NCBI GenBank assembly: GCA_903877385.1
Contig: CAIRDP010000054.1
Span: 1-64,000, forward strand
Direction: 5' to 3'
DNA: 64,000 nt
Source of the DNA: an uncultured Bacteroidales bacterium
Lineage (GTDB): Bacteria; Bacteroidota; Bacteroidia; Bacteroidales; FEN-979
Part shown: piece after piece, positions 1 through 64,000 of the stretch
Numbering within the stretch: the stretch's first letter is position 1
How the letters are laid out: the number at the start of each line of letters is the position of its first letter
Made by a program: the position numbers and the translations under genes
Notes under the pieces: generated by a model
Database searches by the model: none
The model's input: only the letters and a program-made list of their open reading frames with translations
Told to the model about the DNA's origin: nothing

Positions 1-76
1 CGTTTACCGTAACCGTAAACTATAACTAAAAGACACAAACCCCTTCCCCATGAGGGCGAAAGTGGGGCTGATCTCG

Positions 77-106
77 AAAACCCCGTGAACGAAAGTTCAC
101 GGGGTT
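77..106. terminator. Bidirectional rho-independent terminator
   Basis: Perfect stem AACCCCGTGAAC / GTTCACGGGGTT with a GAAA tetraloop, flanked by an A-run on the left and a T-run on the right, so it can work in both directions. It closes the leftward hydrolase gene and probably also a rightward gene outside the window. Positions 1-76 show no feature I can name. Confidence 0.85.
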
Positions 107-154
107 TTTCAGTTATATCTCAATGGTATTAGTACATGGCCAGTCCACTTGACA

Positions 155-1354
155 TCACAGTCCGAACCTGGGTTTCAGATCGATCTCCTCCCAGCCTGAA
201 ATCCCTCTGACTTTCAGCCACATCTTCAGTTCGGAGGGTTTTACAACGACAGAGTAAATAGTGCTGATCAGCGAGCCATTTGCGAAAGTTGCGCCACCAT
301 CGGGGATTGTAAGGTCAAATATCTCCATCATCCGCAGTGGATCGATATTGCCTTTGTTCTGTTCACCCAGCTTCAGAAGGTTCTGCCTGCGTGTGACCGT
401 TTTCCCAATCCCCTCGTTCGTGCTGTCGAAAAACACGATCGGGTAATTCCGCCAGGAGGGATCTGTGAAATCATTCGATGCAGAAACCAGGCCGTTTCCG
501 CTTCGACCCTGCACCCTGAATGTCGCCCACTCGTATATCGTGGCATAAGAAGGGAAGGTCGAATTCATGATCAAACCGATTTCAGGCAGGTTCGTTTTGA
601 ACCATTGGTCGACTTCATCAGGATTTGTATTCCTGAAAAGGCTTTCGAGAAGAATGTTGTTGACGTTTTCCCTGCCAGGCACGCTGAGTGTATCGCAGTT
701 CTGACCGTTCTGAAGTTCCAGGAAAATACCTTTCGAGTTCATGGAAGTCTGGTAAAAAATGCTCCCCATAAGATCTATATTTGCCACGGAAGCAGGGTAT
801 CCTGTAGGATTCCATACCACCACCTGGAAGTATTTTGCGAATTTCCTGATACCCGGTGCAAGCAGATCCAGGTTTCGGCCCACGATGGCATACCCGTCGG
901 TGGTATAGTCACCCCAGGCTGAAAGGCTGCTGCACCCTGTATTATACAAATCTATGAATGATGAAGAAAGAATAATCACCTGATCATGGGAAAGTCCGCA
1001 AGTTTCGGCTATCCCCTCATAATAATCTTTAAATATCTGCGGATATGAATTGTAGTTAGCCCGGCCCTGCTGCAGAATATCGGCGTAGGCCACACCTTTC
1101 TCGCCAAGCAGGTACTGGTTTACAATTGTATCGTAATACCCCCTGATATGGGGACCCAGAAGCAATCCGTATTGCCTGCCCATTTGTTTGAAAGTGCCAC
1201 GGAGTTCAACAACATAGAAGGCTCCTGCGGAAGACCTGTACAGGGCGCCCCCCTCGGCCCCGGCAACAGGTTCGACATATAAATTGTTTTTAGAGCAGGA
1301 TGACAGGGCGGCAAACAGAAGGAAAAGGGCGGCAATGTGTTTCAGAAGTTTCAT
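155..1354 (-). CDS. C45-family (penicillin acylase/choloylglycine hydrolase-like) lipoprotein
   Basis: Predicted N-terminal-nucleophile amide hydrolase of the C45 / acyl-CoA:6-aminopenicillanate acyltransferase group. The motif GCSSLSAWG (Cys about residue 141), followed by a GRNLDL block, is the family's usual site where autoproteolysis exposes the catalytic Cys. The ORF track starts at 1387, but I prefer the ATG at 1354: it gives a clean lipoprotein signal (MKLLKHIAALFLLFAALSSC, lipobox LSSC) and sits 20 nt downstream of a TATATTTG -7 element (minus strand, 1381-1374). Length after trimming is 399 aa, near full length for a secreted C45 protein. It is probably anchored in the outer or inner membrane facing the periplasm. 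The substrate cannot be read from sequence; fatty-acyl amides, beta-lactams or bile-salt-like amides are family possibilities. It is monocistronic, ending at the terminator at 77-106. Confidence 0.8.
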   Translation of the reverse strand: MKLLKHIAALFLLFAALSSCSKNNLYVEPVAGAEGGALYRSSAGAFYVVELRGTFKQMGRQYGLLLGPHIRGYYDTIVNQYLLGEKGVAYADILQQGRANYNSYPQIFKDYYEGIAETCGLSHDQVIILSSSFIDLYNTGCSSLSAWGDYTTDGYAIVGRNLDLLAPGIRKFAKYFQVVVWNPTGYPASVANIDLMGSIFYQTSMNSKGIFLELQNGQNCDTLSVPGRENVNNILLESLFRNTNPDEVDQWFKTNLPEIGLIMNSTFPSYATIYEWATFRVQGRSGNGLVSASNDFTDPSWRNYPIVFFDSTNEGIGKTVTRRQNLLKLGEQNKGNIDPLRMMEIFDLTIPDGGATFANGSLISTIYSVVVKPSELKMWLKVRGISGWEEIDLKPRFGL

Positions 1355-1491
1355 AGGAAGGATATTGCAATCCCAAATATACTGCATTTTGTGGATATTC
1401 GGAACATCCGACCACCTCCCGCCTGTTTATGTTGACCATCTAACCTTATTACTAATCAATAAGATGAAATGGGCAGGCTGTTTTGGCGAAG

Positions 1492-2193
1492 TTATTTAAA
1501 GCTGTCGCTGTTTCCAGCTTTTGACTTTGCAAGGCGGAAGCCGATAGTACATTCACTGTAATTATGAGGTTCAGAATTCCTATTAGAGACTCGACAATGT
1601 TTCGGCGGACTATACCAACCACCTCCACGATATACTCTTCTTTTCACTCCTTTATCGACTTGATTTGGATTTTTCTTATCCACTGAACTATAATAACCAT
1701 ACAAATCGCTGCACCATTCCCAAACATTGCCACTCATATCAAATAATCCCAGTTCATTCGCTGATTTTTGACCTATAGGATGAGTTTTAAAGCCACTTTC
1801 ATTACGATACCATCCCACAAGATCAATCTCATTGCTTCCTGCATATTTATATCCATGGGATTGCTTCCCCCCGCGTGCAGCATATTCCCACTCGGTTTCG
1901 CTTGGCAACCGATAGTTATCCCCGGTTTTAACATTGAGCTTATGAATGAATTCCTGAACATCATCCCAACTTACATTTTCAACCGGACAATTACTACAAT
2001 CCTTGAAAACTGATGGATTTGTCCTCATCTCATCCTGCCATTGCTGCTGAGTTACCTCATATTTTCCAATATAGAAATCATCTACGGTGACTTTGTGTGG
2101 ATTTTCATCCCCATCACAATCGCTCTGGTCTTTTGAGCAACCCATTGTAAAACTACCTCCTTCTACAAATACCATATCGATTATACCTGTCAA
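1492..2193 (-). CDS. SUMF1/FGE-type domain protein, 3' part of a split gene
   Basis: A C-type-lectin-like formylglycine-generating-enzyme (SUMF1) domain. Seen: an opening VEGGSFTMG block, NCPVENVSWDD, a central LPSETEWEYAARGG, DMSGNVWEWCSD, and a closing IGFRLAKS. The CRVSNRNSEP segment keeps only the first of the paired cysteines found in true sulfatase-activating FGE, so a binding or structural role is more likely than formylglycine formation. The protein has no signal peptide of its own. The track start at 2193 is TTG; the first ATG is at 2175, right before the domain. The TTG overlaps the TGA of the upstream 91-aa ORF, which carries a signal peptide. The two ORFs read as one secreted protein of about 324 aa broken by a one-base frame change in a T-run, so this half is either made by frameshifting or coupling, or is non-functional. 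Confidence 0.75.
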   Translation of the reverse strand: MTGIIDMVFVEGGSFTMGCSKDQSDCDGDENPHKVTVDDFYIGKYEVTQQQWQDEMRTNPSVFKDCSNCPVENVSWDDVQEFIHKLNVKTGDNYRLPSETEWEYAARGGKQSHGYKYAGSNEIDLVGWYRNESGFKTHPIGQKSANELGLFDMSGNVWEWCSDLYGYYSSVDKKNPNQVDKGVKRRVYRGGGWYSPPKHCRVSNRNSEPHNYSECTIGFRLAKSKAGNSDSFK

Positions 2194-2465
2194 AATGGAG
2201 CTACTGATTGTATCCTTTTTTTCTTCTCCTTGTGATCAATGATATCCACCGTGCCATTCCTATAGCGGATTTTATAAACCTCTGCCGACTTGATTTCATA
2301 AACCGGGCTGTTAATGGTATCGGTTTTCTTGTATTTAATAACGTCCTCATTGATTGAACGAATCTTGCAAGTAATTGAGCTTCCATCCATTTTATAAAGG
2401 ACATCCTGAGAGAAACCTAAAACCGATAATAATAAGGCAATGAGAAATATCAGTATGAGCCTCAT
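2190..2465 (-). CDS. Secreted N-terminal domain of the split SUMF1 protein
   Basis: 91 aa. It has a clear signal peptide (MRLILIFLIALLLSVLGFSQ), then a small beta domain of the kind common in Bacteroidota secreted proteins, with the pattern DVLYKMDGSSITCKI ... VYKIRYRNGTVDI. Such domains normally sit at the N-terminus of longer proteins. The ORF ends at TGA in the context CCATTTTGACAGG; a single extra T, or a -1 slip on the T-run, would continue directly into the SUMF1 domain (…PF-LTGIIDMVFVEGG). I interpret 1492-2465 as one gene with a frame change. A real 91-aa protein with coupled translation of the downstream ORF is the alternative. Confidence 0.6.
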   Translation of the reverse strand: MRLILIFLIALLLSVLGFSQDVLYKMDGSSITCKIRSINEDVIKYKKTDTINSPVYEIKSAEVYKIRYRNGTVDIIDHKEKKKRIQSVAPF

Positions 2466-2587
2466 ATTAGTAGTTATTGATCAAGGTGTTTAAAAAAACG
2501 TTTTCTGTATCTCACAATCCTGCATCCGACATTTGGGAAATTCATCAAGGATTAAGAAAACAGCTTGCAGATTTAGCTTTTTCAAAT

Positions 2588-3259
2588 TCAAATTGATAGT
2601 TTTGATACTTTCTGTAAAACGAATAAAGTTTTATTTTTAGAAATAAAACCAACTAATCCATCCTTTATAGAATAATACAGGTAATTTCCATACTGGCAAC
2701 TTAGTTTATATACATTATAAAAAGTCTTGTTGCCTATGTGCAAAGAAACATAATATGCACTGACTGAATCATTTGTAGATTGAGAGCGTTTGAAGATGGA
2801 ATCATTATTAAAACAAAATGAATCATAGCAATAAAAAATAAGTGGGTTGCCATTGTTAATAGTAAAGGTCAAATATTTTTCAATAGTTCCAGTGCGGAAG
2901 TAATTCGAGAAATTTAAATCAAGTTCAATATATCCATTGGATGTTGTCTTAAAATACGTGTGATTCCAATCGCAATAATAAGTGTCGCCAAAACAATGAT
3001 AAAGCATTAGCTCATCACCATCAGGGTCACTTGAATAGTTAAAAGCTTGCTCAGTGGCACGGCCTGTTCCAAAAAAAACGATGGAATCATTAATTGAATC
3101 TTTATAAATCAATTCTTCTTTCCCCGAATAAGGATTGATATTAAGATCTTCCTGACTAAAAGATAATGATGGTTGTTGCGTCCCGTGGCATCGATGGCAT
3201 TCTGTGAAAAGAAAAATTGAAACCATGCCTGATAAAAGAATGAAAAGCAAATTTTTCAT
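2588..3259 (-). CDS. Hypothetical lipoprotein, AT-rich
   Basis: 223 aa, not recognised. The N-terminus is a lipoprotein signal with lipobox FTEC (Cys about residue 21), immediately followed by an unusual HRCHG cluster. The rest is rich in Asn, Tyr, Phe and Ser, predicted mostly beta, with several Cys residues (CFGDTYYCDW, FYCYDSFCF). Base composition is visibly more AT-rich than the neighbouring genes, which fits a recent arrival. A -7 element TACTTTTG lies at 3324-3317 on the minus strand, so the transcript would have a leader of about 50 nt. No function is proposed. Confidence 0.6.
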   Translation of the reverse strand: MKNLLFILLSGMVSIFLFTECHRCHGTQQPSLSFSQEDLNINPYSGKEELIYKDSINDSIVFFGTGRATEQAFNYSSDPDGDELMLYHCFGDTYYCDWNHTYFKTTSNGYIELDLNFSNYFRTGTIEKYLTFTINNGNPLIFYCYDSFCFNNDSIFKRSQSTNDSVSAYYVSLHIGNKTFYNVYKLSCQYGNYLYYSIKDGLVGFISKNKTLFVLQKVSKLSI

Positions 3260-3649
3260 ATAGCTGAAAATTTTATCCTGATCAAACTAAATGTAATCAG
3301 GACCAGTTGATTCCTGCAAAAGTAACGTATTTAATAATTAGATATTATGTCACAACCTGTAACCCGACTCTTTGGCTGTAAAGATGTCTTTTCGGTTCAT
3401 CAAAATATTGGGTGAACCCTGAAAGTTTAATCTTTTATCGATATCAGTATCAAGGACTATAGATATTTTGATCTGGGATTCAGTGATGCTAAGGTGGCCA
3501 TAGCTTTAAACTATCCCGAACCAGGGGTGTTGTATAACCGAAATTGATTTTTACTAACCCACCCGGGGATAGTTTGGGAAATAGAATTTGATAAAAAGAG
3601 AGAATCAGAAGGGTTTACCCTACCTTCTACCCTCCCCATATAAAAACAA
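3260..3649. other. Intergenic stretch with an imperfect inverted repeat, no gene seen
   Basis: Between the hypothetical lipoprotein and tRNA-Leu. It contains the lipoprotein's promoter element and, at about 3508-3577, an inverted pair (AAACTATCCCG ... CGGGGATAGTTT) with imperfectly matching flanks around a 50-nt centre. It could be a remnant of a mobile element end, but no transposase remnant is visible. The 67-aa plus-strand ORF at 3588 runs into tRNA-Leu and is rejected. Confidence 0.4.
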
Positions 3650-3680
3650 ATGCTCTGTAATCAACACAATTACAGAGCAT
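3650..3680 (-). terminator. Terminator after tRNA-Leu
   Basis: Stem ATGCTCTGTAAT / ATTACAGAGCAT (12 bp, 7-nt loop) followed on the minus strand by TTGTTTTTAT. It lies 16 nt past the tRNA-Leu 3' end. Confidence 0.8.
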
Positions 3681-3696
3681 TTAAGTAAATTATTTG

Positions 3697-3781
3697 TACC
3701 CCGGGCGGGACTTGAACCCGCACAACCGCAATGGTCACAGGATTTTAAGTCCTGCGTGTCTACCAGTTCCACCACCGGGGC
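3697..3781 (-). tRNA. tRNA-Leu (anticodon UAA)
   Basis: 85 nt including the discriminator A. The acceptor arm is GCCCCGG/CCGGGGU. The anticodon stem-loop CAGGACTTAAAATCCTG has anticodon TAA. A long variable arm (TGACCATTGCGGTTG region) is present, as expected for class II tRNA-Leu, and the T-arm reads GCGGGTTCAAGTCCCGC. CCA is not encoded. It lies downstream of tRNA-Gly on the same strand, with a terminator between them and no obvious promoter of its own, so read-through is possible. Confidence 0.95.
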
Positions 3782-3861
3782 AATAATCTGAAGAACATTT
3801 TCTGCCGCATTTTTTGCAATGCTGCTGCGGCCTGGCCGTTTTTACAGCGGCCGATCCGCGG

Positions 3862-3890
3862 AAAAAAAAACCCTCATCGGGGAGGGTTTT
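3862..3890 (-). terminator. Terminator after tRNA-Gly
   Basis: On the minus strand, ACCCTC CCCGAT GAGGGT is followed by nine T residues. It starts a few nt after the tRNA-Gly 3' end. Confidence 0.85.
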
Positions 3891-3894
3891 CTGG

Positions 3895-3967
3895 AGCAGA
3901 AGACGAGACTCGAACTCGCGACCCTGACCTTGGCAAGGTCATGCTCTACCAACTGAGCTACTTCTGC
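3895..3967 (-). tRNA. tRNA-Gly (anticodon GCC)
   Basis: 73 nt including discriminator U. The acceptor arm is GCAGAAG/CTTCTGC, the D-arm AGCTCAGTTGGTAGAGC, the anticodon loop TTGCCAA (GCC), and the T-arm CGAGTTCGAGTCTCG. CCA is not encoded. It is transcribed from the promoter at 3986-4016. Confidence 0.97.
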
Positions 3968-3985
3968 AGGGTTAATTTGAGGGTG

Positions 3986-4016
3986 CAAAAGTAAAACAAG
4001 TCTGCAACACTACAAA
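3986..4016 (-). promoter_or_regulatory. Sigma-A-type promoter of tRNA-Gly
   Basis: On the minus strand, TTTG (4016-4013), 19 nt spacer, TACTTTTG (3993-3986): an exact match to the Bacteroidota -33/-7 consensus TTTG-N19-TAnnTTTG. The tRNA 5' end is 18 nt downstream. Confidence 0.8.
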
Positions 4017-4200
4017 ATGTTTATTGAAAATTTTCAATTTAGCTTAAAGAACGGGTTTATCCGCTCAGGTTATTAATGGCTATTAATCCCAGTGCAGAGC
4101 CCTGGACCCAGGTTCCGACCCGGAGGGCGAGGGATTTACCCGGAAAATACACTACCTGCCCGTGCCCGGAATCCCTGCAACAGGCTCAATCAGGTAAAAC

Positions 4201-6894
4201 TCAGGATTTTTTCAACAATTTTTTGATCTCGTTGAGTTTCATCAAGGCTTCAACAGGGGTGAGTGTGTTGATCTCGGTATTCAATATATCCTCCTTGATT
4301 TGTTGCAGCAGGGGATCATCAAGCTGGATAAAACTGAGCTGGAAGCCTGCCTCGCCTGATGCTGGATGCGGGATACGGGAAGTTGCATGAAGATTTTTTA
4401 ATCCGGTATCCTGTATCTTGTATCCTGTGCCTGGATTTCCTGTTCCCTGTTTCCCCAGTTCCTCAGCCTGGTGCGACTCTTCAAGCTGGTGAAGGATCTC
4501 TGAAGCCCTGTCAATAACACTGGACGGCATGCCCGCCATTTTTGCTACGTGTATGCCGAAACTGTGTTCGCTCCCTCCCGGCTGTATCTTCCTCAGGAAG
4601 ATCACCCTGTTCTGTATCTCCTTGATTGAGATATGAAAGTTTTTTATCCTGCCGTGGATTGAAGCCATCTCGTTGAGCTCATGGTAATGGGTGGCAAACA
4701 GGACCTTGGGCCTGTGCAGGGGGTGGCTGTGAAGGAACTCGGCAATAGCCCAGGCAATGCTGATCCCGTCGTAGGTGGATGTCCCCCGGCCTATCTCGTC
4801 AAGCAGGATCAGGCTGCGGTTCGAAATATTATTAAGTATGCTGGCCGTTTCATTCATCTCTACCATGAACGTTGATTCCCCCGATGATATGTTGTCGGAA
4901 GCCCCCACCCTGGTGAATATCTTATCAACCAGTCCGATGCTTGCCCTTTCGGCCGGGACAAAACTTCCCATCTGGGCCATCAGGACGATGAGGGCGGTTT
5001 GCCGTAACAGGGCTGACTTACCCGACATATTGGGACCTGTGAGCATGATGATCTGCTGGGAATGGTCATCCAGGTATACATCATTAGCTATATACTCCTC
5101 CCCGGGCTTCATCTGCCTTTCAATTACAGGATGCCGGCCGCTGATGATCTCCAGCTCAAAGGAATCGTTTAGCTGGGGCTTCGTATAAGCATACTTTGAA
5201 GCACTGAGGGCGAACGACCCGAGCACATCCAGCCTTGAAACAAGGTTTGCATTAAGCTGCACCGGGACGATATAATCGTTTACGAACAGCAGGAGGTCGT
5301 TATAGATCCTGGCTTCAAGACCGGCTATCCTTTCTTCGGCATGAAGGATCTTTTCTTCATATTCTTTTAGTTCAGGCGTGATGTACCGTTCGCAATTCAC
5401 AAGGGTTTGTTTTCTCTCCCATTCGGGAGGCACCTTTTCCTTATGGGTGTTCGTAACCTCGAGATAATACCCGAAAACATTGGTATACCCTACTTTCAGC
5501 GAAGTGATGCCGGTGCGCTCCGTCTCCCTTTGCTGTATCTTCACCAGGTAGTCCTTTCCCGAATACGCGATCTGCCTGAGCTCATCCAGTTCGGCATTGA
5601 CACCTTCGCCTATCACATTCCCCTTGGCGGCCAATGCGGGAGGATCGGGATTAAGGTCCCTGCCAATTTTTTCCCTTACCTGCAGGCATAGATTCAGCTG
5701 ATCGGCTGTTTTCTTAAGCCCTTCATTGTCAGCAGAAGTGGCCATGCTTTTAATTGTCTCAACCGAATCAAGGGCCTTCTTCAGGTGAAGCATTTCCCTC
5801 GGCTGGATTTTGCCTACCGCCGCTTTCGATATAAGTCTTTCCAGATCCCCTATAACGGTCAGTTCATGCCTGATCCTGCCTGCCATCTCGGGATTCTGCG
5901 ATAAATATTCTACGATAGCCAGCCTTTCTTCTATCGGCTGAAGGTTTTTCAGGGGAAGTATCATCCAGCGGCGTAGCAGACGGGAGCCCATCGGCGATAC
6001 GGTTTGATCCAGGACATCAAGAAGCGTTCTGGCATTCTCACTGTTGGGCGAAAGCAGTTCCAGGTTACGGATTGTAAACCTGTCGAGCCACATATAATGG
6101 TCTTCCTCTATCCTCGAAAGCCTTGAAATATGAGCCACCTTTTCATGCTGGGTTTCGGCGAGGTAATGAAGTGCCGCACCTGCAGCAATTACCGCCATAT
6201 CGAGGTTCTCAACACCAAAACCTTTTAAGGATGTCGTGCCGAAATGATTCAAAAGAAGTTCATTGGAGAAATCAGGGGTAAACACCCAGTCATCAAATGT
6301 GTTTAAATAAAATTTACTGCCGAAAAGCTCGGTGAATTTCTGTTTTTTGCTTTTCTGAATTATAACCTCACTGGGCCTGAAACTCTGGATCAGCTTGTCA
6401 ATGTATTCCGTCCCTCCCTGGGCCAGGTAAAACTCCCCCGTTGAAATATCCAGGAATGAAATACCCGAGATCCTGGGTTCAAGGTGAACGGAGGCCAGGA
6501 AATTATTTTCTTTCTGTTCGAGTATTTTATCGTGATACGAAACCCCGGGTGTTACTAATTCGGTAACCCCCCTTTTAACAATGGTTTTGGTAAGCTTAGG
6601 ATCTTCCAGCTGATCGCATATTGCTACCCTCAGGCCAGCTTTTACCAGCCTGGGAAGGTACAGGTCAAGCGAATGATGCGGAAAGCCCGCGAGTTCCACA
6701 TAAGTGGCAGCTCCATTGGCCCTCCTGGTGAGGACAATACCAAGGATGCCCGAAGCTTTAACGGCATCTTCCCCGAAAGTCTCATAAAAATCCCCTACCC
6801 TGAACAATAAAAGGGCATCAGGGTATTTGGCTTTGATGGCATTGTATTGCTTCATCAAAGGAGTTTCGGCTATTTCCTTAGCGTTCTGCTTCAT
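4201..6894 (-). CDS. mutS: DNA mismatch repair protein MutS
   Basis: MutS1 clamp that recognises mismatches and recruits MutL. Seen in order: the mismatch-binding FYE motif (RVGDFYETF, about residues 36-38), connector and lever domains, clamp ([24 protein letters not shown]), the ABC ATPase with Walker [10 protein letters not shown] (about 620), signature [13 protein letters not shown], Walker [17 protein letters not shown] and ATHYHEL, then a C-terminal helix-turn-helix region. The ATG at 6894 is preferred over the track's TTG at 6900, giving 897 aa. A TACTTTTG -7 element is at 6950-6943. The linker before the C-terminal domain (about residues 810-845, [17 protein letters not shown]...) is not MutS-like in composition and matches a heptad-repeat DNA insertion (see repeat feature). 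It keeps the frame, so the protein should still function. Confidence 0.97.
4358..4454. repeat. Heptad-repeat element inserted in frame in mutS
   Basis: Two blocks of 7-bp units flank a 19-nt centre. Left block: GATGCTG GATGCGG GATACGG GAAGTTG. Right block: GGTATCC TGTATCT TGTATCC TGTGCCT, then after one extra base TGTTCCC TGTTTCC. The blocks are roughly inverted (GGATAC against GTATCC), so the region could fold as a hairpin. It encodes a Gly/Thr/Pro-rich linker with no family match that I know of. Confidence 0.6.
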
Positions 6895-7004
6895 TAACAA
6901 CTATGACTGCGGATGATATCTTCCCTACCCCCGGCCAGTTTCCAAAAGTACGATTCGCAACGTAATGCCTTGCCCCTTTGTTGAAAAGTAGGCAAAAGAA
7001 TTTT

Positions 7005-7046
7005 GAGCCAAGAGCCAAGAGCCTGGAGCCAAGAACCAAGAGTAAT
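7005..7046. repeat. Heptad tandem repeat upstream of the SpoU methyltransferase
   Basis: Strict 7-bp periodicity: GAGCCAA GAGCCAA GAGCCTG GAGCCAA GAACCAA GAGTAAT. It lies between the divergent mutS and methyltransferase genes, 39 nt upstream of the latter's -7 element. No inverted second arm is clear here. Confidence 0.75.
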
Positions 7047-7100
7047 TCGTTACTCGGGTATTCCTGTTCCTGCTTTAGAATTCCTAACTTTGCTCCTGAT

Positions 7101-7640
7101 ATGAACCTCCGCAAACTTTCCATGTCAGAACTGGGCCGCCTGAGTACCGAAGAATTCAGGACAGCCGGAAAATTTCCCATTGTTGTTGTTCTGGATGATA
7201 TCCGTTCACAGAACAATACAGGCTCGGTATTCAGAACATGCGATGCGTTTAAGGCAGAACAAATCTGCCTCTGCGGAATAACCGCAACTCCCCCTCATCG
7301 CGAAATCCATAAAACCGCCCTTGGGGCCGAAGAATCGGTGAACTGGAAATATTACAACTCGGCTGCTGAAGCTGTAATGGAATTAAAGAAATCGGGTTAC
7401 CTTATCCTGGCCCTGGAACATACAAATTCCAGCCTCCCTCTCCAGGATTATAAAATTCCTTCAGGGCATAAAATCGCCCTGGTCTTTGGCAATGAAATCC
7501 AGGGAGTGGGTGACGAAACTTTAAAACTTGCCGATGCCTGTCTTGAAATCCCCCAGTTCGGGACCAAACATTCCATCAATGTATCTGTAGCTGTTGGGAT
7601 TACATTATGGGAAATACTCAGGAAAATGAAAATAATCTGA
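7101..7640 (+). CDS. SpoU/TrmH-family RNA 2'-O-methyltransferase
   Basis: SPOUT-fold methyltransferase that methylates a ribose 2'-OH in tRNA or rRNA using SAM. Seen: motif 1 DDIRSQNNTGSVFRTCDAF with the N-x-G-S-x-x-R core, motif 2 IALVFGNEIQGV, and motif 3 IPQFGTKHSINVSVAVGI. These three form the deep-knot SAM site. The track ORF begins at 6978, but its first 41 codons translate the heptad repeat. The ATG at 7101 is preceded by the -7 element TAACTTTG (7085-7092), so the mRNA has almost no leader. Mature length is 179 aa, consistent with a minimal TrmH without the N-terminal L30-like domain. The target nucleotide cannot be told. It is divergent from mutS. Confidence 0.9.
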   Translation: MNLRKLSMSELGRLSTEEFRTAGKFPIVVVLDDIRSQNNTGSVFRTCDAFKAEQICLCGITATPPHREIHKTALGAEESVNWKYYNSAAEAVMELKKSGYLILALEHTNSSLPLQDYKIPSGHKIALVFGNEIQGVGDETLKLADACLEIPQFGTKHSINVSVAVGITLWEILRKMKII

Positions 7641-7826
7641 ACGGTGTAACCTTTACCTAATACCCCTCGTACAACATAAAAAGAAAAAAAGTTTGTGAAA
7701 ATAACACCAATCTTGTTAATTTTGACGTCGGAAAATATTGATTCTGTCTTAACACGCTATGAATCAATGATTAATCTGATTTATCTGCAAATTAACTTCA
7801 AAATGTTAATTTTATAACGCATTTAA

Positions 7827-7859
7827 TTTGCTAATCATAAGCTAATTTTAATATATTTG
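7827..7859 (+). promoter_or_regulatory. Promoter of the OmpA/TPR gene
   Basis: TTTG (7827-7830), 21-nt spacer, TATATTTG (7852-7859), followed by a leader of about 40 nt to the ATG at 7905. A second TAATTTTG lies near 7717. The 264-nt gap from 7641 is AT-rich and holds no gene. Confidence 0.6.
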
Positions 7860-7904
7860 TAAAATCAGTAAACAAAACAAATAGAAATCTAAAATCAAAG
7901 TCGT

Positions 7905-10493
7905 ATGAAAAAGTTTTCACGATTACTCTCAAGGGCCGTCATCTTCCTGCTTGCGGTGCTTATCTCGGCAGCTTCCTTTGCCCAGGATAAAAAGCAGGAT
8001 CAAAAGCAGGATCAAAAGAAGGATAAGAAGGAAACGAGTTCCAGGCCCAGCGCAGCAAGCTCATATAGTTATTGGTCTATCGGGCTTTTTGGTGGTCCAA
8101 TGCAGTTTAACGGCGACCTTTCCAAAAATCTGTTATTTAACTTTCGTGAAAAGAATTCCTTAGGTTATAACTATGGTTTGGTGGTAACCAAACAATTTAC
8201 CCGCGTTTTGGGAGTTCGTTTCAGACTTGCACATGGAATGCTCCAAAGCGAAGTAGATGGCAAATATGTATGGAGTTATAATGGAGGCAATGGTACTGCA
8301 GACTTTATCTCCAAAAAATTCATTGCCTATCCCTGGGAAACTGATCTCCAGGCTACAATTAACTGGACGAACTGGATCCTTGGTTACAAACCCGAGAGGC
8401 TTTTTTCGTCGTATTTGATTTTCGGTATCGGCGCAGACCAGACCATCGGGCACAGTACCAATGTTCTTACAGGTGTTGACAACGGGCATGAAGGTCATAA
8501 AAGCGCTTCCGACAACATGGGCAACACCAGCGGTATTGCCGGTAACAATCTTGAATTCAAAGTGGGTGTAGGTCTCGGATTTGACTTCAACATCGACCAG
8601 CATTGGTCAATTCCCATTGAAATTTACTGGAGATGGCGTGATGGCGACATCCTTGATTTGACCCCGGCCGGATCAAAGCAGGTCATCAACGACATGTATT
8701 CATCAGCCACCGTGGGCGTCGCTTACAAATTCGGTTATACCGGCGGCAGCCTCAAGTATATGGAAAAACATTACGGCGAAGTTAAATATGAGACCCAGCC
8801 TCCCGTCCTCAGCGAAAAAGGCGATTCAGTTACAGTTACCATCAAGGGAAATTTCCCGCCGAAATATTTTGCCAAGAAAGCAGCTATGCAGTTCCAGCCG
8901 GTGCTGACTTATGCAGGCGGGCAAACCGACCTGAAAGCCATCAGCCTGAAGGGCGAAAAAGTTACAGGCGACGGAATCCCCGTCAAGTACAAAGAAGGTG
9001 GTTCATTTACTTATACCACAACCTTCCCGTATAAACCTGAGATGAATACCTCTCAGCTCAAAGTCGCTCCTGTTATTTATGAAGCAAAGGAAAAGACATA
9101 TGCCAAGAAGGAAGAGATCAAGGAAAAAGTGAAATTCATCGAACTTCCCAGCCGCGATCTCGTACCGGGTGTTATTTATACCCCCACCCGCATCATTCCT
9201 GACCAGGCTGCCCTGATTGCCGACCATGGCTATCAGAAAGAAGTCATCGTAAGCAAGACCGGAGCCGTTTATTTCAAGAAAAACAAATTTGACCTCGATC
9301 TTAAATATGGTATCAACAAAACTGATGCAGGAAAAGCCGGCCTCTCCGAAGTGGCCAGTTTCATACACCAGGGATGGAAGATCAAGAGTATCGATATGAA
9401 TGGTTGGGCATCGCCCGAAGGTGAAGAAACCTTTAATGCAGGACTTTCAGAAAACCGTTCAAAGACAGGTCAGAAATGGATGATCGATCAATACAAGGAT
9501 TGGGCTAAAGTAGCTAATAAGGACAATAAGGATAAGAAAGCCGTAAAAGCAGCTATCGAAGCAGCCGGTAAAGATGTGAACATGCCTCTTGCACATCATG
9601 GTCCCGATTGGAATGGCTTCCTTAAAGCAGTCCAGAACTCTGATCTGAAAGACAAGGATAAAATCCTGAATGTCGTCAACTCAGCCGCTGATCCTAAAAA
9701 GAAAGAACAGGAAATCCGCAATATGATCCTGATCTATCCCCAGATCGAAGAAAAACTTCTGCCCCCCTTACGTCGTTGTGAAGTTACTGCCAACCTGTAT
9801 GAGCCGCGTTTCACCGACGAAGAACTCAGCAAGTATGCAGTTTCCGATCCTTCCAAACTTAAGGTTGAAGAACTTCTCTATGCCGCAACCCTCACCAATG
9901 ATCCTGCAACAAAACTTACCATTTATGACAATGCTGCAAAACAGTATCCCAATAACTGGAAAGCTTTGAACAATGCAGCTGCCGCAAATATCGTAAAAGG
10001 CAATTATGCCAAAGCCAGTGATTACCTCACTAAAGCCCAGGGTATTGCCCCGAACAACGGCCTTATCGAAAACAACATTGGTGTTGTTGCTGCCAAACTG
10101 AAGGATTACAAGAAAGCTGATGCCCAGTTTAAGAAAGCTCAGCAGCTTGGCGAAAAAGAAGGTTACAACCTTGGTATTTATGAAATCCCGAAGGGTAATT
10201 ATACAAAGGCCCTCAGTATGCTTGGTGATGCAAAATGCAACTACAACTTAGGCCTTGCCCAGCTGGTCTCCGGTAATAACAGCGCTGCTGAAGCCACTCT
10301 TAAGTGCGCTCCCCAGACTCCGGAAACATTCTACCTCCTCGCCATCGTTGGTGCACGTACAAACAACAGCAAGATGTTGTACGAATACCTGATGAAAGCC
10401 TGCCAGGATTCAAACCTGAAATCTCAGGCCAAGGGCGACCGTGAATTCTATAGCTTCGCAAATACTCCTGAATTCCAGAATATCGTGAAGTAA
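7905..10493 (+). CDS. Outer-membrane beta-barrel / OmpA-like / TPR protein
   Basis: 862 aa. A signal peptide (MKKFSRLLSRAVIFLLAVLISAASFAQ) is followed by a Lys/Gln/Asp linker (KKQDQKQDQKKDKK) and an N-terminal beta-barrel domain (about 50-285, aromatic alternating strands ending in VGVAYKFGY). Next comes an all-beta middle domain (about 295-425), then an OmpA-like peptidoglycan-binding domain with INGWASPEGEE-type sequence (IDMNGWASPEGEETFNAGLSENRS, about 490-520), and C-terminal TPR units (about 660-850; NNWKALNNAAAANIVKGNYAKA, NNGLIENNIGVVAAKLKDYKKA). It probably anchors the outer membrane to peptidoglycan and scaffolds an envelope complex through the TPRs. The long intergenic AT-rich promoter and clean terminator suggest a strongly expressed single gene. 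The partner proteins are unknown. Confidence 0.8.
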   Translation: MKKFSRLLSRAVIFLLAVLISAASFAQDKKQDQKQDQKKDKKETSSRPSAASSYSYWSIGLFGGPMQFNGDLSKNLLFNFREKNSLGYNYGLVVTKQFTRVLGVRFRLAHGMLQSEVDGKYVWSYNGGNGTADFISKKFIAYPWETDLQATINWTNWILGYKPERLFSSYLIFGIGADQTIGHSTNVLTGVDNGHEGHKSASDNMGNTSGIAGNNLEFKVGVGLGFDFNIDQHWSIPIEIYWRWRDGDILDLTPAGSKQVINDMYSSATVGVAYKFGYTGGSLKYMEKHYGEVKYETQPPVLSEKGDSVTVTIKGNFPPKYFAKKAAMQFQPVLTYAGGQTDLKAISLKGEKVTGDGIPVKYKEGGSFTYTTTFPYKPEMNTSQLKVAPVIYEAKEKTYAKKEEIKEKVKFIELPSRDLVPGVIYTPTRIIPDQAALIADHGYQKEVIVSKTGAVYFKKNKFDLDLKYGINKTDAGKAGLSEVASFIHQGWKIKSIDMNGWASPEGEETFNAGLSENRSKTGQKWMIDQYKDWAKVANKDNKDKKAVKAAIEAAGKDVNMPLAHHGPDWNGFLKAVQNSDLKDKDKILNVVNSAADPKKKEQEIRNMILIYPQIEEKLLPPLRRCEVTANLYEPRFTDEELSKYAVSDPSKLKVEELLYAATLTNDPATKLTIYDNAAKQYPNNWKALNNAAAANIVKGNYAKASDYLTKAQGIAPNNGLIENNIGVVAAKLKDYKKADAQFKKAQQLGEKEGYNLGIYEIPKGNYTKALSMLGDAKCNYNLGLAQLVSGNNSAAEATLKCAPQTPETFYLLAIVGARTNNSKMLYEYLMKACQDSNLKSQAKGDREFYSFANTPEFQNIVK

Positions 10494-10510
10494 GTTTGTT
10501 TATTGATAAA

Positions 10511-10542
10511 AAAAGCCCGGCAAATTGCCGGGCTTTTTTTTT
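10511..10542. terminator. Bidirectional terminator between the OmpA/TPR gene and folK
   Basis: AAAAGCCCGGCAA / TTGCCGGGCTTTT with A-run and T-run on either side. It serves the converging genes. Confidence 0.9.
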
Positions 10543-10558
10543 CCTTAAACTCGTCTTA

Positions 10559-11083
10559 TTATAAGCTGATCCTCTTTACCCCTCCCTTGTCATTGCACAT
10601 CAGTAATAAGTCCGAAACGGGCTTCCTGTAAACAGGGTGCATAAAAGCGGGGGCTATCTCATTCAAAGGCACCAGTGTAAACCGCCTTTCATGGAGCCTT
10701 GGATGAGGTATCATCAGTTCTTCGGTAAACAGTATCCTGGAATCGTAAAACAATATATCCACATCAATGGTACGCGAAGAGTATACTGTGGATGAACATA
10801 CAGAGCCGGAACTGCATTCGGGTTCCTGCCGTACCCTGCCCAGTCTTTTTTCAATCCTGTGTATCTCCTGTAAAAGCTCTTCGGGGCTTAATGCTGTTTC
10901 TGCTTCCAGGGCCTGGTTATAAAACGGGCTGTTGTCTTCAAACCCCCAGGGCTCTGTTTCATAAACCGATGATATCTTAAGAATAGTCCCAATGCTTTTA
11001 CTGATACCTGAACAGGCCATGAGCAGATTGCGCTCCCTGTCGCCCAGGTTGCTTCCGAGAAGTAAAAAAACCGAATGCTGCAT
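10559..11083 (-). CDS. folK: 2-amino-4-hydroxy-6-hydroxymethyldihydropteridine diphosphokinase (HPPK)
   Basis: Transfers pyrophosphate from ATP to 6-hydroxymethyl-dihydropterin in folate synthesis. Seen: LLLGSNLGDRERNL at the N-terminus, the SSVYETEPWG pterin loop, FYNQALEAET, the RTIDVDILFYD Mg2+-binding block, and PHPRLHERRFTLVPLNEIAP. Length is 174 aa, with a short Ser/Cys-rich insertion (EPECSSGSVCSSTVY) replacing the usual short loop before RTIDVDILFY. It is 18 nt downstream of the glucosaminidase gene on the same strand, so probably co-transcribed. The gene ends at the bidirectional terminator. Confidence 0.95.
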   Translation of the reverse strand: MQHSVFLLLGSNLGDRERNLLMACSGISKSIGTILKISSVYETEPWGFEDNSPFYNQALEAETALSPEELLQEIHRIEKRLGRVRQEPECSSGSVCSSTVYSSRTIDVDILFYDSRILFTEELMIPHPRLHERRFTLVPLNEIAPAFMHPVYRKPVSDLLLMCNDKGGVKRISL

Positions 11084-11101
11084 AGTGGTGATGAGGAAAT
11101 G

Positions 11102-11719
11102 CTATAAACTGTAAAGCCGGGTGATCAATGCCGATATCTTCTGTCCGTAAGCCGGGTCGGTGGCCCATTTACCGGTCAGTTGAGTGACTTCGGTTACCGT
11201 GCCCCTTCTGACATTGCTGAAGCGGGGATCAACGAGAGGACTTCTTACCGGTTCCTGGCTGGCATACGCTTTCAAATGCTGTATATGAGCCCTCACCCCT
11301 TCTTCCATGCTCCCGAACCAGTCACCCCCGCTGAACATATCGATGCAACCTAATCCGCAGTAATTATACTGGTATTTACTCACAGCACCCTCGAATTTTA
11401 AAAAACCCGTTTCAAGGCACATCTGGCAAAATGCCACTTCGTAATTTACGCCCTCCCGGTTTGCTTCAATGATATAAGCCTTGATGATCCTGTTTACCAT
11501 CACCTGGTCGGCATGACCGTGGTATTTGAACAGGAAATTCCTCATGAGCTCGGGAGAAGCTTTCCCTCTTGCCATGATCTTCAGGCTGGGTCCTTTTTTT
11601 ACCTTTGATTCCTTTGAACTCTGCGTTTTTCTCTTTGCTGCCTTATGAGGTGGGGCTGCAATTGAAGAAAACCCGATTGCCGCAAACAAAATAACAATTG
11701 TAACCAACCTCAGTCTCAT
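11102..11719 (-). CDS. Glucosaminidase-domain peptidoglycan hydrolase
   Basis: 205 aa secreted muramidase/N-acetylglucosaminidase (GH73-type). There is a signal peptide (about residues 1-22), a basic linker (KAAKRKTQSSKESKVKKG), then the catalytic domain: GVNYEVAFCQMCLETGFLKF carries the likely catalytic Glu, NYCGLGC is the family's NNLFGIG-type block, and a C-terminal TQLTGKWATDPAYGQKISALI matches the KWATDPxYGxKI signature seen in this family. It probably cleaves or remodels peptidoglycan during growth. It is the first gene of a likely two-gene unit with folK and divergent from sppA. Confidence 0.88.
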   Translation of the reverse strand: MRLRLVTIVILFAAIGFSSIAAPPHKAAKRKTQSSKESKVKKGPSLKIMARGKASPELMRNFLFKYHGHADQVMVNRIIKAYIIEANREGVNYEVAFCQMCLETGFLKFEGAVSKYQYNYCGLGCIDMFSGGDWFGSMEEGVRAHIQHLKAYASQEPVRSPLVDPRFSNVRRGTVTEVTQLTGKWATDPAYGQKISALITRLYSL

Positions 11720-11855
11720 TCGTCAAATTTCAAGTGTGCAATTATAAATATTTTATAGACGGTATGGCAAAAATGAAAGATTATTTTTGCACAGAAACTT
11801 GTTTACAATTAACTTGCTGTCATCAATCAATAACGAAATTCAAAACCTAAATATT

Positions 11856-13613
11856 ATGAAACAATTCTTCAAGTTCATGTTTGCCAGCATGCTCGGGACA
11901 TTCCTGGTGTTTGTGGTCCTGTTCCTGATCAGTCTTGGGATAGTCGCGGGTATTATCGCGGCAGCCTCCAGCGATGAAGTTATTATCTATAAAAACACTG
12001 TACTGGTTTTAAAGATGGATAAGCCCGTGGCCGATCGCAGCCCCAAGATGCCTGTTTTCGGGATGTTCGGGACTGAGAAATATTCAGGTCTTACCGATAT
12101 TTTAAAGAACCTGAAAAAAGCAAAGACCGATAGGAATATTTCAGGAATTTACCTTGACCTGTCATCGGTACAGGCAAGCATGGCCACTGTTGAAGAAATA
12201 AGGGAAGGACTGCTGGATTTCAAAAAATCAGGAAAATTCATCTGGGCTTACAGCGAAGGATTTGACCAGAAGGCATATTACCTGGCTTCTGCAGCCGATA
12301 AAATCTATCTGACCCCCCAGGGGATGGTCTTTTTCACGGGACTGAGTGTAAATGAAATGTTCCTGAAAGGAACCCTTGAAAAACTCGATATTAAAATCCA
12401 GGTGATCAGGCATGGCAAATTCAAGGCAGCGACAGAACCCCTCTTTCTCGATAAAATGAGCCCCGAGAACAAACAGCAGACCACCGAGCTGATCAGCTGC
12501 CTCTGGGATAAAATGCTCACAGGGATCAGTGAGTCGCGGCATATCAGCAAGGATGAACTGAACCGTATCGCCGACAGCCTGAAATTAAGCAAAGCATCGG
12601 AAGCCCTCAAATACAAGTTTATCGATCAGGTCGCCTACAAGGATGAATTTCTTAAAGATCTGCGCTCAAAGATCGGCCTTGACGAAAAAGCCAGGATCAA
12701 AACCATCACTATCGACAAATATACCGATGTGGAAGATCATGAAAAGAAAGCCTCCTCCAGGGATAAAATTGCCATTATTTATGCGCAGGGTTCTATTGCC
12801 GGGGGCGAAGGCGATGACCAGAGCATAGGCTCAGAGCGTATTTCCAAAGCCATCAGGAAAGCCAGGGAGGATGATCAGGTAAAGGCCATTGTGTTCCGCA
12901 TCAACTCGGGAGGGGGCGACGGTCTTGCTTCGGATATAATATGGAGGGAAGTGGTGCTGGCAAGCAAGGTAAAACCCGTTGTGGCTTCATTTGGTGATGT
13001 TGCAGCAAGCGGGGGATACTACATTGCATGTGCCTGCACTAAAATCCTTGCCGAACCCAATACCATTACCGGGTCCATAGGGGTGTTCGGTTTGGTTCCC
13101 AATTTTGAAGGCCTTATGAAGAACAAGCTTGGTATTACTTTCGATGAAGCTAAAACGAATAAGAACTCAGGATTTATACCTGTTCAACGGGCTCTTACCC
13201 CGTTTGAGTATGCCACCATCCAGAAAGGTATCGAAGATTTCTATGATAACTTTATCAGCAAGGTTGCCGAAGGCAGGAAGCTTACCAAAGCCCGGGTCGA
13301 CAGTATCGGACAGGGCAGGGTGTGGAGTGGTGTTGATGCAAAACGGATCGGCCTGATCGATGAATTCGGAGGCCTTGATAAAGCTGTGGAAGTTGCTGCT
13401 GAACTTGCAAAACTCAAGGCTTATAAAATTCTCTCCTTGCCTGAACAGAAAGAACCGATACAGCAGATCATCGATCAAATTTTCGGAAATTCCCCCGAAT
13501 CAAGGATACAAACCGTAATGGGAGAAGATTATAAATATTACAGGATACTTAAAGAGATTCGCGGCATGAAGGGCGTGCAGGCGAGGTGCCTGTATGATTT
13601 CGATATCAACTGA
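11856..13613 (+). CDS. sppA: Signal peptide peptidase SppA, 67K type
   Basis: Membrane-bound serine-lysine protease that degrades cleaved signal peptides. It has one N-terminal TM helix (about residues 7-33) and two tandem S49 domains. The catalytic Lys is in HGKFKAATEP (Lys190), the nucleophile in DVAASGGYYIAC (Ser385), and TGSIGVFG follows. The ATG at 11856 is preferred over the track's 11787 because the upstream codons lie on the promoter (-7 TATTTTTG at 11782-11789). Length is 585 aa, as in the E. coli 67-kDa form. The gene is monocistronic, ending at a 13-bp terminator. Confidence 0.95.
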   Translation: MKQFFKFMFASMLGTFLVFVVLFLISLGIVAGIIAAASSDEVIIYKNTVLVLKMDKPVADRSPKMPVFGMFGTEKYSGLTDILKNLKKAKTDRNISGIYLDLSSVQASMATVEEIREGLLDFKKSGKFIWAYSEGFDQKAYYLASAADKIYLTPQGMVFFTGLSVNEMFLKGTLEKLDIKIQVIRHGKFKAATEPLFLDKMSPENKQQTTELISCLWDKMLTGISESRHISKDELNRIADSLKLSKASEALKYKFIDQVAYKDEFLKDLRSKIGLDEKARIKTITIDKYTDVEDHEKKASSRDKIAIIYAQGSIAGGEGDDQSIGSERISKAIRKAREDDQVKAIVFRINSGGGDGLASDIIWREVVLASKVKPVVASFGDVAASGGYYIACACTKILAEPNTITGSIGVFGLVPNFEGLMKNKLGITFDEAKTNKNSGFIPVQRALTPFEYATIQKGIEDFYDNFISKVAEGRKLTKARVDSIGQGRVWSGVDAKRIGLIDEFGGLDKAVEVAAELAKLKAYKILSLPEQKEPIQQIIDQIFGNSPESRIQTVMGEDYKYYRILKEIRGMKGVQARCLYDFDIN

Positions 13614-13624
13614 GATATCCTGAA

Positions 13625-13660
13625 ATAAAAAGGCTGCCCCGACAAAAGCAGCCTTTTTAT
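13625..13660. terminator. Bidirectional terminator after sppA
   Basis: Perfect 13-bp stem ATAAAAAGGCTGC / GCAGCCTTTTTAT with a 10-nt loop. Just after it come two 7-bp units, ATCCAGT ATCCACT, which recall the heptad repeats elsewhere. Confidence 0.88.
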
Positions 13661-13678
13661 TTATCCAGTATCCACTAT

Positions 13679-14692
13679 TTATCTCATCGGGTAACGCTTG
13701 AAGATATCCTCGCTCTTCATCAGGATATCAATATACTGCGCCCTTTTATAAACGAAAGGATCTTTGAGCGTTTTACGGGATAACTTACCCTTGAAACTGT
13801 CGATGGTCCCGAATTTCTTACGGTCCATCCATTCTTCTATTTCGGTGAGCATCTTTGTGATCTGTGCCGGTCCGTTTTTATAGATTGTGCTTACAACCTG
13901 AACACAGTCGGCTCCTGCAAGGATCATTTTCACCGCATCCTTTCCGCTGAAAATACCGGTGTTGGCGCATAAGGAACCGCGAATTTCCTGGTACAGCATA
14001 CCCACATACCTGATAGCCAGTCGATTATCCTCCTCATTGCTGAGATTATAGGGGAAGTGGTGTTCAAGCTTTTCTATATCAATATCAGGCTGGAAAAGTC
14101 GGTTGAAAAGAACAAAACCGTCAACCCCGGCATGATACATTTGCTGGATAACACCCAAAACGTTGGTATAAAAAGGACTCAATTTTACACTTACAGGTAT
14201 CTTGAGGTTCTTTTTCACTTCGGATATCACGGCAAGCTGTTCATTGATAACTGCCTTTCCTTCTTTCTTGAAATCGGCCGGAAGGGTGTACAGGTTCATT
14301 TCCAATGCATTAACACCTGTTTGTTCAATCAGCTTTGAATATTCAACCCAGGTATCTTCAAATAAGCAGTTGAGGCTTGCTATAACAGGTATGTTCACAG
14401 AGTCAACAACCTTTCGCATCTGCGAAAGGTGTTCGCGTGGCCCGGCATGATTGATATCGGGAAACAGGCTGATCATTTCAGCATGCCGTTCATTATACTG
14501 ATTCAGTTCTTCCGAAAGCTGCAACCTTTCAAGTTCTATCTGTTCTTCAAACAATGTTTTGTAAACTATGGCAGCAGCCCCGGCTTCTTCAAGCCTCTTT
14601 ATTGTATCCAGGTCCTGAACCAGGTTACTAGCTCCGACGATTACAGGGTTTTTAAGATTCAACCCCATGAAATTTGTAGTGAGGGTAGACAT
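13679..14692 (-). CDS. Dihydroorotate dehydrogenase-like FMN protein
   Basis: TIM-barrel flavoprotein of the DHODH class 1 type, 337 aa from the ATG at 14692 (the track starts at 14719). Seen: LKNPVIVGASNL at the N-terminus, VPVIASLNC, ALEMNLYTLP, IPVSVKLSPFYTN, GVDGFVLFNRLFQPDID, CANTGIFSGKDAVKMILAGADCVQVVSTIY. The NLxxP/SCPN-type catalytic segment of true PyrD is altered, and in this Bacteroidota group the protein is usually annotated DHODH-like and found near nifJ, as here. The electron acceptor and true substrate are unknown. A TATTTTTG element at 14724-14717 gives it its own promoter just downstream of nifJ, though read-through is possible. Confidence 0.85.
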   Translation of the reverse strand: MSTLTTNFMGLNLKNPVIVGASNLVQDLDTIKRLEEAGAAAIVYKTLFEEQIELERLQLSEELNQYNERHAEMISLFPDINHAGPREHLSQMRKVVDSVNIPVIASLNCLFEDTWVEYSKLIEQTGVNALEMNLYTLPADFKKEGKAVINEQLAVISEVKKNLKIPVSVKLSPFYTNVLGVIQQMYHAGVDGFVLFNRLFQPDIDIEKLEHHFPYNLSNEEDNRLAIRYVGMLYQEIRGSLCANTGIFSGKDAVKMILAGADCVQVVSTIYKNGPAQITKMLTEIEEWMDRKKFGTIDSFKGKLSRKTLKDPFVYKRAQYIDILMKSEDIFKRYPMR

Positions 14693-14748
14693 AAGTGTTT
14701 GTTTTAAAGATTCCTGCAAAAATATTCTATTCCAGCTGTTTTACAGCA

Positions 14749-17700
14749 TTATTTCTCAAACTTCATTTCGGCCAAACGTTTGTAGTTTTCATACCTCCAG
14801 CGTGCGTTGTCCTCGGCGGCCTTGAATAGTTCAACGGATTCTTCGGGGAACATGGATTTAAGAGAGGTATAACGGACTTCGCTTGCGAGAAATTCCTGGA
14901 ATTTAAGCCAATCGGGCTCCTTGGAGTCGAGGGTAAAGGGGTTCTTCCCATCTGCAGCATGCATTGGATTGTACCTGTACAGATGCCAGTACCCTGCAGC
15001 GACCGCCTTATCCATTTCATCCTGGGCTTTGCCCATGCCCAGCTTCAACCCATGGTTGATACAGGTTGCATAAGCAATCACAAGGGATGGGCCGTGATAA
15101 GCCTCGGCTTCCTTAATAGCCCTGAAAAGCTGGCCGTTATTGGCCCCCATTGAAACCTGCGCTGTATAAACATACCCGTAGGTCATGGCCATAGCGCCAA
15201 GGTCTTTTTTGCGGACCTTTTTACCTGAAGCTGCAAACTTTGCAACAGCGCCTGCCGGGGTGGACTTTGAAGCTTGTCCTCCAGTATTTGAATATACTTC
15301 TGTGTCGAGGACAAGAATGTTGATGTCCTCACCCGATGCAATTACATGATCCAATCCTCCGTAACCGATATCATAGGCCCAGCCGTCGCCTCCGATAATC
15401 CAGATAGATTTCTTGATAAGGTATTGCTTGAGGTCGATAATGTCCCTGGCAAGCTGGCTTGTTTCTTTTTCAAGTAAGGGAATGAGTTTAAGGGTTGCAG
15501 CCTTCGACTTCTCGGCATCGCTCTTGCCTTCGATCCATTCCTGGAAAGCTGCAAGTGTGCCGGTACCCATCATATTGGCTTTAATGGCCTCTTTCATTTT
15601 CCTTGCAATACGCTCACGAAGTTTGCTTACTCCAAGAGCCATCCCATAACCGTACTCGGCATTATCCTCAAACAATGAGTTCGCCCAGGAAGGGCCCCTG
15701 CCTTCTGAATTTGCACGGTAGGGAGTAAAAGGAGCAGTGCCTCCGTAAATTGAAGAGCAACCTGTAGCATTGGCAATCATCATCCTTTCGCCATACAACT
15801 GAGTAATGAGCTTGAGATAAGGAGTTTCGCCGCAACCGGCGCAGGCTCCCGAGAATTCAAACAGGGGTTGTGAAAACTGGCTGTTCTTGAAAGTCTTGAA
15901 CCGGTCAATAACATTGGTCTTGTAACTGACCTTATCAATGAGGTAATCCCAGTTATTCACTTCATCCATCTGGCTCCCCAAGGTAAACATTTCAAGCGCT
16001 TTGGTCTTGGCAGGACAAACATCAACACAGTTTCCGCAACCTGTGCAGTCAAGAACACTCACCTGGATTTTAAATTCGAATCCGGCAAGTTCCTTGCCAA
16101 TGGCTTTCAGAGAAAGCATACCGGCCGGTGCATTCTTTTTCTCTTCTTCGTTAAGAAGGAAGGGGCGGATAACGGCGTGGGGACATACATAGGCGCATTG
16201 GTTGCACTGTATACAATTTTCGGGGATCCATTTCGGCACATTGACTGCGATGCCTCTCTTTTCGAGAACAGTCATGCCCGAAGGGAAAGTGCCATCCTCC
16301 CTCCCGATAAAAGCGCTTACCGGGATATCGTCTCCCCTCATTGCGCTTATCGGTTCAAATATTTCTTTTACGAATTTTGAACGCGTAGAATCTTCAGATT
16401 CCTTTTTCACAACGATTTTTGACCATTCGGCGGGAATTTCAATTTTCTCGGCTTCTCCTCCCCTGTCGATGGCAGCAAAATTCATATTAACGATTTCTTC
16501 ACCTTTGCGTCCGTATGTTTTCTCAATAGCTTTTTTCATGGCTTTTGTTGCCAGGTCGAAAGGAATAACATTGGAAAGTTTGAAGAATGCCGATTGCATG
16601 ATGGAATTGGTGCGGTTGCCCAGGCCAATCTCCTCGGCAATCTTGGTGGCGTCGATCATATAGAAATTAACCTGGTTGTCGGCCATGTATTTCTTCATGC
16701 CGTCGGGGAGGCGCTTTTTGGTTTCCTCCGCATTCCAGATTGAATTTAAAAGGAAGGTCCCTCCTTTTTTCAGTCCCTTGATCAGATCATATTTATCCAG
16801 GTACGAAGGCACGTGGCAGGCGATGAAATCAGCCATGTTGACCAGATAGGGAGAACGGATTGGGCTGTCGCCGAAGCGGAGATGGGAAACAGTAACACCG
16901 CCCGATTTCTTGGAATCATAGGCAAAGTATGCCTGGGCATATTTATCGGTATTGTCGCCTATGATCTTGATGCTGTTTTTATTAGCACCCACAGTGCCGT
17001 CGGAACCGATTCCCCAGAACTTTCCTGAGAATGTTCCGGCAGGCTGAATGTCGATTTCGGGTAACAACGGGAGTGATGTGAAAGTAACATCATCCACAAT
17101 GCCAATAGTGAAATGGCTCTTGGGTTCCTTCATCTTCAGGTTATCGTAAACCGAGATGATCTGAGAGGGTGTGGTATCTTTTGAACTGAGCCCGTAGCGG
17201 CCAGCAATGATCATCGGCCTCTCGTTACGGTCATAGAATATATCCCTGATGTCAAGAAAGAGAGGATCTCCGTTGGCCCCGGGTTCCTTTGTCCTGTCAA
17301 GCACTGCAATCCTTTTGACTGATTTCGGCAGTACGTTGAAAAAATATTTTTCGCTGAAAGGGCGGTAAAGGTGAACTGCTATCAGTCCCACTTTTTCACC
17401 TTTGGCGCGCAGGTAATCAATGGTTTCGCTGATGGTATCGGTTACCGATCCCATGGCAACAATAATGTTTTCGGCATCGGGATCACCATAATACACAAAA
17501 GGATGATACTCCCTGCCTGTAAGTGCAGTGATTTCCTGCATATACTGCTCAACAACGTCGGCAACGGGCTCGTAGAAACGGTTAACGGCTTCTTTTGCCT
17601 GGAAGAAGATATCGGGGTTCTGGGCAGTGCCCCTGGTTACAGGGTGCTCGGGGTTCAGTGCACGGTCGCGGAACTCCTGTAGCGCCTTATAGTCGATCAG

Positions 17701-18285
17701 TTTGGCCATATCCTCATTGTCCAGGGCTTCGATCTTCTGGATTTCGTGGGATGAACGGAAACCATCAAAAAAGTGAAGGAATGGAAGCCTTAATTTTATG
17801 GCTGCAAGATGGGCAATGCCCGAAAGGTCCATGATCTCCTGGATGGAACCGGATGCCAGCATGGCAAAACCGGTCTGCCTTGTTGCATAAACATCACCGT
17901 GGTCGCCAAAAATGGAAAGTGCATGAGCCGCTACAGTTCTGGCCGATACATGGAAAACGCAGGGAAGAAGCTCTCCTGCAATCTTGTACATATTGGGGAT
18001 CATCAGCAATAGACCCTGGGATGCCGTGAAGGTCGTGGTAAGAACGCCCGATTGAAGCGATCCGTGCACAGCGCCTGCCGCGCCTGCCTCACTTTGCATT
18101 TCGGCTACCTTAACTTCGTCACCGAATATATTCTTTCGTCCGCTTGCTGCCCACTCATCAACATTTTCAGCCATGTTCGAGGAAGGAGTTATTGGGTAAA
18201 TTGCAGCTACTTCACTGAACATGTAAGCCATATGCGAGGCAGCCTGGTTACCATCACAAGTCAAATATTTTTTTATTTTAGTCAT
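14749..18285 (-). CDS. nifJ: Pyruvate:ferredoxin (flavodoxin) oxidoreductase
   Basis: Homodimeric PFOR converting pyruvate, CoA and oxidised ferredoxin to acetyl-CoA and CO2, a hallmark of anaerobic metabolism. The 1178 aa carry all domains in order: the N-terminal pyrimidine-binding domain (CDGNQAASHMAYMFSEVAAIYPITPSS), the transketolase-C-like domain (about 260-400), domain III (SKKSGGVTVSHLRFGDSPI), a two-cluster ferredoxin domain (CIQCNQCAYVCP about 693, CTGCGNCVDVCP about 748), the TPP domain with CAGCGETPYLKL (about 813, which helps bind the proximal cluster), and GDGWAYDIGYGGLDHV...YSNTGGQ for Mg-TPP. The start is an ATG preceded by a leader of about 55 nt and TACCTTTG on the minus strand (18349-18342). 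It is divergent from mutS2. Confidence 0.97.
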   Translation of the reverse strand: MTKIKKYLTCDGNQAASHMAYMFSEVAAIYPITPSSNMAENVDEWAASGRKNIFGDEVKVAEMQSEAGAAGAVHGSLQSGVLTTTFTASQGLLLMIPNMYKIAGELLPCVFHVSARTVAAHALSIFGDHGDVYATRQTGFAMLASGSIQEIMDLSGIAHLAAIKLRLPFLHFFDGFRSSHEIQKIEALDNEDMAKLIDYKALQEFRDRALNPEHPVTRGTAQNPDIFFQAKEAVNRFYEPVADVVEQYMQEITALTGREYHPFVYYGDPDAENIIVAMGSVTDTISETIDYLRAKGEKVGLIAVHLYRPFSEKYFFNVLPKSVKRIAVLDRTKEPGANGDPLFLDIRDIFYDRNERPMIIAGRYGLSSKDTTPSQIISVYDNLKMKEPKSHFTIGIVDDVTFTSLPLLPEIDIQPAGTFSGKFWGIGSDGTVGANKNSIKIIGDNTDKYAQAYFAYDSKKSGGVTVSHLRFGDSPIRSPYLVNMADFIACHVPSYLDKYDLIKGLKKGGTFLLNSIWNAEETKKRLPDGMKKYMADNQVNFYMIDATKIAEEIGLGNRTNSIMQSAFFKLSNVIPFDLATKAMKKAIEKTYGRKGEEIVNMNFAAIDRGGEAEKIEIPAEWSKIVVKKESEDSTRSKFVKEIFEPISAMRGDDIPVSAFIGREDGTFPSGMTVLEKRGIAVNVPKWIPENCIQCNQCAYVCPHAVIRPFLLNEEEKKNAPAGMLSLKAIGKELAGFEFKIQVSVLDCTGCGNCVDVCPAKTKALEMFTLGSQMDEVNNWDYLIDKVSYKTNVIDRFKTFKNSQFSQPLFEFSGACAGCGETPYLKLITQLYGERMMIANATGCSSIYGGTAPFTPYRANSEGRGPSWANSLFEDNAEYGYGMALGVSKLRERIARKMKEAIKANMMGTGTLAAFQEWIEGKSDAEKSKAATLKLIPLLEKETSQLARDIIDLKQYLIKKSIWIIGGDGWAYDIGYGGLDHVIASGEDINILVLDTEVYSNTGGQASKSTPAGAVAKFAASGKKVRKKDLGAMAMTYGYVYTAQVSMGANNGQLFRAIKEAEAYHGPSLVIAYATCINHGLKLGMGKAQDEMDKAVAAGYWHLYRYNPMHAADGKNPFTLDSKEPDWLKFQEFLASEVRYTSLKSMFPEESVELFKAAEDNARWRYENYKRLAEMKFEK

Positions 18286-18341
18286 AATATGTTGATTTTT
18301 AATGATTTGATTCTATCTACTGTGAATCGATTAACAGACTG

Positions 18342-18366
18342 CAAAGGTACAATTTTTTTAATTTTG
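18342..18366. promoter_or_regulatory. Divergent promoter pair nifJ / mutS2
   Basis: Minus-strand -7 element TACCTTTG (18349-18342) for nifJ and plus-strand TAATTTTG (18359-18366) for mutS2 lie only 9 bp apart, back to back. The two polymerases would occupy overlapping DNA. The mutS2 ATG begins 4 nt after its -7 element, so that transcript would be leaderless or the start misplaced slightly. Confidence 0.6.
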
Positions 18367-18370
18367 CCGG

Positions 18371-20713
18371 ATGCTTTATCCAATATCTTTTGAAAATAAG
18401 CTGGGCTTTGATCATATCAGGGAACTGCTGAAGGCTAACTGCCTGTCGTCCATGGGGAAGGACCTTGTATCCTCGATTTCTTTCTCGGCCTCGCAGGAAG
18501 ATATCTTCCTTAAATTAAAGCTGAGCGGTGAAATGCTCAATGTGCTTAATTTTGAAGAAGGATTTCCCGCCCAGGATTATTATGATCTCATCCCCGAATT
18601 GAAGAGGATAGCCACCCCCGGAACCTATATTGAAGAGGAGACACTTTCGGAATTAAGGCTTTCGCTGCATACTGTGGCCGGCCTGATCCGTTTTTTTTCA
18701 AGCAGGATGGAAACATATCCCGGGCTTTATGAGCAGATCAGTTCCACAATTACCGACAGCTCGGCCCTGGATCTGCCGGCCGGTTTTATTCACAGCATCG
18801 ATAAAATACTTGATGAGCGCTCCGAAGTCAGGGACAACGCTTCCCCTGAGCTGGCAAAACTGAGAAAAGAAAAGGCATTCAAGATGGCGAGCGTGGAGCA
18901 CAAGATCCACCATGACCTCAAAGTTGCAAGGCAGTCAGGCTGGACCCCCGATGATGCGGAGATTACCATCCGCAACGGCCGCCTGGTAATACCTATGCTG
19001 AGCGCCCACAAACGAAAGATCAACGGGTATGTTCATGATGAATCGGCTACAGGCCAAACGGTTTATATTGAGCCGGCCGGGATATTCGAAACGAATAACG
19101 AAATCAGGGAACTGGAGTATGCCGAAAAACGGGAGATCATCAAGATCCTCACAGTCTTCACCGCCCGGCTAAGGCCCGAAACCGGCAACCTCATCAGCCT
19201 GTACAAATATATGGGAGTGATTGATCTTATCAGGGCCAAAGCGGTGTTTGCAAGGGATATATCAGCTGTTCTTCCAAAGTTTACAGTTTCCCGTCACAAC
19301 CCGTCCAAAACCGGCTCAGGCGCAGGATTTAAATGGTACCAGGCCATCCACCCCAATCTTTATCTTCATTTTAAAAAAATAAATAAAACAGTGGTCCCTC
19401 TTGACCTGGAGCTTGAAGGCGATGAGCGTATCCTCATCATATCGGGGCCCAATGCAGGTGGGAAATCCGTTTGCCTCAAAACCGTAGGCCTGGTCCAGTA
19501 CATGTTCCAGTGCGGCCTGCTGCCACCGGTGAGGGAAGATTCGGAATTCCTTGTGTTCAAGAAGATTTTTATAGATATAGGTGATGAGCAGTCCATCGAC
19601 AATGACCTGAGTACATATACATCCAAGCTTCTGAACCTTAAATTTTTTCTGGAGAATGCCGATGACAGTTCCCTTCTCCTTATAGATGAATTCGGCTCGG
19701 GGACCGATCCCTCACAGGGAGGGGCCATGGCCGAAGCCTGCCTCGAAGCCATGGCTAAGAAAGGAACCTATGGAGTGATCACCACGCATTATTCAAATCT
19801 CAAACTGCTTGCCGGGAAGATCAGGGGAATTGTGAACGGGGCCATGCTGTATGATTCCAAAAAGCTTAAACCGCTCTACCGTCTTAAAAAAGGGAAGCCG
19901 GGTAATTCCTTTGCCTTTGAAATAGCGGCCCAAATAGGTTTTCCTTCGGAAGTCCTGGACAAGGCCAGGAATATCACGGGGCACAGCCAGTTAAACTTTG
20001 AGAAGCAGATCCAGGACCTGGAAACAGAGAAGGAGGAAGTAAGCAGGAAAACCACAGAGATCAGGGTTGCCGATGATTTTCTTGATGAACTCATCAGGAA
20101 ATATGAAAAGCTTACAAGCGATCTTGAAACATCTAAAAAGGAGATCCTCGGGAATGCCCGGCAGGAGGCATTAAAGATCGTCACCGATGCAAACAGGACT
20201 ATCGAGAGAACCATTAAGGAGATCAAGGAAGCTGAAGCCGAAAAAGAGAAAACCAAAACCGCCAGGACGGGGCTGAAGGAACTGAAGGAAAAACTTGAAG
20301 AGAAGATCACCCCCCTGTCTTTTCCCGAAACCGGGCCAGCTGAGCCCAAAACATCCAAACCTGCATCAAGGCCAATCCCGCGTACAATTGTGCAGCCCAT
20401 CGAGCCATTAAGCCCTAAAAACAGGCAATACCAGTCCTACCTTGACGACATGCACCGGAAATTGCAGAATTTCCAAATGACTCTCGATTTGCGGGGGAAA
20501 CGGGTCGAAGAGTGCATCTCCATGCTGCAAAGGTATATTGATGACGCCATCATGCTTTCCATTCCCGAAGTGAGGATACTGCATGGCAAAGGGAACGGGG
20601 TACTGAGGCAGGTGAGCAGGGATTACCTTCGTTCGGTAAAGGAAATTAAAAGCGCAAAGGATGAGCAGGTTGAAAGTGGCGGAAGCGGAATAACAGTGGT
20701 GGTATTTAAATAG
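18371..20713 (+). CDS. mutS2: Endonuclease MutS2
   Basis: 780 aa MutS-family ATPase without mismatch-binding domains, with a C-terminal Smr nuclease domain. In other bacteria it acts on branched recombination intermediates or on collided ribosomes. Seen: core helices with RNGRLVIPMLSAHKRKINGYVHDESATGQTVYIEP, Walker A GPNAGGKSV (about 359-367), Walker B LLLIDEFGSGTDP, TTHYSNLK, a long charged coiled coil (about 535-660; KEEVSRKTTEIRV ... EAEKEKTKTARTGLKELKEKLEEK), a Pro/Ser-rich linker, and Smr (LDLRGKRVEECISMLQRYIDDA ... RILHGKGNGVLRQ). The HGKGNG loop is intact. It is monocistronic and divergent from nifJ. Confidence 0.95.
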   Translation: MLYPISFENKLGFDHIRELLKANCLSSMGKDLVSSISFSASQEDIFLKLKLSGEMLNVLNFEEGFPAQDYYDLIPELKRIATPGTYIEEETLSELRLSLHTVAGLIRFFSSRMETYPGLYEQISSTITDSSALDLPAGFIHSIDKILDERSEVRDNASPELAKLRKEKAFKMASVEHKIHHDLKVARQSGWTPDDAEITIRNGRLVIPMLSAHKRKINGYVHDESATGQTVYIEPAGIFETNNEIRELEYAEKREIIKILTVFTARLRPETGNLISLYKYMGVIDLIRAKAVFARDISAVLPKFTVSRHNPSKTGSGAGFKWYQAIHPNLYLHFKKINKTVVPLDLELEGDERILIISGPNAGGKSVCLKTVGLVQYMFQCGLLPPVREDSEFLVFKKIFIDIGDEQSIDNDLSTYTSKLLNLKFFLENADDSSLLLIDEFGSGTDPSQGGAMAEACLEAMAKKGTYGVITTHYSNLKLLAGKIRGIVNGAMLYDSKKLKPLYRLKKGKPGNSFAFEIAAQIGFPSEVLDKARNITGHSQLNFEKQIQDLETEKEEVSRKTTEIRVADDFLDELIRKYEKLTSDLETSKKEILGNARQEALKIVTDANRTIERTIKEIKEAEAEKEKTKTARTGLKELKEKLEEKITPLSFPETGPAEPKTSKPASRPIPRTIVQPIEPLSPKNRQYQSYLDDMHRKLQNFQMTLDLRGKRVEECISMLQRYIDDAIMLSIPEVRILHGKGNGVLRQVSRDYLRSVKEIKSAKDEQVESGGSGITVVVFK

Positions 20714-20969
20714 TATATTCTCAATCGTACCCCCCGGTTTCATTTAACAATTTTTAACGTTTTTCTTTTCGTCACAATTTGAACCCAATCAAATACCTAA
20801 CAAATAATTTTAATTAGCTGAAAGTCGTTTTTTTACAACCTCATCGCAACACGGATATTTTATATTCCGCCTACTCCCCTGCCTGGTTTTAGCAAATTGG
20901 CTGTTTAAGATGATTCATTATTCATCTTCATAATCGTACTTTTGCCCCTCTGCGCCAAAAACCGAAATC

Positions 20970-22517
20970 ATGAGTTTAAGAGCCAAGACAAATGAACTCA
21001 AAAGAAGGATGAATGAAGCCTTTCAGGGAGGCGGTGAACAAGCCCTTGAAAAGCAGAAGGCATCCGGAAAAATGACAGCCCGTGAAAGAATTCTGGCTTT
21101 GCTTGATCCAAACTCATTTCATGAATATGATCTGTTTGTCAAGCATGCCGGACAGGATTTCGACATGGATAAAAAATACCTGCCTGGCGATGGTGTCATA
21201 ACAGGTACCGGGTCGATCAATGGATGGCCTGTTTGCATCTTTGCCCAGGACTTCACCGTTGCAGGTGGTTCGTTAGGGTTCATGCATGCAAAGAAGATTA
21301 CCAAGATCATGGATCATGCCATGAAGATGAAAGTACCCCTGATCGGGATCAATGATTCGGGTGGTGCGAGAATACAGGAAGGCGTTAACTCCCTGGCAGG
21401 CTATGGTGAGATCTTTTACAGGAATACACAGGCCTCGGGGGTTATTCCCCAGATCAGTGTTATTCTTGGTCCCTGTGCCGGCGGGGCGGTATATTCCCCG
21501 GCCCTCACCGATTTTGTTTTTGTTGTCGACAAGATCTCCAAAATGTTTATCACCGGTCCTGAAGTGATCAAGACCGTTTTGGGCGAAGAAATTTCGATGG
21601 AAGATCTCGGAGGCGCCAAAGTTCACGCTGAAATCACAGGGAACGCCCATTTTTTTGCCGAAAGCGAAGAAGAATGTTTCGAACAGATCAAAAGGCTGGT
21701 AAGCTTTATCCCCTGGAACAACGACAAAAAAGCTGAACTGTTTCCCAAAAAAGCACCTAAATCAAGGCATTATAAAATAGAAAGCATTTTCCCGACCAAC
21801 CCGATGACTCCTTATGATGTAAGAGATGTAATCAAGGCCCTGGTTGACGATTCTGACTTCTTCGAGATTCACGAGATGTGGGCCGCCAACATTGTTATAG
21901 GATTTGCAAGGATCGACGGGCAGACCATCGGATTCGTGGCAAATCAGCCCATGGTGCTTGCAGGTGTTTTGGATGTGGACTCTAGTGACAAAGCAGCAAG
22001 GTTCATACGTTTCTGCGATGCATTCAACATCCCTCTTGTTACCCTGGTCGACCTTCCGGGTTACCTTCCGGGCATTGACCAGGAACATGCCGGCGTTATC
22101 AGGCATGGTGCAAAAGTACTCTATGCATACAGCGAAGCCACGGTGCCAAAACTTACAGTGATATTGCGAAAAGCATACGGAGGCGGGTATATTGCCATGT
22201 GTTCACATCACCTGCGTGCCGATTTCGTATTCGCCTGGCCTACTGCCGAAATTGCGGTTATGGGGCCCGAGGGCGCTGCAAACATCATCTTCCGTTCCGA
22301 AATAAAATCCTCCGATAATCCGGATGAAACCCGCAAAAGGCTTATCGAGGAATACAGGCAGAAATTTGCCAATCCCTATGTTGCCGCAGCCTATGGTTAC
22401 GTGGATGCAGTTATAGAACCATCCGAAACCAGGGATTTCCTGGTCCATTCACTTACCCTGGCACAGAGTAAAAATGAGATCGCCCCGAAGAAAAAGCACG
22501 GGGTTCCCCCATTCTGA
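20970..22517 (+). CDS. Acyl-CoA carboxylase beta subunit (propionyl/methylmalonyl-CoA type carboxyltransferase)
   Basis: 515 aa carboxyltransferase with two crotonase-fold halves. Seen: KMTARERILALLDPNSF, the first oxyanion region GINDSGGARIQEGVNSLAGYGEIF, CAGGAVYSPALTDFVF, and the second half with VDLPGYLPGIDQEHAGVIRHGAKVLYAYSEATVPKLTVILRKAYGGGYIAM, WPTAEIAVMGPEGAANII. It moves carboxyl between biotin and propionyl-CoA, or decarboxylates methylmalonyl-CoA in propionate metabolism. A -7 element TACTTTTG is at 20937-20944. The biotin carrier follows after 27 nt, but no biotin carboxylase or OAD beta/gamma subunit lies in the window, so carboxylase and decarboxylase roles cannot be separated. 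The 256-nt gap before it is AT-rich and otherwise empty. Confidence 0.92.
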   Translation: MSLRAKTNELKRRMNEAFQGGGEQALEKQKASGKMTARERILALLDPNSFHEYDLFVKHAGQDFDMDKKYLPGDGVITGTGSINGWPVCIFAQDFTVAGGSLGFMHAKKITKIMDHAMKMKVPLIGINDSGGARIQEGVNSLAGYGEIFYRNTQASGVIPQISVILGPCAGGAVYSPALTDFVFVVDKISKMFITGPEVIKTVLGEEISMEDLGGAKVHAEITGNAHFFAESEEECFEQIKRLVSFIPWNNDKKAELFPKKAPKSRHYKIESIFPTNPMTPYDVRDVIKALVDDSDFFEIHEMWAANIVIGFARIDGQTIGFVANQPMVLAGVLDVDSSDKAARFIRFCDAFNIPLVTLVDLPGYLPGIDQEHAGVIRHGAKVLYAYSEATVPKLTVILRKAYGGGYIAMCSHHLRADFVFAWPTAEIAVMGPEGAANIIFRSEIKSSDNPDETRKRLIEEYRQKFANPYVAAAYGYVDAVIEPSETRDFLVHSLTLAQSKNEIAPKKKHGVPPF

Positions 22518-22544
22518 TTGTCCTGATCACTAAATCTTCATCGC

Positions 22545-22886
22545 ATGGAAGAAAACGAAAAACCACAGGCACAAACTGAACCGGAATTCATCTCATTCCA
22601 GATGGAACATATTGCCTTTAAAACCCTGCCAAACCGTACGTTTTTACTGCGCAAACCCTATAAGGTGGACGATCCCAAAAAGATCACCGCCTTCATCCCG
22701 GGGACTATTGTAAAAGTGTATGTCAAGGAAAACCATAAGGTTAAAGAAGGAGAGACCCTCCTGGATCTCCAGGCCATGAAAATGAACAACCATCTTTTAT
22801 CACCGGTTAATACCGTGGTAAAAAAGGTCTATGTAAAACAGGGCGACAGGGTGACAAAGAACCAGCTCCTGGTCGAGCTTAAGTAG
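22545..22886 (+). CDS. Biotin carboxyl carrier protein subunit
   Basis: 113 aa biotinyl domain protein with the canonical attachment motif LQAMKMNN (biotinyl-Lys79), preceded by ITAFIPGTIVKVYVKENHKVKEGETLLDL and followed by VNTVVKKVYVKQGDRVTKNQLLVELK, the two hairpins of the barrel. The N-terminal 45 residues (FQMEHIAFKTLPNRTFLLRKPY) are an extension without a recognised fold. It forms an operon with the carboxyltransferase. Its last 8 nt overlap the end of the converging engB gene, leaving no room for a terminator between them. Confidence 0.92.
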   Translation: MEENEKPQAQTEPEFISFQMEHIAFKTLPNRTFLLRKPYKVDDPKKITAFIPGTIVKVYVKENHKVKEGETLLDLQAMKMNNHLLSPVNTVVKKVYVKQGDRVTKNQLLVELK

Positions 22887-23469
22887 GCATCATTTCCTTT
22901 ATAAGATCTTCTATTTCTTTCTTCCCCTCCCGGGTTTCGGCTGAAGTTACGATCATCCCGGGCATAAAGTGCGGTATATATGCCTGCATCCCTTTCAGGT
23001 AATTTGACTCAAGATTTTTCCTTTCAGCTTTTGAAAGCTTGTCGGTTTTGGTAAACAGGATCACGAACGGCTGGTCATTCCTGATCATCCAGCTCATGAA
23101 TTCGGCATCCTGCCTGAGGGCTTCATGCCTGGCATCGACCAAAACAAAAGTGCAGCGGAGGGCCTGGCTTTTCATGATATAGGCATTGATGATCTGTTCC
23201 AGCTTCGCTTTTTCAACTTTCGATAACCTGGCATATCCGTAGCCCGGCAGATCAACCAGGTAAAACAGCATCTCCTCTTCAAGGTAATGGTTGATGGTCC
23301 TTGTTTTACCAGGGCTGGAGGAGGTTTTGGCAAGGCTCCTGCGGCCTGCAAGCATATTGATCAGTGAAGATTTGCCCACATTGGAACGTCCGATGAATGC
23401 AAACTCGGGAAGGCCGGTGCGGGGACTGTCCTTCGGATGTACTATACTGGAAATAAATTTAAGATTCAT
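22879..23469 (-). CDS. engB: Ribosome biogenesis GTPase EngB (YihA/YsxC)
   Basis: 196 aa TRAFAC GTPase required for 50S subunit assembly. G1 GRSNVGKSS, G2/switch I region around KTSSSPGKTRTI, G3 DLPGYGYA, G4 FTKTDKL, G5 SAETREGKKE. It ends in …KEMMPT, with its stop inside the 3' end of the converging biotin carrier gene. The gap to the upstream acyltransferase gene on the same strand is 38 nt, so the two are probably one transcript. Confidence 0.95.
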   Translation of the reverse strand: MNLKFISSIVHPKDSPRTGLPEFAFIGRSNVGKSSLINMLAGRRSLAKTSSSPGKTRTINHYLEEEMLFYLVDLPGYGYARLSKVEKAKLEQIINAYIMKSQALRCTFVLVDARHEALRQDAEFMSWMIRNDQPFVILFTKTDKLSKAERKNLESNYLKGMQAYIPHFMPGMIVTSAETREGKKEIEDLIKEMMPT

Positions 23470-23507
23470 GCCTGCGGATGTGGTTTTAGGTTATCAATAC
23501 TCTTTTG

Positions 23508-24371
23508 CTATTTCAAGCAATAAACTGTTTGCTTTATGAACTCAGCCCACTGTAGATCGTTCCTTGATTTATCAAATGATTGCCAGGGAATAATATCGCC
23601 AATGATAACGGTAATCGTTTGGCCTTTCTGCTTAACCATCTCATCAACAAGGTACAACATTTCCACATTGGTTTTGATTCCCAGTTTTTTTCTCAGGTTT
23701 GCAAGATTATAAAACCAATCGGAATTCCTGCCCGAAATATATACAGGCAGAATATTACGCTGATATTTCCTGGCTTTTTTTATGAAGGTGGATTTCCATT
23801 CCAGGTCCCTGATCACCCCTCCCTTGAATTTTCGGGAAACCAGCCCGGCCGGGAAATACAGTATGATCTTATCCCGGGCGAAAGTCTCGTCTATAAGTTT
23901 TGTATTGTCAGTATTTTTACCATGCTTGTTGATCGGGATGAACAAGGGCCTCAGGCCGGGAACGTTCATCAGAAGGTCGTTTACCGGGAATACTATATCG
24001 GGCCTGGCTTTTCCAATCTGGTTCATAAGCACCATCCCGTCGAGCCCGCCCAGGGGATGATTTGCAGCTATGATCAGGCGCCTGCTGTCAAGCATCTCCT
24101 TAAGCCTTTTGAACTGCATTTCACTGCCCGTTCCTGGAATTTCAGTGTTTATGGTAACCCCGAATTCCATCAGCATGGCTTCAACAAAAGGAAGTCCGGT
24201 TTTATCCCTGTGATTATAAATATATCCGTTGATCTCATCCTGGTGAATGATCCTCTTCAGGTAATTCAGTATGAATTTCGGAATGATCTTAAGCAGCTTT
24301 GGATTTTTTGATTCAAAAAGCCCTTCAACATTGATCAGTTTTTCAGGTATGATATTATTTTCCTCCGGCAT
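23508..24371 (-). CDS. PlsC-like acyltransferase, candidate amino-acid-lipid O-acyltransferase
   Basis: 287 aa acyltransferase of the glycerophosphate/lyso-lipid type. The catalytic H-x4-D motif is NHPLGGLDG, and the substrate-binding block is ILYFPAGLVSRKF, where usual PlsC has FPEGTRS. ILPVYISGRNS and IGDIIPWQSF complete the fold. The divergent neighbour is an OlsB-like GNAT N-acyltransferase. In Bacteroides a pair of such genes (GlsA/GlsB) makes glycine lipids, and in other bacteria OlsA/OlsB make ornithine lipids, so I infer O-acylation of an N-acyl amino acid; lysophosphatidate acylation is the alternative. -7 element TAATTTTG at 24383-24376 gives a very short leader. It is probably transcribed with engB. 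Confidence 0.8.
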   Translation of the reverse strand: MPEENNIIPEKLINVEGLFESKNPKLLKIIPKFILNYLKRIIHQDEINGYIYNHRDKTGLPFVEAMLMEFGVTINTEIPGTGSEMQFKRLKEMLDSRRLIIAANHPLGGLDGMVLMNQIGKARPDIVFPVNDLLMNVPGLRPLFIPINKHGKNTDNTKLIDETFARDKIILYFPAGLVSRKFKGGVIRDLEWKSTFIKKARKYQRNILPVYISGRNSDWFYNLANLRKKLGIKTNVEMLYLVDEMVKQKGQTITVIIGDIIPWQSFDKSRNDLQWAEFIKQTVYCLK

Positions 24372-24467
24372 CCTGCAAAATTAGGAAATAGATCATATAA
24401 GCGCCTTATTGCTGAAAACGGTTTCCCTGCTTTTACTACTTTTGTAAAAGAGTCTTATCCTCTTAGC

Positions 24468-25448
24468 ATGGAAACTATTATTCCCCCGGTCGACAAGCAC
24501 CTGCTTGATGCCGAACTTACCGACTCCAAGTTTGTCCGTAATACGAATAACGGGCAGAACAAGATCTATATATTCACTGCCCATGATTCACCTAACCTCA
24601 TGAAAGAGCTCGGAAGGCTGCGTGAGATTACCTTCAGGGATTCAGGCGGAGGCACAGGGAAGTCCATGGATATTGACGAATTTGACGTCATGGACGAACC
24701 CTTTCACCAGCTCATCGTTTGGGATCCCTCCGACCATGAGATCGTTGGCGGTTACCGGTTTATCCATGGAAGGGATATTCCCTGCCTGGCCAACGGATGC
24801 TTAAGTTCCGCCACAGCCGAACTCTTCGACTTTTCACATAAATTTATCCGTGATTACCTCCCCTGGTCTATTGAACTCGGACGTTCGTTCGTCCAGCCCG
24901 AATACCAGCCTACTGTAAACCTGCGTAAAGGCATGTATGCCCTTGATAACTTATGGGACGGGCTCGGTGCCATGATTATCGAAAATCCTGATGTACGGTT
25001 CTTTTTCGGAAAGATGACCATGTATCCCCAGTATAACAAACCGGCCCGTGACATGGTATTGTACTTTCTGCAGAAGTTCTTTCCCGACAACGAGCACCTG
25101 ATGACACCTAAATTTAAAGTTGTCACCCAAACATCGGAAGATGAGTTGAAAACCATCTTCAATGCACCTTCCTTTGAAGAAAATTACAAGATACTGATCC
25201 ATGAAGTAAGGCATAACGGGGAACTTGTTCCACCCCTGGTCAATGCGTATATGAACCTTAGCGCAACAATGCGCACTTTCGGCACCTCGATCAACCCCGG
25301 CTTCGGAGATGTTGAGGAAACAGGCATCATGATAAAGATCGATGATATCTATCCAAGGAAAAAAGAAAGACACTTAAAAACCTATATTCAGAGGTTATCG
25401 TTCAGGGGATTTCGCTGGACGCGGAAAAAAGACAGGACTCAGCCTTGA
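24468..25448 (+). CDS. GNAT/OlsB-like N-acyltransferase (hemolysin-type), candidate amino-acid-lipid synthase
   Basis: 326 aa. GNAT-fold N-acyltransferase of the OlsB/GlsB type that would put a 3-hydroxy fatty acid on the amino group of glycine or ornithine. Seen: ELGRLREITFRDSGGGTG, FHQLIVWDPSDHEIVGGYRF, and the SIELGRSFVQPEYQ block with the long DNLWDGLGAMIIEN helix that marks this subfamily, then FFFGKMTMYPQYNKPARDM. The C-terminus ends in a very basic tail (RGFRWTRKKDR). Promoter -7 TACTTTTG at 24437-24444. It is divergent from the O-acyltransferase with about 50 nt between the two -7 elements, which would allow shared control. The amino acid used cannot be read from sequence. Confidence 0.78.
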   Translation: METIIPPVDKHLLDAELTDSKFVRNTNNGQNKIYIFTAHDSPNLMKELGRLREITFRDSGGGTGKSMDIDEFDVMDEPFHQLIVWDPSDHEIVGGYRFIHGRDIPCLANGCLSSATAELFDFSHKFIRDYLPWSIELGRSFVQPEYQPTVNLRKGMYALDNLWDGLGAMIIENPDVRFFFGKMTMYPQYNKPARDMVLYFLQKFFPDNEHLMTPKFKVVTQTSEDELKTIFNAPSFEENYKILIHEVRHNGELVPPLVNAYMNLSATMRTFGTSINPGFGDVEETGIMIKIDDIYPRKKERHLKTYIQRLSFRGFRWTRKKDRTQP

Positions 25449-25453
25449 TTCTC

Positions 25454-25714
25454 TCAGGCAGTTTTAGCTTTATTGGCCTTTTTCATCAGCTTGCTCTTCA
25501 GATTGGCAGCTTTATTTTTATGGATAACAGTCTTTTTTGCAAGTTTATCTATCTGGGAGATAACTTTTGGCAAATCTTTCTGCAAAGTTTCTTTTTCCTC
25601 GGTTGCACGAAGTTTTTTAACAGCGTTACGCACTGTCTTAGCCTGGTAACGGTTGTCTGTCCTTTTTGTTTCTGTACTCCTGATGCGTTTTTCCGAACTT
25701 CTGTGATTGGCCAT
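25454..25714 (-). CDS. rpsT: 30S ribosomal protein S20
   Basis: 86 aa, highly basic. The start [18 protein letters not shown] at 25714 is the usual S20 N-terminus (family form MANxxSAxKRxR); the track start at 25762 adds 16 codons of leader. The [19 protein letters not shown]-terminus is typical. -7 element TAATTTTG (25767-25760) leaves a leader of about 40 nt. It ends 5 nt from the converging acyltransferase gene. Confidence 0.97.
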
Positions 25715-25819
25715 GGATTGCTTTATTAATTTATTGTCCTTATTTTCAAAATCAGGGCGCAAAATTACAACAATTATTTGAAATAGGAAATAGAAAACTC
25801 ACAAATTACTGAATATGAA

Positions 25820-25842
25820 AAGGCCGGATTCACTCCGGCCTT
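25820..25842 (-). terminator. Terminator after the H1-like gene
   Basis: AAGGCCGGA TTCAC TCCGGCCTT, followed on the minus strand by TTCAT. It lies 19 nt past the stop of the H1-like gene. Confidence 0.7.
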
Positions 25843-25860
25843 ATGCTATACGTTTCACTC

Positions 25861-26502
25861 TTATTCAGTTTTTTCCGCTTGAACTACCGCTGGCACTATG
25901 GGGGCCGCCGGTTTCACTTCCACCCCGGGAACCTCTTTGACCTTTGGTTTTGCTGTTGCTGTTTTCTTACCAACTGCTTTGATCTTCGGGGCTTTTTTCG
26001 GACCGGGTTTTGTCACTTTTTTCGGGGCCGGTTTGCTTTCCTTTTTCGGCTGGTCCTTGACCGGGGGAATTGTTTTTTTTACAACTGCTTTAGCTGGCTT
26101 TGCCTTCCTGTCCGCTTTTTTATCATTTTGCTTGGCCTCTGCAGCCTTCAAAGGAGCAACCTTAGCTGCAATAACTTTAGGGGCGGCTGCAATTTTGCCT
26201 TTTGATCCCTTTTTACGCCCTCTTTTCTTAGGCCTGCCCGGTTTGCCTTTTCCCTTTTTATCAGTTTCCGCTGATTTTTCAGCGGCAGTCTGTTTTATTT
26301 CAGGGCGAACTGTTTTGGCAGGACGGCCTCTGCCTTTTTTCTTTTTTAATTCATTTTTTTGAGGAATATCACGCGAAATTCCACCGAGTCGGCTCAGGAT
26401 ATTTTTTATCTCTCCAACATATTTTTCTGCTTCAATAAGCTCAAGCTCGTATTGTCCCACAAGGAACTCCAGCTCTTCTACTGTGAATTTAATACTCGGC
26501 AT
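25861..26502 (-). CDS. Histone H1-like Lys/Ala/Pro-rich protein with AT-hooks
   Basis: 213 aa. A short acidic-helical N-terminal domain (MPSIKFTVEELEFLVGQYEL..., about residues 1-45) is followed by a long disordered tail of Lys, Ala and Pro repeats. Two AT-hook cores are visible: GRGRPAK (about 58-64) and KPGRPKKRGRKKG (about 87-99). The tail resembles eukaryotic histone H1 C-termini and bacterial HctB/AlgP-type nucleoid proteins. I infer DNA compaction or RNA/DNA binding. The N-terminal domain may oligomerise. The gene has a textbook promoter and terminator, so it is probably well expressed. The 154-aa antisense ORF (25898-26362) is a low-complexity shadow. Confidence 0.7.
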   Translation of the reverse strand: MPSIKFTVEELEFLVGQYELELIEAEKYVGEIKNILSRLGGISRDIPQKNELKKKKGRGRPAKTVRPEIKQTAAEKSAETDKKGKGKPGRPKKRGRKKGSKGKIAAAPKVIAAKVAPLKAAEAKQNDKKADRKAKPAKAVVKKTIPPVKDQPKKESKPAPKKVTKPGPKKAPKIKAVGKKTATAKPKVKEVPGVEVKPAAPIVPAVVQAEKTE

Positions 26503-26537
26503 GTTTTTAGGATTAAATTAAATACTGGTAATTTCCG

Positions 26538-26568
26538 CAAATGTAATATTGAATTCCATAAATTCAAA
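26538..26568 (-). promoter_or_regulatory. Promoter of the H1-like gene
   Basis: Minus strand TTTG (26568-26565), 19-nt spacer, TACATTTG (26545-26538): consensus Bacteroidota promoter, with a leader of about 30 nt to the ATG. Confidence 0.78.
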
Positions 26569-26671
26569 AATAATAATAATTTGGATTATTACAATCAGCT
26601 GAAAATAAAATACCTCCTTGTATTACTTGCCTGTGACCGGAGTCCCTGAATGAAGGGGATCGTAAAAATGT

Positions 26672-26702
26672 TTTGCAGTATTCAATACATTTTGTAATTT
26701 TG
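26672..26702 (+). promoter_or_regulatory. Promoter of tRNA-Glu
   Basis: TTTG (26672-26675), 19-nt spacer, TAATTTTG (26695-26702), 18 nt before the tRNA 5' end. It has the same geometry as the tRNA-Gly promoter. Confidence 0.82.
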
Positions 26703-26720
26703 CACTCCCAAAAAGATCTT

Positions 26721-26792
26721 GGCCCGTTCGTCTAACGGTTAGGACGTCAGGTTTTCATCCTGGTAATAGGGGTTCGATTCCCCTACGGGCTA
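26721..26792 (+). tRNA. tRNA-Glu (anticodon UUC)
   Basis: 72 nt. Acceptor GGCCCGT/ACGGGCT with a G-U first pair and discriminator A, D-arm TCTAACGGTTAGGA, anticodon stem-loop CAGGTTTTCATCCTG (TTC), T-arm AGGGGTTCGATTCCCCT. CCA is not encoded. It marks the left edge of the accessory stretch. Confidence 0.96.
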
Positions 26793-26807
26793 CACAAAAT
26801 CAAAATT

Positions 26808-26841
26808 AAACCCTGTAAATTAACAACTTACAGGGTTTTTT
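26808..26841 (+). terminator. Terminator after tRNA-Glu
   Basis: AAACCCTGTAA / TTACAGGGTTT, 9-nt loop, then a T-run. Confidence 0.88.
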
Positions 26842-27120
26842 CTTTCCAAGGGGGCAAATGAAACTTGCTTTTTCATAGGTTCCAATTGCATTCAGGTTGC
26901 AGCCTACTAACATTACAAACAAGGATATCTAGGAATTACTTTCAAAATAATCATATCCTAAGCACCCATCTGCGTCTATCATGTTATGTTAAATACAAAC
27001 GGACTCGTTGTACTGAGGGAAGGGAAATGCCGGCTACCTGGAATGCTTGCAAGTTTGGGATACGATTGCGGCCTGGACTGCTTGCGACCATCCTGCACTA
27101 TTATTTGCAACTGAAATAAA
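26842..27120. other. Non-coding stretch after tRNA-Glu, nothing recognised
   Basis: No credible ORF (the 84-aa ORF at 26865 has no recognisable features), no duplicate of the tRNA 3' end seen by eye, no integrase. Possibly the decayed left end of the accessory region. Confidence 0.4.
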
Positions 27121-27292
27121 CAATTAATACACCGGGTACGAGGAACGAAGCACCGGGTGTATACCAATTGTAAGAATCCGGAGCAACGGCTAAGCCTGAA
27201 CGAATAAACGGTGAAGCCGTGAGGAGCTTGCGACGAAACGGAGCGGAACCGCCGAAATGAGTGAAGTGATTAGCTATTGCGGAGGGAAGATA
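27121..27292. repeat. GA-rich structured non-coding element
   Basis: It begins with an imperfect inverted repeat, CAATTAATACACCGGGT ... CACCGGGTGTATACCAATTG (27121-27170), and continues with GC-rich short hairpins (ACGGTGAAGCCGT, GCGGAACCGC) in a purine-biased sequence with many GAA/TGA steps (GAACGAATAAACGGTGAAG, GAAATGAGTGAAGTGA). Its composition is clearly different from the AT-rich flanks. It has no plausible coding frame. It resembles the structured repeats found near mobile DNA, but I cannot assign it to a known RNA or element family. Confidence 0.45.
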
Positions 27293-27372
27293 TCTTGTGG
27301 AAAACTAAGTTTAAATTTTCAGACATTTTTATTGAAGTTTAACTTGATCTTTTTCATCGATAATATCAGTTT

Positions 27373-29226
27373 TTAATCAGGTTTATTCCTTATATCAATG
27401 GGAAAGATCACTTTAAGACTTATATTTCTTCCCATGTCATAGATCCCCGATCGACCGGTCGTATTATCCGGGTAAGGTTCAAAGTATTTTAACCTGCTCA
27501 GGTGCGACTGATAAGCCACATCAAAAATGTTAGTCACCGCCAGATGAATACTGCAGATGACATGACCATTTTTTCTTGTCACATCACCACCAATTCCTGC
27601 ATCAAATAAAGTATAACCAGGGGTTGGTGTTTCTGTATTATCAGCAATATAGGCCCTGTTCTGCGCTGCATAATACTCCATGGCAATTCTGGCATAAATG
27701 GAAGATAAACCCTTTATCCCTTTGTCGAATTCGACCCGTAACTCAGTATGTGTATGCAATGGTGGAATGAAAGGCAGGTACCTGGAACTATCAGTTATCT
27801 TAACCCCGTTTCCTCCCTGATTAATTGCATAGACGACTGATAAGGAGTTTTCAAAATGCATCCACTTGAAAAAATGAATATCGAGGCTTGCCTCTCCTCC
27901 ATATAATACGGCCTGGGATTGCTGGAACTTAAATGTTTGGTTTCCTGGTACTATGATTGAATCCTGCCCTCGCTTATTCAGGACTTTATGGTTAAAAATA
28001 TAATTGCTTATATTATTGTAGAATGCCTCTACACTAACTATAACCGGTTTGGATGTATAAAACAAGCCAAGGTCTCCCTGCAGGCTGAATTCCGGCTTAA
28101 AGTCAGAATTGCCTATTTGATACATGTTGGTTCCGGGATGAACTCCGTTAGCAGATATTTCTTCAATATTTGGGGCTCTGAAACCACGGGCAACATTAAC
28201 CTTGGCACTGAAGTTTTTAGCAATGTTGTAAGTTATTCCCAGGCTTGCCGAAAGACCTGAATAGGTATGTTTAAAGTCCGAAAACTTCTTATCAGCCCCT
28301 ACAGTATCTGGCGGAAACACCTGCATATCAAAACCTGTAGTTGGATCTGGCCTGGTAAACATCTGGTCATTCCTGAAAAACCGCATGTCATATCTCACCC
28401 CTGCGCTGATGTCAATCTTTTTAAATGATTTCTTTACAAGCAGAAAAGGCCCCAGATCAAATTGCCGGTAATCCGGAATGATGAACTCCGTGCCTTTGTT
28501 TGAATTGATCTGGTACATCCCGTTAACACCCGGAGTAATTTCCCATCCGGCGAGTTCGGGTAAATAATATTTCAGATCGTAGGTGATGGTATTTAAGTGC
28601 AGATCCAGACCGGGAGTCTCCGCTGCCTGCGGATGGCTGAATTCCTGTCGGTGATTGAACTGGTATCCGAGAATAATACCGATTTTACTGCCATCAAGAT
28701 AAATACTTGAAGTCGAGTAGATCTTATAATGCTGTATATAGCCATTGATCTTCTCAAAGATCAGCCCAAGGACCGAAGCATTGATCAATGTTTTGTTATC
28801 CTCCTGGATCTCTTCTGAGCCTTCACCAGCAAAATCATAGGCATCCAGAAATTCAAATAAGTACTGAAGTCCGCTGAGCTTTCCTGTGCGTTTCTTACCA
28901 TTGTTGTGTTTCAGGACCGTTGAGGAAATGATCGGCAATAACGCATGATCTTGAAGGTTGCTGGTGAAGATGGTCAACTGCTCAAGTTCAGTCGGCTCGA
29001 AAAGCGAGGAATTCAGATAGGGTATCTTGCTGAATAAATTTGCCATTTCAGCATCCCTTTCCTCTGACTTCCTTGCAAGAACACGGAAAAACAGGTTGTC
29101 CAGGTCATCATATCCATCAATCCGTCCAGTTTTCATAAACCCATATTCCTTATCACCCTTGTGATAACGGATAAGTTGGGCTTCCAGCAGTTTCAGGAAA
29201 AGGATCCGGTTCAGCCAGGTGATCAC
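27373..29226 (-). pseudogene. Chimeric ORF: type IIG R-M fragment fused to a TonB-dependent receptor C-terminus
   Basis: 617-aa open frame made of two unrelated pieces. Residues 1-163 (28738-29226) continue an Eco57I-type restriction-modification protein: NRILFLKLLEAQLIRYH, IPYLNSSLFEPTELEQ, LFEFLDAYDFAGEGSEEIQ, ASVLGLIFEKINGY. In that family the last block is followed by KDGSFFTPG and the methyltransferase motifs; here it switches at about 28738 into the outer-membrane barrel of a TonB-dependent receptor (QHYKIYSTSSIYLDGSKIGIILGYQFNHRQEF ... AGVRYD ... VNVARGFRAPNIEEISANG ... YTLFDAGIGGDV). The receptor's signal peptide, TonB box and plug are absent; the R-M catalytic domains are absent. Neither half can work. 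The start is a GTG overlapping the previous ORF's stop, so this is a deletion scar (or an assembly join), not a gene. Confidence 0.85.
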
Positions 29227-30194
29227 CAGTTCGAGGGAAACATTAATAGCCTTTCTGCATAGGTTTCACCAAAAAATACCGGTTGATTCAACCGGGAGAT
29301 TTTATCCCGGGTGTCGAGTTGTAAAATAGTATTTTCCATGAGTGAGCCCGGATCACGCTGCCCCTCATTTTTGCGCTCAATGATCTTTTTGCTTCCCGAT
29401 TTTATTTCTGTTAGACCAATGATATGAAGTAGTTCGGAATAAAAGGTCTTATCAAGCGAGTTGCTGTCATTTAAAAATGGAAGCTTAAGAAGATGTTCCG
29501 GGGAAAGAACTTTAAAAAGTGCAATTAGTTTCGTGTCATCGGTTTTATCTTCATTCCTTAATGGAGTTTCATAAAGGCGGAAATCGAAATACGTAAATGA
29601 AATTTCAGAAGCGATGCCCGAAATAAAGGGTTCTGCAATTGAATTATAGAAAAAATCTGTTGTAGTTCCTGCCAGCCGGCCTTCTTCAAAGTCAGTAAAC
29701 TGTTTTACCAAACCCTTATTTTGGGCAAATGTCTTTTCAAAGACCGTTGCATCAAAAATGTACCATTCATAAACATTTGTTGCGATAAGGTGTTTTATCT
29801 CCAGGTTTCCGCCTGTAATTCTTTCCCGAAGATAATAAAGAATCAACTCCTGAAATGCTTTGGCATTCAGGTCATCCTTCTGTATCATCTCGCTTTTATT
29901 GCCTGGTTTCTTAACTTCAATCAGAACTCCGGGCATACTTTTAGAATCATGTCCGGTGTGAATTACCAGATCGTTACGGCCTTTGGTGTTGAGATAAAAT
30001 TTTGGTGAATAAAAAGTATTCTTTAAAAAATCACCCAGGTCATTTTTGTTATGTTCCTCTGATTCTTTTTCATCTAACCCATCCAATAACCCAATTAGAT
30101 TATTCTTGAAAAGTTCTATCTCACTACGGGAAGGTTTTACCTTCAGGTAGACCTTGTTGAGTGATTTTCGAGGAGTTACAGGGGAAGTAATCAT
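29223..30194 (-). pseudogene. 5' part of an Eco57I-type (type IIG) restriction-modification gene, frameshifted
   Basis: 323 aa. It matches the N-terminal region of single-chain type IIG restriction-methylation proteins: a DUF7149-like start (VKPSRSEIELFKNNLIGLLDGL), then the nuclease-like segment HNKNDLGDFLKNTFY ... LVIHTGHDSKSMPGVLIEVKKPGNKSEM, which has the D-x(n)-E-x-K arrangement of PD-(D/E)XK nucleases (GVLIEVKKP), and LKHLIATNVYEWYIFDA. It ends prematurely at FPSNW-stop, where the family continues with a helix like that at the start of the next ORF; a one-base change in TTTCCCTCGAACTGG restores the frame. Downstream DNA methyltransferase motifs (I, NPPY) are missing through the fusion described above. 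Its DNA specificity and activity are lost. Confidence 0.8.
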
Positions 30195-30265
30195 TATCGA
30201 AAAGTTAAACAGAAAACAAATTTCTACTTTATTTTAATATGCCTGTCGATATAGCTTTGGTCCTT

Positions 30266-30290
30266 GCTAAATTTACCATGAAAATTTAGC
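30266..30290 (-). terminator. Stem-loop after katG, possible weak terminator
   Basis: Perfect 9-bp stem GCTAAATTT ACCATGA AAATTTAGC, 22 nt past the katG stop. It lacks a T-run, so termination is uncertain. Confidence 0.4.
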
Positions 30291-30311
30291 TGCAGAATTA
30301 AGAAAATAATC

Positions 30312-32985
<2,674 letters not shown>

Positions 32986-33008
32986 AACTATAGATAATTA
33001 CTATTAAC

Positions 33009-33023
33009 AGAGAATAATTCTTA
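33009..33023. promoter_or_regulatory. PerR/Fur-type operator (7-1-7 box)
   Basis: AGAGAAT A ATTCTTA: the centre AGAAT-A-ATTCT is a perfect palindrome and the whole is close to the PerR box TTAGAATnATTCTAA. It lies between the -7 element and the regulator's start codon, where a bound protein would block initiation of the perR-katG operon. Confidence 0.65.
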
Positions 33024-33035
33024 TTAAAGATTAAA

Positions 33036-33043
33036 CAAAGATA
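33036..33043 (-). promoter_or_regulatory. -7 element of the perR-katG operon
   Basis: Minus strand TATCTTTG (33043-33036), matching TAnnTTTG. TTTTG lies about 22 nt further upstream. The start codon is 50 nt downstream and the operator lies in between. Confidence 0.6.
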
Positions 33044-33062
33044 CAAACAAAAAATACGGAAT

Positions 33063-33221
33063 TTACAAAAGGGAGGAAAAAAAGATGGCATTTGCCTGGT
33101 AAACGGCCTTACCATCATGCATCGTTTTTACAAAGATGGTACCATGCCCATCGTTTTTATCACAAGATGCAGTAAGAACCAAAATGGCAATAATGCTATA
33201 TAAACAATAGTAAATCTTCAT
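33063..33221 (-). CDS. Short lipoprotein, probably a truncated gene
   Basis: 52 aa from the ATG at 33221 (the track starts at 33257). It has a complete lipoprotein signal with lipobox TASC, then DKNDGHGTIFVKTMHDGKAVYQAN, which reads like the first beta strands of a carboxypeptidase-regulatory-like domain, before ending abruptly. I think it is the stump of a longer lipoprotein gene cut at the boundary with the perR promoter. It starts 14 nt after the RND pump stop and would be the last gene of the efflux operon. A genuine small lipoprotein cannot be excluded. Confidence 0.45.
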   Translation of the reverse strand: MKIYYCLYSIIAILVLTASCDKNDGHGTIFVKTMHDGKAVYQANAIFFSSLL

Positions 33222-33234
33222 TTCGAACGGATAA

Positions 33235-36200
33235 TCATGGGTTGACCTGACTTTCATTCCGATATGTCAGAAAATATAATACCGGGGTAATGAAAACAGT
33301 AATCAGTAATGACATAAACAGCCCCCCTACGATAACAGTGGCAAGGGGCCTTTGTACATCAGAGCCAACACCTGTATTTAAGGCAGCCGGTAGCAAACCG
33401 ATAATGGCAATAAGCATGATCAGGAACACAGGTTTGATCTGGACCATAGAGCCTTTAATGACAACGTCATAAAGTGAACCGGCATGCTTCTCCCTGATGC
33501 GGTTAAGATAGCTTACAAGGAGGACTCCCGACATGACTGAAACTCCGGAAAGAGATACAAAACCAACCCCTGCCGAAATACTGAAATTCATACCCCTGAG
33601 CAGCAGGGTCAATATTCCACCAAGGATAGCGAAGGGGATAGCTGAGAGCACGATCAGAACATCTTTATACTTATACCTGAAAAAGATCAACAGGGTAAAA
33701 AAGATCAGAAGCATGGTTATCGGGACAATGAAAAGAAGCCTGTCTTTAGCTCTGCGCAGGTTTTCAAATTGCCCGCCCATACTCCAGTAATAATCTTTGG
33801 GCAATTTGACCTGTTGTTCAATCTTTCTTTGGATCTCTCCTGCAAAACTTCCCTGGTCTCTACCACGTATATTCGTTTTGACAGTGATCTGGCGTTGGTC
33901 TTCGTCCCTGAAAATTATAGATTGGCCTTCACGAAGATTGATAGAAGCAACCTGTGCAAGAGGTATTCTCATACCGGTCTTTGTGGGAATTATAATTTTG
34001 CCTATTTGTTCGGGAGTGCTACGGCTTTCCTTGGTAAACCTGAGGATAATATCAAAATGACGTTCATCCTCCCATAATGAGCTAACAGGTAATCCGCCTA
34101 TGGCCATTTCCAGCACGGCATTGATATCCGAGACATTGATGCCGTATCGGGCAGCTGCAATCCGGTTAACTTCAACCACCAGCTGGGTTTGTTTCTTCTC
34201 CTGTTCAATACCTGTTTCAGAAGCTCCGCGGATATGTTTTGCAATGCCAAGGATCTTTTCGCCGTATTTTCTGAGTGTATCCAGGTTTTTCCCTGTCACA
34301 AAAACTGCCAGATCGGAAGAAGAGCCTGTTGCGTTTTCAGTTACCATATCGATGATAGGCTGGGTGATGGAAAAGCTGGCTCCCGGAAATAATTCCTCAA
34401 GTTTCTTTTTAATCTCGAGTACGAGTTCCTTTTTCGTTCTTCCTGAAACCCATGTGTTATAAGGCTGTTTGAGCTGAACCATAGCCTCAATGCGGTTCGG
34501 CCCGAACGGGTCAGTACCGTCATCATTTCTGCCAAGCTGCGTCATCACTCCCTTCACTTCATCAAAACGAGATAACTCTGACCGGATCAGTCCGGGGTAC
34601 TGATTTGCGGCTTCTAATGAAATTCCGGATGGAAGGTAAAATCTAACCCATATACATCCTTCATCCAGTTCAGGTAAGAACTCGGTTCCAAGTTTGGATC
34701 CCAGGTAAAATCCGGAGACCAGAAAAATTATTGATCCTGTAATAGCCAGTGCGGGGAACCTCAGAAGAAGAGTAAGAGTTTTATTATAGGATGAGGAAAT
34801 TGCCGACCAGATTAGATTTTTATGCTCCGGTTTTACCTTTTTACTGATATAGGAAAACAGAACAGGCGCCAGGGTAATGGCATATATCATTGAACCGAAA
34901 ATGGCATAGGCAAGTGTATAAGCCATAGGAGAAAATAAACGCCCCTCAACCCTTTGCAGCGTGAACATCGGCAATAATGCAAGGATGATTATAAAAATGG
35001 AGAACAAGATTTGCATCTGTACTTCCCTGGCTGAATGAAGGATTATATTTTTCACATTATACTGTTCATTCAGGCTGTTTTTCCCGATTGTCAGATTTCT
35101 GGTTATGGCTTCAATCATCACGATGGAGGCATCCACAATAAGTCCGAAGTCAATAGCTCCCAATGACAACAGGTTGGCAGGAATACCAGTCAGGTACATG
35201 GTGATGAAAGCGAAAAGCAGTGAGAAAGGAATTGCCAGCGCTGAAATTAAAGCTGCACGCCAGTTTCCTAATAAAATAGTCAGGATAATAAGGACAATAA
35301 TGATGCCTTCAAAAATTGTTTTGGCAACCGTATGCACCGTAAGGTTAACCAGTTCAGTTCTGTTATAATAAGTTATTACCTGAATACCTTTGGGCAGAAT
35401 ATGGTTGAGTTCATCAACTTTTTCAAATACATTCTTCATGGTACTAGAAGGATTGGAGAATTTTTTCAACAGTACAATTCCTTCTATCCCCATATTCCGT
35501 GAAACTCCCCGGGACTTATCGACATAACCGAGAATGCCGGTGGGAGGGAGGTTGCCTGTTTCAACGGAGGCAACGTCCCTGATCAGTACAGGAACTCCAT
35601 CATGGTTGTCAACAACAATATTTTCAATGTCCTCAGTCCTGGCAATTCGTCCTATTCCTCTGATATTCATTTGGGATGAACCCACCCGGATAAAATTCCC
35701 ACCGGTATTTTTATTATTATTGGTGATGGCATCTGCAATATCCTGAACCTTTAATTGAAATTTTTCAAGCTTGATGGGATCTATGATAACCTGGTACTGT
35801 TTGAGTAGTCCACCGAAATTTGCCACATCTACCACCCCGTCGGCCTGGAGCAGTTTAGGGATTACAACGTAATCTTGAATTTCCCTCAGGTAAGTAAGGG
35901 GAATGCTGTCGGGAGCCTCAAGAACATATCGAAAGATTTCCCCCATGGCCATGGTCATTGGGGCAAGTTCCGGTTCAATGCCTTCGGGCAGGTCAATCCC
36001 CTTAAGTTTCTCAATAACCAGTTGCCGTGCAAGATAAATATTGGTCTGATCATTAAAAGTCAGAGTAACAATTGACAATCCGAAAATGGTCCTGGACCGT
36101 TTCGAAATGATCCCTGGCACGGTATTCAGTGCTCTTTCAACCGGAATTGTAACTTGCTGCTCCATTTCCTCTGAAGGTAGGCCATTGGCCTGGGTGATAA

Positions 36201-36342
36201 CCCCTACCTCGTTATCGCTGATATCCGGGTAAGCTTCAATTTCCAGCTGAAACCATGCCCAGATTCCTGCTCCCACAACCATGACAGCCACGATCAATGT
36301 AACCGCCCTATGTTTGAATATAAAGTTGATGATCCTGTTCAT
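33235..36342 (-). CDS. Heavy-metal efflux RND transporter (CusA/CzcA family)
   Basis: 1035 aa inner-membrane proton-driven pump. Twelve TM segments in the RND pattern: TM1 near residues 10-30, then a large periplasmic loop, TM2-6 from about 340, a second loop and TM8-12 at the C-terminus. The TM4 signature GAIDFGLIVDASIVMIEAITRNL carries the acidic residues of the heavy-metal subfamily proton relay, with ALLPMFTLQRVEGRLFSPMAYTLAYAIFGS before TM6. Full length. The stop of the adaptor gene is 1 nt upstream. The metal (Cu, Ag, Zn, Co, Cd or Ni) cannot be decided. Confidence 0.93.
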   Translation of the reverse strand: MNRIINFIFKHRAVTLIVAVMVVGAGIWAWFQLEIEAYPDISDNEVGVITQANGLPSEEMEQQVTIPVERALNTVPGIISKRSRTIFGLSIVTLTFNDQTNIYLARQLVIEKLKGIDLPEGIEPELAPMTMAMGEIFRYVLEAPDSIPLTYLREIQDYVVIPKLLQADGVVDVANFGGLLKQYQVIIDPIKLEKFQLKVQDIADAITNNNKNTGGNFIRVGSSQMNIRGIGRIARTEDIENIVVDNHDGVPVLIRDVASVETGNLPPTGILGYVDKSRGVSRNMGIEGIVLLKKFSNPSSTMKNVFEKVDELNHILPKGIQVITYYNRTELVNLTVHTVAKTIFEGIIIVLIILTILLGNWRAALISALAIPFSLLFAFITMYLTGIPANLLSLGAIDFGLIVDASIVMIEAITRNLTIGKNSLNEQYNVKNIILHSAREVQMQILFSIFIIILALLPMFTLQRVEGRLFSPMAYTLAYAIFGSMIYAITLAPVLFSYISKKVKPEHKNLIWSAISSSYNKTLTLLLRFPALAITGSIIFLVSGFYLGSKLGTEFLPELDEGCIWVRFYLPSGISLEAANQYPGLIRSELSRFDEVKGVMTQLGRNDDGTDPFGPNRIEAMVQLKQPYNTWVSGRTKKELVLEIKKKLEELFPGASFSITQPIIDMVTENATGSSSDLAVFVTGKNLDTLRKYGEKILGIAKHIRGASETGIEQEKKQTQLVVEVNRIAAARYGINVSDINAVLEMAIGGLPVSSLWEDERHFDIILRFTKESRSTPEQIGKIIIPTKTGMRIPLAQVASINLREGQSIIFRDEDQRQITVKTNIRGRDQGSFAGEIQRKIEQQVKLPKDYYWSMGGQFENLRRAKDRLLFIVPITMLLIFFTLLIFFRYKYKDVLIVLSAIPFAILGGILTLLLRGMNFSISAGVGFVSLSGVSVMSGVLLVSYLNRIREKHAGSLYDVVIKGSMVQIKPVFLIMLIAIIGLLPAALNTGVGSDVQRPLATVIVGGLFMSLLITVFITPVLYFLTYRNESQVNP

Positions 36343-36343
36343 C

Positions 36344-37327
36344 TCAGATACCTAAGCAGATTCCTTTAAGTAAAAAAACATTGCTTGTCACTACATTCTC
36401 GCCCGGTTTCAATCCTTCAGATATTTCAATATAATCCCCGGTTTCAGTAGAAATACTGACTTCTCTTCGTTCAAATTGAAGAAGACTGTGCATAATGAAA
36501 ACATAGAATTTTGCATTTGAACTGAAGACAGCTTTTTTCGGGACCATCAGCCCCTGGTGAGGCATCTCGAACCGTACATTTGCATACATCCCAGGCCGGA
36601 TTTTCTCCTGCGGGTCAATGAGTGATAACCTGACCCGGAGCTTCCTGGTTTCCATATTCATGACTTCAGCTATCACATCAATATTCGCGGTGATGAATTC
36701 ATTGGGGAAACTGGGAAACTCAAGCATGTATTTTTGCCCTTTTTTAATTACGTTCATTTCAGATTCAGGCAGATCGCAAATCAGCCAGACCGTCCCTCTG
36801 GGTGAGTTGTTTAAATTTTCAGGATTCAAACCTGATTCCCTGAGTTTGGCCTCATTTTCAGCCAGTGAAGTTTTAATATTCAATAATTCAGCGGATGCAT
36901 CATTCAGTTCTTTCCCTGTTGCTGCCCCGTTTTTATAAAGATCATTGACCCTGTCGAAATTAAGTTTTGATGTCTTCAGCAATGTTTGATTCTGCAAATA
37001 GGAAGAATATACACTGGTAAGCTCTGGGCTATTGAAAAGTATTAGATTTGAATTTTTATCTTCTGAAGACTGGTGGACTCTCCCGATAACTGTAGCAGGG
37101 GCCAGGAAACCCAACGTGGTTTTTTTAATATTTGCAACCTCGGTAAGAAAGAGAGCCGCTTTCTTACTTCCTGATGGAAATTCAATCCAACTGCCATTTT
37201 CTTTAACCACTGGTTCATCATTGGCGGGTTGAACCACGTAATTTGACTGTTTATCACGGGAGCATCCGCATAAACATATTACAATAACAACAAGGCAATA
37301 GAATAAAGGATTGATTTTCGGTCTCAT
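36344..37327 (-). CDS. RND efflux periplasmic adaptor (CusB/CzcB-like) lipoprotein
   Basis: 327 aa from the ATG at 37327 (the track start at 37351 lies upstream of a normal signal). The lipoprotein signal MRPKINPLFYCLVVIVICLCGC has lipobox LCGC. It carries a coiled-coil hairpin (LLKTSKLNFDRVNDLYKNGAATGKELNDA ... ENEAKLRESGL), then the beta-barrel with TVWLICDLPESEM and KIRPGMYANVRFEMP, ending in LLKGICLGI. This short form without extra metal-binding domains is common in Bacteroidota. It bridges the inner-membrane pump and the TolC-like channel. Confidence 0.9.
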   Translation of the reverse strand: MRPKINPLFYCLVVIVICLCGCSRDKQSNYVVQPANDEPVVKENGSWIEFPSGSKKAALFLTEVANIKKTTLGFLAPATVIGRVHQSSEDKNSNLILFNSPELTSVYSSYLQNQTLLKTSKLNFDRVNDLYKNGAATGKELNDASAELLNIKTSLAENEAKLRESGLNPENLNNSPRGTVWLICDLPESEMNVIKKGQKYMLEFPSFPNEFITANIDVIAEVMNMETRKLRVRLSLIDPQEKIRPGMYANVRFEMPHQGLMVPKKAVFSSNAKFYVFIMHSLLQFERREVSISTETGDYIEISEGLKPGENVVTSNVFLLKGICLGI

Positions 37328-37329
37328 GA

Positions 37330-38589
37330 TTATAATGAAATTAAATTGCATGCAATTAATACTTTAATATAGCTTTGTCTGAAGTCGTATAAGGCTTGGT
37401 AATATTGGTTTTGCATTTCAAACCAGTCCCGTTCGGCTTCAAGATAGTCAAGAATCGTTGTGCCTCCTTTGAGATATGAAAGCCTGACAGTATTCAGAAC
37501 AGTCTCTGATTGCATGTAGATCAGATGATACTTTTGAAAAGTGGCTGCATTTGTTTGATATTCCATGTATGCCGACCGAACTTCATTTTGCACCCTGGCC
37601 TGGTAGGCTTTCAAAAAACTTTCCGACTGTGTGATCTGAAGCTTTGCCCTGGTAACCTGGCCCTGGTTCCGGTCAAAAACCGGAACTGGAAATTGAAGGT
37701 ATGCTCCAAGATAAGGAACTTTATTCTGAGGATTATAATTCAGACCGATTTCCGGCTGTGGAAATGCTATTGCCTTCTGAAGATCAAGATTCACTTTTGC
37801 AGCTTCGATGGCTCTCAGATTGATCAGCAGATCGGTCCTGTTGTGAAGCGCATATAAAATCGCTGAATCAAGGGTTGATGGCAGGCTGGTGCGGAATACA
37901 GGTTCAGTATCGGAGATGACGATACTGTCGCTGGTACCAAGAAGCTGCTTCAGGCTGAAAAGCTCTGAAATATATTCCTGGAGCGATTTTCGCAGCATAA
38001 GTTGATACTGATCAGCTTTTATGCTGGTTCGCAGGAATTCGGTTGTGGTAATAACCTGGTTCCTGAGCCTGATCTGGTTTACATTCAACAGTGTGTCAGA
38101 ATTAATCTTTGCCCGTTGCACAATTTCCAGCTTCTCTAAAGCAAACCATGCATCAAGCCACTGGTTGGCGACATCAAATAACATGTTCCTCTCATAATCG
38201 GAAAGATTAGCAGATTCAATATCTACGTCTTTTTCGGCTTTGTGAATCTTATATTTCCTTTGTCCTGCAACCTGAAGAATTTTTCCAACCTGGATGTTGG
38301 ATTGCCGGTTTGCCGGATCAAATGCCCCGGTGTTTTCTTCAAAACATTTACTATTTATAACCTGTTCGGCCGACAAGTTCAGTGAAGGATTAGGTCTGAG
38401 TGAGGCTGTGATGATATCTGCTTTAACAAGATCTGTATTATACTTCTGGGCAAGAAAGAATAGATTGTTCTTCCTCGCTATTACCAAAGCATCCTGAAAT
38501 GAAATGTGGGTTTGAGCATTGGTTGTGTGAACAATAACAATGAGAATAAAAAGAGCCTTTTTGAATACAATACCCGGTCGAATTAACAT
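37330..38589 (-). CDS. TolC-family outer-membrane channel (CusC/CzcC-like)
   Basis: 419 aa. Signal peptide (about residues 1-25, ending NAQ), then an outer-membrane efflux protein domain: ISFQDALVIARKNN, paired long helices, and a repeat-related second half with FPVPVFDRNQGQVTRAKLQI and a YLKGGTTILDYLEAERDWFEMQNQYYQALYDFRQ ending helix. It is the first gene of the three-gene efflux operon, with 2 nt to the adaptor. A TACCTTTG element at 38871-38864 would make an unusually long 5' leader of about 270 nt. Confidence 0.92.
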   Translation of the reverse strand: MLIRPGIVFKKALFILIVIVHTTNAQTHISFQDALVIARKNNLFFLAQKYNTDLVKADIITASLRPNPSLNLSAEQVINSKCFEENTGAFDPANRQSNIQVGKILQVAGQRKYKIHKAEKDVDIESANLSDYERNMLFDVANQWLDAWFALEKLEIVQRAKINSDTLLNVNQIRLRNQVITTTEFLRTSIKADQYQLMLRKSLQEYISELFSLKQLLGTSDSIVISDTEPVFRTSLPSTLDSAILYALHNRTDLLINLRAIEAAKVNLDLQKAIAFPQPEIGLNYNPQNKVPYLGAYLQFPVPVFDRNQGQVTRAKLQITQSESFLKAYQARVQNEVRSAYMEYQTNAATFQKYHLIYMQSETVLNTVRLSYLKGGTTILDYLEAERDWFEMQNQYYQALYDFRQSYIKVLIACNLISL

Positions 38590-39311
38590 AGTTCCTCAAA
38601 ATTATTATTGAAAAGATGTTTTTTGACTGTCTGGTAATCATCGTTAGCAGGCAATCCTGTCTGCAACATTTTATATTATGTTTCTGGAAGGAAGATAACC
38701 TCGGGTCAAAAATAGAGAATGTGTGATAATGATTCCGTTTTCTGAATAGTGCGAATGTTGGTTCATAACCGAATTCATGATCAACCAACACATAGCGGGA
38801 AGGATTATAATCGAAACCCAGTTATTTCTTCTGAGAACGTTCATCTGCTATTTTAGATCGCTTCAAAGGTACAAAATGCAGCAATACTAAATGATCCCGA
38901 GATAGTTAATACAGTAGATATGAAATGAATCCTTTCACCTCGATTTTCAGAGTAAAAAAACATTCAAGCCTGAGCCGGCTTATGCTTTGGGTCGTATTCA
39001 ATAAATTTTCGATGGTTTAAGATTCCCTGTAAATTCGCTGCAATCGCTGTAAATGTGCAAACTACTGTAAAGTAAACTGCATATATATAATATGGTTCGA
39101 TGCTGATATTCAAAATGTCAGCCTTTGTTATATTTTTGGTACAATCCGGGTTCATCATTTGTTCACTATCCAGGGCTTACAGGATGATTCAATAATGAGG
39201 ATATACCCTGTGCAGGCTGTCGATAAGAGCTTGAGTAATGGAGTTTTTCGGAAAGTTTTTTGACCCTCCAATATTAATACACAATATTAATTTCTTATAT
39301 TTGAGAAATAC
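38590..39311. other. Long intergenic region, leader of the efflux operon and unassigned DNA
   Basis: It contains the only visible efflux-operon -7 candidate (minus TACCTTTG, 38871-38864) and, beyond it, AT-rich DNA with a 64-aa minus ORF (38964-39158) that has one possible membrane segment but no recognised relatives. No tRNA, no transposase, no copy of the tRNA-Glu 3' end seen. It marks the right edge of the accessory stretch. Confidence 0.4.
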
Positions 39312-39336
39312 TATTTTTGTACTAAATAATGGTTAT

Positions 39337-40737
39337 ATGAGAAAGTTGATCATTCTTGCCATGATTGTAAGCCTGTCGTTTTCCCAAGCCCTTGCCCAGA
39401 AGGAAGGCAATATCTGGTATTTCGGGAATCATGCAGGACTCAATTTTAATAATGACACCGTGCTGGCTCTGCAGAACAGTGCGATGTGGGATAATGACAA
39501 TTCAAGCACTGTCTGCAATTCTGCCGGACAACTGCTTTTTTACACCAACTCCGACACCGTCTGGAACAAGTTGCATAAGGTCATGCTTAACGGGACTGAT
39601 CTCGCCGGCAGCATTACTTCAGGGCAATGTGCAGTCATAGTACCACAACCGGGTACAAGCAAGTATTTTATCTTCACAAATGCTCCTTTCCTTTCTGACC
39701 AGGGCTTGAGTTTCTCTGTCGTCGACATGGCCGAAGATAACGGCAACGGAGCTGTGATCATAAAAAATTTCCAACTGTTCCCGTATACGACAGAAAAACT
39801 TGACGCCATATACAACCAGTCGGATGATTCGTACTGGGTAATCACGCATCCTTTTGAATCCGGCTATTATTTTGTTTATAAATTGACTTCAAACGGCTTG
39901 TTGATTCCGCCTGAAATAAGTGATCCCTGTGCCCTGATGTCGGGAGGAAACCCCTATGGCTACAATGCCATAGGACAGATGACCGTTTCGCCCGACGGGC
40001 AAATGATTGCCTCGGGCGTGCTAAGCGACGGGTTTATCGAATTATGTGATTTTAACATGGCTAACGGTCATATATCAAACAGCAGGATAATTCCAGGTTT
40101 TCAAAATCCCTGGGGGATTGCTTTTTCCCCTGACAGCAAGATGCTATATGCCACAAGGTGGTGGACCGACAATGTATTCGTGTTTAACCTCTCGGATACA
40201 TCGCTGTCGGCAATAATTGCAAGCGGGATGTTAATAGGCCATGCTACTTCCTCAAACGCTTACAATTACCAGGCAGGGTACATGCAACTTGGACCCGATA
40301 ACAGGATCTACATATCGAAATATGAATCGCATTATCTGGCGGTAATAAATCATCCCAGCATCTACGGCACGGGATGCGGTTTCGTGGACAACGGGATGTA
40401 CCTGGGAACAAAAACAAATACTTCCGGACTTTCCAGGGTTCCTGCAAGGCCATCGTTTCCTGTTTCCGTCCCCCCTCAGAATAACACAAACATGTCCATA
40501 AGAATATGTCCAAATCCCTCCAATGGCAATTTTCAATTGTATTGGCCCGCTAGGACTTCAGGTTCGGAATACACACTGGAAATATCCGACTTGCCTGGAA
40601 AGATTATTGTAAGAGAAAAAATTCAGTACTTTTCACCTGCCGCATTATCATTCCCTCAATTAGTTCCCGGCATCTATAATCTCAGAATCTGGAACAATAA
40701 GGAGGTCTTTACACAAAAAATCAGTATCGTCCCTTAA
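39337..40737 (+). CDS. Secreted beta-propeller-like protein with T9SS sorting domain
   Basis: 466 aa from the ATG at 39337, preceded by -7 element TATTTTTG (39312-39319); the track adds 33 unlikely codons. Signal peptide ending in LAQ, then repeated blades of the gliding-associated/WD40-like type: GNIWYFGNHAGLNFNNDTVLAL, MTVSPDGQMIASGV, GIAFSPDSKMLYATRWW, MQLGPDNRIYISKYES. The last 80 residues are a type A T9SS C-terminal domain (RICPNPSNGNFQLYW ... ISDLPGKIIVREKI ... LVPGIYNLRIWNNKEVFTQKISIV), so the protein should be secreted across the outer membrane and anchored or released. Its ligand is unknown. Confidence 0.85.
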   Translation: MRKLIILAMIVSLSFSQALAQKEGNIWYFGNHAGLNFNNDTVLALQNSAMWDNDNSSTVCNSAGQLLFYTNSDTVWNKLHKVMLNGTDLAGSITSGQCAVIVPQPGTSKYFIFTNAPFLSDQGLSFSVVDMAEDNGNGAVIIKNFQLFPYTTEKLDAIYNQSDDSYWVITHPFESGYYFVYKLTSNGLLIPPEISDPCALMSGGNPYGYNAIGQMTVSPDGQMIASGVLSDGFIELCDFNMANGHISNSRIIPGFQNPWGIAFSPDSKMLYATRWWTDNVFVFNLSDTSLSAIIASGMLIGHATSSNAYNYQAGYMQLGPDNRIYISKYESHYLAVINHPSIYGTGCGFVDNGMYLGTKTNTSGLSRVPARPSFPVSVPPQNNTNMSIRICPNPSNGNFQLYWPARTSGSEYTLEISDLPGKIIVREKIQYFSPAALSFPQLVPGIYNLRIWNNKEVFTQKISIVP

Positions 40738-40758
40738 TACGAAAATCCAAGGTATGAA

Positions 40759-40803
40759 CCCCTGGGCAAGCCCAGATTCCAGATTCAGCTGCAAGCTGAG
40801 GGG
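40759..40803. repeat. Structured convergent-intergenic element with a heptad duplication
   Basis: CCC ... GGG encloses two perfect small hairpins, CTGGGC-AA-GCCCAG and CAGCT-GCA-AGCTG, separated by ATTCCAGATT: a three-way-junction layout. Within it CCAGATT is repeated exactly in tandem. No T-run, so a bidirectional terminator role is uncertain. Confidence 0.5.
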
Positions 40804-40819
40804 AATTTACCTGAAGCGG

Positions 40820-41524
40820 TTAAAGTTTCCCGTTCGGTCCTATTTCATCCGCCTGGAAGCGGAAACCGATGCGCTTGCCTGTCCTTATCGACATTGAATC
40901 AAGCTGGGATTGCATTTCCTGCTGGGTAACTTCTTTGAGGTCATCGAAAGGCGGTGTGAGAAGATCGAAGTTGATGGTATATAAAATGCTGGAATAAATT
41001 ACCGAACGGATTGTTTTCAGGTTAAGCCTCGCATGAGGGAAGTCATTATAAGGCATTCCTACTTCACGCTTGCCTTCAAGGAAATAATGCAATTCCCTGT
41101 TGACAAATAATCTTCCGATCAGATATCCCAGATCATTCGGGCGGTTGTACTTAAAGGAATCTGAAAGAAAATTAAAGATCATGATATTCCCGCAATAGGA
41201 CCTGAGTTTATCCTGCCTTATATAATCGGTCTTCATAACCTTATGATCGCGGGGGAATTCAAAGACATTGGTATGCATCATGAATATCAGGATGTCGGAT
41301 CCAAACCTTAGTTCAAACTGGAAATCCCCCCTGTCCCTGAATTCAAAAAGCAAGGGATATTTTGTTTTGCCAACATTTGCCTGATTCCTGCTTATGAATC
41401 CCTCCGACTCCGTTTTAAATTGCCCGAATACCTCAAGGGTTTTATGATAAACTTCCTGCTTTAAGGAGGCTTTTCGTATAAATGATTTTACCAATTCGGA
41501 AGGTTTGGTGAGGTCCTGGTCCAT
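40820..41524 (-). CDS. Conserved protein of unknown function
   Basis: 234 aa, not recognised by name; it reads as a soluble cytoplasmic protein (no signal, no TM). Seen: an N-terminal helix (LVKSFIRKASLKQEVYHKTLEVFGQFK), then a beta-rich region with FEFRDRGDFQFELRFGSDILIFMMHTNVFEFP and FVNRELHYFLEGKREVGMPYNDF. It lies 18 nt after the Nudix gene on the same strand and is probably co-transcribed with it, which hints at a role connected with nucleotide metabolism (weak inference). Confidence 0.75.
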   Translation of the reverse strand: MDQDLTKPSELVKSFIRKASLKQEVYHKTLEVFGQFKTESEGFISRNQANVGKTKYPLLFEFRDRGDFQFELRFGSDILIFMMHTNVFEFPRDHKVMKTDYIRQDKLRSYCGNIMIFNFLSDSFKYNRPNDLGYLIGRLFVNRELHYFLEGKREVGMPYNDFPHARLNLKTIRSVIYSSILYTINFDLLTPPFDDLKEVTQQEMQSQLDSMSIRTGKRIGFRFQADEIGPNGKL

Positions 41525-41542
41525 GATTCGATCTGATTTATC

Positions 41543-42229
41543 TTAGGTATATGCCAGTACGGATTTGATAAGTGGTTTAAGTGATTCATACGTATGATTG
41601 AAAATACAAGCGAGGGAGTTGGAGGGAATCCATCGGGCAATAATAATGCCTTCGGCAATCTGGGGTTTAAGTGAATCTTCGGTTGAACCCTCCATCCGGA
41701 ACCAGCGTGTATGCTTAATGAACCTGCGGTCGCCATTAAAATAAATATGGTATGTAAAAGGAAGCTCCGAAGAGATTTTAAAGTTTTTAAGTCCGGTTTC
41801 TTCCTTTACTTCCCTCAAGGCTGCAATGCGTGCAACCTGATCATTCATATCGGCAGCCGAAAATTTGCCGGGCCTGCCAGGCTTGATCTTGGCCGCTTTG
41901 CGCCTGTCTTTTCCGCTTATTTTACCTTTCGGAAGATCCCATTTGCCATTTCGGTGGATAAACAGGATTTCACCATGTTCGTTAAAAACAACTCCCCCTG
42001 CGGCTTCAATAGTTTCATGCAGGCTGAAAAATGCTTTTACCATTTGCTTATATTTATCATCCGACCAGACCGACAGTATCCCCTTTTTCTTTTTTTCGAA
42101 ATCAAAGACAAGATCTTTCAGTGCCCTCCTTCCCGTATATTGTACCTGGAGTTCATTTTCCTTGAGTTTTACCGGCCTGGAATCCAGGAGAACCATTAGG
42201 ATATCATCGCAATAGATTTCTATTTTCAT
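41543..42229 (-). CDS. Nudix hydrolase with an interrupted Nudix box
   Basis: 228 aa. An N-terminal domain of about 75 residues, then the Nudix fold: TIEAAGGVVFNEHGEILFIHRNGKWDLPKGKISG, catalytic helix REVKEETGL. In a normal Nudix box (G-x5-E-x7-REUxEExGU) the glycine and REUxEE are 13 residues apart. Here about 24 extra residues (DRRKAAKIKPGRPGKFSAADMNDQ...), rich in Lys/Arg with a KPGRPGK AT-hook-like core, split it. The REVKEE metal ligands remain, so hydrolysis of a nucleoside diphosphate-linked substrate is still possible. Promoter: minus TACCTTTG at 42260-42253. Divergent from pyrE. Confidence 0.85.
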   Translation of the reverse strand: MKIEIYCDDILMVLLDSRPVKLKENELQVQYTGRRALKDLVFDFEKKKKGILSVWSDDKYKQMVKAFFSLHETIEAAGGVVFNEHGEILFIHRNGKWDLPKGKISGKDRRKAAKIKPGRPGKFSAADMNDQVARIAALREVKEETGLKNFKISSELPFTYHIYFNGDRRFIKHTRWFRMEGSTEDSLKPQIAEGIIIARWIPSNSLACIFNHTYESLKPLIKSVLAYT

Positions 42230-42328
42230 GTTGAAGCCGGTCTATAAGAAAACAAAGGTACTAAATAGAGACGAATGGGTCGGACTTCAATTTTTATGTA
42301 ATTTTGGAGTGAAAAAAGAATCTGTAAT

Positions 42329-42964
42329 ATGATATTCAAAGAAGACATCGCGATGACTACGGCCGAACTGCTTTTAAAGATCAAGGCGGTTAAGCTGAGC
42401 CCTAAAGATTTATTCACATGGGCATCGGGAATCAAATCCCCGATTTATACTGATAACCGGGTAACCCTGTCGTATCACGATATAAGGACGTTTATCCGGC
42501 AAAATTTCGTTTCAGCCATTGAACAGAACAAATGGGAGCCCGAACTGATCGTGGGTGTTGCCACTGGAGGAATACCGCAGGGTGCACTGGTTGCACAGGA
42601 GCTTGGCTTACCGTTCGCTTATGTGCGTTCATCAAAAAAAGAACATGGGCTTACAAACCAGATTGAGGGTGAGGTACGATCGGGGCAGAGGGCTGTAATT
42701 ATTGAAGACCTTATTTCAACGGGATCAAGCAGCCTGGGCGCTGTAAGTGCGCTTAAAAATGCAGGTTGCCAGGTGAAGGGGATGCTGGCCATATTCACTT
42801 ACAACCTGAGTATTGCCAAGGCCAGTTTTCAGAATGAGAATTGCCCCCTGGTCACTCTCACCGATTATGATTATCTGATCAATAAGGCTCTTGAGATCAG
42901 TTATATCTCCGAAGAGGATATGGCCATCCTCAGGGAATTTAAGACAAGGCTTGAGAATAAGTAA
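42329..42964 (+). CDS. pyrE: Orotate phosphoribosyltransferase
   Basis: 211 aa. Adds PRPP-derived ribose phosphate to orotate in UMP synthesis. Seen: LFTWASGIKSPIYTDNR, GVATGGIPQGALVA, FAYVRSSKKEHGLTNQIEG (catalytic Lys region), and the PRPP loop VIIEDLISTGSSS. -7 element TAATTTTG at 42299-42306; ATG at 42329 (a second ATG at 42353 is possible but loses N-terminal residues). It ends at an 18-bp terminator. Confidence 0.96.
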   Translation: MIFKEDIAMTTAELLLKIKAVKLSPKDLFTWASGIKSPIYTDNRVTLSYHDIRTFIRQNFVSAIEQNKWEPELIVGVATGGIPQGALVAQELGLPFAYVRSSKKEHGLTNQIEGEVRSGQRAVIIEDLISTGSSSLGAVSALKNAGCQVKGMLAIFTYNLSIAKASFQNENCPLVTLTDYDYLINKALEISYISEEDMAILREFKTRLENK

Positions 42965-42966
42965 GA

Positions 42967-43009
42967 AGCATAAAAAAAGCCGTCGGTTAAAGACGGCTTT
43001 TTTTATGCT
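42967..43009. terminator. Perfect 18-bp bidirectional terminator
   Basis: AGCATAAAAAAAGCCGTC / GACGGCTTTTTTTATGCT with a 7-nt loop. It sits between the converging pyrE and T9SS cargo genes. Confidence 0.95.
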
Positions 43010-43019
43010 GTTTAACTTA

Positions 43020-44561
43020 CTATTTGTCGATGATCAGTTTGTGGTTTACCTCGTTACCATTATACCTGAGGCGGACAATATAGAGGCCTTTATTAAGTTT
43101 GCCAAGGTTGATTTCGCGATAATTTATTCCGCTGTTCAGATCAAAATTCTCACTGATCAAAGTACTTCCAAGCAGATCAATTACTGTTACCTGCAGGTTC
43201 AGAGGTTCCTCAACATTCAGTTTTATATTCAGCTTATCCGAAGCAGGGTTAGGGAAAATACTGCTGCTTACCACTCCATTCTCACCAATACCGGTTGAGA
43301 GTGTTTTGAAATTCCATACAGGGCTCCAGTTGCTTGTGTCGGGAACCTGGGAATCGGAAAAAGCTCTCATTCTCCAATAGTAGGTTGTCGAATTCTTAAG
43401 GCTTTTCGTCAAAGCAATCGCTGTGAGGGAATCGGCAAGTTTAACATCTATAAATAGGGGGCTTGAGCTGAAATCGGATGTTACATCAATCTGCAACTGG
43501 AACTTCACAATTCCGGTTTGCTTTGTCCAGGTCAAAGTTGGTTTAAGCGCAATGCTCGTAGAATTGTTTGCAGGGGATTTAAGTTTAACCATGTCAATGG
43601 TTGTAAAGGAATATTTCGCCGACCAGGTCGTTGTATCGGAGATATGCCTTCCCCTTACCCTCCAGTAATATTTCAAACCAAACTTTGTGTACTGGCTGTT
43701 CACGAAGTTCGTATCAACCTCTGAGGATGCAACCACATTATTAAAGTTGGAGTCAAGAGCCAGCTGATATTGATAGGCAAGCAGGCCTTTGACATTTTTC
43801 CAGATAAGTGTGGCATTAAGCACCTGGTCTACTGCATTGAGTGCAGGAGTGGTGGGGACTATAGTACTGGCAACAGTAAAATAAAAATTTGTCGACCAGT
43901 TGCTGGTGCTGAGATTATGTCGTGCACGCACCCTCCAGTAATATTTAGTGCCGAATCTCAGGTTGTTCACCCAGAAATAATTCAAGGGGTAGGCAACGGT
44001 TCCGGACCTAAACTGTGGTGAATTAAAATTTTTCGTCGTATCGCATTGGACATCATAATACCGAACGCCGGTTATAGTTGTAAGGGTGACTGAAGATCCT
44101 GAAATAACGGAATCTTTTGTCGACCATGACAATACCTGTTTAGGTGCTATGGTATCCTTGGTTTTTGCTGTTGGATTCAGCACAGGGAATACGGGAGTTA
44201 CATGTCCGAAAACAGTAAAAGACCATGCAGTGCTCCATCCTGAAGTTTCTCCCTTGTCAATTGCCCTGACACGCCAGTAATATCTTTTTCCGAAAAAAAG
44301 TTCATGTGCCGTATATCCTGTAAGTAAAACCAGGGAAGTATCTGAGCGAACCGGGGAATTGAAATTCTGGCTTGTATCAATCTGAATCTCATAGGTCAAA
44401 TTTATACTGCCTACAATGGCATTCCAGCTGAGAGTCAGGTTTGGCATCTGGTTGAGAGTATTGTTAACCGGTGTTTTGAGCGTGGGAGTATATACTTCTG
44501 TTCCTGCCATGGTAGCAGCGGCAAAGAGTGAAAGCAAGAGGACCGATAAAAATCTTTTCAT
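43020..44561 (-). CDS. Secreted FN3-repeat protein with T9SS sorting domain
   Basis: 513 aa. Signal peptide (MKRFLSVLLLSLFAAATMAG), then four tandem fibronectin-III-like modules of about 95 residues, each with the pattern TLSWN...YEIQIDTSQNFNSP...YYWRVRA...TSxWSxxxSFTV. A type A T9SS domain closes it (SIFPNPASDKLNIKLN ... VIDLLGSTLISENF ... NKGLYIVRLRYNGNEVNHKLIID). Probably a cell-surface adhesin-like or matrix protein. It follows the 941-aa cargo gene after 28 nt and shares its promoter. Confidence 0.88.
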   Translation of the reverse strand: MKRFLSVLLLSLFAAATMAGTEVYTPTLKTPVNNTLNQMPNLTLSWNAIVGSINLTYEIQIDTSQNFNSPVRSDTSLVLLTGYTAHELFFGKRYYWRVRAIDKGETSGWSTAWSFTVFGHVTPVFPVLNPTAKTKDTIAPKQVLSWSTKDSVISGSSVTLTTITGVRYYDVQCDTTKNFNSPQFRSGTVAYPLNYFWVNNLRFGTKYYWRVRARHNLSTSNWSTNFYFTVASTIVPTTPALNAVDQVLNATLIWKNVKGLLAYQYQLALDSNFNNVVASSEVDTNFVNSQYTKFGLKYYWRVRGRHISDTTTWSAKYSFTTIDMVKLKSPANNSTSIALKPTLTWTKQTGIVKFQLQIDVTSDFSSSPLFIDVKLADSLTAIALTKSLKNSTTYYWRMRAFSDSQVPDTSNWSPVWNFKTLSTGIGENGVVSSSIFPNPASDKLNIKLNVEEPLNLQVTVIDLLGSTLISENFDLNSGINYREINLGKLNKGLYIVRLRYNGNEVNHKLIIDK

Positions 44562-44589
44562 ATCTTGAGTTTTATGTTGTTATTGATAA

Positions 44590-47415
44590 TTACTGCTTGA
44601 CAACTTTACCTAATGAATTATTTATCCTAACGATATACGTCCCTGCCTGCAGAGAACTGAAGTCAATGCGGGATGTAGACTCTCCCTGAGGTTTAATTCC
44701 AAGGCTGCCACCCATTACCATGGTTCCGTTCATATTATAAACATAAATCCCGGCATTGCCAGTCTGGCTAAGAGTGTAAGTAATATTTGCATAATTCTGC
44801 ACAGGGTTCGGATTGATCTTTAAATCATTTTCCAGTTTTTTGGCCGAAGGTCCCGGGCTGATGCCAACAGGGGTAAGATAGGTAGTGTCCATGAAAAATC
44901 CGAGTCCCCATGTGGCGGCATAAACGGCTCCATAATTCAGCATCGAGTAATACTGGATCGTTTGCTGTGAAAGAGCTGTAACCGGCACATTTCCCATATT
45001 TGCCATGTCGGGTTCCCAGGTAGGTGCAGCATCAGTAAGATTTGAGGTTGTGTAGACGCCCCATTCAGTGCCAAGAATTGCGTTGTTCTGGTTATGCATC
45101 TCGATGATACAGCTGAATACCGGTGATGCCGGCAAATTGCCGGTCACATCCCTCCAGCTCGGCGACTGGTCCAGCCCGTTGTCGGTCATGTATACATAGC
45201 TTGTATTCCCATAGTTTCCAAGGGCTACAAGGACGCGGTTAGGGTTGTTCGGGTCTACTGAAATCCCGGTAATATACCTGCCTGCAAAAGGAGTTCCCTG
45301 CATTGCATCATTGCTGATGATGAATGTCGGGCTGTCGAAGTCGGCAGTTGCAGTATTATAAGCCATGAGCAGGTTGCTGGCCCTGTAAACATGACCCTTG
45401 GTTGTACCCATCCAAAGGGTATTCATATCATTCGAAACAGTGAGGGTACAAATGACTTCACCTGGTGCAGAAGTAACATCCTTATAAACCAGGTACCATT
45501 CTGCTGCTTTGTCGAATTGCAGCATGTACTTGTTCATGAAAACTCCTGTACGACCGCCCTTTGTCGTAGCCATAAAGAAACGGGCTGCAACCGGGTCGGG
45601 TATCATCGCGCTGTCATGTGCAGGAATAATGGTCGGGGTAATATAAACAAACGGGAAACTACCGTTTTTGCTTTTTCCGGTGATAGGAGTCTGAGGGGGA
45701 ATAGGGGTGTCGGTTTTGTTATAATATTTCACACTGTCGCGGGTGGTGGTGTAGTCAAAGCTTTCGGCAAGATTTATCGGGAGGTTTACCCCGCTGCTCA
45801 GAACAATGTCGGCTCCAAGCGGGTCATTATCATACGTCAGGTCGGTGAGGTCACGGCGGCGTAACGTACGATAGGTAGATGAATTTGAATCAGCATTTGT
45901 AAACACGACAAGATTCGGGTCAATTTTACTCCAGGTGCAGTTGCCACCTGTGCGGCCTTCATCGCCATAATCATTCCCGTCTTTCCATATCTGGACACCA
46001 TAAGTGGGGTCATTAACAAGGCTTGGATAATAAGCTCCGTCAACGATTGTACCGTTATGAAACGCACCGCCCATCACATATCCCTTGCTGTAGGTATTGG
46101 ATAATGATTGAAAACGGCCTACCTGTAAATTTAAGGATGAGGTCTGATAAACAATTTGCCCGGTCCTTATCGTTGCCACGCTCACGCCCCCGTCGGTGGC
46201 CATAACCATGCGTCCGCTGTTCCCCGGCATAAATGAATACTGATGATGGTAATTGGGTGCAAAGGTTGTGCTGGAGGGTGCAGAGGAACCGTCACTGACA
46301 ACCTCCCAGTCAAAATAATTTTCTCCTGCAACTCTCTTACCAAGCCACATCTTTTTGGAGCCGATAAAAACTTCATCGGGATTATTTGGCACTACTGCGA
46401 TGGCATTATAGGAAATGCCATTGATGCCATAAGGTTCGAATGAAACACTTGAAGGGAAAATAAGTGTCCAGTTATCGCCTCCATCTATCGAGCAGTAGAC
46501 TCCTTTCATGAAACCTGAAGGAAGGCACATGGTTGCGTACATTACAAGTGGATTGGATGGTGCAATTGCGACTCTGACCCAGCCAATATTAGAATTTGGA
46601 AGTTTAGTCGAATCACCGGTGCTGAGAAGGGTGAAATTGGTTATATCGCCGGCTTTGGCAACATATACTGAATCGTCAACAACGGCGAGAACCGTTCCGT
46701 CGCTGCCTACATTCACGTCATTTGCATAACCGGGTAAAGCTGTTGTCCAGGTCGTACCGTCATCAGAATAATAAATTCCACCTATGGTTGCAACATACAT
46801 GCGCTCATTCCTGGGATCAGATGCAAGCTGGGCAATACCCAGCCAATGAGGGTTGAAAGCCGTACCGGGGACAAGTGTAAAGTTCATACCGTCCGTTGAA
46901 CGGTATAGCCCGTTTCCATTATCATATGAATTTTTATAAACCTGTCCGGTCCCGGCATAGAATACACCGCTTTTTGATTGTGCCAGGCAGGATACCCTGG
47001 GGATATTTCCATCCGGTGTTCCAACCGCATGCCAGGTCAAACCTAATGTTGATGAATACCATATACCCCCGTTAGGAGCTCCTGTATAAATAGTGGTCCC
47101 CGTTGCATCACGGTTGTCAAATATTGCAGCGCAGACAGGGCCGGCGATATTTGCAGGGCCAAGAGGAGACCAGTTCAGGTTCAGCCGCGATGTTGATTTG
47201 AGGCGCATCTGCTCTGCCTGTTGCTGGGCTTTCAGCATATCATTCGCTGAAATTACGCCAGTTGTCTGATTTGCTTTCAGACGATAGAAAGGATCATCAT
47301 TTCTGATAGTTCCTTTGTCAACAGGATTGCCGGCAAAGGTTGCTGAAGCAAGGACGAGTAGAAACAATCCGACGAAAGTTGTCCGTAATAGAGAGAGTAA
47401 ATGTCTATTTTTCAT
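44590..47415 (-). CDS. Large secreted propeller (BNR/VPS10-like) protein with T9SS sorting domain
   Basis: 941 aa. Signal peptide to about residue 28 (SATFAG), then a BNR/Asp-box-type propeller with repeated YSSTLGLTWHAVGTP, YRSTDGMNFTLVPG, YYSDDGTTWTTALPG, YCSIDGGDNWTLIFP and YMTDNGLDQSPSWRDV blades, as in sortilin-like and xyloglucanase-like proteins. A T9SS C-terminal domain follows (KINPNPVQNYANITYTLSQTGNAGIYVYNMNG ... SLQAGTYIVRINNSLGKVVKQ), ending in the characteristic Lys/Gln tail. No catalytic residues recognised. First gene of a two-gene unit. Confidence 0.88.
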   Translation of the reverse strand: MKNRHLLSLLRTTFVGLFLLVLASATFAGNPVDKGTIRNDDPFYRLKANQTTGVISANDMLKAQQQAEQMRLKSTSRLNLNWSPLGPANIAGPVCAAIFDNRDATGTTIYTGAPNGGIWYSSTLGLTWHAVGTPDGNIPRVSCLAQSKSGVFYAGTGQVYKNSYDNGNGLYRSTDGMNFTLVPGTAFNPHWLGIAQLASDPRNERMYVATIGGIYYSDDGTTWTTALPGYANDVNVGSDGTVLAVVDDSVYVAKAGDITNFTLLSTGDSTKLPNSNIGWVRVAIAPSNPLVMYATMCLPSGFMKGVYCSIDGGDNWTLIFPSSVSFEPYGINGISYNAIAVVPNNPDEVFIGSKKMWLGKRVAGENYFDWEVVSDGSSAPSSTTFAPNYHHQYSFMPGNSGRMVMATDGGVSVATIRTGQIVYQTSSLNLQVGRFQSLSNTYSKGYVMGGAFHNGTIVDGAYYPSLVNDPTYGVQIWKDGNDYGDEGRTGGNCTWSKIDPNLVVFTNADSNSSTYRTLRRRDLTDLTYDNDPLGADIVLSSGVNLPINLAESFDYTTTRDSVKYYNKTDTPIPPQTPITGKSKNGSFPFVYITPTIIPAHDSAMIPDPVAARFFMATTKGGRTGVFMNKYMLQFDKAAEWYLVYKDVTSAPGEVICTLTVSNDMNTLWMGTTKGHVYRASNLLMAYNTATADFDSPTFIISNDAMQGTPFAGRYITGISVDPNNPNRVLVALGNYGNTSYVYMTDNGLDQSPSWRDVTGNLPASPVFSCIIEMHNQNNAILGTEWGVYTTSNLTDAAPTWEPDMANMGNVPVTALSQQTIQYYSMLNYGAVYAATWGLGFFMDTTYLTPVGISPGPSAKKLENDLKINPNPVQNYANITYTLSQTGNAGIYVYNMNGTMVMGGSLGIKPQGESTSRIDFSSLQAGTYIVRINNSLGKVVKQ

Positions 47416-47454
47416 AGTTTTAGGTTTGATTTAACGGTTTCTCCTTTAAACGAA

Positions 47455-47485
47455 CAAATATAAATTAAAAAACCTTATCTGCAAA
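47455..47485 (-). promoter_or_regulatory. Promoter of the T9SS cargo operon
   Basis: Minus strand TTTG (47485-47482), 19-nt spacer, TATATTTG (47462-47455); leader of about 33 nt. Confidence 0.78.
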
Positions 47486-47524
47486 AAAATTTTCAGACGC
47501 AAGAAATAATGAAAGAAAGCGCTC

Positions 47525-48310
47525 TCAGATCTTCTCGAAATTCTCCTGCTGAACCCAGCCTACACTGCCGTTTACAATACGGATCTCATACCAGTTCCCG
47601 ATATGGTCGATGAGTTGGATCTTACTGCCTTCATGGATGACGAATATGTCGGTACTCTTTTCGTCAGGAGAACTTTTTACTGTTACGGTGGGATTCGTGA
47701 CAATTGCCGACTGTTCAGACTTCCTGGAGTTATAGCTGGTCCAGGCAAACATCAGAAATATCAGGGAAAGAAATAAAATTGAAAAACCAGCCCAAAAACC
47801 TAACTTACGGATCATCAATACCCTTGAGGCAATGTACAGGCAAAACACAGATAAGGCCAGAATCAGGCCGGCAATTCCTGCAACTGCCCAGGCGTCTGTC
47901 GAATACATGTCGGTAACGGCCTTAAACCAACGCTTTAGAAAAAAGTCGGGAAGGGCCTCAATCTTATCGGTAATCTTGTTGTTTGTCACAATAAGATTAA
48001 AATTAACATCTTCATTTCCAGGGTCCAGGCGTTTTGCACGTTCATACCAGAGTATGGCATGAGCAATATCGTTCAGTTTGTAATAGGTATTGCCCAGGTT
48101 GTAATAAAGATAGGGAGACTCCAGGCCCTGGGAAACCAGTGAGTTATATGTATTTGCTGCTTCTTTGTAATTGCCCGAGGAATAAGCGCTGTTGCCCTTT
48201 GCCAGTAAAAGCTGGTATTCGGAAGCATTGGCTGTTAAAGAAATAACGGTCAGTATCATTATCAGGATCAGGCCTTTCGGGCAGGGCCATAAACGCGGCA
48301 TTCCTATCAT
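47525..48310 (-). CDS. batE: BatE, TPR/SH3 membrane protein
   Basis: 261 aa. Signal/TM segment, two TPR units (YQLLLAKGNSAYSSGNYKEAANTYNSL, SPYLYYNLGNTYYKLNDIAHAILWYERAKRLDP), two TM helices (about residues 142-162 and 172-190), and a C-terminal SH3b-like domain (VTVKSSPDEKSTDIFVIHEGSKIQLIDHIGNWYEIRIVNGSVGWVQ). The domain set is diagnostic for BatE. It starts with a 4-bp ATGA overlap with batD and is the last gene of the Bat operon, a conserved Bacteroidota envelope system linked with oxygen tolerance and surface stress. Confidence 0.9.
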   Translation of the reverse strand: MIGMPRLWPCPKGLILIMILTVISLTANASEYQLLLAKGNSAYSSGNYKEAANTYNSLVSQGLESPYLYYNLGNTYYKLNDIAHAILWYERAKRLDPGNEDVNFNLIVTNNKITDKIEALPDFFLKRWFKAVTDMYSTDAWAVAGIAGLILALSVFCLYIASRVLMIRKLGFWAGFSILFLSLIFLMFAWTSYNSRKSEQSAIVTNPTVTVKSSPDEKSTDIFVIHEGSKIQLIDHIGNWYEIRIVNGSVGWVQQENFEKI

Positions 48311-50163
48311 CTCAATTCCCTTTCTATTCTTGAAATTACGGCAAGTGCTTCATTATAAATACGCTCCATGTTCACTGACTTTTCACCGGGAGCGAAACGG
48401 GCATATTCGGTATTATTCAGGGTATCGATAAAAATCTGGATTAAATCCTCGCTTACTTCTTTGCTGACCAGGGTTTGTTTTACGGTATCAATTGAAAGTT
48501 CAGCAACCGGCAAACTGAATTTATCCCCGAGATACCCCCATAAAGCCTGGGAAATCTCAACATAAAATTCCTCCTGTTTCTGCTCTTTCTGGTAAAGTTC
48601 GGCCTTCCTGAGCCGTTTGCGCGCCACCTTGGTAGCCCTGAGGTTTTTCATAAGCACCACATCACTTCGCCGTTCGCTGAACCTCCTGAACAACAGGACA
48701 AAAACAAAGAACAGCAGGATCGGAATAACAATCCAAAGTATAAATCCAAGAGAGCCAAAAAAGTACGTTCCGGTGTGGTCAAGTACAAAGACCTGGTTTT
48801 TAATATGCCTGATGTCACTACCTATATACTTGATTTCTTCATGGTTAGCCCCGGTATAGGTAACATTTGCAGCCTCCCCTGTCCCTTTCTCAACATCGAT
48901 GGTATACGCAGGACTGGTAAGGGTGATATATTTCATTTTTTTCAGGTCATAGAAAGAAAATGAAATCGGTTTAAGGCTGAATTTACCAGGCTTACGGGGT
49001 ATTATCAGATATTCAAAGACCTGGGATCCGCTCACTCCTTTCTCAGAAGAGTGTATATCATTGGAAACCTTCGGGTCGTATGTCTCAAAATCAGGAGGGA
49101 AGGATACGTTCAGTTTATCAATCAACTGGAGGTTCCCCTCACCGCTTATCACACATTTCAGGTTTATCGCTTCATTAGTTTTAACGCTTGTCCTGTCAAG
49201 TTCGGTATGGAAATTGAAACTTCCCACTGCGCCGGCAAAATCATCAGGCACACCGCTTGAAGGCAAGGGCTTTACGTTGATCACAAGAGGGCTGGCACGC
49301 AGTGATTTTTCAACAGGAGTGTATGAGGTATTGAAGAAACTGTCATTAAAAAAGTCGTCGAAAAAAGGATCCCCTGTCCTGGTTTTGGATTGCCTTTTAA
49401 TCTGGGCCTGGCATACAAGTTCAAGAGGCTCGATCGTAAGTTTTCCGCTTTTCAGCGGGAAGAGAGTGTATTTTCGCAAATCGGCCACAATATACTGCTG
49501 ACCGTCGATCACCTGGTTGTACTGCTGCAGTTTTTCCTTTTCCTTGGTGAGGCTTTGTGACCAGAATCCGGGGAATGAAGGTTCTTTGGAAAACATGATC
49601 TGTGAAACAGGCACCTTGGTGAATATCTTGTATGTCACCGAAATTCCTTCACCCTGTTGAGGGTTGGAGTTGCTCACATAGGCTTTGAGCATAACATCAT
49701 TCGGGCCGGTCTGAACATTGCCCTGCTGACGTTGATTTCCGTTTGACTGGCCCTGGTTGCCTACAGCCTGTGCCGCCCCGTTTTTCGACACTTTGATTGT
49801 CAGGGAATTGGATGTTATGGTACGCCGGTCCACCGTGACAGTTGCCGGGGGGATATCAAATGTACCTTCCCTGTTTGCCTGGAGGATATACTGGAAAGAA
49901 TATCGAACCGACATGCTTGTACGGCCGTTGACCGATTGTATGCTTGAAGAAGTTGAGGTGAAGGGGCCGCTGATCACATCAAAGCCGCTCAGCCTGGGTC
50001 CCCTGAAATCAGTGCCCTGGCTGTTCAGGGTGTATGTTAACGTGAAGGATTCACCAACACTGACATTTGTCTTGGCCGAGCCCTGGAAGGAAATATCCTG
50101 GGCAAAGCCTGCAGCATAGATGGAGATAAACCCAACAATCAATAAAAGCCTTTTGAACACCAT
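48307..50163 (-). CDS. batD: BatD, oxygen-tolerance/aerotolerance protein
   Basis: 618 aa from the ATG at 50163 (track start 50211). Signal peptide ending FAQ, then several Ig-like beta domains (DISFQGSAKTNVSVGESFTLTYTLN, VMLKAYVSNSNPQQGEGISVTYKIFTKVPVSQ, FNFHTELDRTSVKTNEAINLKCVISGEGNLQL), one C-terminal TM helix (FGSLGFILWIVIPILLFFVFVLLF, about 490-513), and a cytoplasmic tail of about 100 residues. An insert QAVGNQGQSNGNQRQQGNVQ is low complexity. Most of it lies in the periplasm. Confidence 0.93.
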   Translation of the reverse strand: MVFKRLLLIVGFISIYAAGFAQDISFQGSAKTNVSVGESFTLTYTLNSQGTDFRGPRLSGFDVISGPFTSTSSSIQSVNGRTSMSVRYSFQYILQANREGTFDIPPATVTVDRRTITSNSLTIKVSKNGAAQAVGNQGQSNGNQRQQGNVQTGPNDVMLKAYVSNSNPQQGEGISVTYKIFTKVPVSQIMFSKEPSFPGFWSQSLTKEKEKLQQYNQVIDGQQYIVADLRKYTLFPLKSGKLTIEPLELVCQAQIKRQSKTRTGDPFFDDFFNDSFFNTSYTPVEKSLRASPLVINVKPLPSSGVPDDFAGAVGSFNFHTELDRTSVKTNEAINLKCVISGEGNLQLIDKLNVSFPPDFETYDPKVSNDIHSSEKGVSGSQVFEYLIIPRKPGKFSLKPISFSFYDLKKMKYITLTSPAYTIDVEKGTGEAANVTYTGANHEEIKYIGSDIRHIKNQVFVLDHTGTYFFGSLGFILWIVIPILLFFVFVLLFRRFSERRSDVVLMKNLRATKVARKRLRKAELYQKEQKQEEFYVEISQALWGYLGDKFSLPVAELSIDTVKQTLVSKEVSEDLIQIFIDTLNNTEYARFAPGEKSVNMERIYNEALAVISRIERELR

Positions 50164-50210
50164 ATATATTATTGTAGGAATTAATCCTTCACAATTTACC
50201 ACAAAAAACA

Positions 50211-50897
50211 TTACCAGTCCTTATCAATCCCTGTAACCTGCACCTTGGCTTTTTCTTTCTTCACCTTCTGCATGGTTTTCTTTTCATCATTCTTCAATGC
50301 CTCAAGCATCCTGTTTGCATCTTCCTTGCTGAGTTTTTTCTGGTCCTGGGGCTGCTGTTTCTGCTGGTCTTTCTTCTGCTGGTCCTTGTTTTGATCTTTT
50401 TTGTCTTTCTTCTGGTCCTGTTTATCCTTATTCTTTTTATCCTGGTCCTTTTTCTGCTGATCCTGCTGTTTCTTCAGCATCATTTTGGCATATTCAAGAT
50501 TGTATTTTGTATCCAGGTCAGAAGGGTTATTCATGAGTGAGTTTTTATAAGCCAGAATACTTTTATCGTACTGTTTGGCTTCCAGGAAAGAATTTCCCTC
50601 GTTATGGTAGATCTTTGCCTGAATATCCCTGTCCTGGTTCTTGCCCGCCAATTCTCCGTACAGTTTAGCCGATTCATCAAAATTCTTTTCCTGATAAACG
50701 GTTGTACCCAGGTTAAACTGTCCTTTGACCGACTCCTTGTTTATTTCAAGAGCTTTACGGTAGTCTTTCTCAGCTTCTTTAAAGTTCCCCTTGTCATACT
50801 GGCTGTTGCCCTTTCGCAGAAGTGCGTTTTCCTTCTGTGCAAAAGCAGGAAAAGTAAGCATGAAAAGAAGCAACAACGAAATCAGGCTGGCTTTCAT
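50211..50897 (-). CDS. batC: BatC, TPR protein
   Basis: 228 aa. Signal peptide (about 1-20), TPR units (NALLRKGNSQYDKGNFKEAEKDYRKALEINKES, KGQFNLGTTVYQEKNFDESAKLYGEL, AKIYHNEGNSFLEAKQYDKSILAYKNSL), then a long Gln/Lys/Asp low-complexity stretch (about 145-195) and a short C-terminal helix ending VTGIDKDW. BatC often has such charged linkers. 1 nt separates it from batB. Confidence 0.9.
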   Translation of the reverse strand: MKASLISLLLLFMLTFPAFAQKENALLRKGNSQYDKGNFKEAEKDYRKALEINKESVKGQFNLGTTVYQEKNFDESAKLYGELAGKNQDRDIQAKIYHNEGNSFLEAKQYDKSILAYKNSLMNNPSDLDTKYNLEYAKMMLKKQQDQQKKDQDKKNKDKQDQKKDKKDQNKDQQKKDQQKQQPQDQKKLSKEDANRMLEALKNDEKKTMQKVKKEKAKVQVTGIDKDW

Positions 50898-50898
50898 T

Positions 50899-51930
50899 TT
50901 AAAAATCCCCGAAAAGTTTAATATTCTTTATCCATCTTGTTTTCCGTTCAAAGACGAACAGGTCGAGCACCAGCATCAGCAGGGCAAGACCTGCGAAATA
51001 CTGGAACCTGCTTTCAAAATCAGAAAATTGTTTACTCTCGATATCCGATTTTTCAATTTTTTCAAGATCATCAAATACAGTATTGAGTCCCGCATCCGAA
51101 TTACTTGCTCTCACGTACATTCCTTTCCCCACATTGGCAATCTGCTTTAGAATAGATTCATCCAGCCTGCTGATGATGGTATTTCCGTCCCGGTCCTTTT
51201 TATAACCGGTTTGAACGTCCCCGTCAAAAACCGGGATAGGCACTCCTTCGGGAAGTCCCATCCCGATAGTATATAGGATAATCCCTGCTTTGGCGGCGGC
51301 CTCAGCCTGCTCAAGCACCTGGCCTTCATGATCTTCTCCGTCGGTAATCAGAACGATAGCCTTGTTGTGTTTTGTTTCACCGAAACTTGAAATAGCCAGC
51401 TTGAGTGCATCACCGATATTGGTTCCCTGGGTAGCAACCATATTGGTATTTACTGTACTCACAAAAAGCTTGGCGGCTGCATAGTCTGTTGTGATTGGCA
51501 ATTGGGTAAAGGCTTTTCCTGCAAATACGACAAGGCCGATCCTGTCCCCTTCAAGTTTGTCGGTAAGCTTAGAAATAGCCTGTTTGGCACGTTCAAGCCG
51601 GTTGGGCCTTATATCCTGCGCCAGCATGGAGTTTGAAACGTCGAGGCAGATCACAAGGTCTATCCCTTTCCGTTTCACTTTTTCGATCCTGGAGCCTGAC
51701 TGCAGGTCGGCCAGGGCCATAACCATTGCAGCAATGGCAAGGGAAAAAAGTACGAATTTAATGATGGGTTTTGCAATGGAAAATTCAGGCGCCAGGATTT
51801 TCAGGAGGCTGTTCTCCCCGTAGAGGTCCATGGCCCTTTTCCGCCTGATCATGAACAATACGAAAACGGCCGTTAAAGCCGGTATCAGGAGAAAGGCGAA
51901 AAAGAAAATACTATGTGCAAACCTGAACAT
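50899..51930 (-). CDS. batB: BatB, VWA-domain membrane protein
   Basis: 343 aa. Two N-terminal TM helices (about 8-27 and 55-75), a von Willebrand A domain with intact MIDAS (LDVSNS, then TNIGDA and LITDGED), and a C-terminal TM helix near 315-335. The metal-binding pattern D-x-S-x-S...T...D is complete. It probably assembles with BatA through the VWA domains at the membrane. Confidence 0.94.
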   Translation of the reverse strand: MFRFAHSIFFFAFLLIPALTAVFVLFMIRRKRAMDLYGENSLLKILAPEFSIAKPIIKFVLFSLAIAAMVMALADLQSGSRIEKVKRKGIDLVICLDVSNSMLAQDIRPNRLERAKQAISKLTDKLEGDRIGLVVFAGKAFTQLPITTDYAAAKLFVSTVNTNMVATQGTNIGDALKLAISSFGETKHNKAIVLITDGEDHEGQVLEQAEAAAKAGIILYTIGMGLPEGVPIPVFDGDVQTGYKKDRDGNTIISRLDESILKQIANVGKGMYVRASNSDAGLNTVFDDLEKIEKSDIESKQFSDFESRFQYFAGLALLMLVLDLFVFERKTRWIKNIKLFGDF

Positions 51931-51939
51931 TCTGTTAAA

Positions 51940-52932
51940 TTATGGTATGGTCTTTAACACTGCATATCTGATAAGTCCTTCAAGAGCAAGCAAAGCAAAT
52001 GCAAGCATTATTAATGGCAAAAACTCTTCTTTCTTTTTCCTGAACTCGGTAACATCGATCCTGGTCTTTTCCATTTTATCGATTTCCTTATAAATTGCTC
52101 TGAGCTTGGTATTATTCTGAGCCCTGAAATATTTTCCATCGGTCATCTGTGAAATTTTATAGAGCAGGGGTTCGTCTATTTCCACTTTCATTTGCTGCAT
52201 CTGGATACCGAACGGCGTCTGCACCGGATAGGGAGCATACCCCATTGTACCAATGCCTATAGTATAAATCCTGGTCCCGAACAGTTTGCCTATCTCGGCT
52301 GCAGAGAGGGGATCCACCGACCCCATATTATTCACGCCGTCGGTAAGAAGGATGATAACCTTGCTCACCGCCTTGCTGTCCTTGAGCCGGCTTATTGCAA
52401 GTGCAAGACCGTCGCCAAGAGCGGTACCATCATCGATCATCCCGCTTTTAATCTCCTTGAACAGGTTTTTCAATACCGCATGATCCGTTGTGATCGGGCA
52501 CTGGGTAAACGATTCTCCGCTGAATATCACCAGGCCTATCCTGTCGTTCGGCCTGCCGTCGATGAATTCCATCGCAATTTCCTTGGCGGCTTCTATCCTG
52601 TCGGGGTGGAAATCCTGTGCAAGCATGGAACCAGAGATGTCCAGGGCTATCACAAGATCGATGCCTTCAACATTTATTGACTGCCTGCTCAGGCTGGTCT
52701 GGGGTCTTGCCAGGGCGAGAATCAGCAGGCTTATTGCCAGAAGCCTTATAACGTACAAACCGTTATACAAATAATGTCTCCATTGCACGTAATCCTTGCG
52801 AAAGCCAAGTGTGGAACTAACCTGGAGGGCGGCAGGATTTTCATTCCGGCGGAAAAAATACCAGACAGCCAGTGCAGGAACAATCAGCAGCAGGAAAAGA
52901 AAACCCGGGTTTGCAAATGTGAGTCCGTGCAT
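51940..52932 (-). CDS. batA: BatA, VWA-domain membrane protein
   Basis: 330 aa. N-terminal TM (LFLLLIVPALAVWYFF), second TM at about 57-77, VWA domain with MIDAS LDISGSML, DDGTALGDGL and LTDGVNNMG, and a C-terminal TM near 305-322. Homologous to the adjacent BatB, from which it is separated by 9 nt. Full length. Confidence 0.94.
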   Translation of the reverse strand: MHGLTFANPGFLFLLLIVPALAVWYFFRRNENPAALQVSSTLGFRKDYVQWRHYLYNGLYVIRLLAISLLILALARPQTSLSRQSINVEGIDLVIALDISGSMLAQDFHPDRIEAAKEIAMEFIDGRPNDRIGLVIFSGESFTQCPITTDHAVLKNLFKEIKSGMIDDGTALGDGLALAISRLKDSKAVSKVIILLTDGVNNMGSVDPLSAAEIGKLFGTRIYTIGIGTMGYAPYPVQTPFGIQMQQMKVEIDEPLLYKISQMTDGKYFRAQNNTKLRAIYKEIDKMEKTRIDVTEFRKKKEEFLPLIMLAFALLALEGLIRYAVLKTIP

Positions 52933-52938
52933 ACCTTG

Positions 52939-53928
52939 TTACGATTGAGGTTTTTGTGTTGTCCGGTTCATTGTTTCAACCTGAGGTTCACTGGCCAGGG
53001 GTTTGATTGTCTGGTTTACGAATTCCACACCTGCATTCAATGCATTCTCATTATCCTGCGGAAGCGGTGTGAATTTTGCAAATTTTACCATATCGGCATT
53101 CTGAAGTATCTGGTCAACCTTATCAATAAGAGGCCGGGCAAACACTGAATCCTGCCTGAGTTTGCCAACAATTTCGTAGGTGGTGCTTTCCATGGCCGGG
53201 ATGCCGAATCCTTCCTCTATGTAAGTTCTGAGAATATCGGTAAGTTCACTGTGGTACTCCTTAACATGCCCTTCCTGCCACATTTTCCTGGTCCTCAGTT
53301 TTTCAAGGTTCTGCAATGCTTTTTCATACGGCTGAAGCCTGACTTTGGGCCTGATGCTGATCAGGGGCTCATGTTTTCTCCTTTTATTGACGTACCAGAT
53401 AAGGATGAATACAAGGGCGATCAGTGCAAGAGCTAAAAGAATATACGGTAAAATCTCAAGAAAGGTGATGGGGATCCTTAAAGGCCCCTTGATGGGTTTG
53501 AACACTTGGGTCGTGTCAACTTTTATAGTGTTGACCTTAAGCATGCTCATTCCTGTTAGGGCGGTTTTCACCGAGGTATCAGGAAGAAGCCTGTACCGGA
53601 ACGGTATCTCGGGAAAAGTATAGAAACCCGAGTCGAAACATGTCAGGTTGATTTTCTGGGTAAGGGTCAGTGACTTTTTATCTTTTGAAAAGCTGGTATC
53701 AACCTTTGAACGCCCGATTACAATTATTTTACCAAGAATTGTATCGTTAAAAGACGGCCAGATGACCTGGGTCCCGGCCGGGCAGTTCAGTTGCAATTTC
53801 AGCCCCAGGTGGTCGCCAATGAGCATGGCATTGGAATCAAGCCGGGAAGTGGCGCTAACGTTTTGTGACCATGCCGGCTGCCCCAGCAGGAGGATAAACA
53901 CAATACCGATGATATATATGTTCCGCAT
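52939..53928 (-). CDS. Bat-operon membrane protein of unknown function
   Basis: 329 aa, always seen in this position in Bacteroidota Bat operons to my knowledge. Signal peptide (about 1-21, LLLGQPAWSQ), a periplasmic Ig-like domain (RLDSNAMLIGDHLGLKLQLNCPAG ... LTQKINLTCFDSGFYTFPEIPFRY), one TM helix at about 160-180 (ILPYILLALALIALVFILIWYV), and a basic/helical cytoplasmic domain (ALQNLEKLRTRKMWQEGHVKEYHSELTDILRTYIEEGFGIPAMEST). The layout resembles BatD, and the two may be distant relatives. Confidence 0.82.
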   Translation of the reverse strand: MRNIYIIGIVFILLLGQPAWSQNVSATSRLDSNAMLIGDHLGLKLQLNCPAGTQVIWPSFNDTILGKIIVIGRSKVDTSFSKDKKSLTLTQKINLTCFDSGFYTFPEIPFRYRLLPDTSVKTALTGMSMLKVNTIKVDTTQVFKPIKGPLRIPITFLEILPYILLALALIALVFILIWYVNKRRKHEPLISIRPKVRLQPYEKALQNLEKLRTRKMWQEGHVKEYHSELTDILRTYIEEGFGIPAMESTTYEIVGKLRQDSVFARPLIDKVDQILQNADMVKFAKFTPLPQDNENALNAGVEFVNQTIKPLASEPQVETMNRTTQKPQS

Positions 53929-53932
53929 CAGT

Positions 53933-54808
53933 TTATTTTCTTGCCCCCCGTTTTTTAAACAGGTTGATCAGTGGTTTTACATAATCCTGGTCGGTCCTGA
54001 TCTTCACCCAGTCGACACCGCTTCTAAGAAAGGTATCATTAAGAAAAGCCTGGTGGTCGTCGTTCCGTTTCTTAAAATAGGCTCTCTGCCTGAAATCGGA
54101 TGAATCAATCCATTGCTGAACCCCTGATTCCGCATCTTTCACCCTGATCATCCCCACATCCGGGAGGTTTGTTTCCCTCTCATCAAAGATCTGCACTGCA
54201 ATCAAGTCATGCTTTTTGTTCGCTATTTTTATGGCATCCACAAAACCGTGGTCAATAAAATCGGAGATGACAAAGGTTGTACAACGCTTTTTAATCGCGT
54301 TTGTAAGGAACCTCAGGGGTTCTGTAAGGTTTGTACCCTTTTGCTGAGGCCTGAAATCAACAAGCTCCCTTATGATCCTGAGTATATGGGAGGGGCCTTT
54401 TTTGGGCGGGATGAATTTTTCGATGATGTCGCTGAAAAAGATCACCCCTACCTTATCGTTGTTCTGTATGGCGCTGAATGCAAGCACGGCTGCTATCTCG
54501 GTGATAAGTTCTTCTTTCAGGGTTTTACGGGTGCCGAAGTGGTTGGATCCGCTCACATCGATCATGATCATCACGGTCAGCTCCCTTTCTTCATCAAATA
54601 TTTTGATATAAGGGTGGTTGAAACGGGCGGTCACATTCCAGTCAATATTCCTGATATCGTCACCAAACTGGTATTCTCTCACTTCGCTGAAGGCCATGCC
54701 TCTCCCTTTAAAGACTGAGTGGTACTGTCCCGAGAAAATCTGGTTCGACAGACCCCTGGTCTTTATTTCGATCTTTCTGACCTTTTTAAAGAGTTCGGCT
54801 GATTCCAT
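53933..54808 (-). CDS. DUF58 domain protein of the Bat operon
   Basis: 291 aa, cytoplasmic (no signal). DUF58 signature: RGMAFSEVREYQFGDDIRNIDWNVTARFNHPYIKIFDEERELTVMIMIDVSGSNHFG, including the VWA-like MIDAS DVSGS. Always encoded with a MoxR AAA ATPase; the pair is thought to act as a chaperone-like ATPase module for VWA proteins. It starts 68 nt after moxR; that gap is almost entirely heptad repeats. Confidence 0.9.
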   Translation of the reverse strand: MESAELFKKVRKIEIKTRGLSNQIFSGQYHSVFKGRGMAFSEVREYQFGDDIRNIDWNVTARFNHPYIKIFDEERELTVMIMIDVSGSNHFGTRKTLKEELITEIAAVLAFSAIQNNDKVGVIFFSDIIEKFIPPKKGPSHILRIIRELVDFRPQQKGTNLTEPLRFLTNAIKKRCTTFVISDFIDHGFVDAIKIANKKHDLIAVQIFDERETNLPDVGMIRVKDAESGVQQWIDSSDFRQRAYFKKRNDDHQAFLNDTFLRSGVDWVKIRTDQDYVKPLINLFKKRGARK

Positions 54809-54814
54809 AGAATT

Positions 54815-54870
54815 GTGACTGGTGACTGGTGACTAGTGACTGTTCACCAGTCACTGTTCACTGTTTACTG
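54815..54870. repeat. Eight-unit heptad repeat in the Bat operon
   Basis: GTGACTG GTGACTG GTGACTA GTGACTG TTCACCA GTCACTG TTCACTG TTTACTG with no break in the 7-bp register. Units 1-4 and 5-8 are roughly inverted (CTGGTGAC against GTTCACCAG), so the block can fold back. It fills 56 of the 68 nt between the moxR stop and the DUF58 start and will therefore be in the operon mRNA. Confidence 0.9.
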
Positions 54871-54876
54871 ATTCGG

Positions 54877-55869
54877 TTATGGTACTTCTACCGTATTTAA
54901 AATCTCGTTAATGATGTCTTCGGATGTGATGTTCTCCGCTTCGGCTTCGTAGGTTAGCCCGATGCGGTGGCGCATTACGTCGTGAGCAACAGCACGGATA
55001 TCTTCAGGAATAACGTACCCGCGGCGTTTTATAAATGCATACGCTTTGGATGCCAGCGCAAGGTAGATACTTGCCCTTGGTGAACCCCCGTAACTGATCA
55101 GTCCCTCGAATTTCTTGAGCTTATAATCGGCCGGGAAACGCGACGCAAAAACAATATCCGTGATATAGTTCTCTATTTTTTCATCAAGGTAAACTTCCCT
55201 TGCAACAGCTCTTGCCCTGAGAATGTCGACAGGCTTGATAATGGTGTTTGCCATGGCAATTTCATTGCTGATATTCTGGCGGATGATCAGTTTCTCCTCT
55301 TTCTTATCGGGATAATTGATGATCACTTTCAGCATGAAACGGTCGACCTGTGCTTCGGGCAGAGGGTAAGTACCTTCCTGCTCAATAGGGTTCTCGGTAG
55401 CAAGAACCAAAAAGGGCTCGGGCAACATGAACGTTTGATCACCTATGGTAACCTGCCTTTCCTGCATTGCTTCCAGCAGCGCACTCTGGACCTTGGCCGG
55501 GGAACGGTTTATTTCATCCGCCAGGATAAAATTGGCGAAAATAGGCCCCTTACGAACCTGGAATTCCTCCTTCTTCTGGCTGTAAACCAGGGTCCCGACA
55601 AGGTCGGCTGGCAAAAGGTCAGGGGTGAACTGAATACGGCTGAATTTTGCCTCGATTGTACTAGCCAGGGTTTTAATGGCCAGGGTTTTTGCCAGCCCGG
55701 GAACTCCTTCAAGGAGGATATGCCCGTTCGCCAGCAAACCGATCAGGAGGCGTTCAATCATATGTTTCTGACCAATGATCACTTTATGCATTTCCATGGT
55801 GATCATATCCACGAAAGCGCTTTCCCTTTGGATCCGCTCATTCAGGGCTTTAATATCCGTCTCAACCAT
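54877..55869 (-). CDS. moxR: MoxR-type AAA ATPase
   Basis: 330 aa from the ATG at 55869 (track start 55893). MoxR signatures: Walker A GVPGLAKTLAIKTLA, sensor/Walker B ILADEINRSPAKVQSALLEAMQERQVTIGD, ATENPIEQEGTYPLPEAQVDRFML, arginine-finger region and a C-terminal lid helix domain. First gene of the Bat operon; it should energise the DUF58 and VWA partners. A -7 element TACATTTG lies at 55898-55891, 22 nt upstream of the start. Confidence 0.95.
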   Translation of the reverse strand: MVETDIKALNERIQRESAFVDMITMEMHKVIIGQKHMIERLLIGLLANGHILLEGVPGLAKTLAIKTLASTIEAKFSRIQFTPDLLPADLVGTLVYSQKKEEFQVRKGPIFANFILADEINRSPAKVQSALLEAMQERQVTIGDQTFMLPEPFLVLATENPIEQEGTYPLPEAQVDRFMLKVIINYPDKKEEKLIIRQNISNEIAMANTIIKPVDILRARAVAREVYLDEKIENYITDIVFASRFPADYKLKKFEGLISYGGSPRASIYLALASKAYAFIKRRGYVIPEDIRAVAHDVMRHRIGLTYEAEAENITSEDIINEILNTVEVP

Positions 55870-55890
55870 ATATGTAAAAATTTGATGCTG

Positions 55891-55898
55891 CAAATGTA
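55891..55898 (-). promoter_or_regulatory. -7 element of the moxR-bat operon
   Basis: Minus strand TACATTTG, matching TAnnTTTG; no exact TTTG at 19 nt. Only the -7 half is convincing. Confidence 0.55.
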
Positions 55899-55988
55899 TA
55901 AAAGCTCAGCGAGCTGTTAAAATCGTCCTTGTTAATATTTGTTAACCACAGCGTTAAAAAAATGTTAACGGAAGCCTTGAGCATGGCT

Positions 55989-56462
55989 TCATTCGTGGTG
56001 GTATGATTCGTTTCTCAATATAGTAAAGGCGCGGTACAGCTGCTCTGCAAATACCAGTCTTACCATCTGGTGGGAGAAGGTCATCTTCGAAAGTGCGATC
56101 ATATCGTACTTAGGTTTTTTAAAATCTTTATGAAAGCCATATGGTCCCCCTGTAAGGAATACCAGGGATTTAATTCCCGAGACCATGCGCTGGTTCATGT
56201 ACGCTGCCAGTTCAGGCGATGTAAGCTGCCGCCCGTGCTCATCGAGAAGGACCACGGTCTCGCCCGGATGCAGTTGCTTTTCCAGTATCTCCTGTTCACG
56301 CGACTGTTGTTCGGGAATGGTCAGTGAAGACGCATTTTTCAGGGCTGGGATTTCTGTATAATCTACCTGGATATAACGTTTCAGGCGGGTGATATATTCG
56401 TTGATCCCGGTCTTTAAATATCCTTCATCAGTTTTCCCGATGACAATAAATCGTATCTTCAT
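55989..56462 (-). CDS. rlmH: 23S rRNA (pseudouridine1915-N3)-methyltransferase
   Basis: 157 aa SPOUT methyltransferase; it methylates pseudouridine 1915 in helix 69. Seen: MKIRFIVIGKTDEGYL start (ATG at 56462; the track's 56690 start adds 76 codons that overlap the divergent gene), VVLLDEHGRQLTSPELAAYM, the knot SAM site LVFLTGGPYGF, LSKMTFSHQMVRLVFAEQLYRAFTILRNESYHHE. The C-terminus YHHE is family-typical. Full length. Confidence 0.96.
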   Translation of the reverse strand: MKIRFIVIGKTDEGYLKTGINEYITRLKRYIQVDYTEIPALKNASSLTIPEQQSREQEILEKQLHPGETVVLLDEHGRQLTSPELAAYMNQRMVSGIKSLVFLTGGPYGFHKDFKKPKYDMIALSKMTFSHQMVRLVFAEQLYRAFTILRNESYHHE

Positions 56463-56532
56463 GCGATCAAGCTTTTCGGCTTTGGCAAATATCGGGATTC
56501 TTAAAAACATTAATTTTGAAAAAAATAAAAAT

Positions 56533-56925
56533 ATGGTCAGGCTGCCAGCCGTAATTATTTTTTCATGTATGCTGATGTCAGTATCCCTGTTCTCCCAGGA
56601 CAATCCGTCTTCAGAAATTATTGACGTCTTTAAAAAAGGGAATCCTGCTGAGCTGGGAAAATATTTCAGCGAGATGGTCGATCTGAGCATCCCCGGTTTT
56701 AAGGAACTTTACAGCAAGACACAGGCTTCAAGGATCGTAAAGGATTTTTTCAGCAATAAGCCGGTGAGCAGCGTTTCGGTAAACCGGGAAGGCAATTCTC
56801 CCGATGGTTCAAAATATACCATGGGCTCTATAACCGCTGGGGGAAAGAAGTACAGCCTGTATTTCCTGCTGCGCAAAAGCAAAGGGGATTACCGTATTTG
56901 TCAATTGCATATTCAGTCAGAATAA
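56533..56925 (+). CDS. DUF4783 secreted protein
   Basis: 130 aa from the ATG at 56533, 15 nt after the -7 element TAATTTTG (56511-56518). Signal peptide (MVRLPAVIIFSCMLMSVSLFSQ), then a single small domain of the DUF4783 type (EIIDVFKKGNPAELGKYFSEMVDLSIPGFKELYSKTQASRIVKDFFSNKP ... YTMGSITAGGKKYSLYFLLRKSKGDYRICQLHI), resembling NTF2-like folds. No function known. It is followed after 5 nt by nadC on the same strand. Confidence 0.85.
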   Translation: MVRLPAVIIFSCMLMSVSLFSQDNPSSEIIDVFKKGNPAELGKYFSEMVDLSIPGFKELYSKTQASRIVKDFFSNKPVSSVSVNREGNSPDGSKYTMGSITAGGKKYSLYFLLRKSKGDYRICQLHIQSE

Positions 56926-56930
56926 AGAAC

Positions 56931-57770
56931 ATGAAACTGGACGATATTATCACAAAGGCCTTGGCCGAAGACATAGGCGATGGGGATCATACCACGGCTT
57001 CCACAATTCCGGTATCGGCCCGGGGCAGGGCAAAACTGATCATCAAAGCCGATGGGATACTCTGCGGGATGAAAGTCGCTGAAAAGATCTTCGCCCATGT
57101 GGATCCTGAATTACTGATGAAACCCATACTGCATGACAGTGATGTTATAAGCAAAGGCGACATTGCATTTGAAGTGGAGGGAGCAGTCTCTTCCATTCTG
57201 CAATGTGAAAGGCTTGTCCTTAACTTCATGCAAAGGCTGAGCGGCATTGCAACAGCCACCCACAGGCTGGTCAGGCTCACCGAAGGGTACCCGGCAAAGA
57301 TCCTCGATACCAGGAAAACCACTCCCTTGCTCAGGGAGATCGAGAAATATGCGGTAAGGACGGGAGGAGGGCTCAACCACAGGTTTGGCCTTTATGACAT
57401 GATCATGATCAAGGACAACCATGTGGATTTTGCAGGCGGTATAGACCGGGCGATCGATTCGGTTCAGATATATCTTAAAGCAATGAATAAATCCCTGAAG
57501 ATTGAAATCGAGGTAAGGAATTTTTCGGAGCTGCAGCAGGTTCTTGAACATGGAGAGGTTGATCGCATCATGCTGGATAATTTTTCGTCCTCTGACCTAA
57601 AAAAGGCTGTAGAGCTCATCGGTGGACGGTTTGAGATGGAAGCATCGGGAGGTATTGATGAAACCAATATCAGAGATTATGCCGCGACCGGCGTTGATTT
57701 TATTTCAGTGGGAGCGCTTACCCATCATATCCAAAGCCTTGATATGAGCCTGAAAGCACTCAGGGATTGA
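56931..57770 (+). CDS. nadC: Nicotinate-nucleotide diphosphorylase (quinolinate phosphoribosyltransferase)
   Basis: 279 aa from the ATG at 56931 (track start 56898). Converts quinolinate and PRPP to nicotinate mononucleotide in NAD synthesis. Seen: LAEDIGDGDHTTASTIP, ERLVLNFMQRLSGIATAT, ILDTRKTTPLLREIEKYAVRTGGGLNHRFGLYDMIMIKDNH, IEIEVRNFSELQQV, MLDNFSSSDLKKAVEL, MEASGGIDETNIRDYAATGVDFISVGALTH. Full length with catalytic Arg/Lys/His present. Its 3' end overlaps the converging epimerase gene by 11 bp. nadA/nadB are not in the window. Confidence 0.96.
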   Translation: MKLDDIITKALAEDIGDGDHTTASTIPVSARGRAKLIIKADGILCGMKVAEKIFAHVDPELLMKPILHDSDVISKGDIAFEVEGAVSSILQCERLVLNFMQRLSGIATATHRLVRLTEGYPAKILDTRKTTPLLREIEKYAVRTGGGLNHRFGLYDMIMIKDNHVDFAGGIDRAIDSVQIYLKAMNKSLKIEIEVRNFSELQQVLEHGEVDRIMLDNFSSSDLKKAVELIGGRFEMEASGGIDETNIRDYAATGVDFISVGALTHHIQSLDMSLKALRD

Positions 57771-58608
57771 TGCATTTGAGAAGGCCTTCTTCAAAAGTTG
57801 TTTTCGGCTGCCATCCGAGTGCATGCCTGGCCTTTTCAATACCTGCATAAAGGTCAAATATTTCATTCTGCCTTTCGGCGCCCTTTGCTTTGTAAGGTTT
57901 GTTGATCCCGCTCAGCCTCATCACTGTTTTGATAAGGTCTTCCACGCTCACCGACTGGCCGCTGCCTATATTATAAATCCCCGGTTCTCCAGCTATGGTA
58001 CGGAAAATGCCATCCACCAGGTCATCAATATAAACATAATCTCTTCTGGGTCTGAGATCCATTACCTGAACTTCCGAAACCGAGGGATCCTTTACCATCT
58101 GGATGATTTCGGGAATTATGAAATGTGAAGGCTGACCGGGTCCGTAAGCGTTGAAAGGACGAAGGACTGAAATTCTGAGTTTGAAATTCAGGGCATAGAA
58201 CTGGCAGGTATTATCAGCAAGGAGCTTGCTGTGACTGTATGGGTTATAGGATTTAACGGGGTGGTTTTCGTCTACAGGCAGGTATTCGGGCGAACCGTAA
58301 AGGTATGAGCTGATATAGGTAAGTCCGGCCCCGGTTCTGCGGCAGAATTCAAGTACGTTCACCGTACCCGTAAGGTTGATCCTGTAGAAAGCCGCCGGAT
58401 CTTTCCAGCTGTCGGGGACGAAGGTCTTGCCTGCCAGGTGGATCACGTGAAAGAACCCTGTTTCCCCGATTTTTTCAAAGCATGAAGGATCCGTAATATC
58501 CCCCTGGGCAAGGTCCAGTCCTGTCACATCGAAACCTTCGGCGCGCAAGCGTTTTACCAAAACCCTGCCCATGAATCCATCGGAGCCGGTAACCAGTATT
58601 TTTTTCAA
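57760..58608 (-). CDS. NAD(P)-dependent nucleotide-sugar epimerase/reductase
   Basis: 282 aa extended SDR. Rossmann TGSDGFMGRVL, catalytic YSHSK (YxxxK), and RDYVYIDDLVDGIFR near the C-terminus. Related to GDP-mannose 4,6-dehydratase, RmlD and UDP-glucose epimerases; the exact sugar is not clear. Third gene of a tight operon (4-bp ATGA overlap with the nucleotidyltransferase), probably acting after the LegB-like dehydratase to make a deoxy or epimerised surface sugar. Confidence 0.85.
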   Translation of the reverse strand: MKKILVTGSDGFMGRVLVKRLRAEGFDVTGLDLAQGDITDPSCFEKIGETGFFHVIHLAGKTFVPDSWKDPAAFYRINLTGTVNVLEFCRRTGAGLTYISSYLYGSPEYLPVDENHPVKSYNPYSHSKLLADNTCQFYALNFKLRISVLRPFNAYGPGQPSHFIIPEIIQMVKDPSVSEVQVMDLRPRRDYVYIDDLVDGIFRTIAGEPGIYNIGSGQSVSVEDLIKTVMRLSGINKPYKAKGAERQNEIFDLYAGIEKARHALGWQPKTTFEEGLLKCINP

Positions 58609-59306
58609 AAAAGCGAGGGGAATTTTACCAGGTCTTCATTGGCTTTCTCATAATCATCGGGCCGGCCTATATCCAGCCAGTAGCCGTTATAAGGGAAAAC
58701 GCTCACTGGAATTTTCTTTTCAAGCAGGCAAAGCATCAGGTTGTCGAAACCAAAAGGTTTGTGAAGGGGCACATATTCCAGTACTTTGCGGTTCATGGCG
58801 TATACACCCATGCTAACATTGAATGAATACTCCGGTTTTTCACGGAACCCTGTCACCTTGTTATCTTTTGCATCCAGTTCGAGCACCCCGAAATCAATTT
58901 TTGTTGTACGGTGGTAAGTCGACACTGTGAGCAGGGACTTTTGCTCGGTATGGGTTGAAAATAATTTCCTGAAATCAAGGTCGGTAAGCAAATCCCCATT
59001 CATAACTAGGAAGTCTTCGGGCAGGCCCTGTATAAGACTGATGGGCGCAACGGTTCCCAGGGGTTCGTCTTCGAGGGAATAGTTGATCTTTATGCCGAAT
59101 TTGGATCCGTCGCCAAGATAGGCCATGATTATTTCGGCAAAATGATTGAGGCAGATAAACACTTCGTCAACCCCGCATTTTACAAGTCTCGAAATCAGGA
59201 TGTCGATGATGGCCCTTTCCCCAACCGGGACCAGAGGTTTAGGTATAACGGTGGTATACGGTTTCAGCCGTGTACCCTTTCCGCCGGCAAGAATTACTGC
59301 CTTCAT
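58605..59306 (-). CDS. Sugar-1-phosphate nucleotidyltransferase
   Basis: 233 aa single-domain NTP transferase: GGKGTRLKPYTTVIPKPLVPVGERAIIDI, GDGSKFGIKINYSLEDEPLGTVAPI, VMNGDLLTDLDF, and a C-terminal FPYNGYWLDIGRPDDYEKANEDL. Activates a sugar phosphate to NDP-sugar; whether GDP, UDP or dTDP cannot be told. No C-terminal left-handed helix. It lies between the LegB-like dehydratase (5 nt) and the epimerase. One reading is that it makes the GDP-GlcN-type precursor for LegB, as PtmE does in Campylobacter (inference). Confidence 0.9.
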   Translation of the reverse strand: MKAVILAGGKGTRLKPYTTVIPKPLVPVGERAIIDILISRLVKCGVDEVFICLNHFAEIIMAYLGDGSKFGIKINYSLEDEPLGTVAPISLIQGLPEDFLVMNGDLLTDLDFRKLFSTHTEQKSLLTVSTYHRTTKIDFGVLELDAKDNKVTGFREKPEYSFNVSMGVYAMNRKVLEYVPLHKPFGFDNLMLCLLEKKIPVSVFPYNGYWLDIGRPDDYEKANEDLVKFPSLF

Positions 59307-59311
59307 ACTGT

Positions 59312-60310
59312 CTATATATTATAAAGATCAGGTTTATAAAATTGCATGTTTCCCGGGGCGCTGAACCACCTGATGGTTTCGGCAAGGCCCTTGTCGAGGT
59401 CATATTCCGGCGACCATCCGAACAATTCACTGGCTTTACGGTTATCGGCCCACAAGCGTTCAACTTCTGATTTTTCGGGGCGTATCCTTGCTGATTCCCT
59501 TCCGATATCAATGGTTTTACCCATGATTACGGCTATTTTATTCACAAGGTCCCCGATTGAAATTTCATAATTACTGCCGAGGTTCACAACTTCCCCCATT
59601 GCAGTTTCGCTTTCGGCAGCCATGATAAAGCCGTTTGCAGTGTCCTTTACAAAATTAAGGTCCCTTGTAGGGCTCAGGGAACCAAGGTTGATCCTGGTAT
59701 TTCCGGCAAGTATCTGTGTAATGATGGTTGGGATGATAGCCCTGGCCGACTGCCGTGGGCCGTATGTATTGAAAGGTCGCACAACGATTACGGGTGTGTG
59801 GAAAGATCGGTAGAAGGTCAGAGCCAGGAAATCGGCCCCGGCTTTTGAAGCAGCATAGGGTGACTGGGGATTTACCGGATGTTCTTCGGTAATCGGGACA
59901 AACTGTGCGGTTCCGTACACCTCGGAAGTCGAGGTATGAATGATCTTTTTCACGTTTGACTGCCGTGCAGCCTGTAAGATATTGAGGGTACCCTTGATGT
60001 TCGTGTCAATATACACATCGGGAGAATGATAGGAATAGGGAATCCCTATCAGGGCGGCAAGGTGGAATACAATCTCGCATCCGCTCATGGCTTCACGCAC
60101 TCCATTGGGATCCCTTATATCACCGCTGAAAACGTTCAGTTCCTTCTTCAGGTTCACGGGAAAATAATCAAGCCATCCCCAGCGGTTGAAAGAGTTATAG
60201 TGCACCAGGGCCGTTACTTCGCAATTCCTCTCAAGCAATGCTTCAACAAGATGGCTTGCAATGAAACCTCCCGCTCCTGTTACGAGGACTTTAGTGTTCT
60301 TGACTTCCAT
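59312..60310 (-). CDS. legB: LegB-like NDP-sugar 4,6-dehydratase
   Basis: 332 aa from the ATG at 60310 (track start 60331). Extended SDR with VTGAGGFIASHLVEALL, YNSFNRWGWLDYFP, FHLAALIGIPYSYHSPDVYIDTNIKGT, TSTSEVYGTAQFVPITEEHPVNPQSPYAASKAGAD (YxxxK), RPFNTYGPRQSARAIIPTII and EKSEVERLWADN. The GWLD and IPYSYHSPD blocks distinguish the LegB/GDP-GlcNAc dehydratase group of legionaminate pathways from RmlB. No legC, legI, legG or legF are in the window, so the product may instead feed another deoxysugar. -7 element TATTTTTG at 60336-60329 minus. First gene of the operon. Confidence 0.85.
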   Translation of the reverse strand: MEVKNTKVLVTGAGGFIASHLVEALLERNCEVTALVHYNSFNRWGWLDYFPVNLKKELNVFSGDIRDPNGVREAMSGCEIVFHLAALIGIPYSYHSPDVYIDTNIKGTLNILQAARQSNVKKIIHTSTSEVYGTAQFVPITEEHPVNPQSPYAASKAGADFLALTFYRSFHTPVIVVRPFNTYGPRQSARAIIPTIITQILAGNTRINLGSLSPTRDLNFVKDTANGFIMAAESETAMGEVVNLGSNYEISIGDLVNKIAVIMGKTIDIGRESARIRPEKSEVERLWADNRKASELFGWSPEYDLDKGLAETIRWFSAPGNMQFYKPDLYNI

Positions 60311-60416
60311 AATCTTACTAATTCCCGGCAAAAATAAGAATAAAGAACAGACTTCCGCAAGACACCATATTTTTCTAACTTTGCGTTATAATCATTGAGA
60401 AAGACATCTTCATTTC

Positions 60417-61193
60417 ATGAGCTCTGAGAAACTCACAGGTGTAAACTTCTGGGAAACCTACTGGGAAAAGGATACCGGCAAAAGAAAAAACAAAAGGCCC
60501 AACCTCAGTTTCCTGGAACTGCTGAATGTTTTCAACGGTCAGCTGCCCCAAACAAAAGGACTCAGAATACTGGAAATCGGAGGAGCAAAAGGCGAATACC
60601 TGCTGTATCTGGTGAGGCGATTCGGGTATGAAGGGCATTCGCTTGATTACTCAAAGGCCGGAAATGAACAGACCCTCGAAACTTTTTCCAGGGCCGGTTA
60701 TGAAGTGCAGGTTTATGAACGTGACCTGTTTGCCGACAACTCGGACCTCCCCTTGTTCGATATCGTATTTTCACTTGGGTTCATCGAACATTTTGATGAT
60801 CCTGTGCCTGTTGTCGAAAGCCACTTAAAACTGGTCAGGCCCGGTGGCATCCTGTTGCTGGGAGTACCAAACTACTCGGGAGTCTATAAACCGGTACTAA
60901 AAAGGCTGGCACCTTCCATGTTCCTCACCCACAATATGAAGATAATGGATGTGCGAACCTGGAGCGGGTTTGAAAAGAAGTTTGGCCTGGAAATATTATA
61001 CCGGGCCTATATAGGAGGTTTTGAACCCCTGAACATGAAGAAACTCGAAAAAAAGAGCCTGGTCAACCGTCTGATTTATTTCCTCATCCAGGTTCTGACA
61101 GTTATTTTTTCATTCAGGTTCCGGGGATTAAGAAAATACAACTCAGCCGCTATCAGCAGCTACCTGGTAGGTATTTACAGGAAAAGCAAATAA
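60417..61193 (+). CDS. Class I SAM-dependent methyltransferase
   Basis: 258 aa. SAM-binding motif I LRILEIGGAKGEYLLYLVRRFG, motif II-III FDIVFSLGFIEHFDDP, post-III LVRPGGILLLGVPNYSGV. The fold is ubiE/COQ5-like, with C-terminal hydrophobic segments (LVNRLIYFLIQVLTVIFSF) that suggest membrane association or lipid/glycan substrates. -7 element TAACTTTG at 60376-60383. Divergent from the LegB operon, so a role in the same surface-glycan pathway is plausible but unproven. Confidence 0.85.
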   Translation: MSSEKLTGVNFWETYWEKDTGKRKNKRPNLSFLELLNVFNGQLPQTKGLRILEIGGAKGEYLLYLVRRFGYEGHSLDYSKAGNEQTLETFSRAGYEVQVYERDLFADNSDLPLFDIVFSLGFIEHFDDPVPVVESHLKLVRPGGILLLGVPNYSGVYKPVLKRLAPSMFLTHNMKIMDVRTWSGFEKKFGLEILYRAYIGGFEPLNMKKLEKKSLVNRLIYFLIQVLTVIFSFRFRGLRKYNSAAISSYLVGIYRKSK

Positions 61194-61204
61194 TCCTGAG
61201 GGTT

Positions 61205-63586
61205 ATGAGATCTTTAAGGTTTTTCCTCATTATCCTGGTCTTCTGTTTAACCGGAAAAATCTCGGTTGCCACGGAAGATAAACCGGAACTCCCTTCTATC
61301 ATCAGGCAGGTTGATTCCCTTAATATCCTGGCAAGAAAATTAAGCTATCAGGAAATTCCTTTGTCCAAATCACTGTCGAGCCAGAGTTTAAGCCTTGCCA
61401 GAAGCTGTCATTACCTGGAGGGTGAGGCGCTGGCATTATATAATCTCGGGTTGGCCAACATGAATCAGGATAATTATCCTGTATCGCTCGAATATTTTTT
61501 CATGAGCCTGGATGTTTACCAGGGGCTTCATGATTTCGGAAACGAGATCAGTGTAAACCTGTCCATAGCGGACATGTTTTTAAGGCTGAAGGATCCATAC
61601 AGGGCAGAACCATATCTCAACAAAGCCAATTTTATTTCAAACAGGTTCAGAAATCCTGAAAAGCTGGCATTGCTCCATCAGTCAAAAGGCCTGGTTGAGA
61701 TGGGCAAGGGTAATTACTGGGAAGCGATCGACTGTTTTTATAAAAGCATAGGGTATAGCCTGAAGTTAAAGGACATAATTAATATTGGAAGATCTGATAA
61801 ACTCATAGGAGATGCCCTGATTCAGTTAAAGCAGCTGAACAGTGCAATTTTCATGTATCAGAAAGCGGTTGACATTTTCGGTAAGTTTGATGATCTGAAT
61901 GAGCTCAGTGTTCTCAATACCAGGATTGCCCATGCCTATTCAGTTCTGGGCAACAAGCAGTTTGCTTTAAATTACAACCGGAAAGCATATAATGAACGCT
62001 TGATCAGCGGTTATAAAGGCCTGATCGCTTCCTCGATAATAAATGTAGGGGGTTCATATATGGAAGTGGGAAAATATGATTCTGCCGTGTATTTTCTCAG
62101 GATGGGGCTTCAGCAGAGTATTCCCGAAAAACGCACGATTCTAATTGATGAGGCCCATGAATTGCTCGCCAATTGTTACAGCCTGCAAAAAAATTACAAA
62201 CTCAGCCTTGAGCATTACCAGGAGTATTTCACTTATCATTTGAAGGGAATTGAGGACCGCAACAAAGTTGCCATTCATACCCTGGAAGCCGAACATTCGG
62301 TTCATGATATTGAATATACCCACAACCTGCTTTCGCATCAAAACGATGCCCTGATGCTTGAATTAAGGAACCACAGGCTGCAAATGATATTTATAGGGCT
62401 TATCCTGTTCCTGACACTGATTGTTGGGATGATAGTACATGTGCTAACCAGGAGGACCCAGAGATCGGAAAAGGAGCTACAGGTGCTGAACTTCAAGCTG
62501 GAAAATGAAATCAGGGAGCATATAGAAGCAGAACGCCATTACGAGGAGAGCGAGAATCAATATCGTTTCCTGGCCGAGAATTCACCTGATGTTATTTCAT
62601 TATTCGACAGGAACCTGAAAAGAAGGTTTGTGTCGCCCAGCTGTTTTTCGATGTATGGTTTTACTGAAGAAGAACTTACTACCCGGCCCGATTCCTTTGA
62701 AGTAGTCGACCTTACGTACCGAAAACAGGTCAAATCCTCCCTGGAATCCATACTGCAACGCAAAAATCCCCAAACCCTGGTGTATAAGGCCAGGAAAAAG
62801 GACAGTACCTCATTCTGGGTTGAAAACCATATAAATCCTTTATTTGACCCTTTAAGCGGGGAGGTTTATGAACTGGTGACAGTAGTCAGGAATATTTCGG
62901 ACCGGATGCGTTATGAGGAGCAGTTGGCCGAAAATGAAAGGCAAAAAGAAGTATTGCTTTATGAGATCCATCACAGGGTTAAAAACAATTTCGCGATACT
63001 GATCAGTCTTATGGAACTGCAAAAGCAGTTTACAAGAGCCAATACGCTTGATATGCCTCTCATTGACCTGCAGCTCAGGGTCAGGACCATGTCGCTTGTA
63101 CATGAGCAATTATACCACAGCCAGAGTATTGATGCAATCCCGCTTGGGCCCTATCTCGACCGCCTGACCAGCATAATCAGCAGCGCGTTCAGCAAACCTA
63201 ATATCACTATCCATACATTGGTCCAGGAGTGTGCCGCCAGGATTGAAATTGCCCTGCCGCTGGGTCTCATTGTAAATGAACTTCTCACCAATGCCTTTAA
63301 ATATGCTTTCCCGAACAATGCACATGGAGATGTATGGATCGATCTACATCTTGACAATACCGACAGGGGTTTAGAAAGCAGCCTGGAATCGATTTATTAC
63401 ATTTTGAAAGTATGGGATAACGGAGTGGGCCTGCCCGAAAACTTCTCATTTGAGAATAACACATCCACAGGCTCCCAGATCATAAAAATACTCATTGAAC
63501 AGCTGGAGGCCAGGTGTGAGATCAAGCGCCAGCCGGGAGCATCAATAACCATACGTTTTGCAGCATTTCCTAAAGAATTTAACTGA
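61205..63586 (+). CDS. TPR-sensing hybrid-free histidine kinase with PAS domain
   Basis: 793 aa. Signal peptide (about 1-23, FCLTGKISVAT), an extracytoplasmic array of TPR-like repeats (about 40-370; ALYNLGLANMNQDNYPVSLEYFFMSLDVY, SIINVGGSYMEVGKYDSAVYFLRMGL), one TM helix (about 396-418, IFIGLILFLTLIVGMIVHVL), a short coiled coil, a PAS domain (about 450-575, SENQYRFLAENSPDVISLFDRNLKRRFVSPSCFSMYGFTEEEL), then HisKA_2 (LLYEIHHRVKNNFAILISLMEL, phosphoacceptor His589/590) and HATPase_c (GLIVNELLTNAFKYAFP, VWDNGVGLPENF). No receiver domain, so its partner is elsewhere. Follows the methyltransferase after 11 nt, likely co-transcribed. Confidence 0.93.
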   Translation: MRSLRFFLIILVFCLTGKISVATEDKPELPSIIRQVDSLNILARKLSYQEIPLSKSLSSQSLSLARSCHYLEGEALALYNLGLANMNQDNYPVSLEYFFMSLDVYQGLHDFGNEISVNLSIADMFLRLKDPYRAEPYLNKANFISNRFRNPEKLALLHQSKGLVEMGKGNYWEAIDCFYKSIGYSLKLKDIINIGRSDKLIGDALIQLKQLNSAIFMYQKAVDIFGKFDDLNELSVLNTRIAHAYSVLGNKQFALNYNRKAYNERLISGYKGLIASSIINVGGSYMEVGKYDSAVYFLRMGLQQSIPEKRTILIDEAHELLANCYSLQKNYKLSLEHYQEYFTYHLKGIEDRNKVAIHTLEAEHSVHDIEYTHNLLSHQNDALMLELRNHRLQMIFIGLILFLTLIVGMIVHVLTRRTQRSEKELQVLNFKLENEIREHIEAERHYEESENQYRFLAENSPDVISLFDRNLKRRFVSPSCFSMYGFTEEELTTRPDSFEVVDLTYRKQVKSSLESILQRKNPQTLVYKARKKDSTSFWVENHINPLFDPLSGEVYELVTVVRNISDRMRYEEQLAENERQKEVLLYEIHHRVKNNFAILISLMELQKQFTRANTLDMPLIDLQLRVRTMSLVHEQLYHSQSIDAIPLGPYLDRLTSIISSAFSKPNITIHTLVQECAARIEIALPLGLIVNELLTNAFKYAFPNNAHGDVWIDLHLDNTDRGLESSLESIYYILKVWDNGVGLPENFSFENNTSTGSQIIKILIEQLEARCEIKRQPGASITIRFAAFPKEFN

Positions 63587-63594
63587 TAAAACTG

Positions 63595-64000
63595 ATGAAA
63601 GGAAATAATAAGATTGCTATAATCGGAGCAGGGACCATCGGTACTGCCCTTGGAAACATCTTATCGGAAAATGGTTCAGCCGAAGTTATGCTGATCTCTA
63701 TCGAGGAGAATGTTGTCAGGTCTATAAATGAACAGCACATCAATGCCCGGTATTTCCCTGGCCATCATCTCCACAATGAACTGAGGGCCACTACCGATAT
63801 TTACCAGTTGAAAGGATCCTCGGTGGTCTTTTTGGCTATTCCTTCGGTTGTCATGCTGGATTATCTCAAATCGATCAGGGCCGGGATTCCCGAAAACGCA
63901 ATCCTTGTCAACCTGGCAAAAGGGTTTGGATGCAAGGAAAGTACGGTTGTTGAATGCCTTAAGAAGAATTTCATCAACCCGGTCTGTACATTAAAAGGTC
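63595..64000 (+). CDS. gpsA: Glycerol-3-phosphate dehydrogenase [NAD(P)+], 5' end only
   Basis: Starts at the ATG at 63595, 8 nt after the kinase stop, and runs off the window; it is absent from the ORF track for that reason. The 135 visible codons begin MKGNNKIAIIGAGTIGTALGN (Rossmann GxGxxG), then SVVFLAIPSVVMLDYL and ILVNLAKGFG, the GpsA pattern (G-x-A/G ... VxAxPS ... KG). It makes sn-glycerol-3-phosphate for lipid synthesis. Confidence 0.85.
   Translation, partial: MKGNNKIAIIGAGTIGTALGNILSENGSAEVMLISIEENVVRSINEQHINARYFPGHHLHNELRATTDIYQLKGSSVVFLAIPSVVMLDYLKSIRAGIPENAILVNLAKGFGCKESTVVECLKKNFINPVCTLKG

Follow-up and report, generated by a model that had tools for sequence, protein, structure and literature searches.

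A heptamer array in a moxR-DUF58 linker of a Bacteroidales genome, read as a probable gene-less copy of an S23/IVP insertion element

The array in the moxR-DUF58 linker

The window, a 64,000 nt stretch of DNA from an uncultured Bacteroidales bacterium, carries on its minus strand a moxR gene followed by a DUF58/VWA gene, a 329-aa ORF and a BatA/VWA gene. The linker between moxR and DUF58 is largely filled by a short repeat array, and two further period-7 arrays lie at or near mutS:

54877-55893, minus strand: moxR (AAA_3 ATPase, E = 4e-66), the upstream neighbour, whose stop codon borders the array
54809-54876, minus strand: moxR-DUF58 linker, 68 nt, at which relatives have other arrays or a complete S23 element
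54843-54870, plus strand: second half of the array, TTCACCA GTCACTG TTCACTG TTTACTG (from sequence, TRF and fold)
54815-54842, plus strand: first half of the array, four G-rich GTGACT(G/A) units (from sequence and TRF)
53933-54808, minus strand: DUF58/VWA gene (PF01882, E = 3e-76), the downstream neighbour, with its ATG 6 nt from the array
7005-7041, plus strand: third period-7 array (GAGCCAA), in the N-terminal part of a 220-aa ORF (6978-7640)
4201-6900, minus strand: mutS
4358-4432, no strand assigned: gene-less array of GATGCGG units followed by inverted ATCCTGT, in frame near the mutS C-terminus

Of the 68 nt that separate the moxR stop codon (54877) from the DUF58 start (54808), outside any rRNA gene, the linker array takes up 56. 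It consists of eight in-phase 7-bp units at 54815-54870 (GTGACTG GTGACTG GTGACTA GTGACTG TTCACCA GTCACTG TTCACTG TTTACTG), and the initial annotation, which claimed eight units in perfect register, had written the sequence exactly as it is. Tandem repeats were matched by TRF at 54815-54842 (period 7, 4.0 copies, 90%) and at 54839-54870 (4.6 copies, 72%). On the mRNA (minus) strand, the second half forms a purine arm after the moxR stop codon (GTAAACA GTGAACA GTGACTG GTGAACA), and the first half a pyrimidine arm adjoining the DUF58 start. The second half had been described as close to the reverse complement of the first; the halves are indeed inverted, but the match is imperfect, with 17/26 bases pairing at the best long offset. 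The hairpin proposed for the linker was borne out by folding of the mRNA strand, which reached -23.9 kcal/mol (z = -5.5 versus dinucleotide shuffles). There is no ORF in the array, the GTGACTG units lack a GGG run, and no close empty ortholog of the site was found.

Related arrays across the genome and their turnover

Array statistics were collected over 864 kb of stretches from the 4.30-Mb genome and supplemented with pattern searches. These stretches contained 46 lag-7 arrays (score at least 11) and 14 lag-8 arrays, against 1 and 2 in Markov shuffles, and lags 5, 6, 9, 10 and 11 gave 0-4 arrays each (0-2 at each lag in the shuffles). With a lag-7 score of 22, the window array is thus not a product of chance, and the further members of a repeat family that had been anticipated in this genome are numerous. 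The arrays usually have a G-rich half followed by a C-rich half, and their unit families include GATGCRG, GTACATT, TGGGTAC, GAATATY, GTGACTR, GACTGCC and AAATAGCG. Additional GTGACTG arrays are located in holB (C61:70283-70324) and at the end of a 403-aa gene (C67:45462-45489), with a weaker one at C18:6777. GATGCRG arrays numbered 131 in this genome and 24-759 in same-genus genomes, against 0-31 across the remaining genera of the family and 0-2 in genomes from other families; a reversed-pattern control gave 0 in all but two genomes.

When polarity was counted by G/C skew, leaving out palindromic units (e.g. GTACAT), a G-rich array had its partner on the downstream side 14 times, on the upstream side 3 times and on both sides 3 times, i.e. 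downstream in 14/17 one-sided arrays. Intergenic arrays were found between co-directional (20), convergent (10) and divergent (1) genes, compared with a background of 199/57/94 from crude ORF calls, so that divergent gene pairs account for 1/31 intergenic arrays versus 94/350 intergenic spaces. Many arrays begin no more than about 20 nt from an ORF end, and 21 are inside ORFs. In two neighbouring long ORFs (L073:5054-5103 and 8230-8344), the stretch between 'GSVTI' and 'NIKVSV' is occupied by heptamer arrays that differ from one ORF to the other; judging from a sequence motif alone, the two ORFs are probably paralogous sensor kinases. A composite repeat, in which GATGCGG arrays and palindromes (e.g. 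GGGCAACGCTTCGCGTTGCC and GGGCACTTCGCGCC) follow each other in alternation, is found at L051:1-130 and L043:15230-15280.

At the moxR-DUF58 site, the flanking proteins are conserved within the genus (MoxR 93-96% and DUF58 87-95% identical), and the linkers hold arrays of GTGAACA, GCGAAAA or GTGATCC (period 7), or of GTGAAATG or GCGAAATA (period 8). In some species pairs the linker arrays seem to be inherited from a common ancestor and to have changed in copy number, and in other pairs they differ in period. Unit, period and copy number therefore vary between relatives, and the invariant descent which the initial annotation had named as a refutation of its reading is not what the linkers display. 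The arrays of the HolB loop and of the MutS C-terminal linker vary likewise between same-genus species, remaining in frame; the convergent heptamer array of the latter (4358-4432 in the window) is different in every one of these species. In holB, which encodes the delta' subunit, a 120-nt in-frame insert with two convergent array types (L045:10286-10410, equal to G000:C61:70283-70410) sits at the boundary of the zinc motif and differs in each same-genus species. Most other families have 15 nt (5 aa) at this site. In the loop of other genera belonging to the family (L089, L093 and L096), different palindromic repeats are present, of the CCCCCTAAAGGGGG type ('PPNPLKG...KSPLGDLGV') and the CTCCTTCGCGGGGAGAGC type.

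S23 genes between inverted arrays

Among 80 named relatives, eight moxR-DUF58 linkers (L170, L181, L182, L188, L191, L199, L207 and L213), all from Bacteroidota more distant than the same-genus species, were 513-631 nt long, and each contained an ORF of 109-133 aa flanked by inverted 7/8-bp arrays. All eight ORFs matched PF05635 (S23 / 23S_rRNA_IVP) with E-values from 8e-13 to 5e-33, as did every ORF of at least 80 aa in the linkers of these relatives. The family, which has solved relatives in 2rld and 2gsc, is homologous to Avd of diversity-generating retroelements (PMC10053308), and was present in 53/61 genomes searched and in 0/14 control genomes. The association with arrays was quantified by scoring the complementarity of the 180 bp upstream and downstream of a gene, with a cut-off of at least 12 and with downstream flanks exchanged between loci as control. 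For 28 S23 genes from relatives the mean score was 24.4, versus 9.4 for swapped flanks, and 86% versus 11% reached the cut-off. Complementary flanks were found for 1/93 other small ORFs of this genome. Two S23 genes of the genome itself were checked, one of which (L254) lacks arrays.

A second line of evidence comes from the S23 gene located between nuoJ and nuoK in this genome (C47), which scored 31.7 bits with PF05635, just below the 33.8 cut-off. The ends of this element read GAATATC-GAATATT-GATCAAC-GAAT, and an 18-mer taken from them occurs 38 times genome-wide, with 0 occurrences of a reversed control. The copies are mostly gene-less hairpins of about 100 bp directly behind stop codons, which keep the off-consensus unit GATCAAC. 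Since this unit is common to the approximately 36 copies of the GAATATT family, along with the ends of the S23 element, the sequences point to dispersal of the copies rather than independent slippage.

Plasmids offered a comparison of occupied and unoccupied sites. Nearly all plasmid-borne S23 genes are cyanobacterial, and inverted heptamer flanks were present in 7/10 of the cyanobacterial ones (swapped flanks reach a score of 12 in 9%). Trichormus plasmid C has an element at a stop codon in the arrangement AAAAA-GTAAT-[element]-GTAAT-TAACAAA, while the same site in Nostoc linckia, Microchaete and N. carneum reads AAAAAGTAATTAACAAA. The difference from Nostoc linckia is 429 bp with a 5-bp GTAAT duplication, read from the alignment of sister plasmids, and this is the sole junction with clean ends and a direct duplication. 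No array of any kind is present at the empty site, and a relic with an internal deletion is found at the corresponding position in Nostoc C052 pE. A second plasmid site is occupied in N. edaphicum by an S23 gene with GGGAACA arrays, is empty in Nostoc C057 and contains gene-less convergent arrays in Nostoc ATCC 53789. Filled and empty states with blurred ends were also seen in Calothrix, Picosynechococcus and Aulosira pairs. Some cyanobacterial S23 genes are located in CRISPR operons (L289, L293 and L295), in the cas6-cas4 and cas10-cmr3 gaps; in Dolichospermum UHCC 0315A (L307:330-577), an unrelated hairpin with GTAGGTTGGGTT...AACCCAACCTAC ends replaces the cas6-cas4 S23 element of Anabaena sp. 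90.

The link between the arrays and S23 elements is well supported by these data, and lay beyond what the initial annotation could see from the sequence. Its suggestion of a selfish short repeat family resembling the heptameric STRRs nevertheless pointed in the right direction, given the many arrays, the variable linker and the co-occurring S23 genes. We read the window array as a copy of a small S23/IVP insertion element that has no gene, forms a hairpin and is tolerated in the operon, and put the probability of this reading at roughly 0.6. A complete element of about 0.42-0.63 kb would consist of a left G-rich array of 7- or 8-bp units, a gene for the four-helix-bundle S23/IVP protein (PF05635) and a right array in reverse complement; elements of the kind are located immediately after stop codons, within operon linkers or in permissive protein loops. 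The window copy would be co-transcribed with moxR and DUF58 as a short imperfect hairpin, tolerated but not needed, and its ancestor was presumably an element with an S23 gene. This genome yielded no S23 gene whose ends are of the GTGACTG type, and the nearest parent-like cases are GTGAC-type units around S23 in G016 (L237) and in Anabaena sp. 90 (L293). S23 may act on the arrays in trans and bind to their units, the element is presumably mobile, and the hairpin RNA could, by analogy with 23S rRNA intervening sequences (IVS), be cut by RNase III. We know of no transposase activity of S23 proteins, and a trans-acting partner must therefore be assumed.

Knowledge of S23/IVP proteins goes back to the 1990s and to 23S rRNA IVS, and the long-described heptamer repeats in Cyanobacteria, Xanthomonas and Bacteroidota have lacked a vehicle; arrays serving as the ends of S23 insertions would unite both problems, suggesting that two features of bacterial genomes which have long gone unexplained share one origin. 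They would also explain the odd linker peptides in HolB and MutS of these metagenome-assembled genomes, would make the moxR-DUF58 spacing a tolerated insertion site instead of a conserved switch, and would provide array oligonucleotides as a testable substrate for the S23 family, which has no assigned function. A wider proposal, which we offer as tentative and hold with rather less than even confidence, is that of a widespread class of mobile elements which have no transposase, encode S23/IVP (Avd-like) as sole protein and are recognised by their ends, the convergent 7/8-bp arrays. The 23S rRNA IVS, the cyanobacterial heptamers and the convergent heptamers of Xanthomonas would then be its landing sites or gene-less forms, and each S23 protomer would bind one unit, amounting to a new mobility mechanism.

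Alternative readings and known systems

The main rival, which we consider unlikely but worth serious attention, holds that the arrays came first: 7/8-bp hairpin arrays would arise and be replaced by replication slippage and template switching at tolerated sites, with S23 genes later inserting into them or recombining between them. S23 genes number 1-5 per genome in this genus and are far outnumbered by arrays, as this order of events would predict, and at holB, at mutS and in the DUF58 linker the unit and copy number of the arrays shift gradually along what seems to be a shared line of descent. Independent slippage would not, however, yield some 36 GAATATT copies with a common off-consensus unit and S23 element ends, which also led us to reject a simple slippage microsatellite as a full account. 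Array-free empty sites, as at the Trichormus-type plasmid site, disfavour an origin of the arrays before the S23 genes.

Less probable still is a selected RNA device, by which the linker hairpin would tune moxR versus DUF58 through attenuation, mRNA stability or DUF58 translation; the first two of these roles had been put forward by the initial annotation. Same-genus linkers mostly form strong hairpins (z down to -8.6) at a conserved position, in line with such a device, but several linkers of the neighbouring genus g3 have the pyrimidine half only and no hairpin (MFE about 0), and the linker is nearly absent from L029 and L149 (1-base gene overlap) and from L033 (4 nt). Neither structure nor sequence is conserved, the same arrays are also present within holB, mutS and other long ORFs, and no Rfam family matched the linker at gathering score. 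Attenuation and mRNA stability are thus not supported as explanations, and a conserved regulatory RNA hairpin was rejected.

We regard as very improbable that the array is a REP-type element moved by a RAYT/Y1 transposase, or the product of a telomerase-like reverse transcriptase. Each of eight same-genus genomes does have exactly one Y1_Tnp gene, and convergent polarity would suit 3'-end extension at a break. The Y1 transposase-like gene of this genome (G000:C67:140848-141192, or L058:848-1192), which is a single copy in all eight and apparently vertically kept, has no arrays visible by eye around it, and RVT_1 is absent from the array-rich sister genomes G001-G006, leading us to reject both the RAYT/REP reading and reverse-transcriptase addition at both 3' ends of a break. 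A G-quadruplex function of the kind put forward for GGGAATC heptamers (Rehm et al. 2015, PMC4692102) is the most remote of the alternatives, since despite similar layout rules and convergent pairs the GTGACTG units have no three-G runs and units swap freely between species, many of them lacking G-tracts.

The preferred reading, that of a gene-less S23/IVP element copy, was compared with four known systems. The TAACTGA heptamers of Beggiatoaceae, Cyanobacteria and some Bacteroidetes (MacGregor 2015, PMC4679880) are likewise intergenic arrays, often adjoining start codons, with a patchy distribution for which horizontal transfer without a known vehicle was suspected. They differ in being one fixed unit in mostly direct repeats, and the text of that study reports no S23 association (PMC4679880). 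The arrays resemble MITEs as short, multi-copy, ORF-less sequences with inverted ends, which in the GAATATT family are common to a gene-bearing element, but these ends are tandem arrays with a changing unit, and the parent encodes S23 and not a known transposase.

The 23S rRNA IVS with an S23p ORF, for instance in Coxiella, have been described as selfish and of unclear origin (PMC4990558). Like the arrays, they are short elements whose ends are complementary (window fold z = -5.5), with an S23/IVP ORF in complete copies. RNase III excises IVS from the rRNA, in whose helices they are located, whereas the arrays described here are located in mRNA linkers and have heptamer/octamer ends. As the window copy is neither within rRNA nor provided with an ORF, membership of the IVS family is not claimed for it, and it is best explained as an IVS-like element within an mRNA linker.

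Xanthomonas and Nostoc provide a precedent in layout with their convergent G-rich heptamers (Rehm et al. 2015, PMC4692102), which mostly have about four units per array and form 70-75 convergent pairs per Xanthomonas genome. They are found between aligned ORFs and rarely between divergent ones, are G-rich on the coding strand after stop codons and on the non-coding strand before start codons, and showed no general association with mobile elements (PMC4692102). The arrays of this genome are similarly tandem 7-bp units in convergent G-rich pairs that are rare between divergent ORFs, but unlike the Rehm heptamers they flank S23 genes, include units without G-tracts as well as 8-bp units, and show fast unit turnover. 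No earlier report of an association between arrays and S23 was found in the literature covered, which lacked most subscription journals; convergent heptamer arrays were already known (Rehm et al. 2015), and their link to S23 elements appears to be new.
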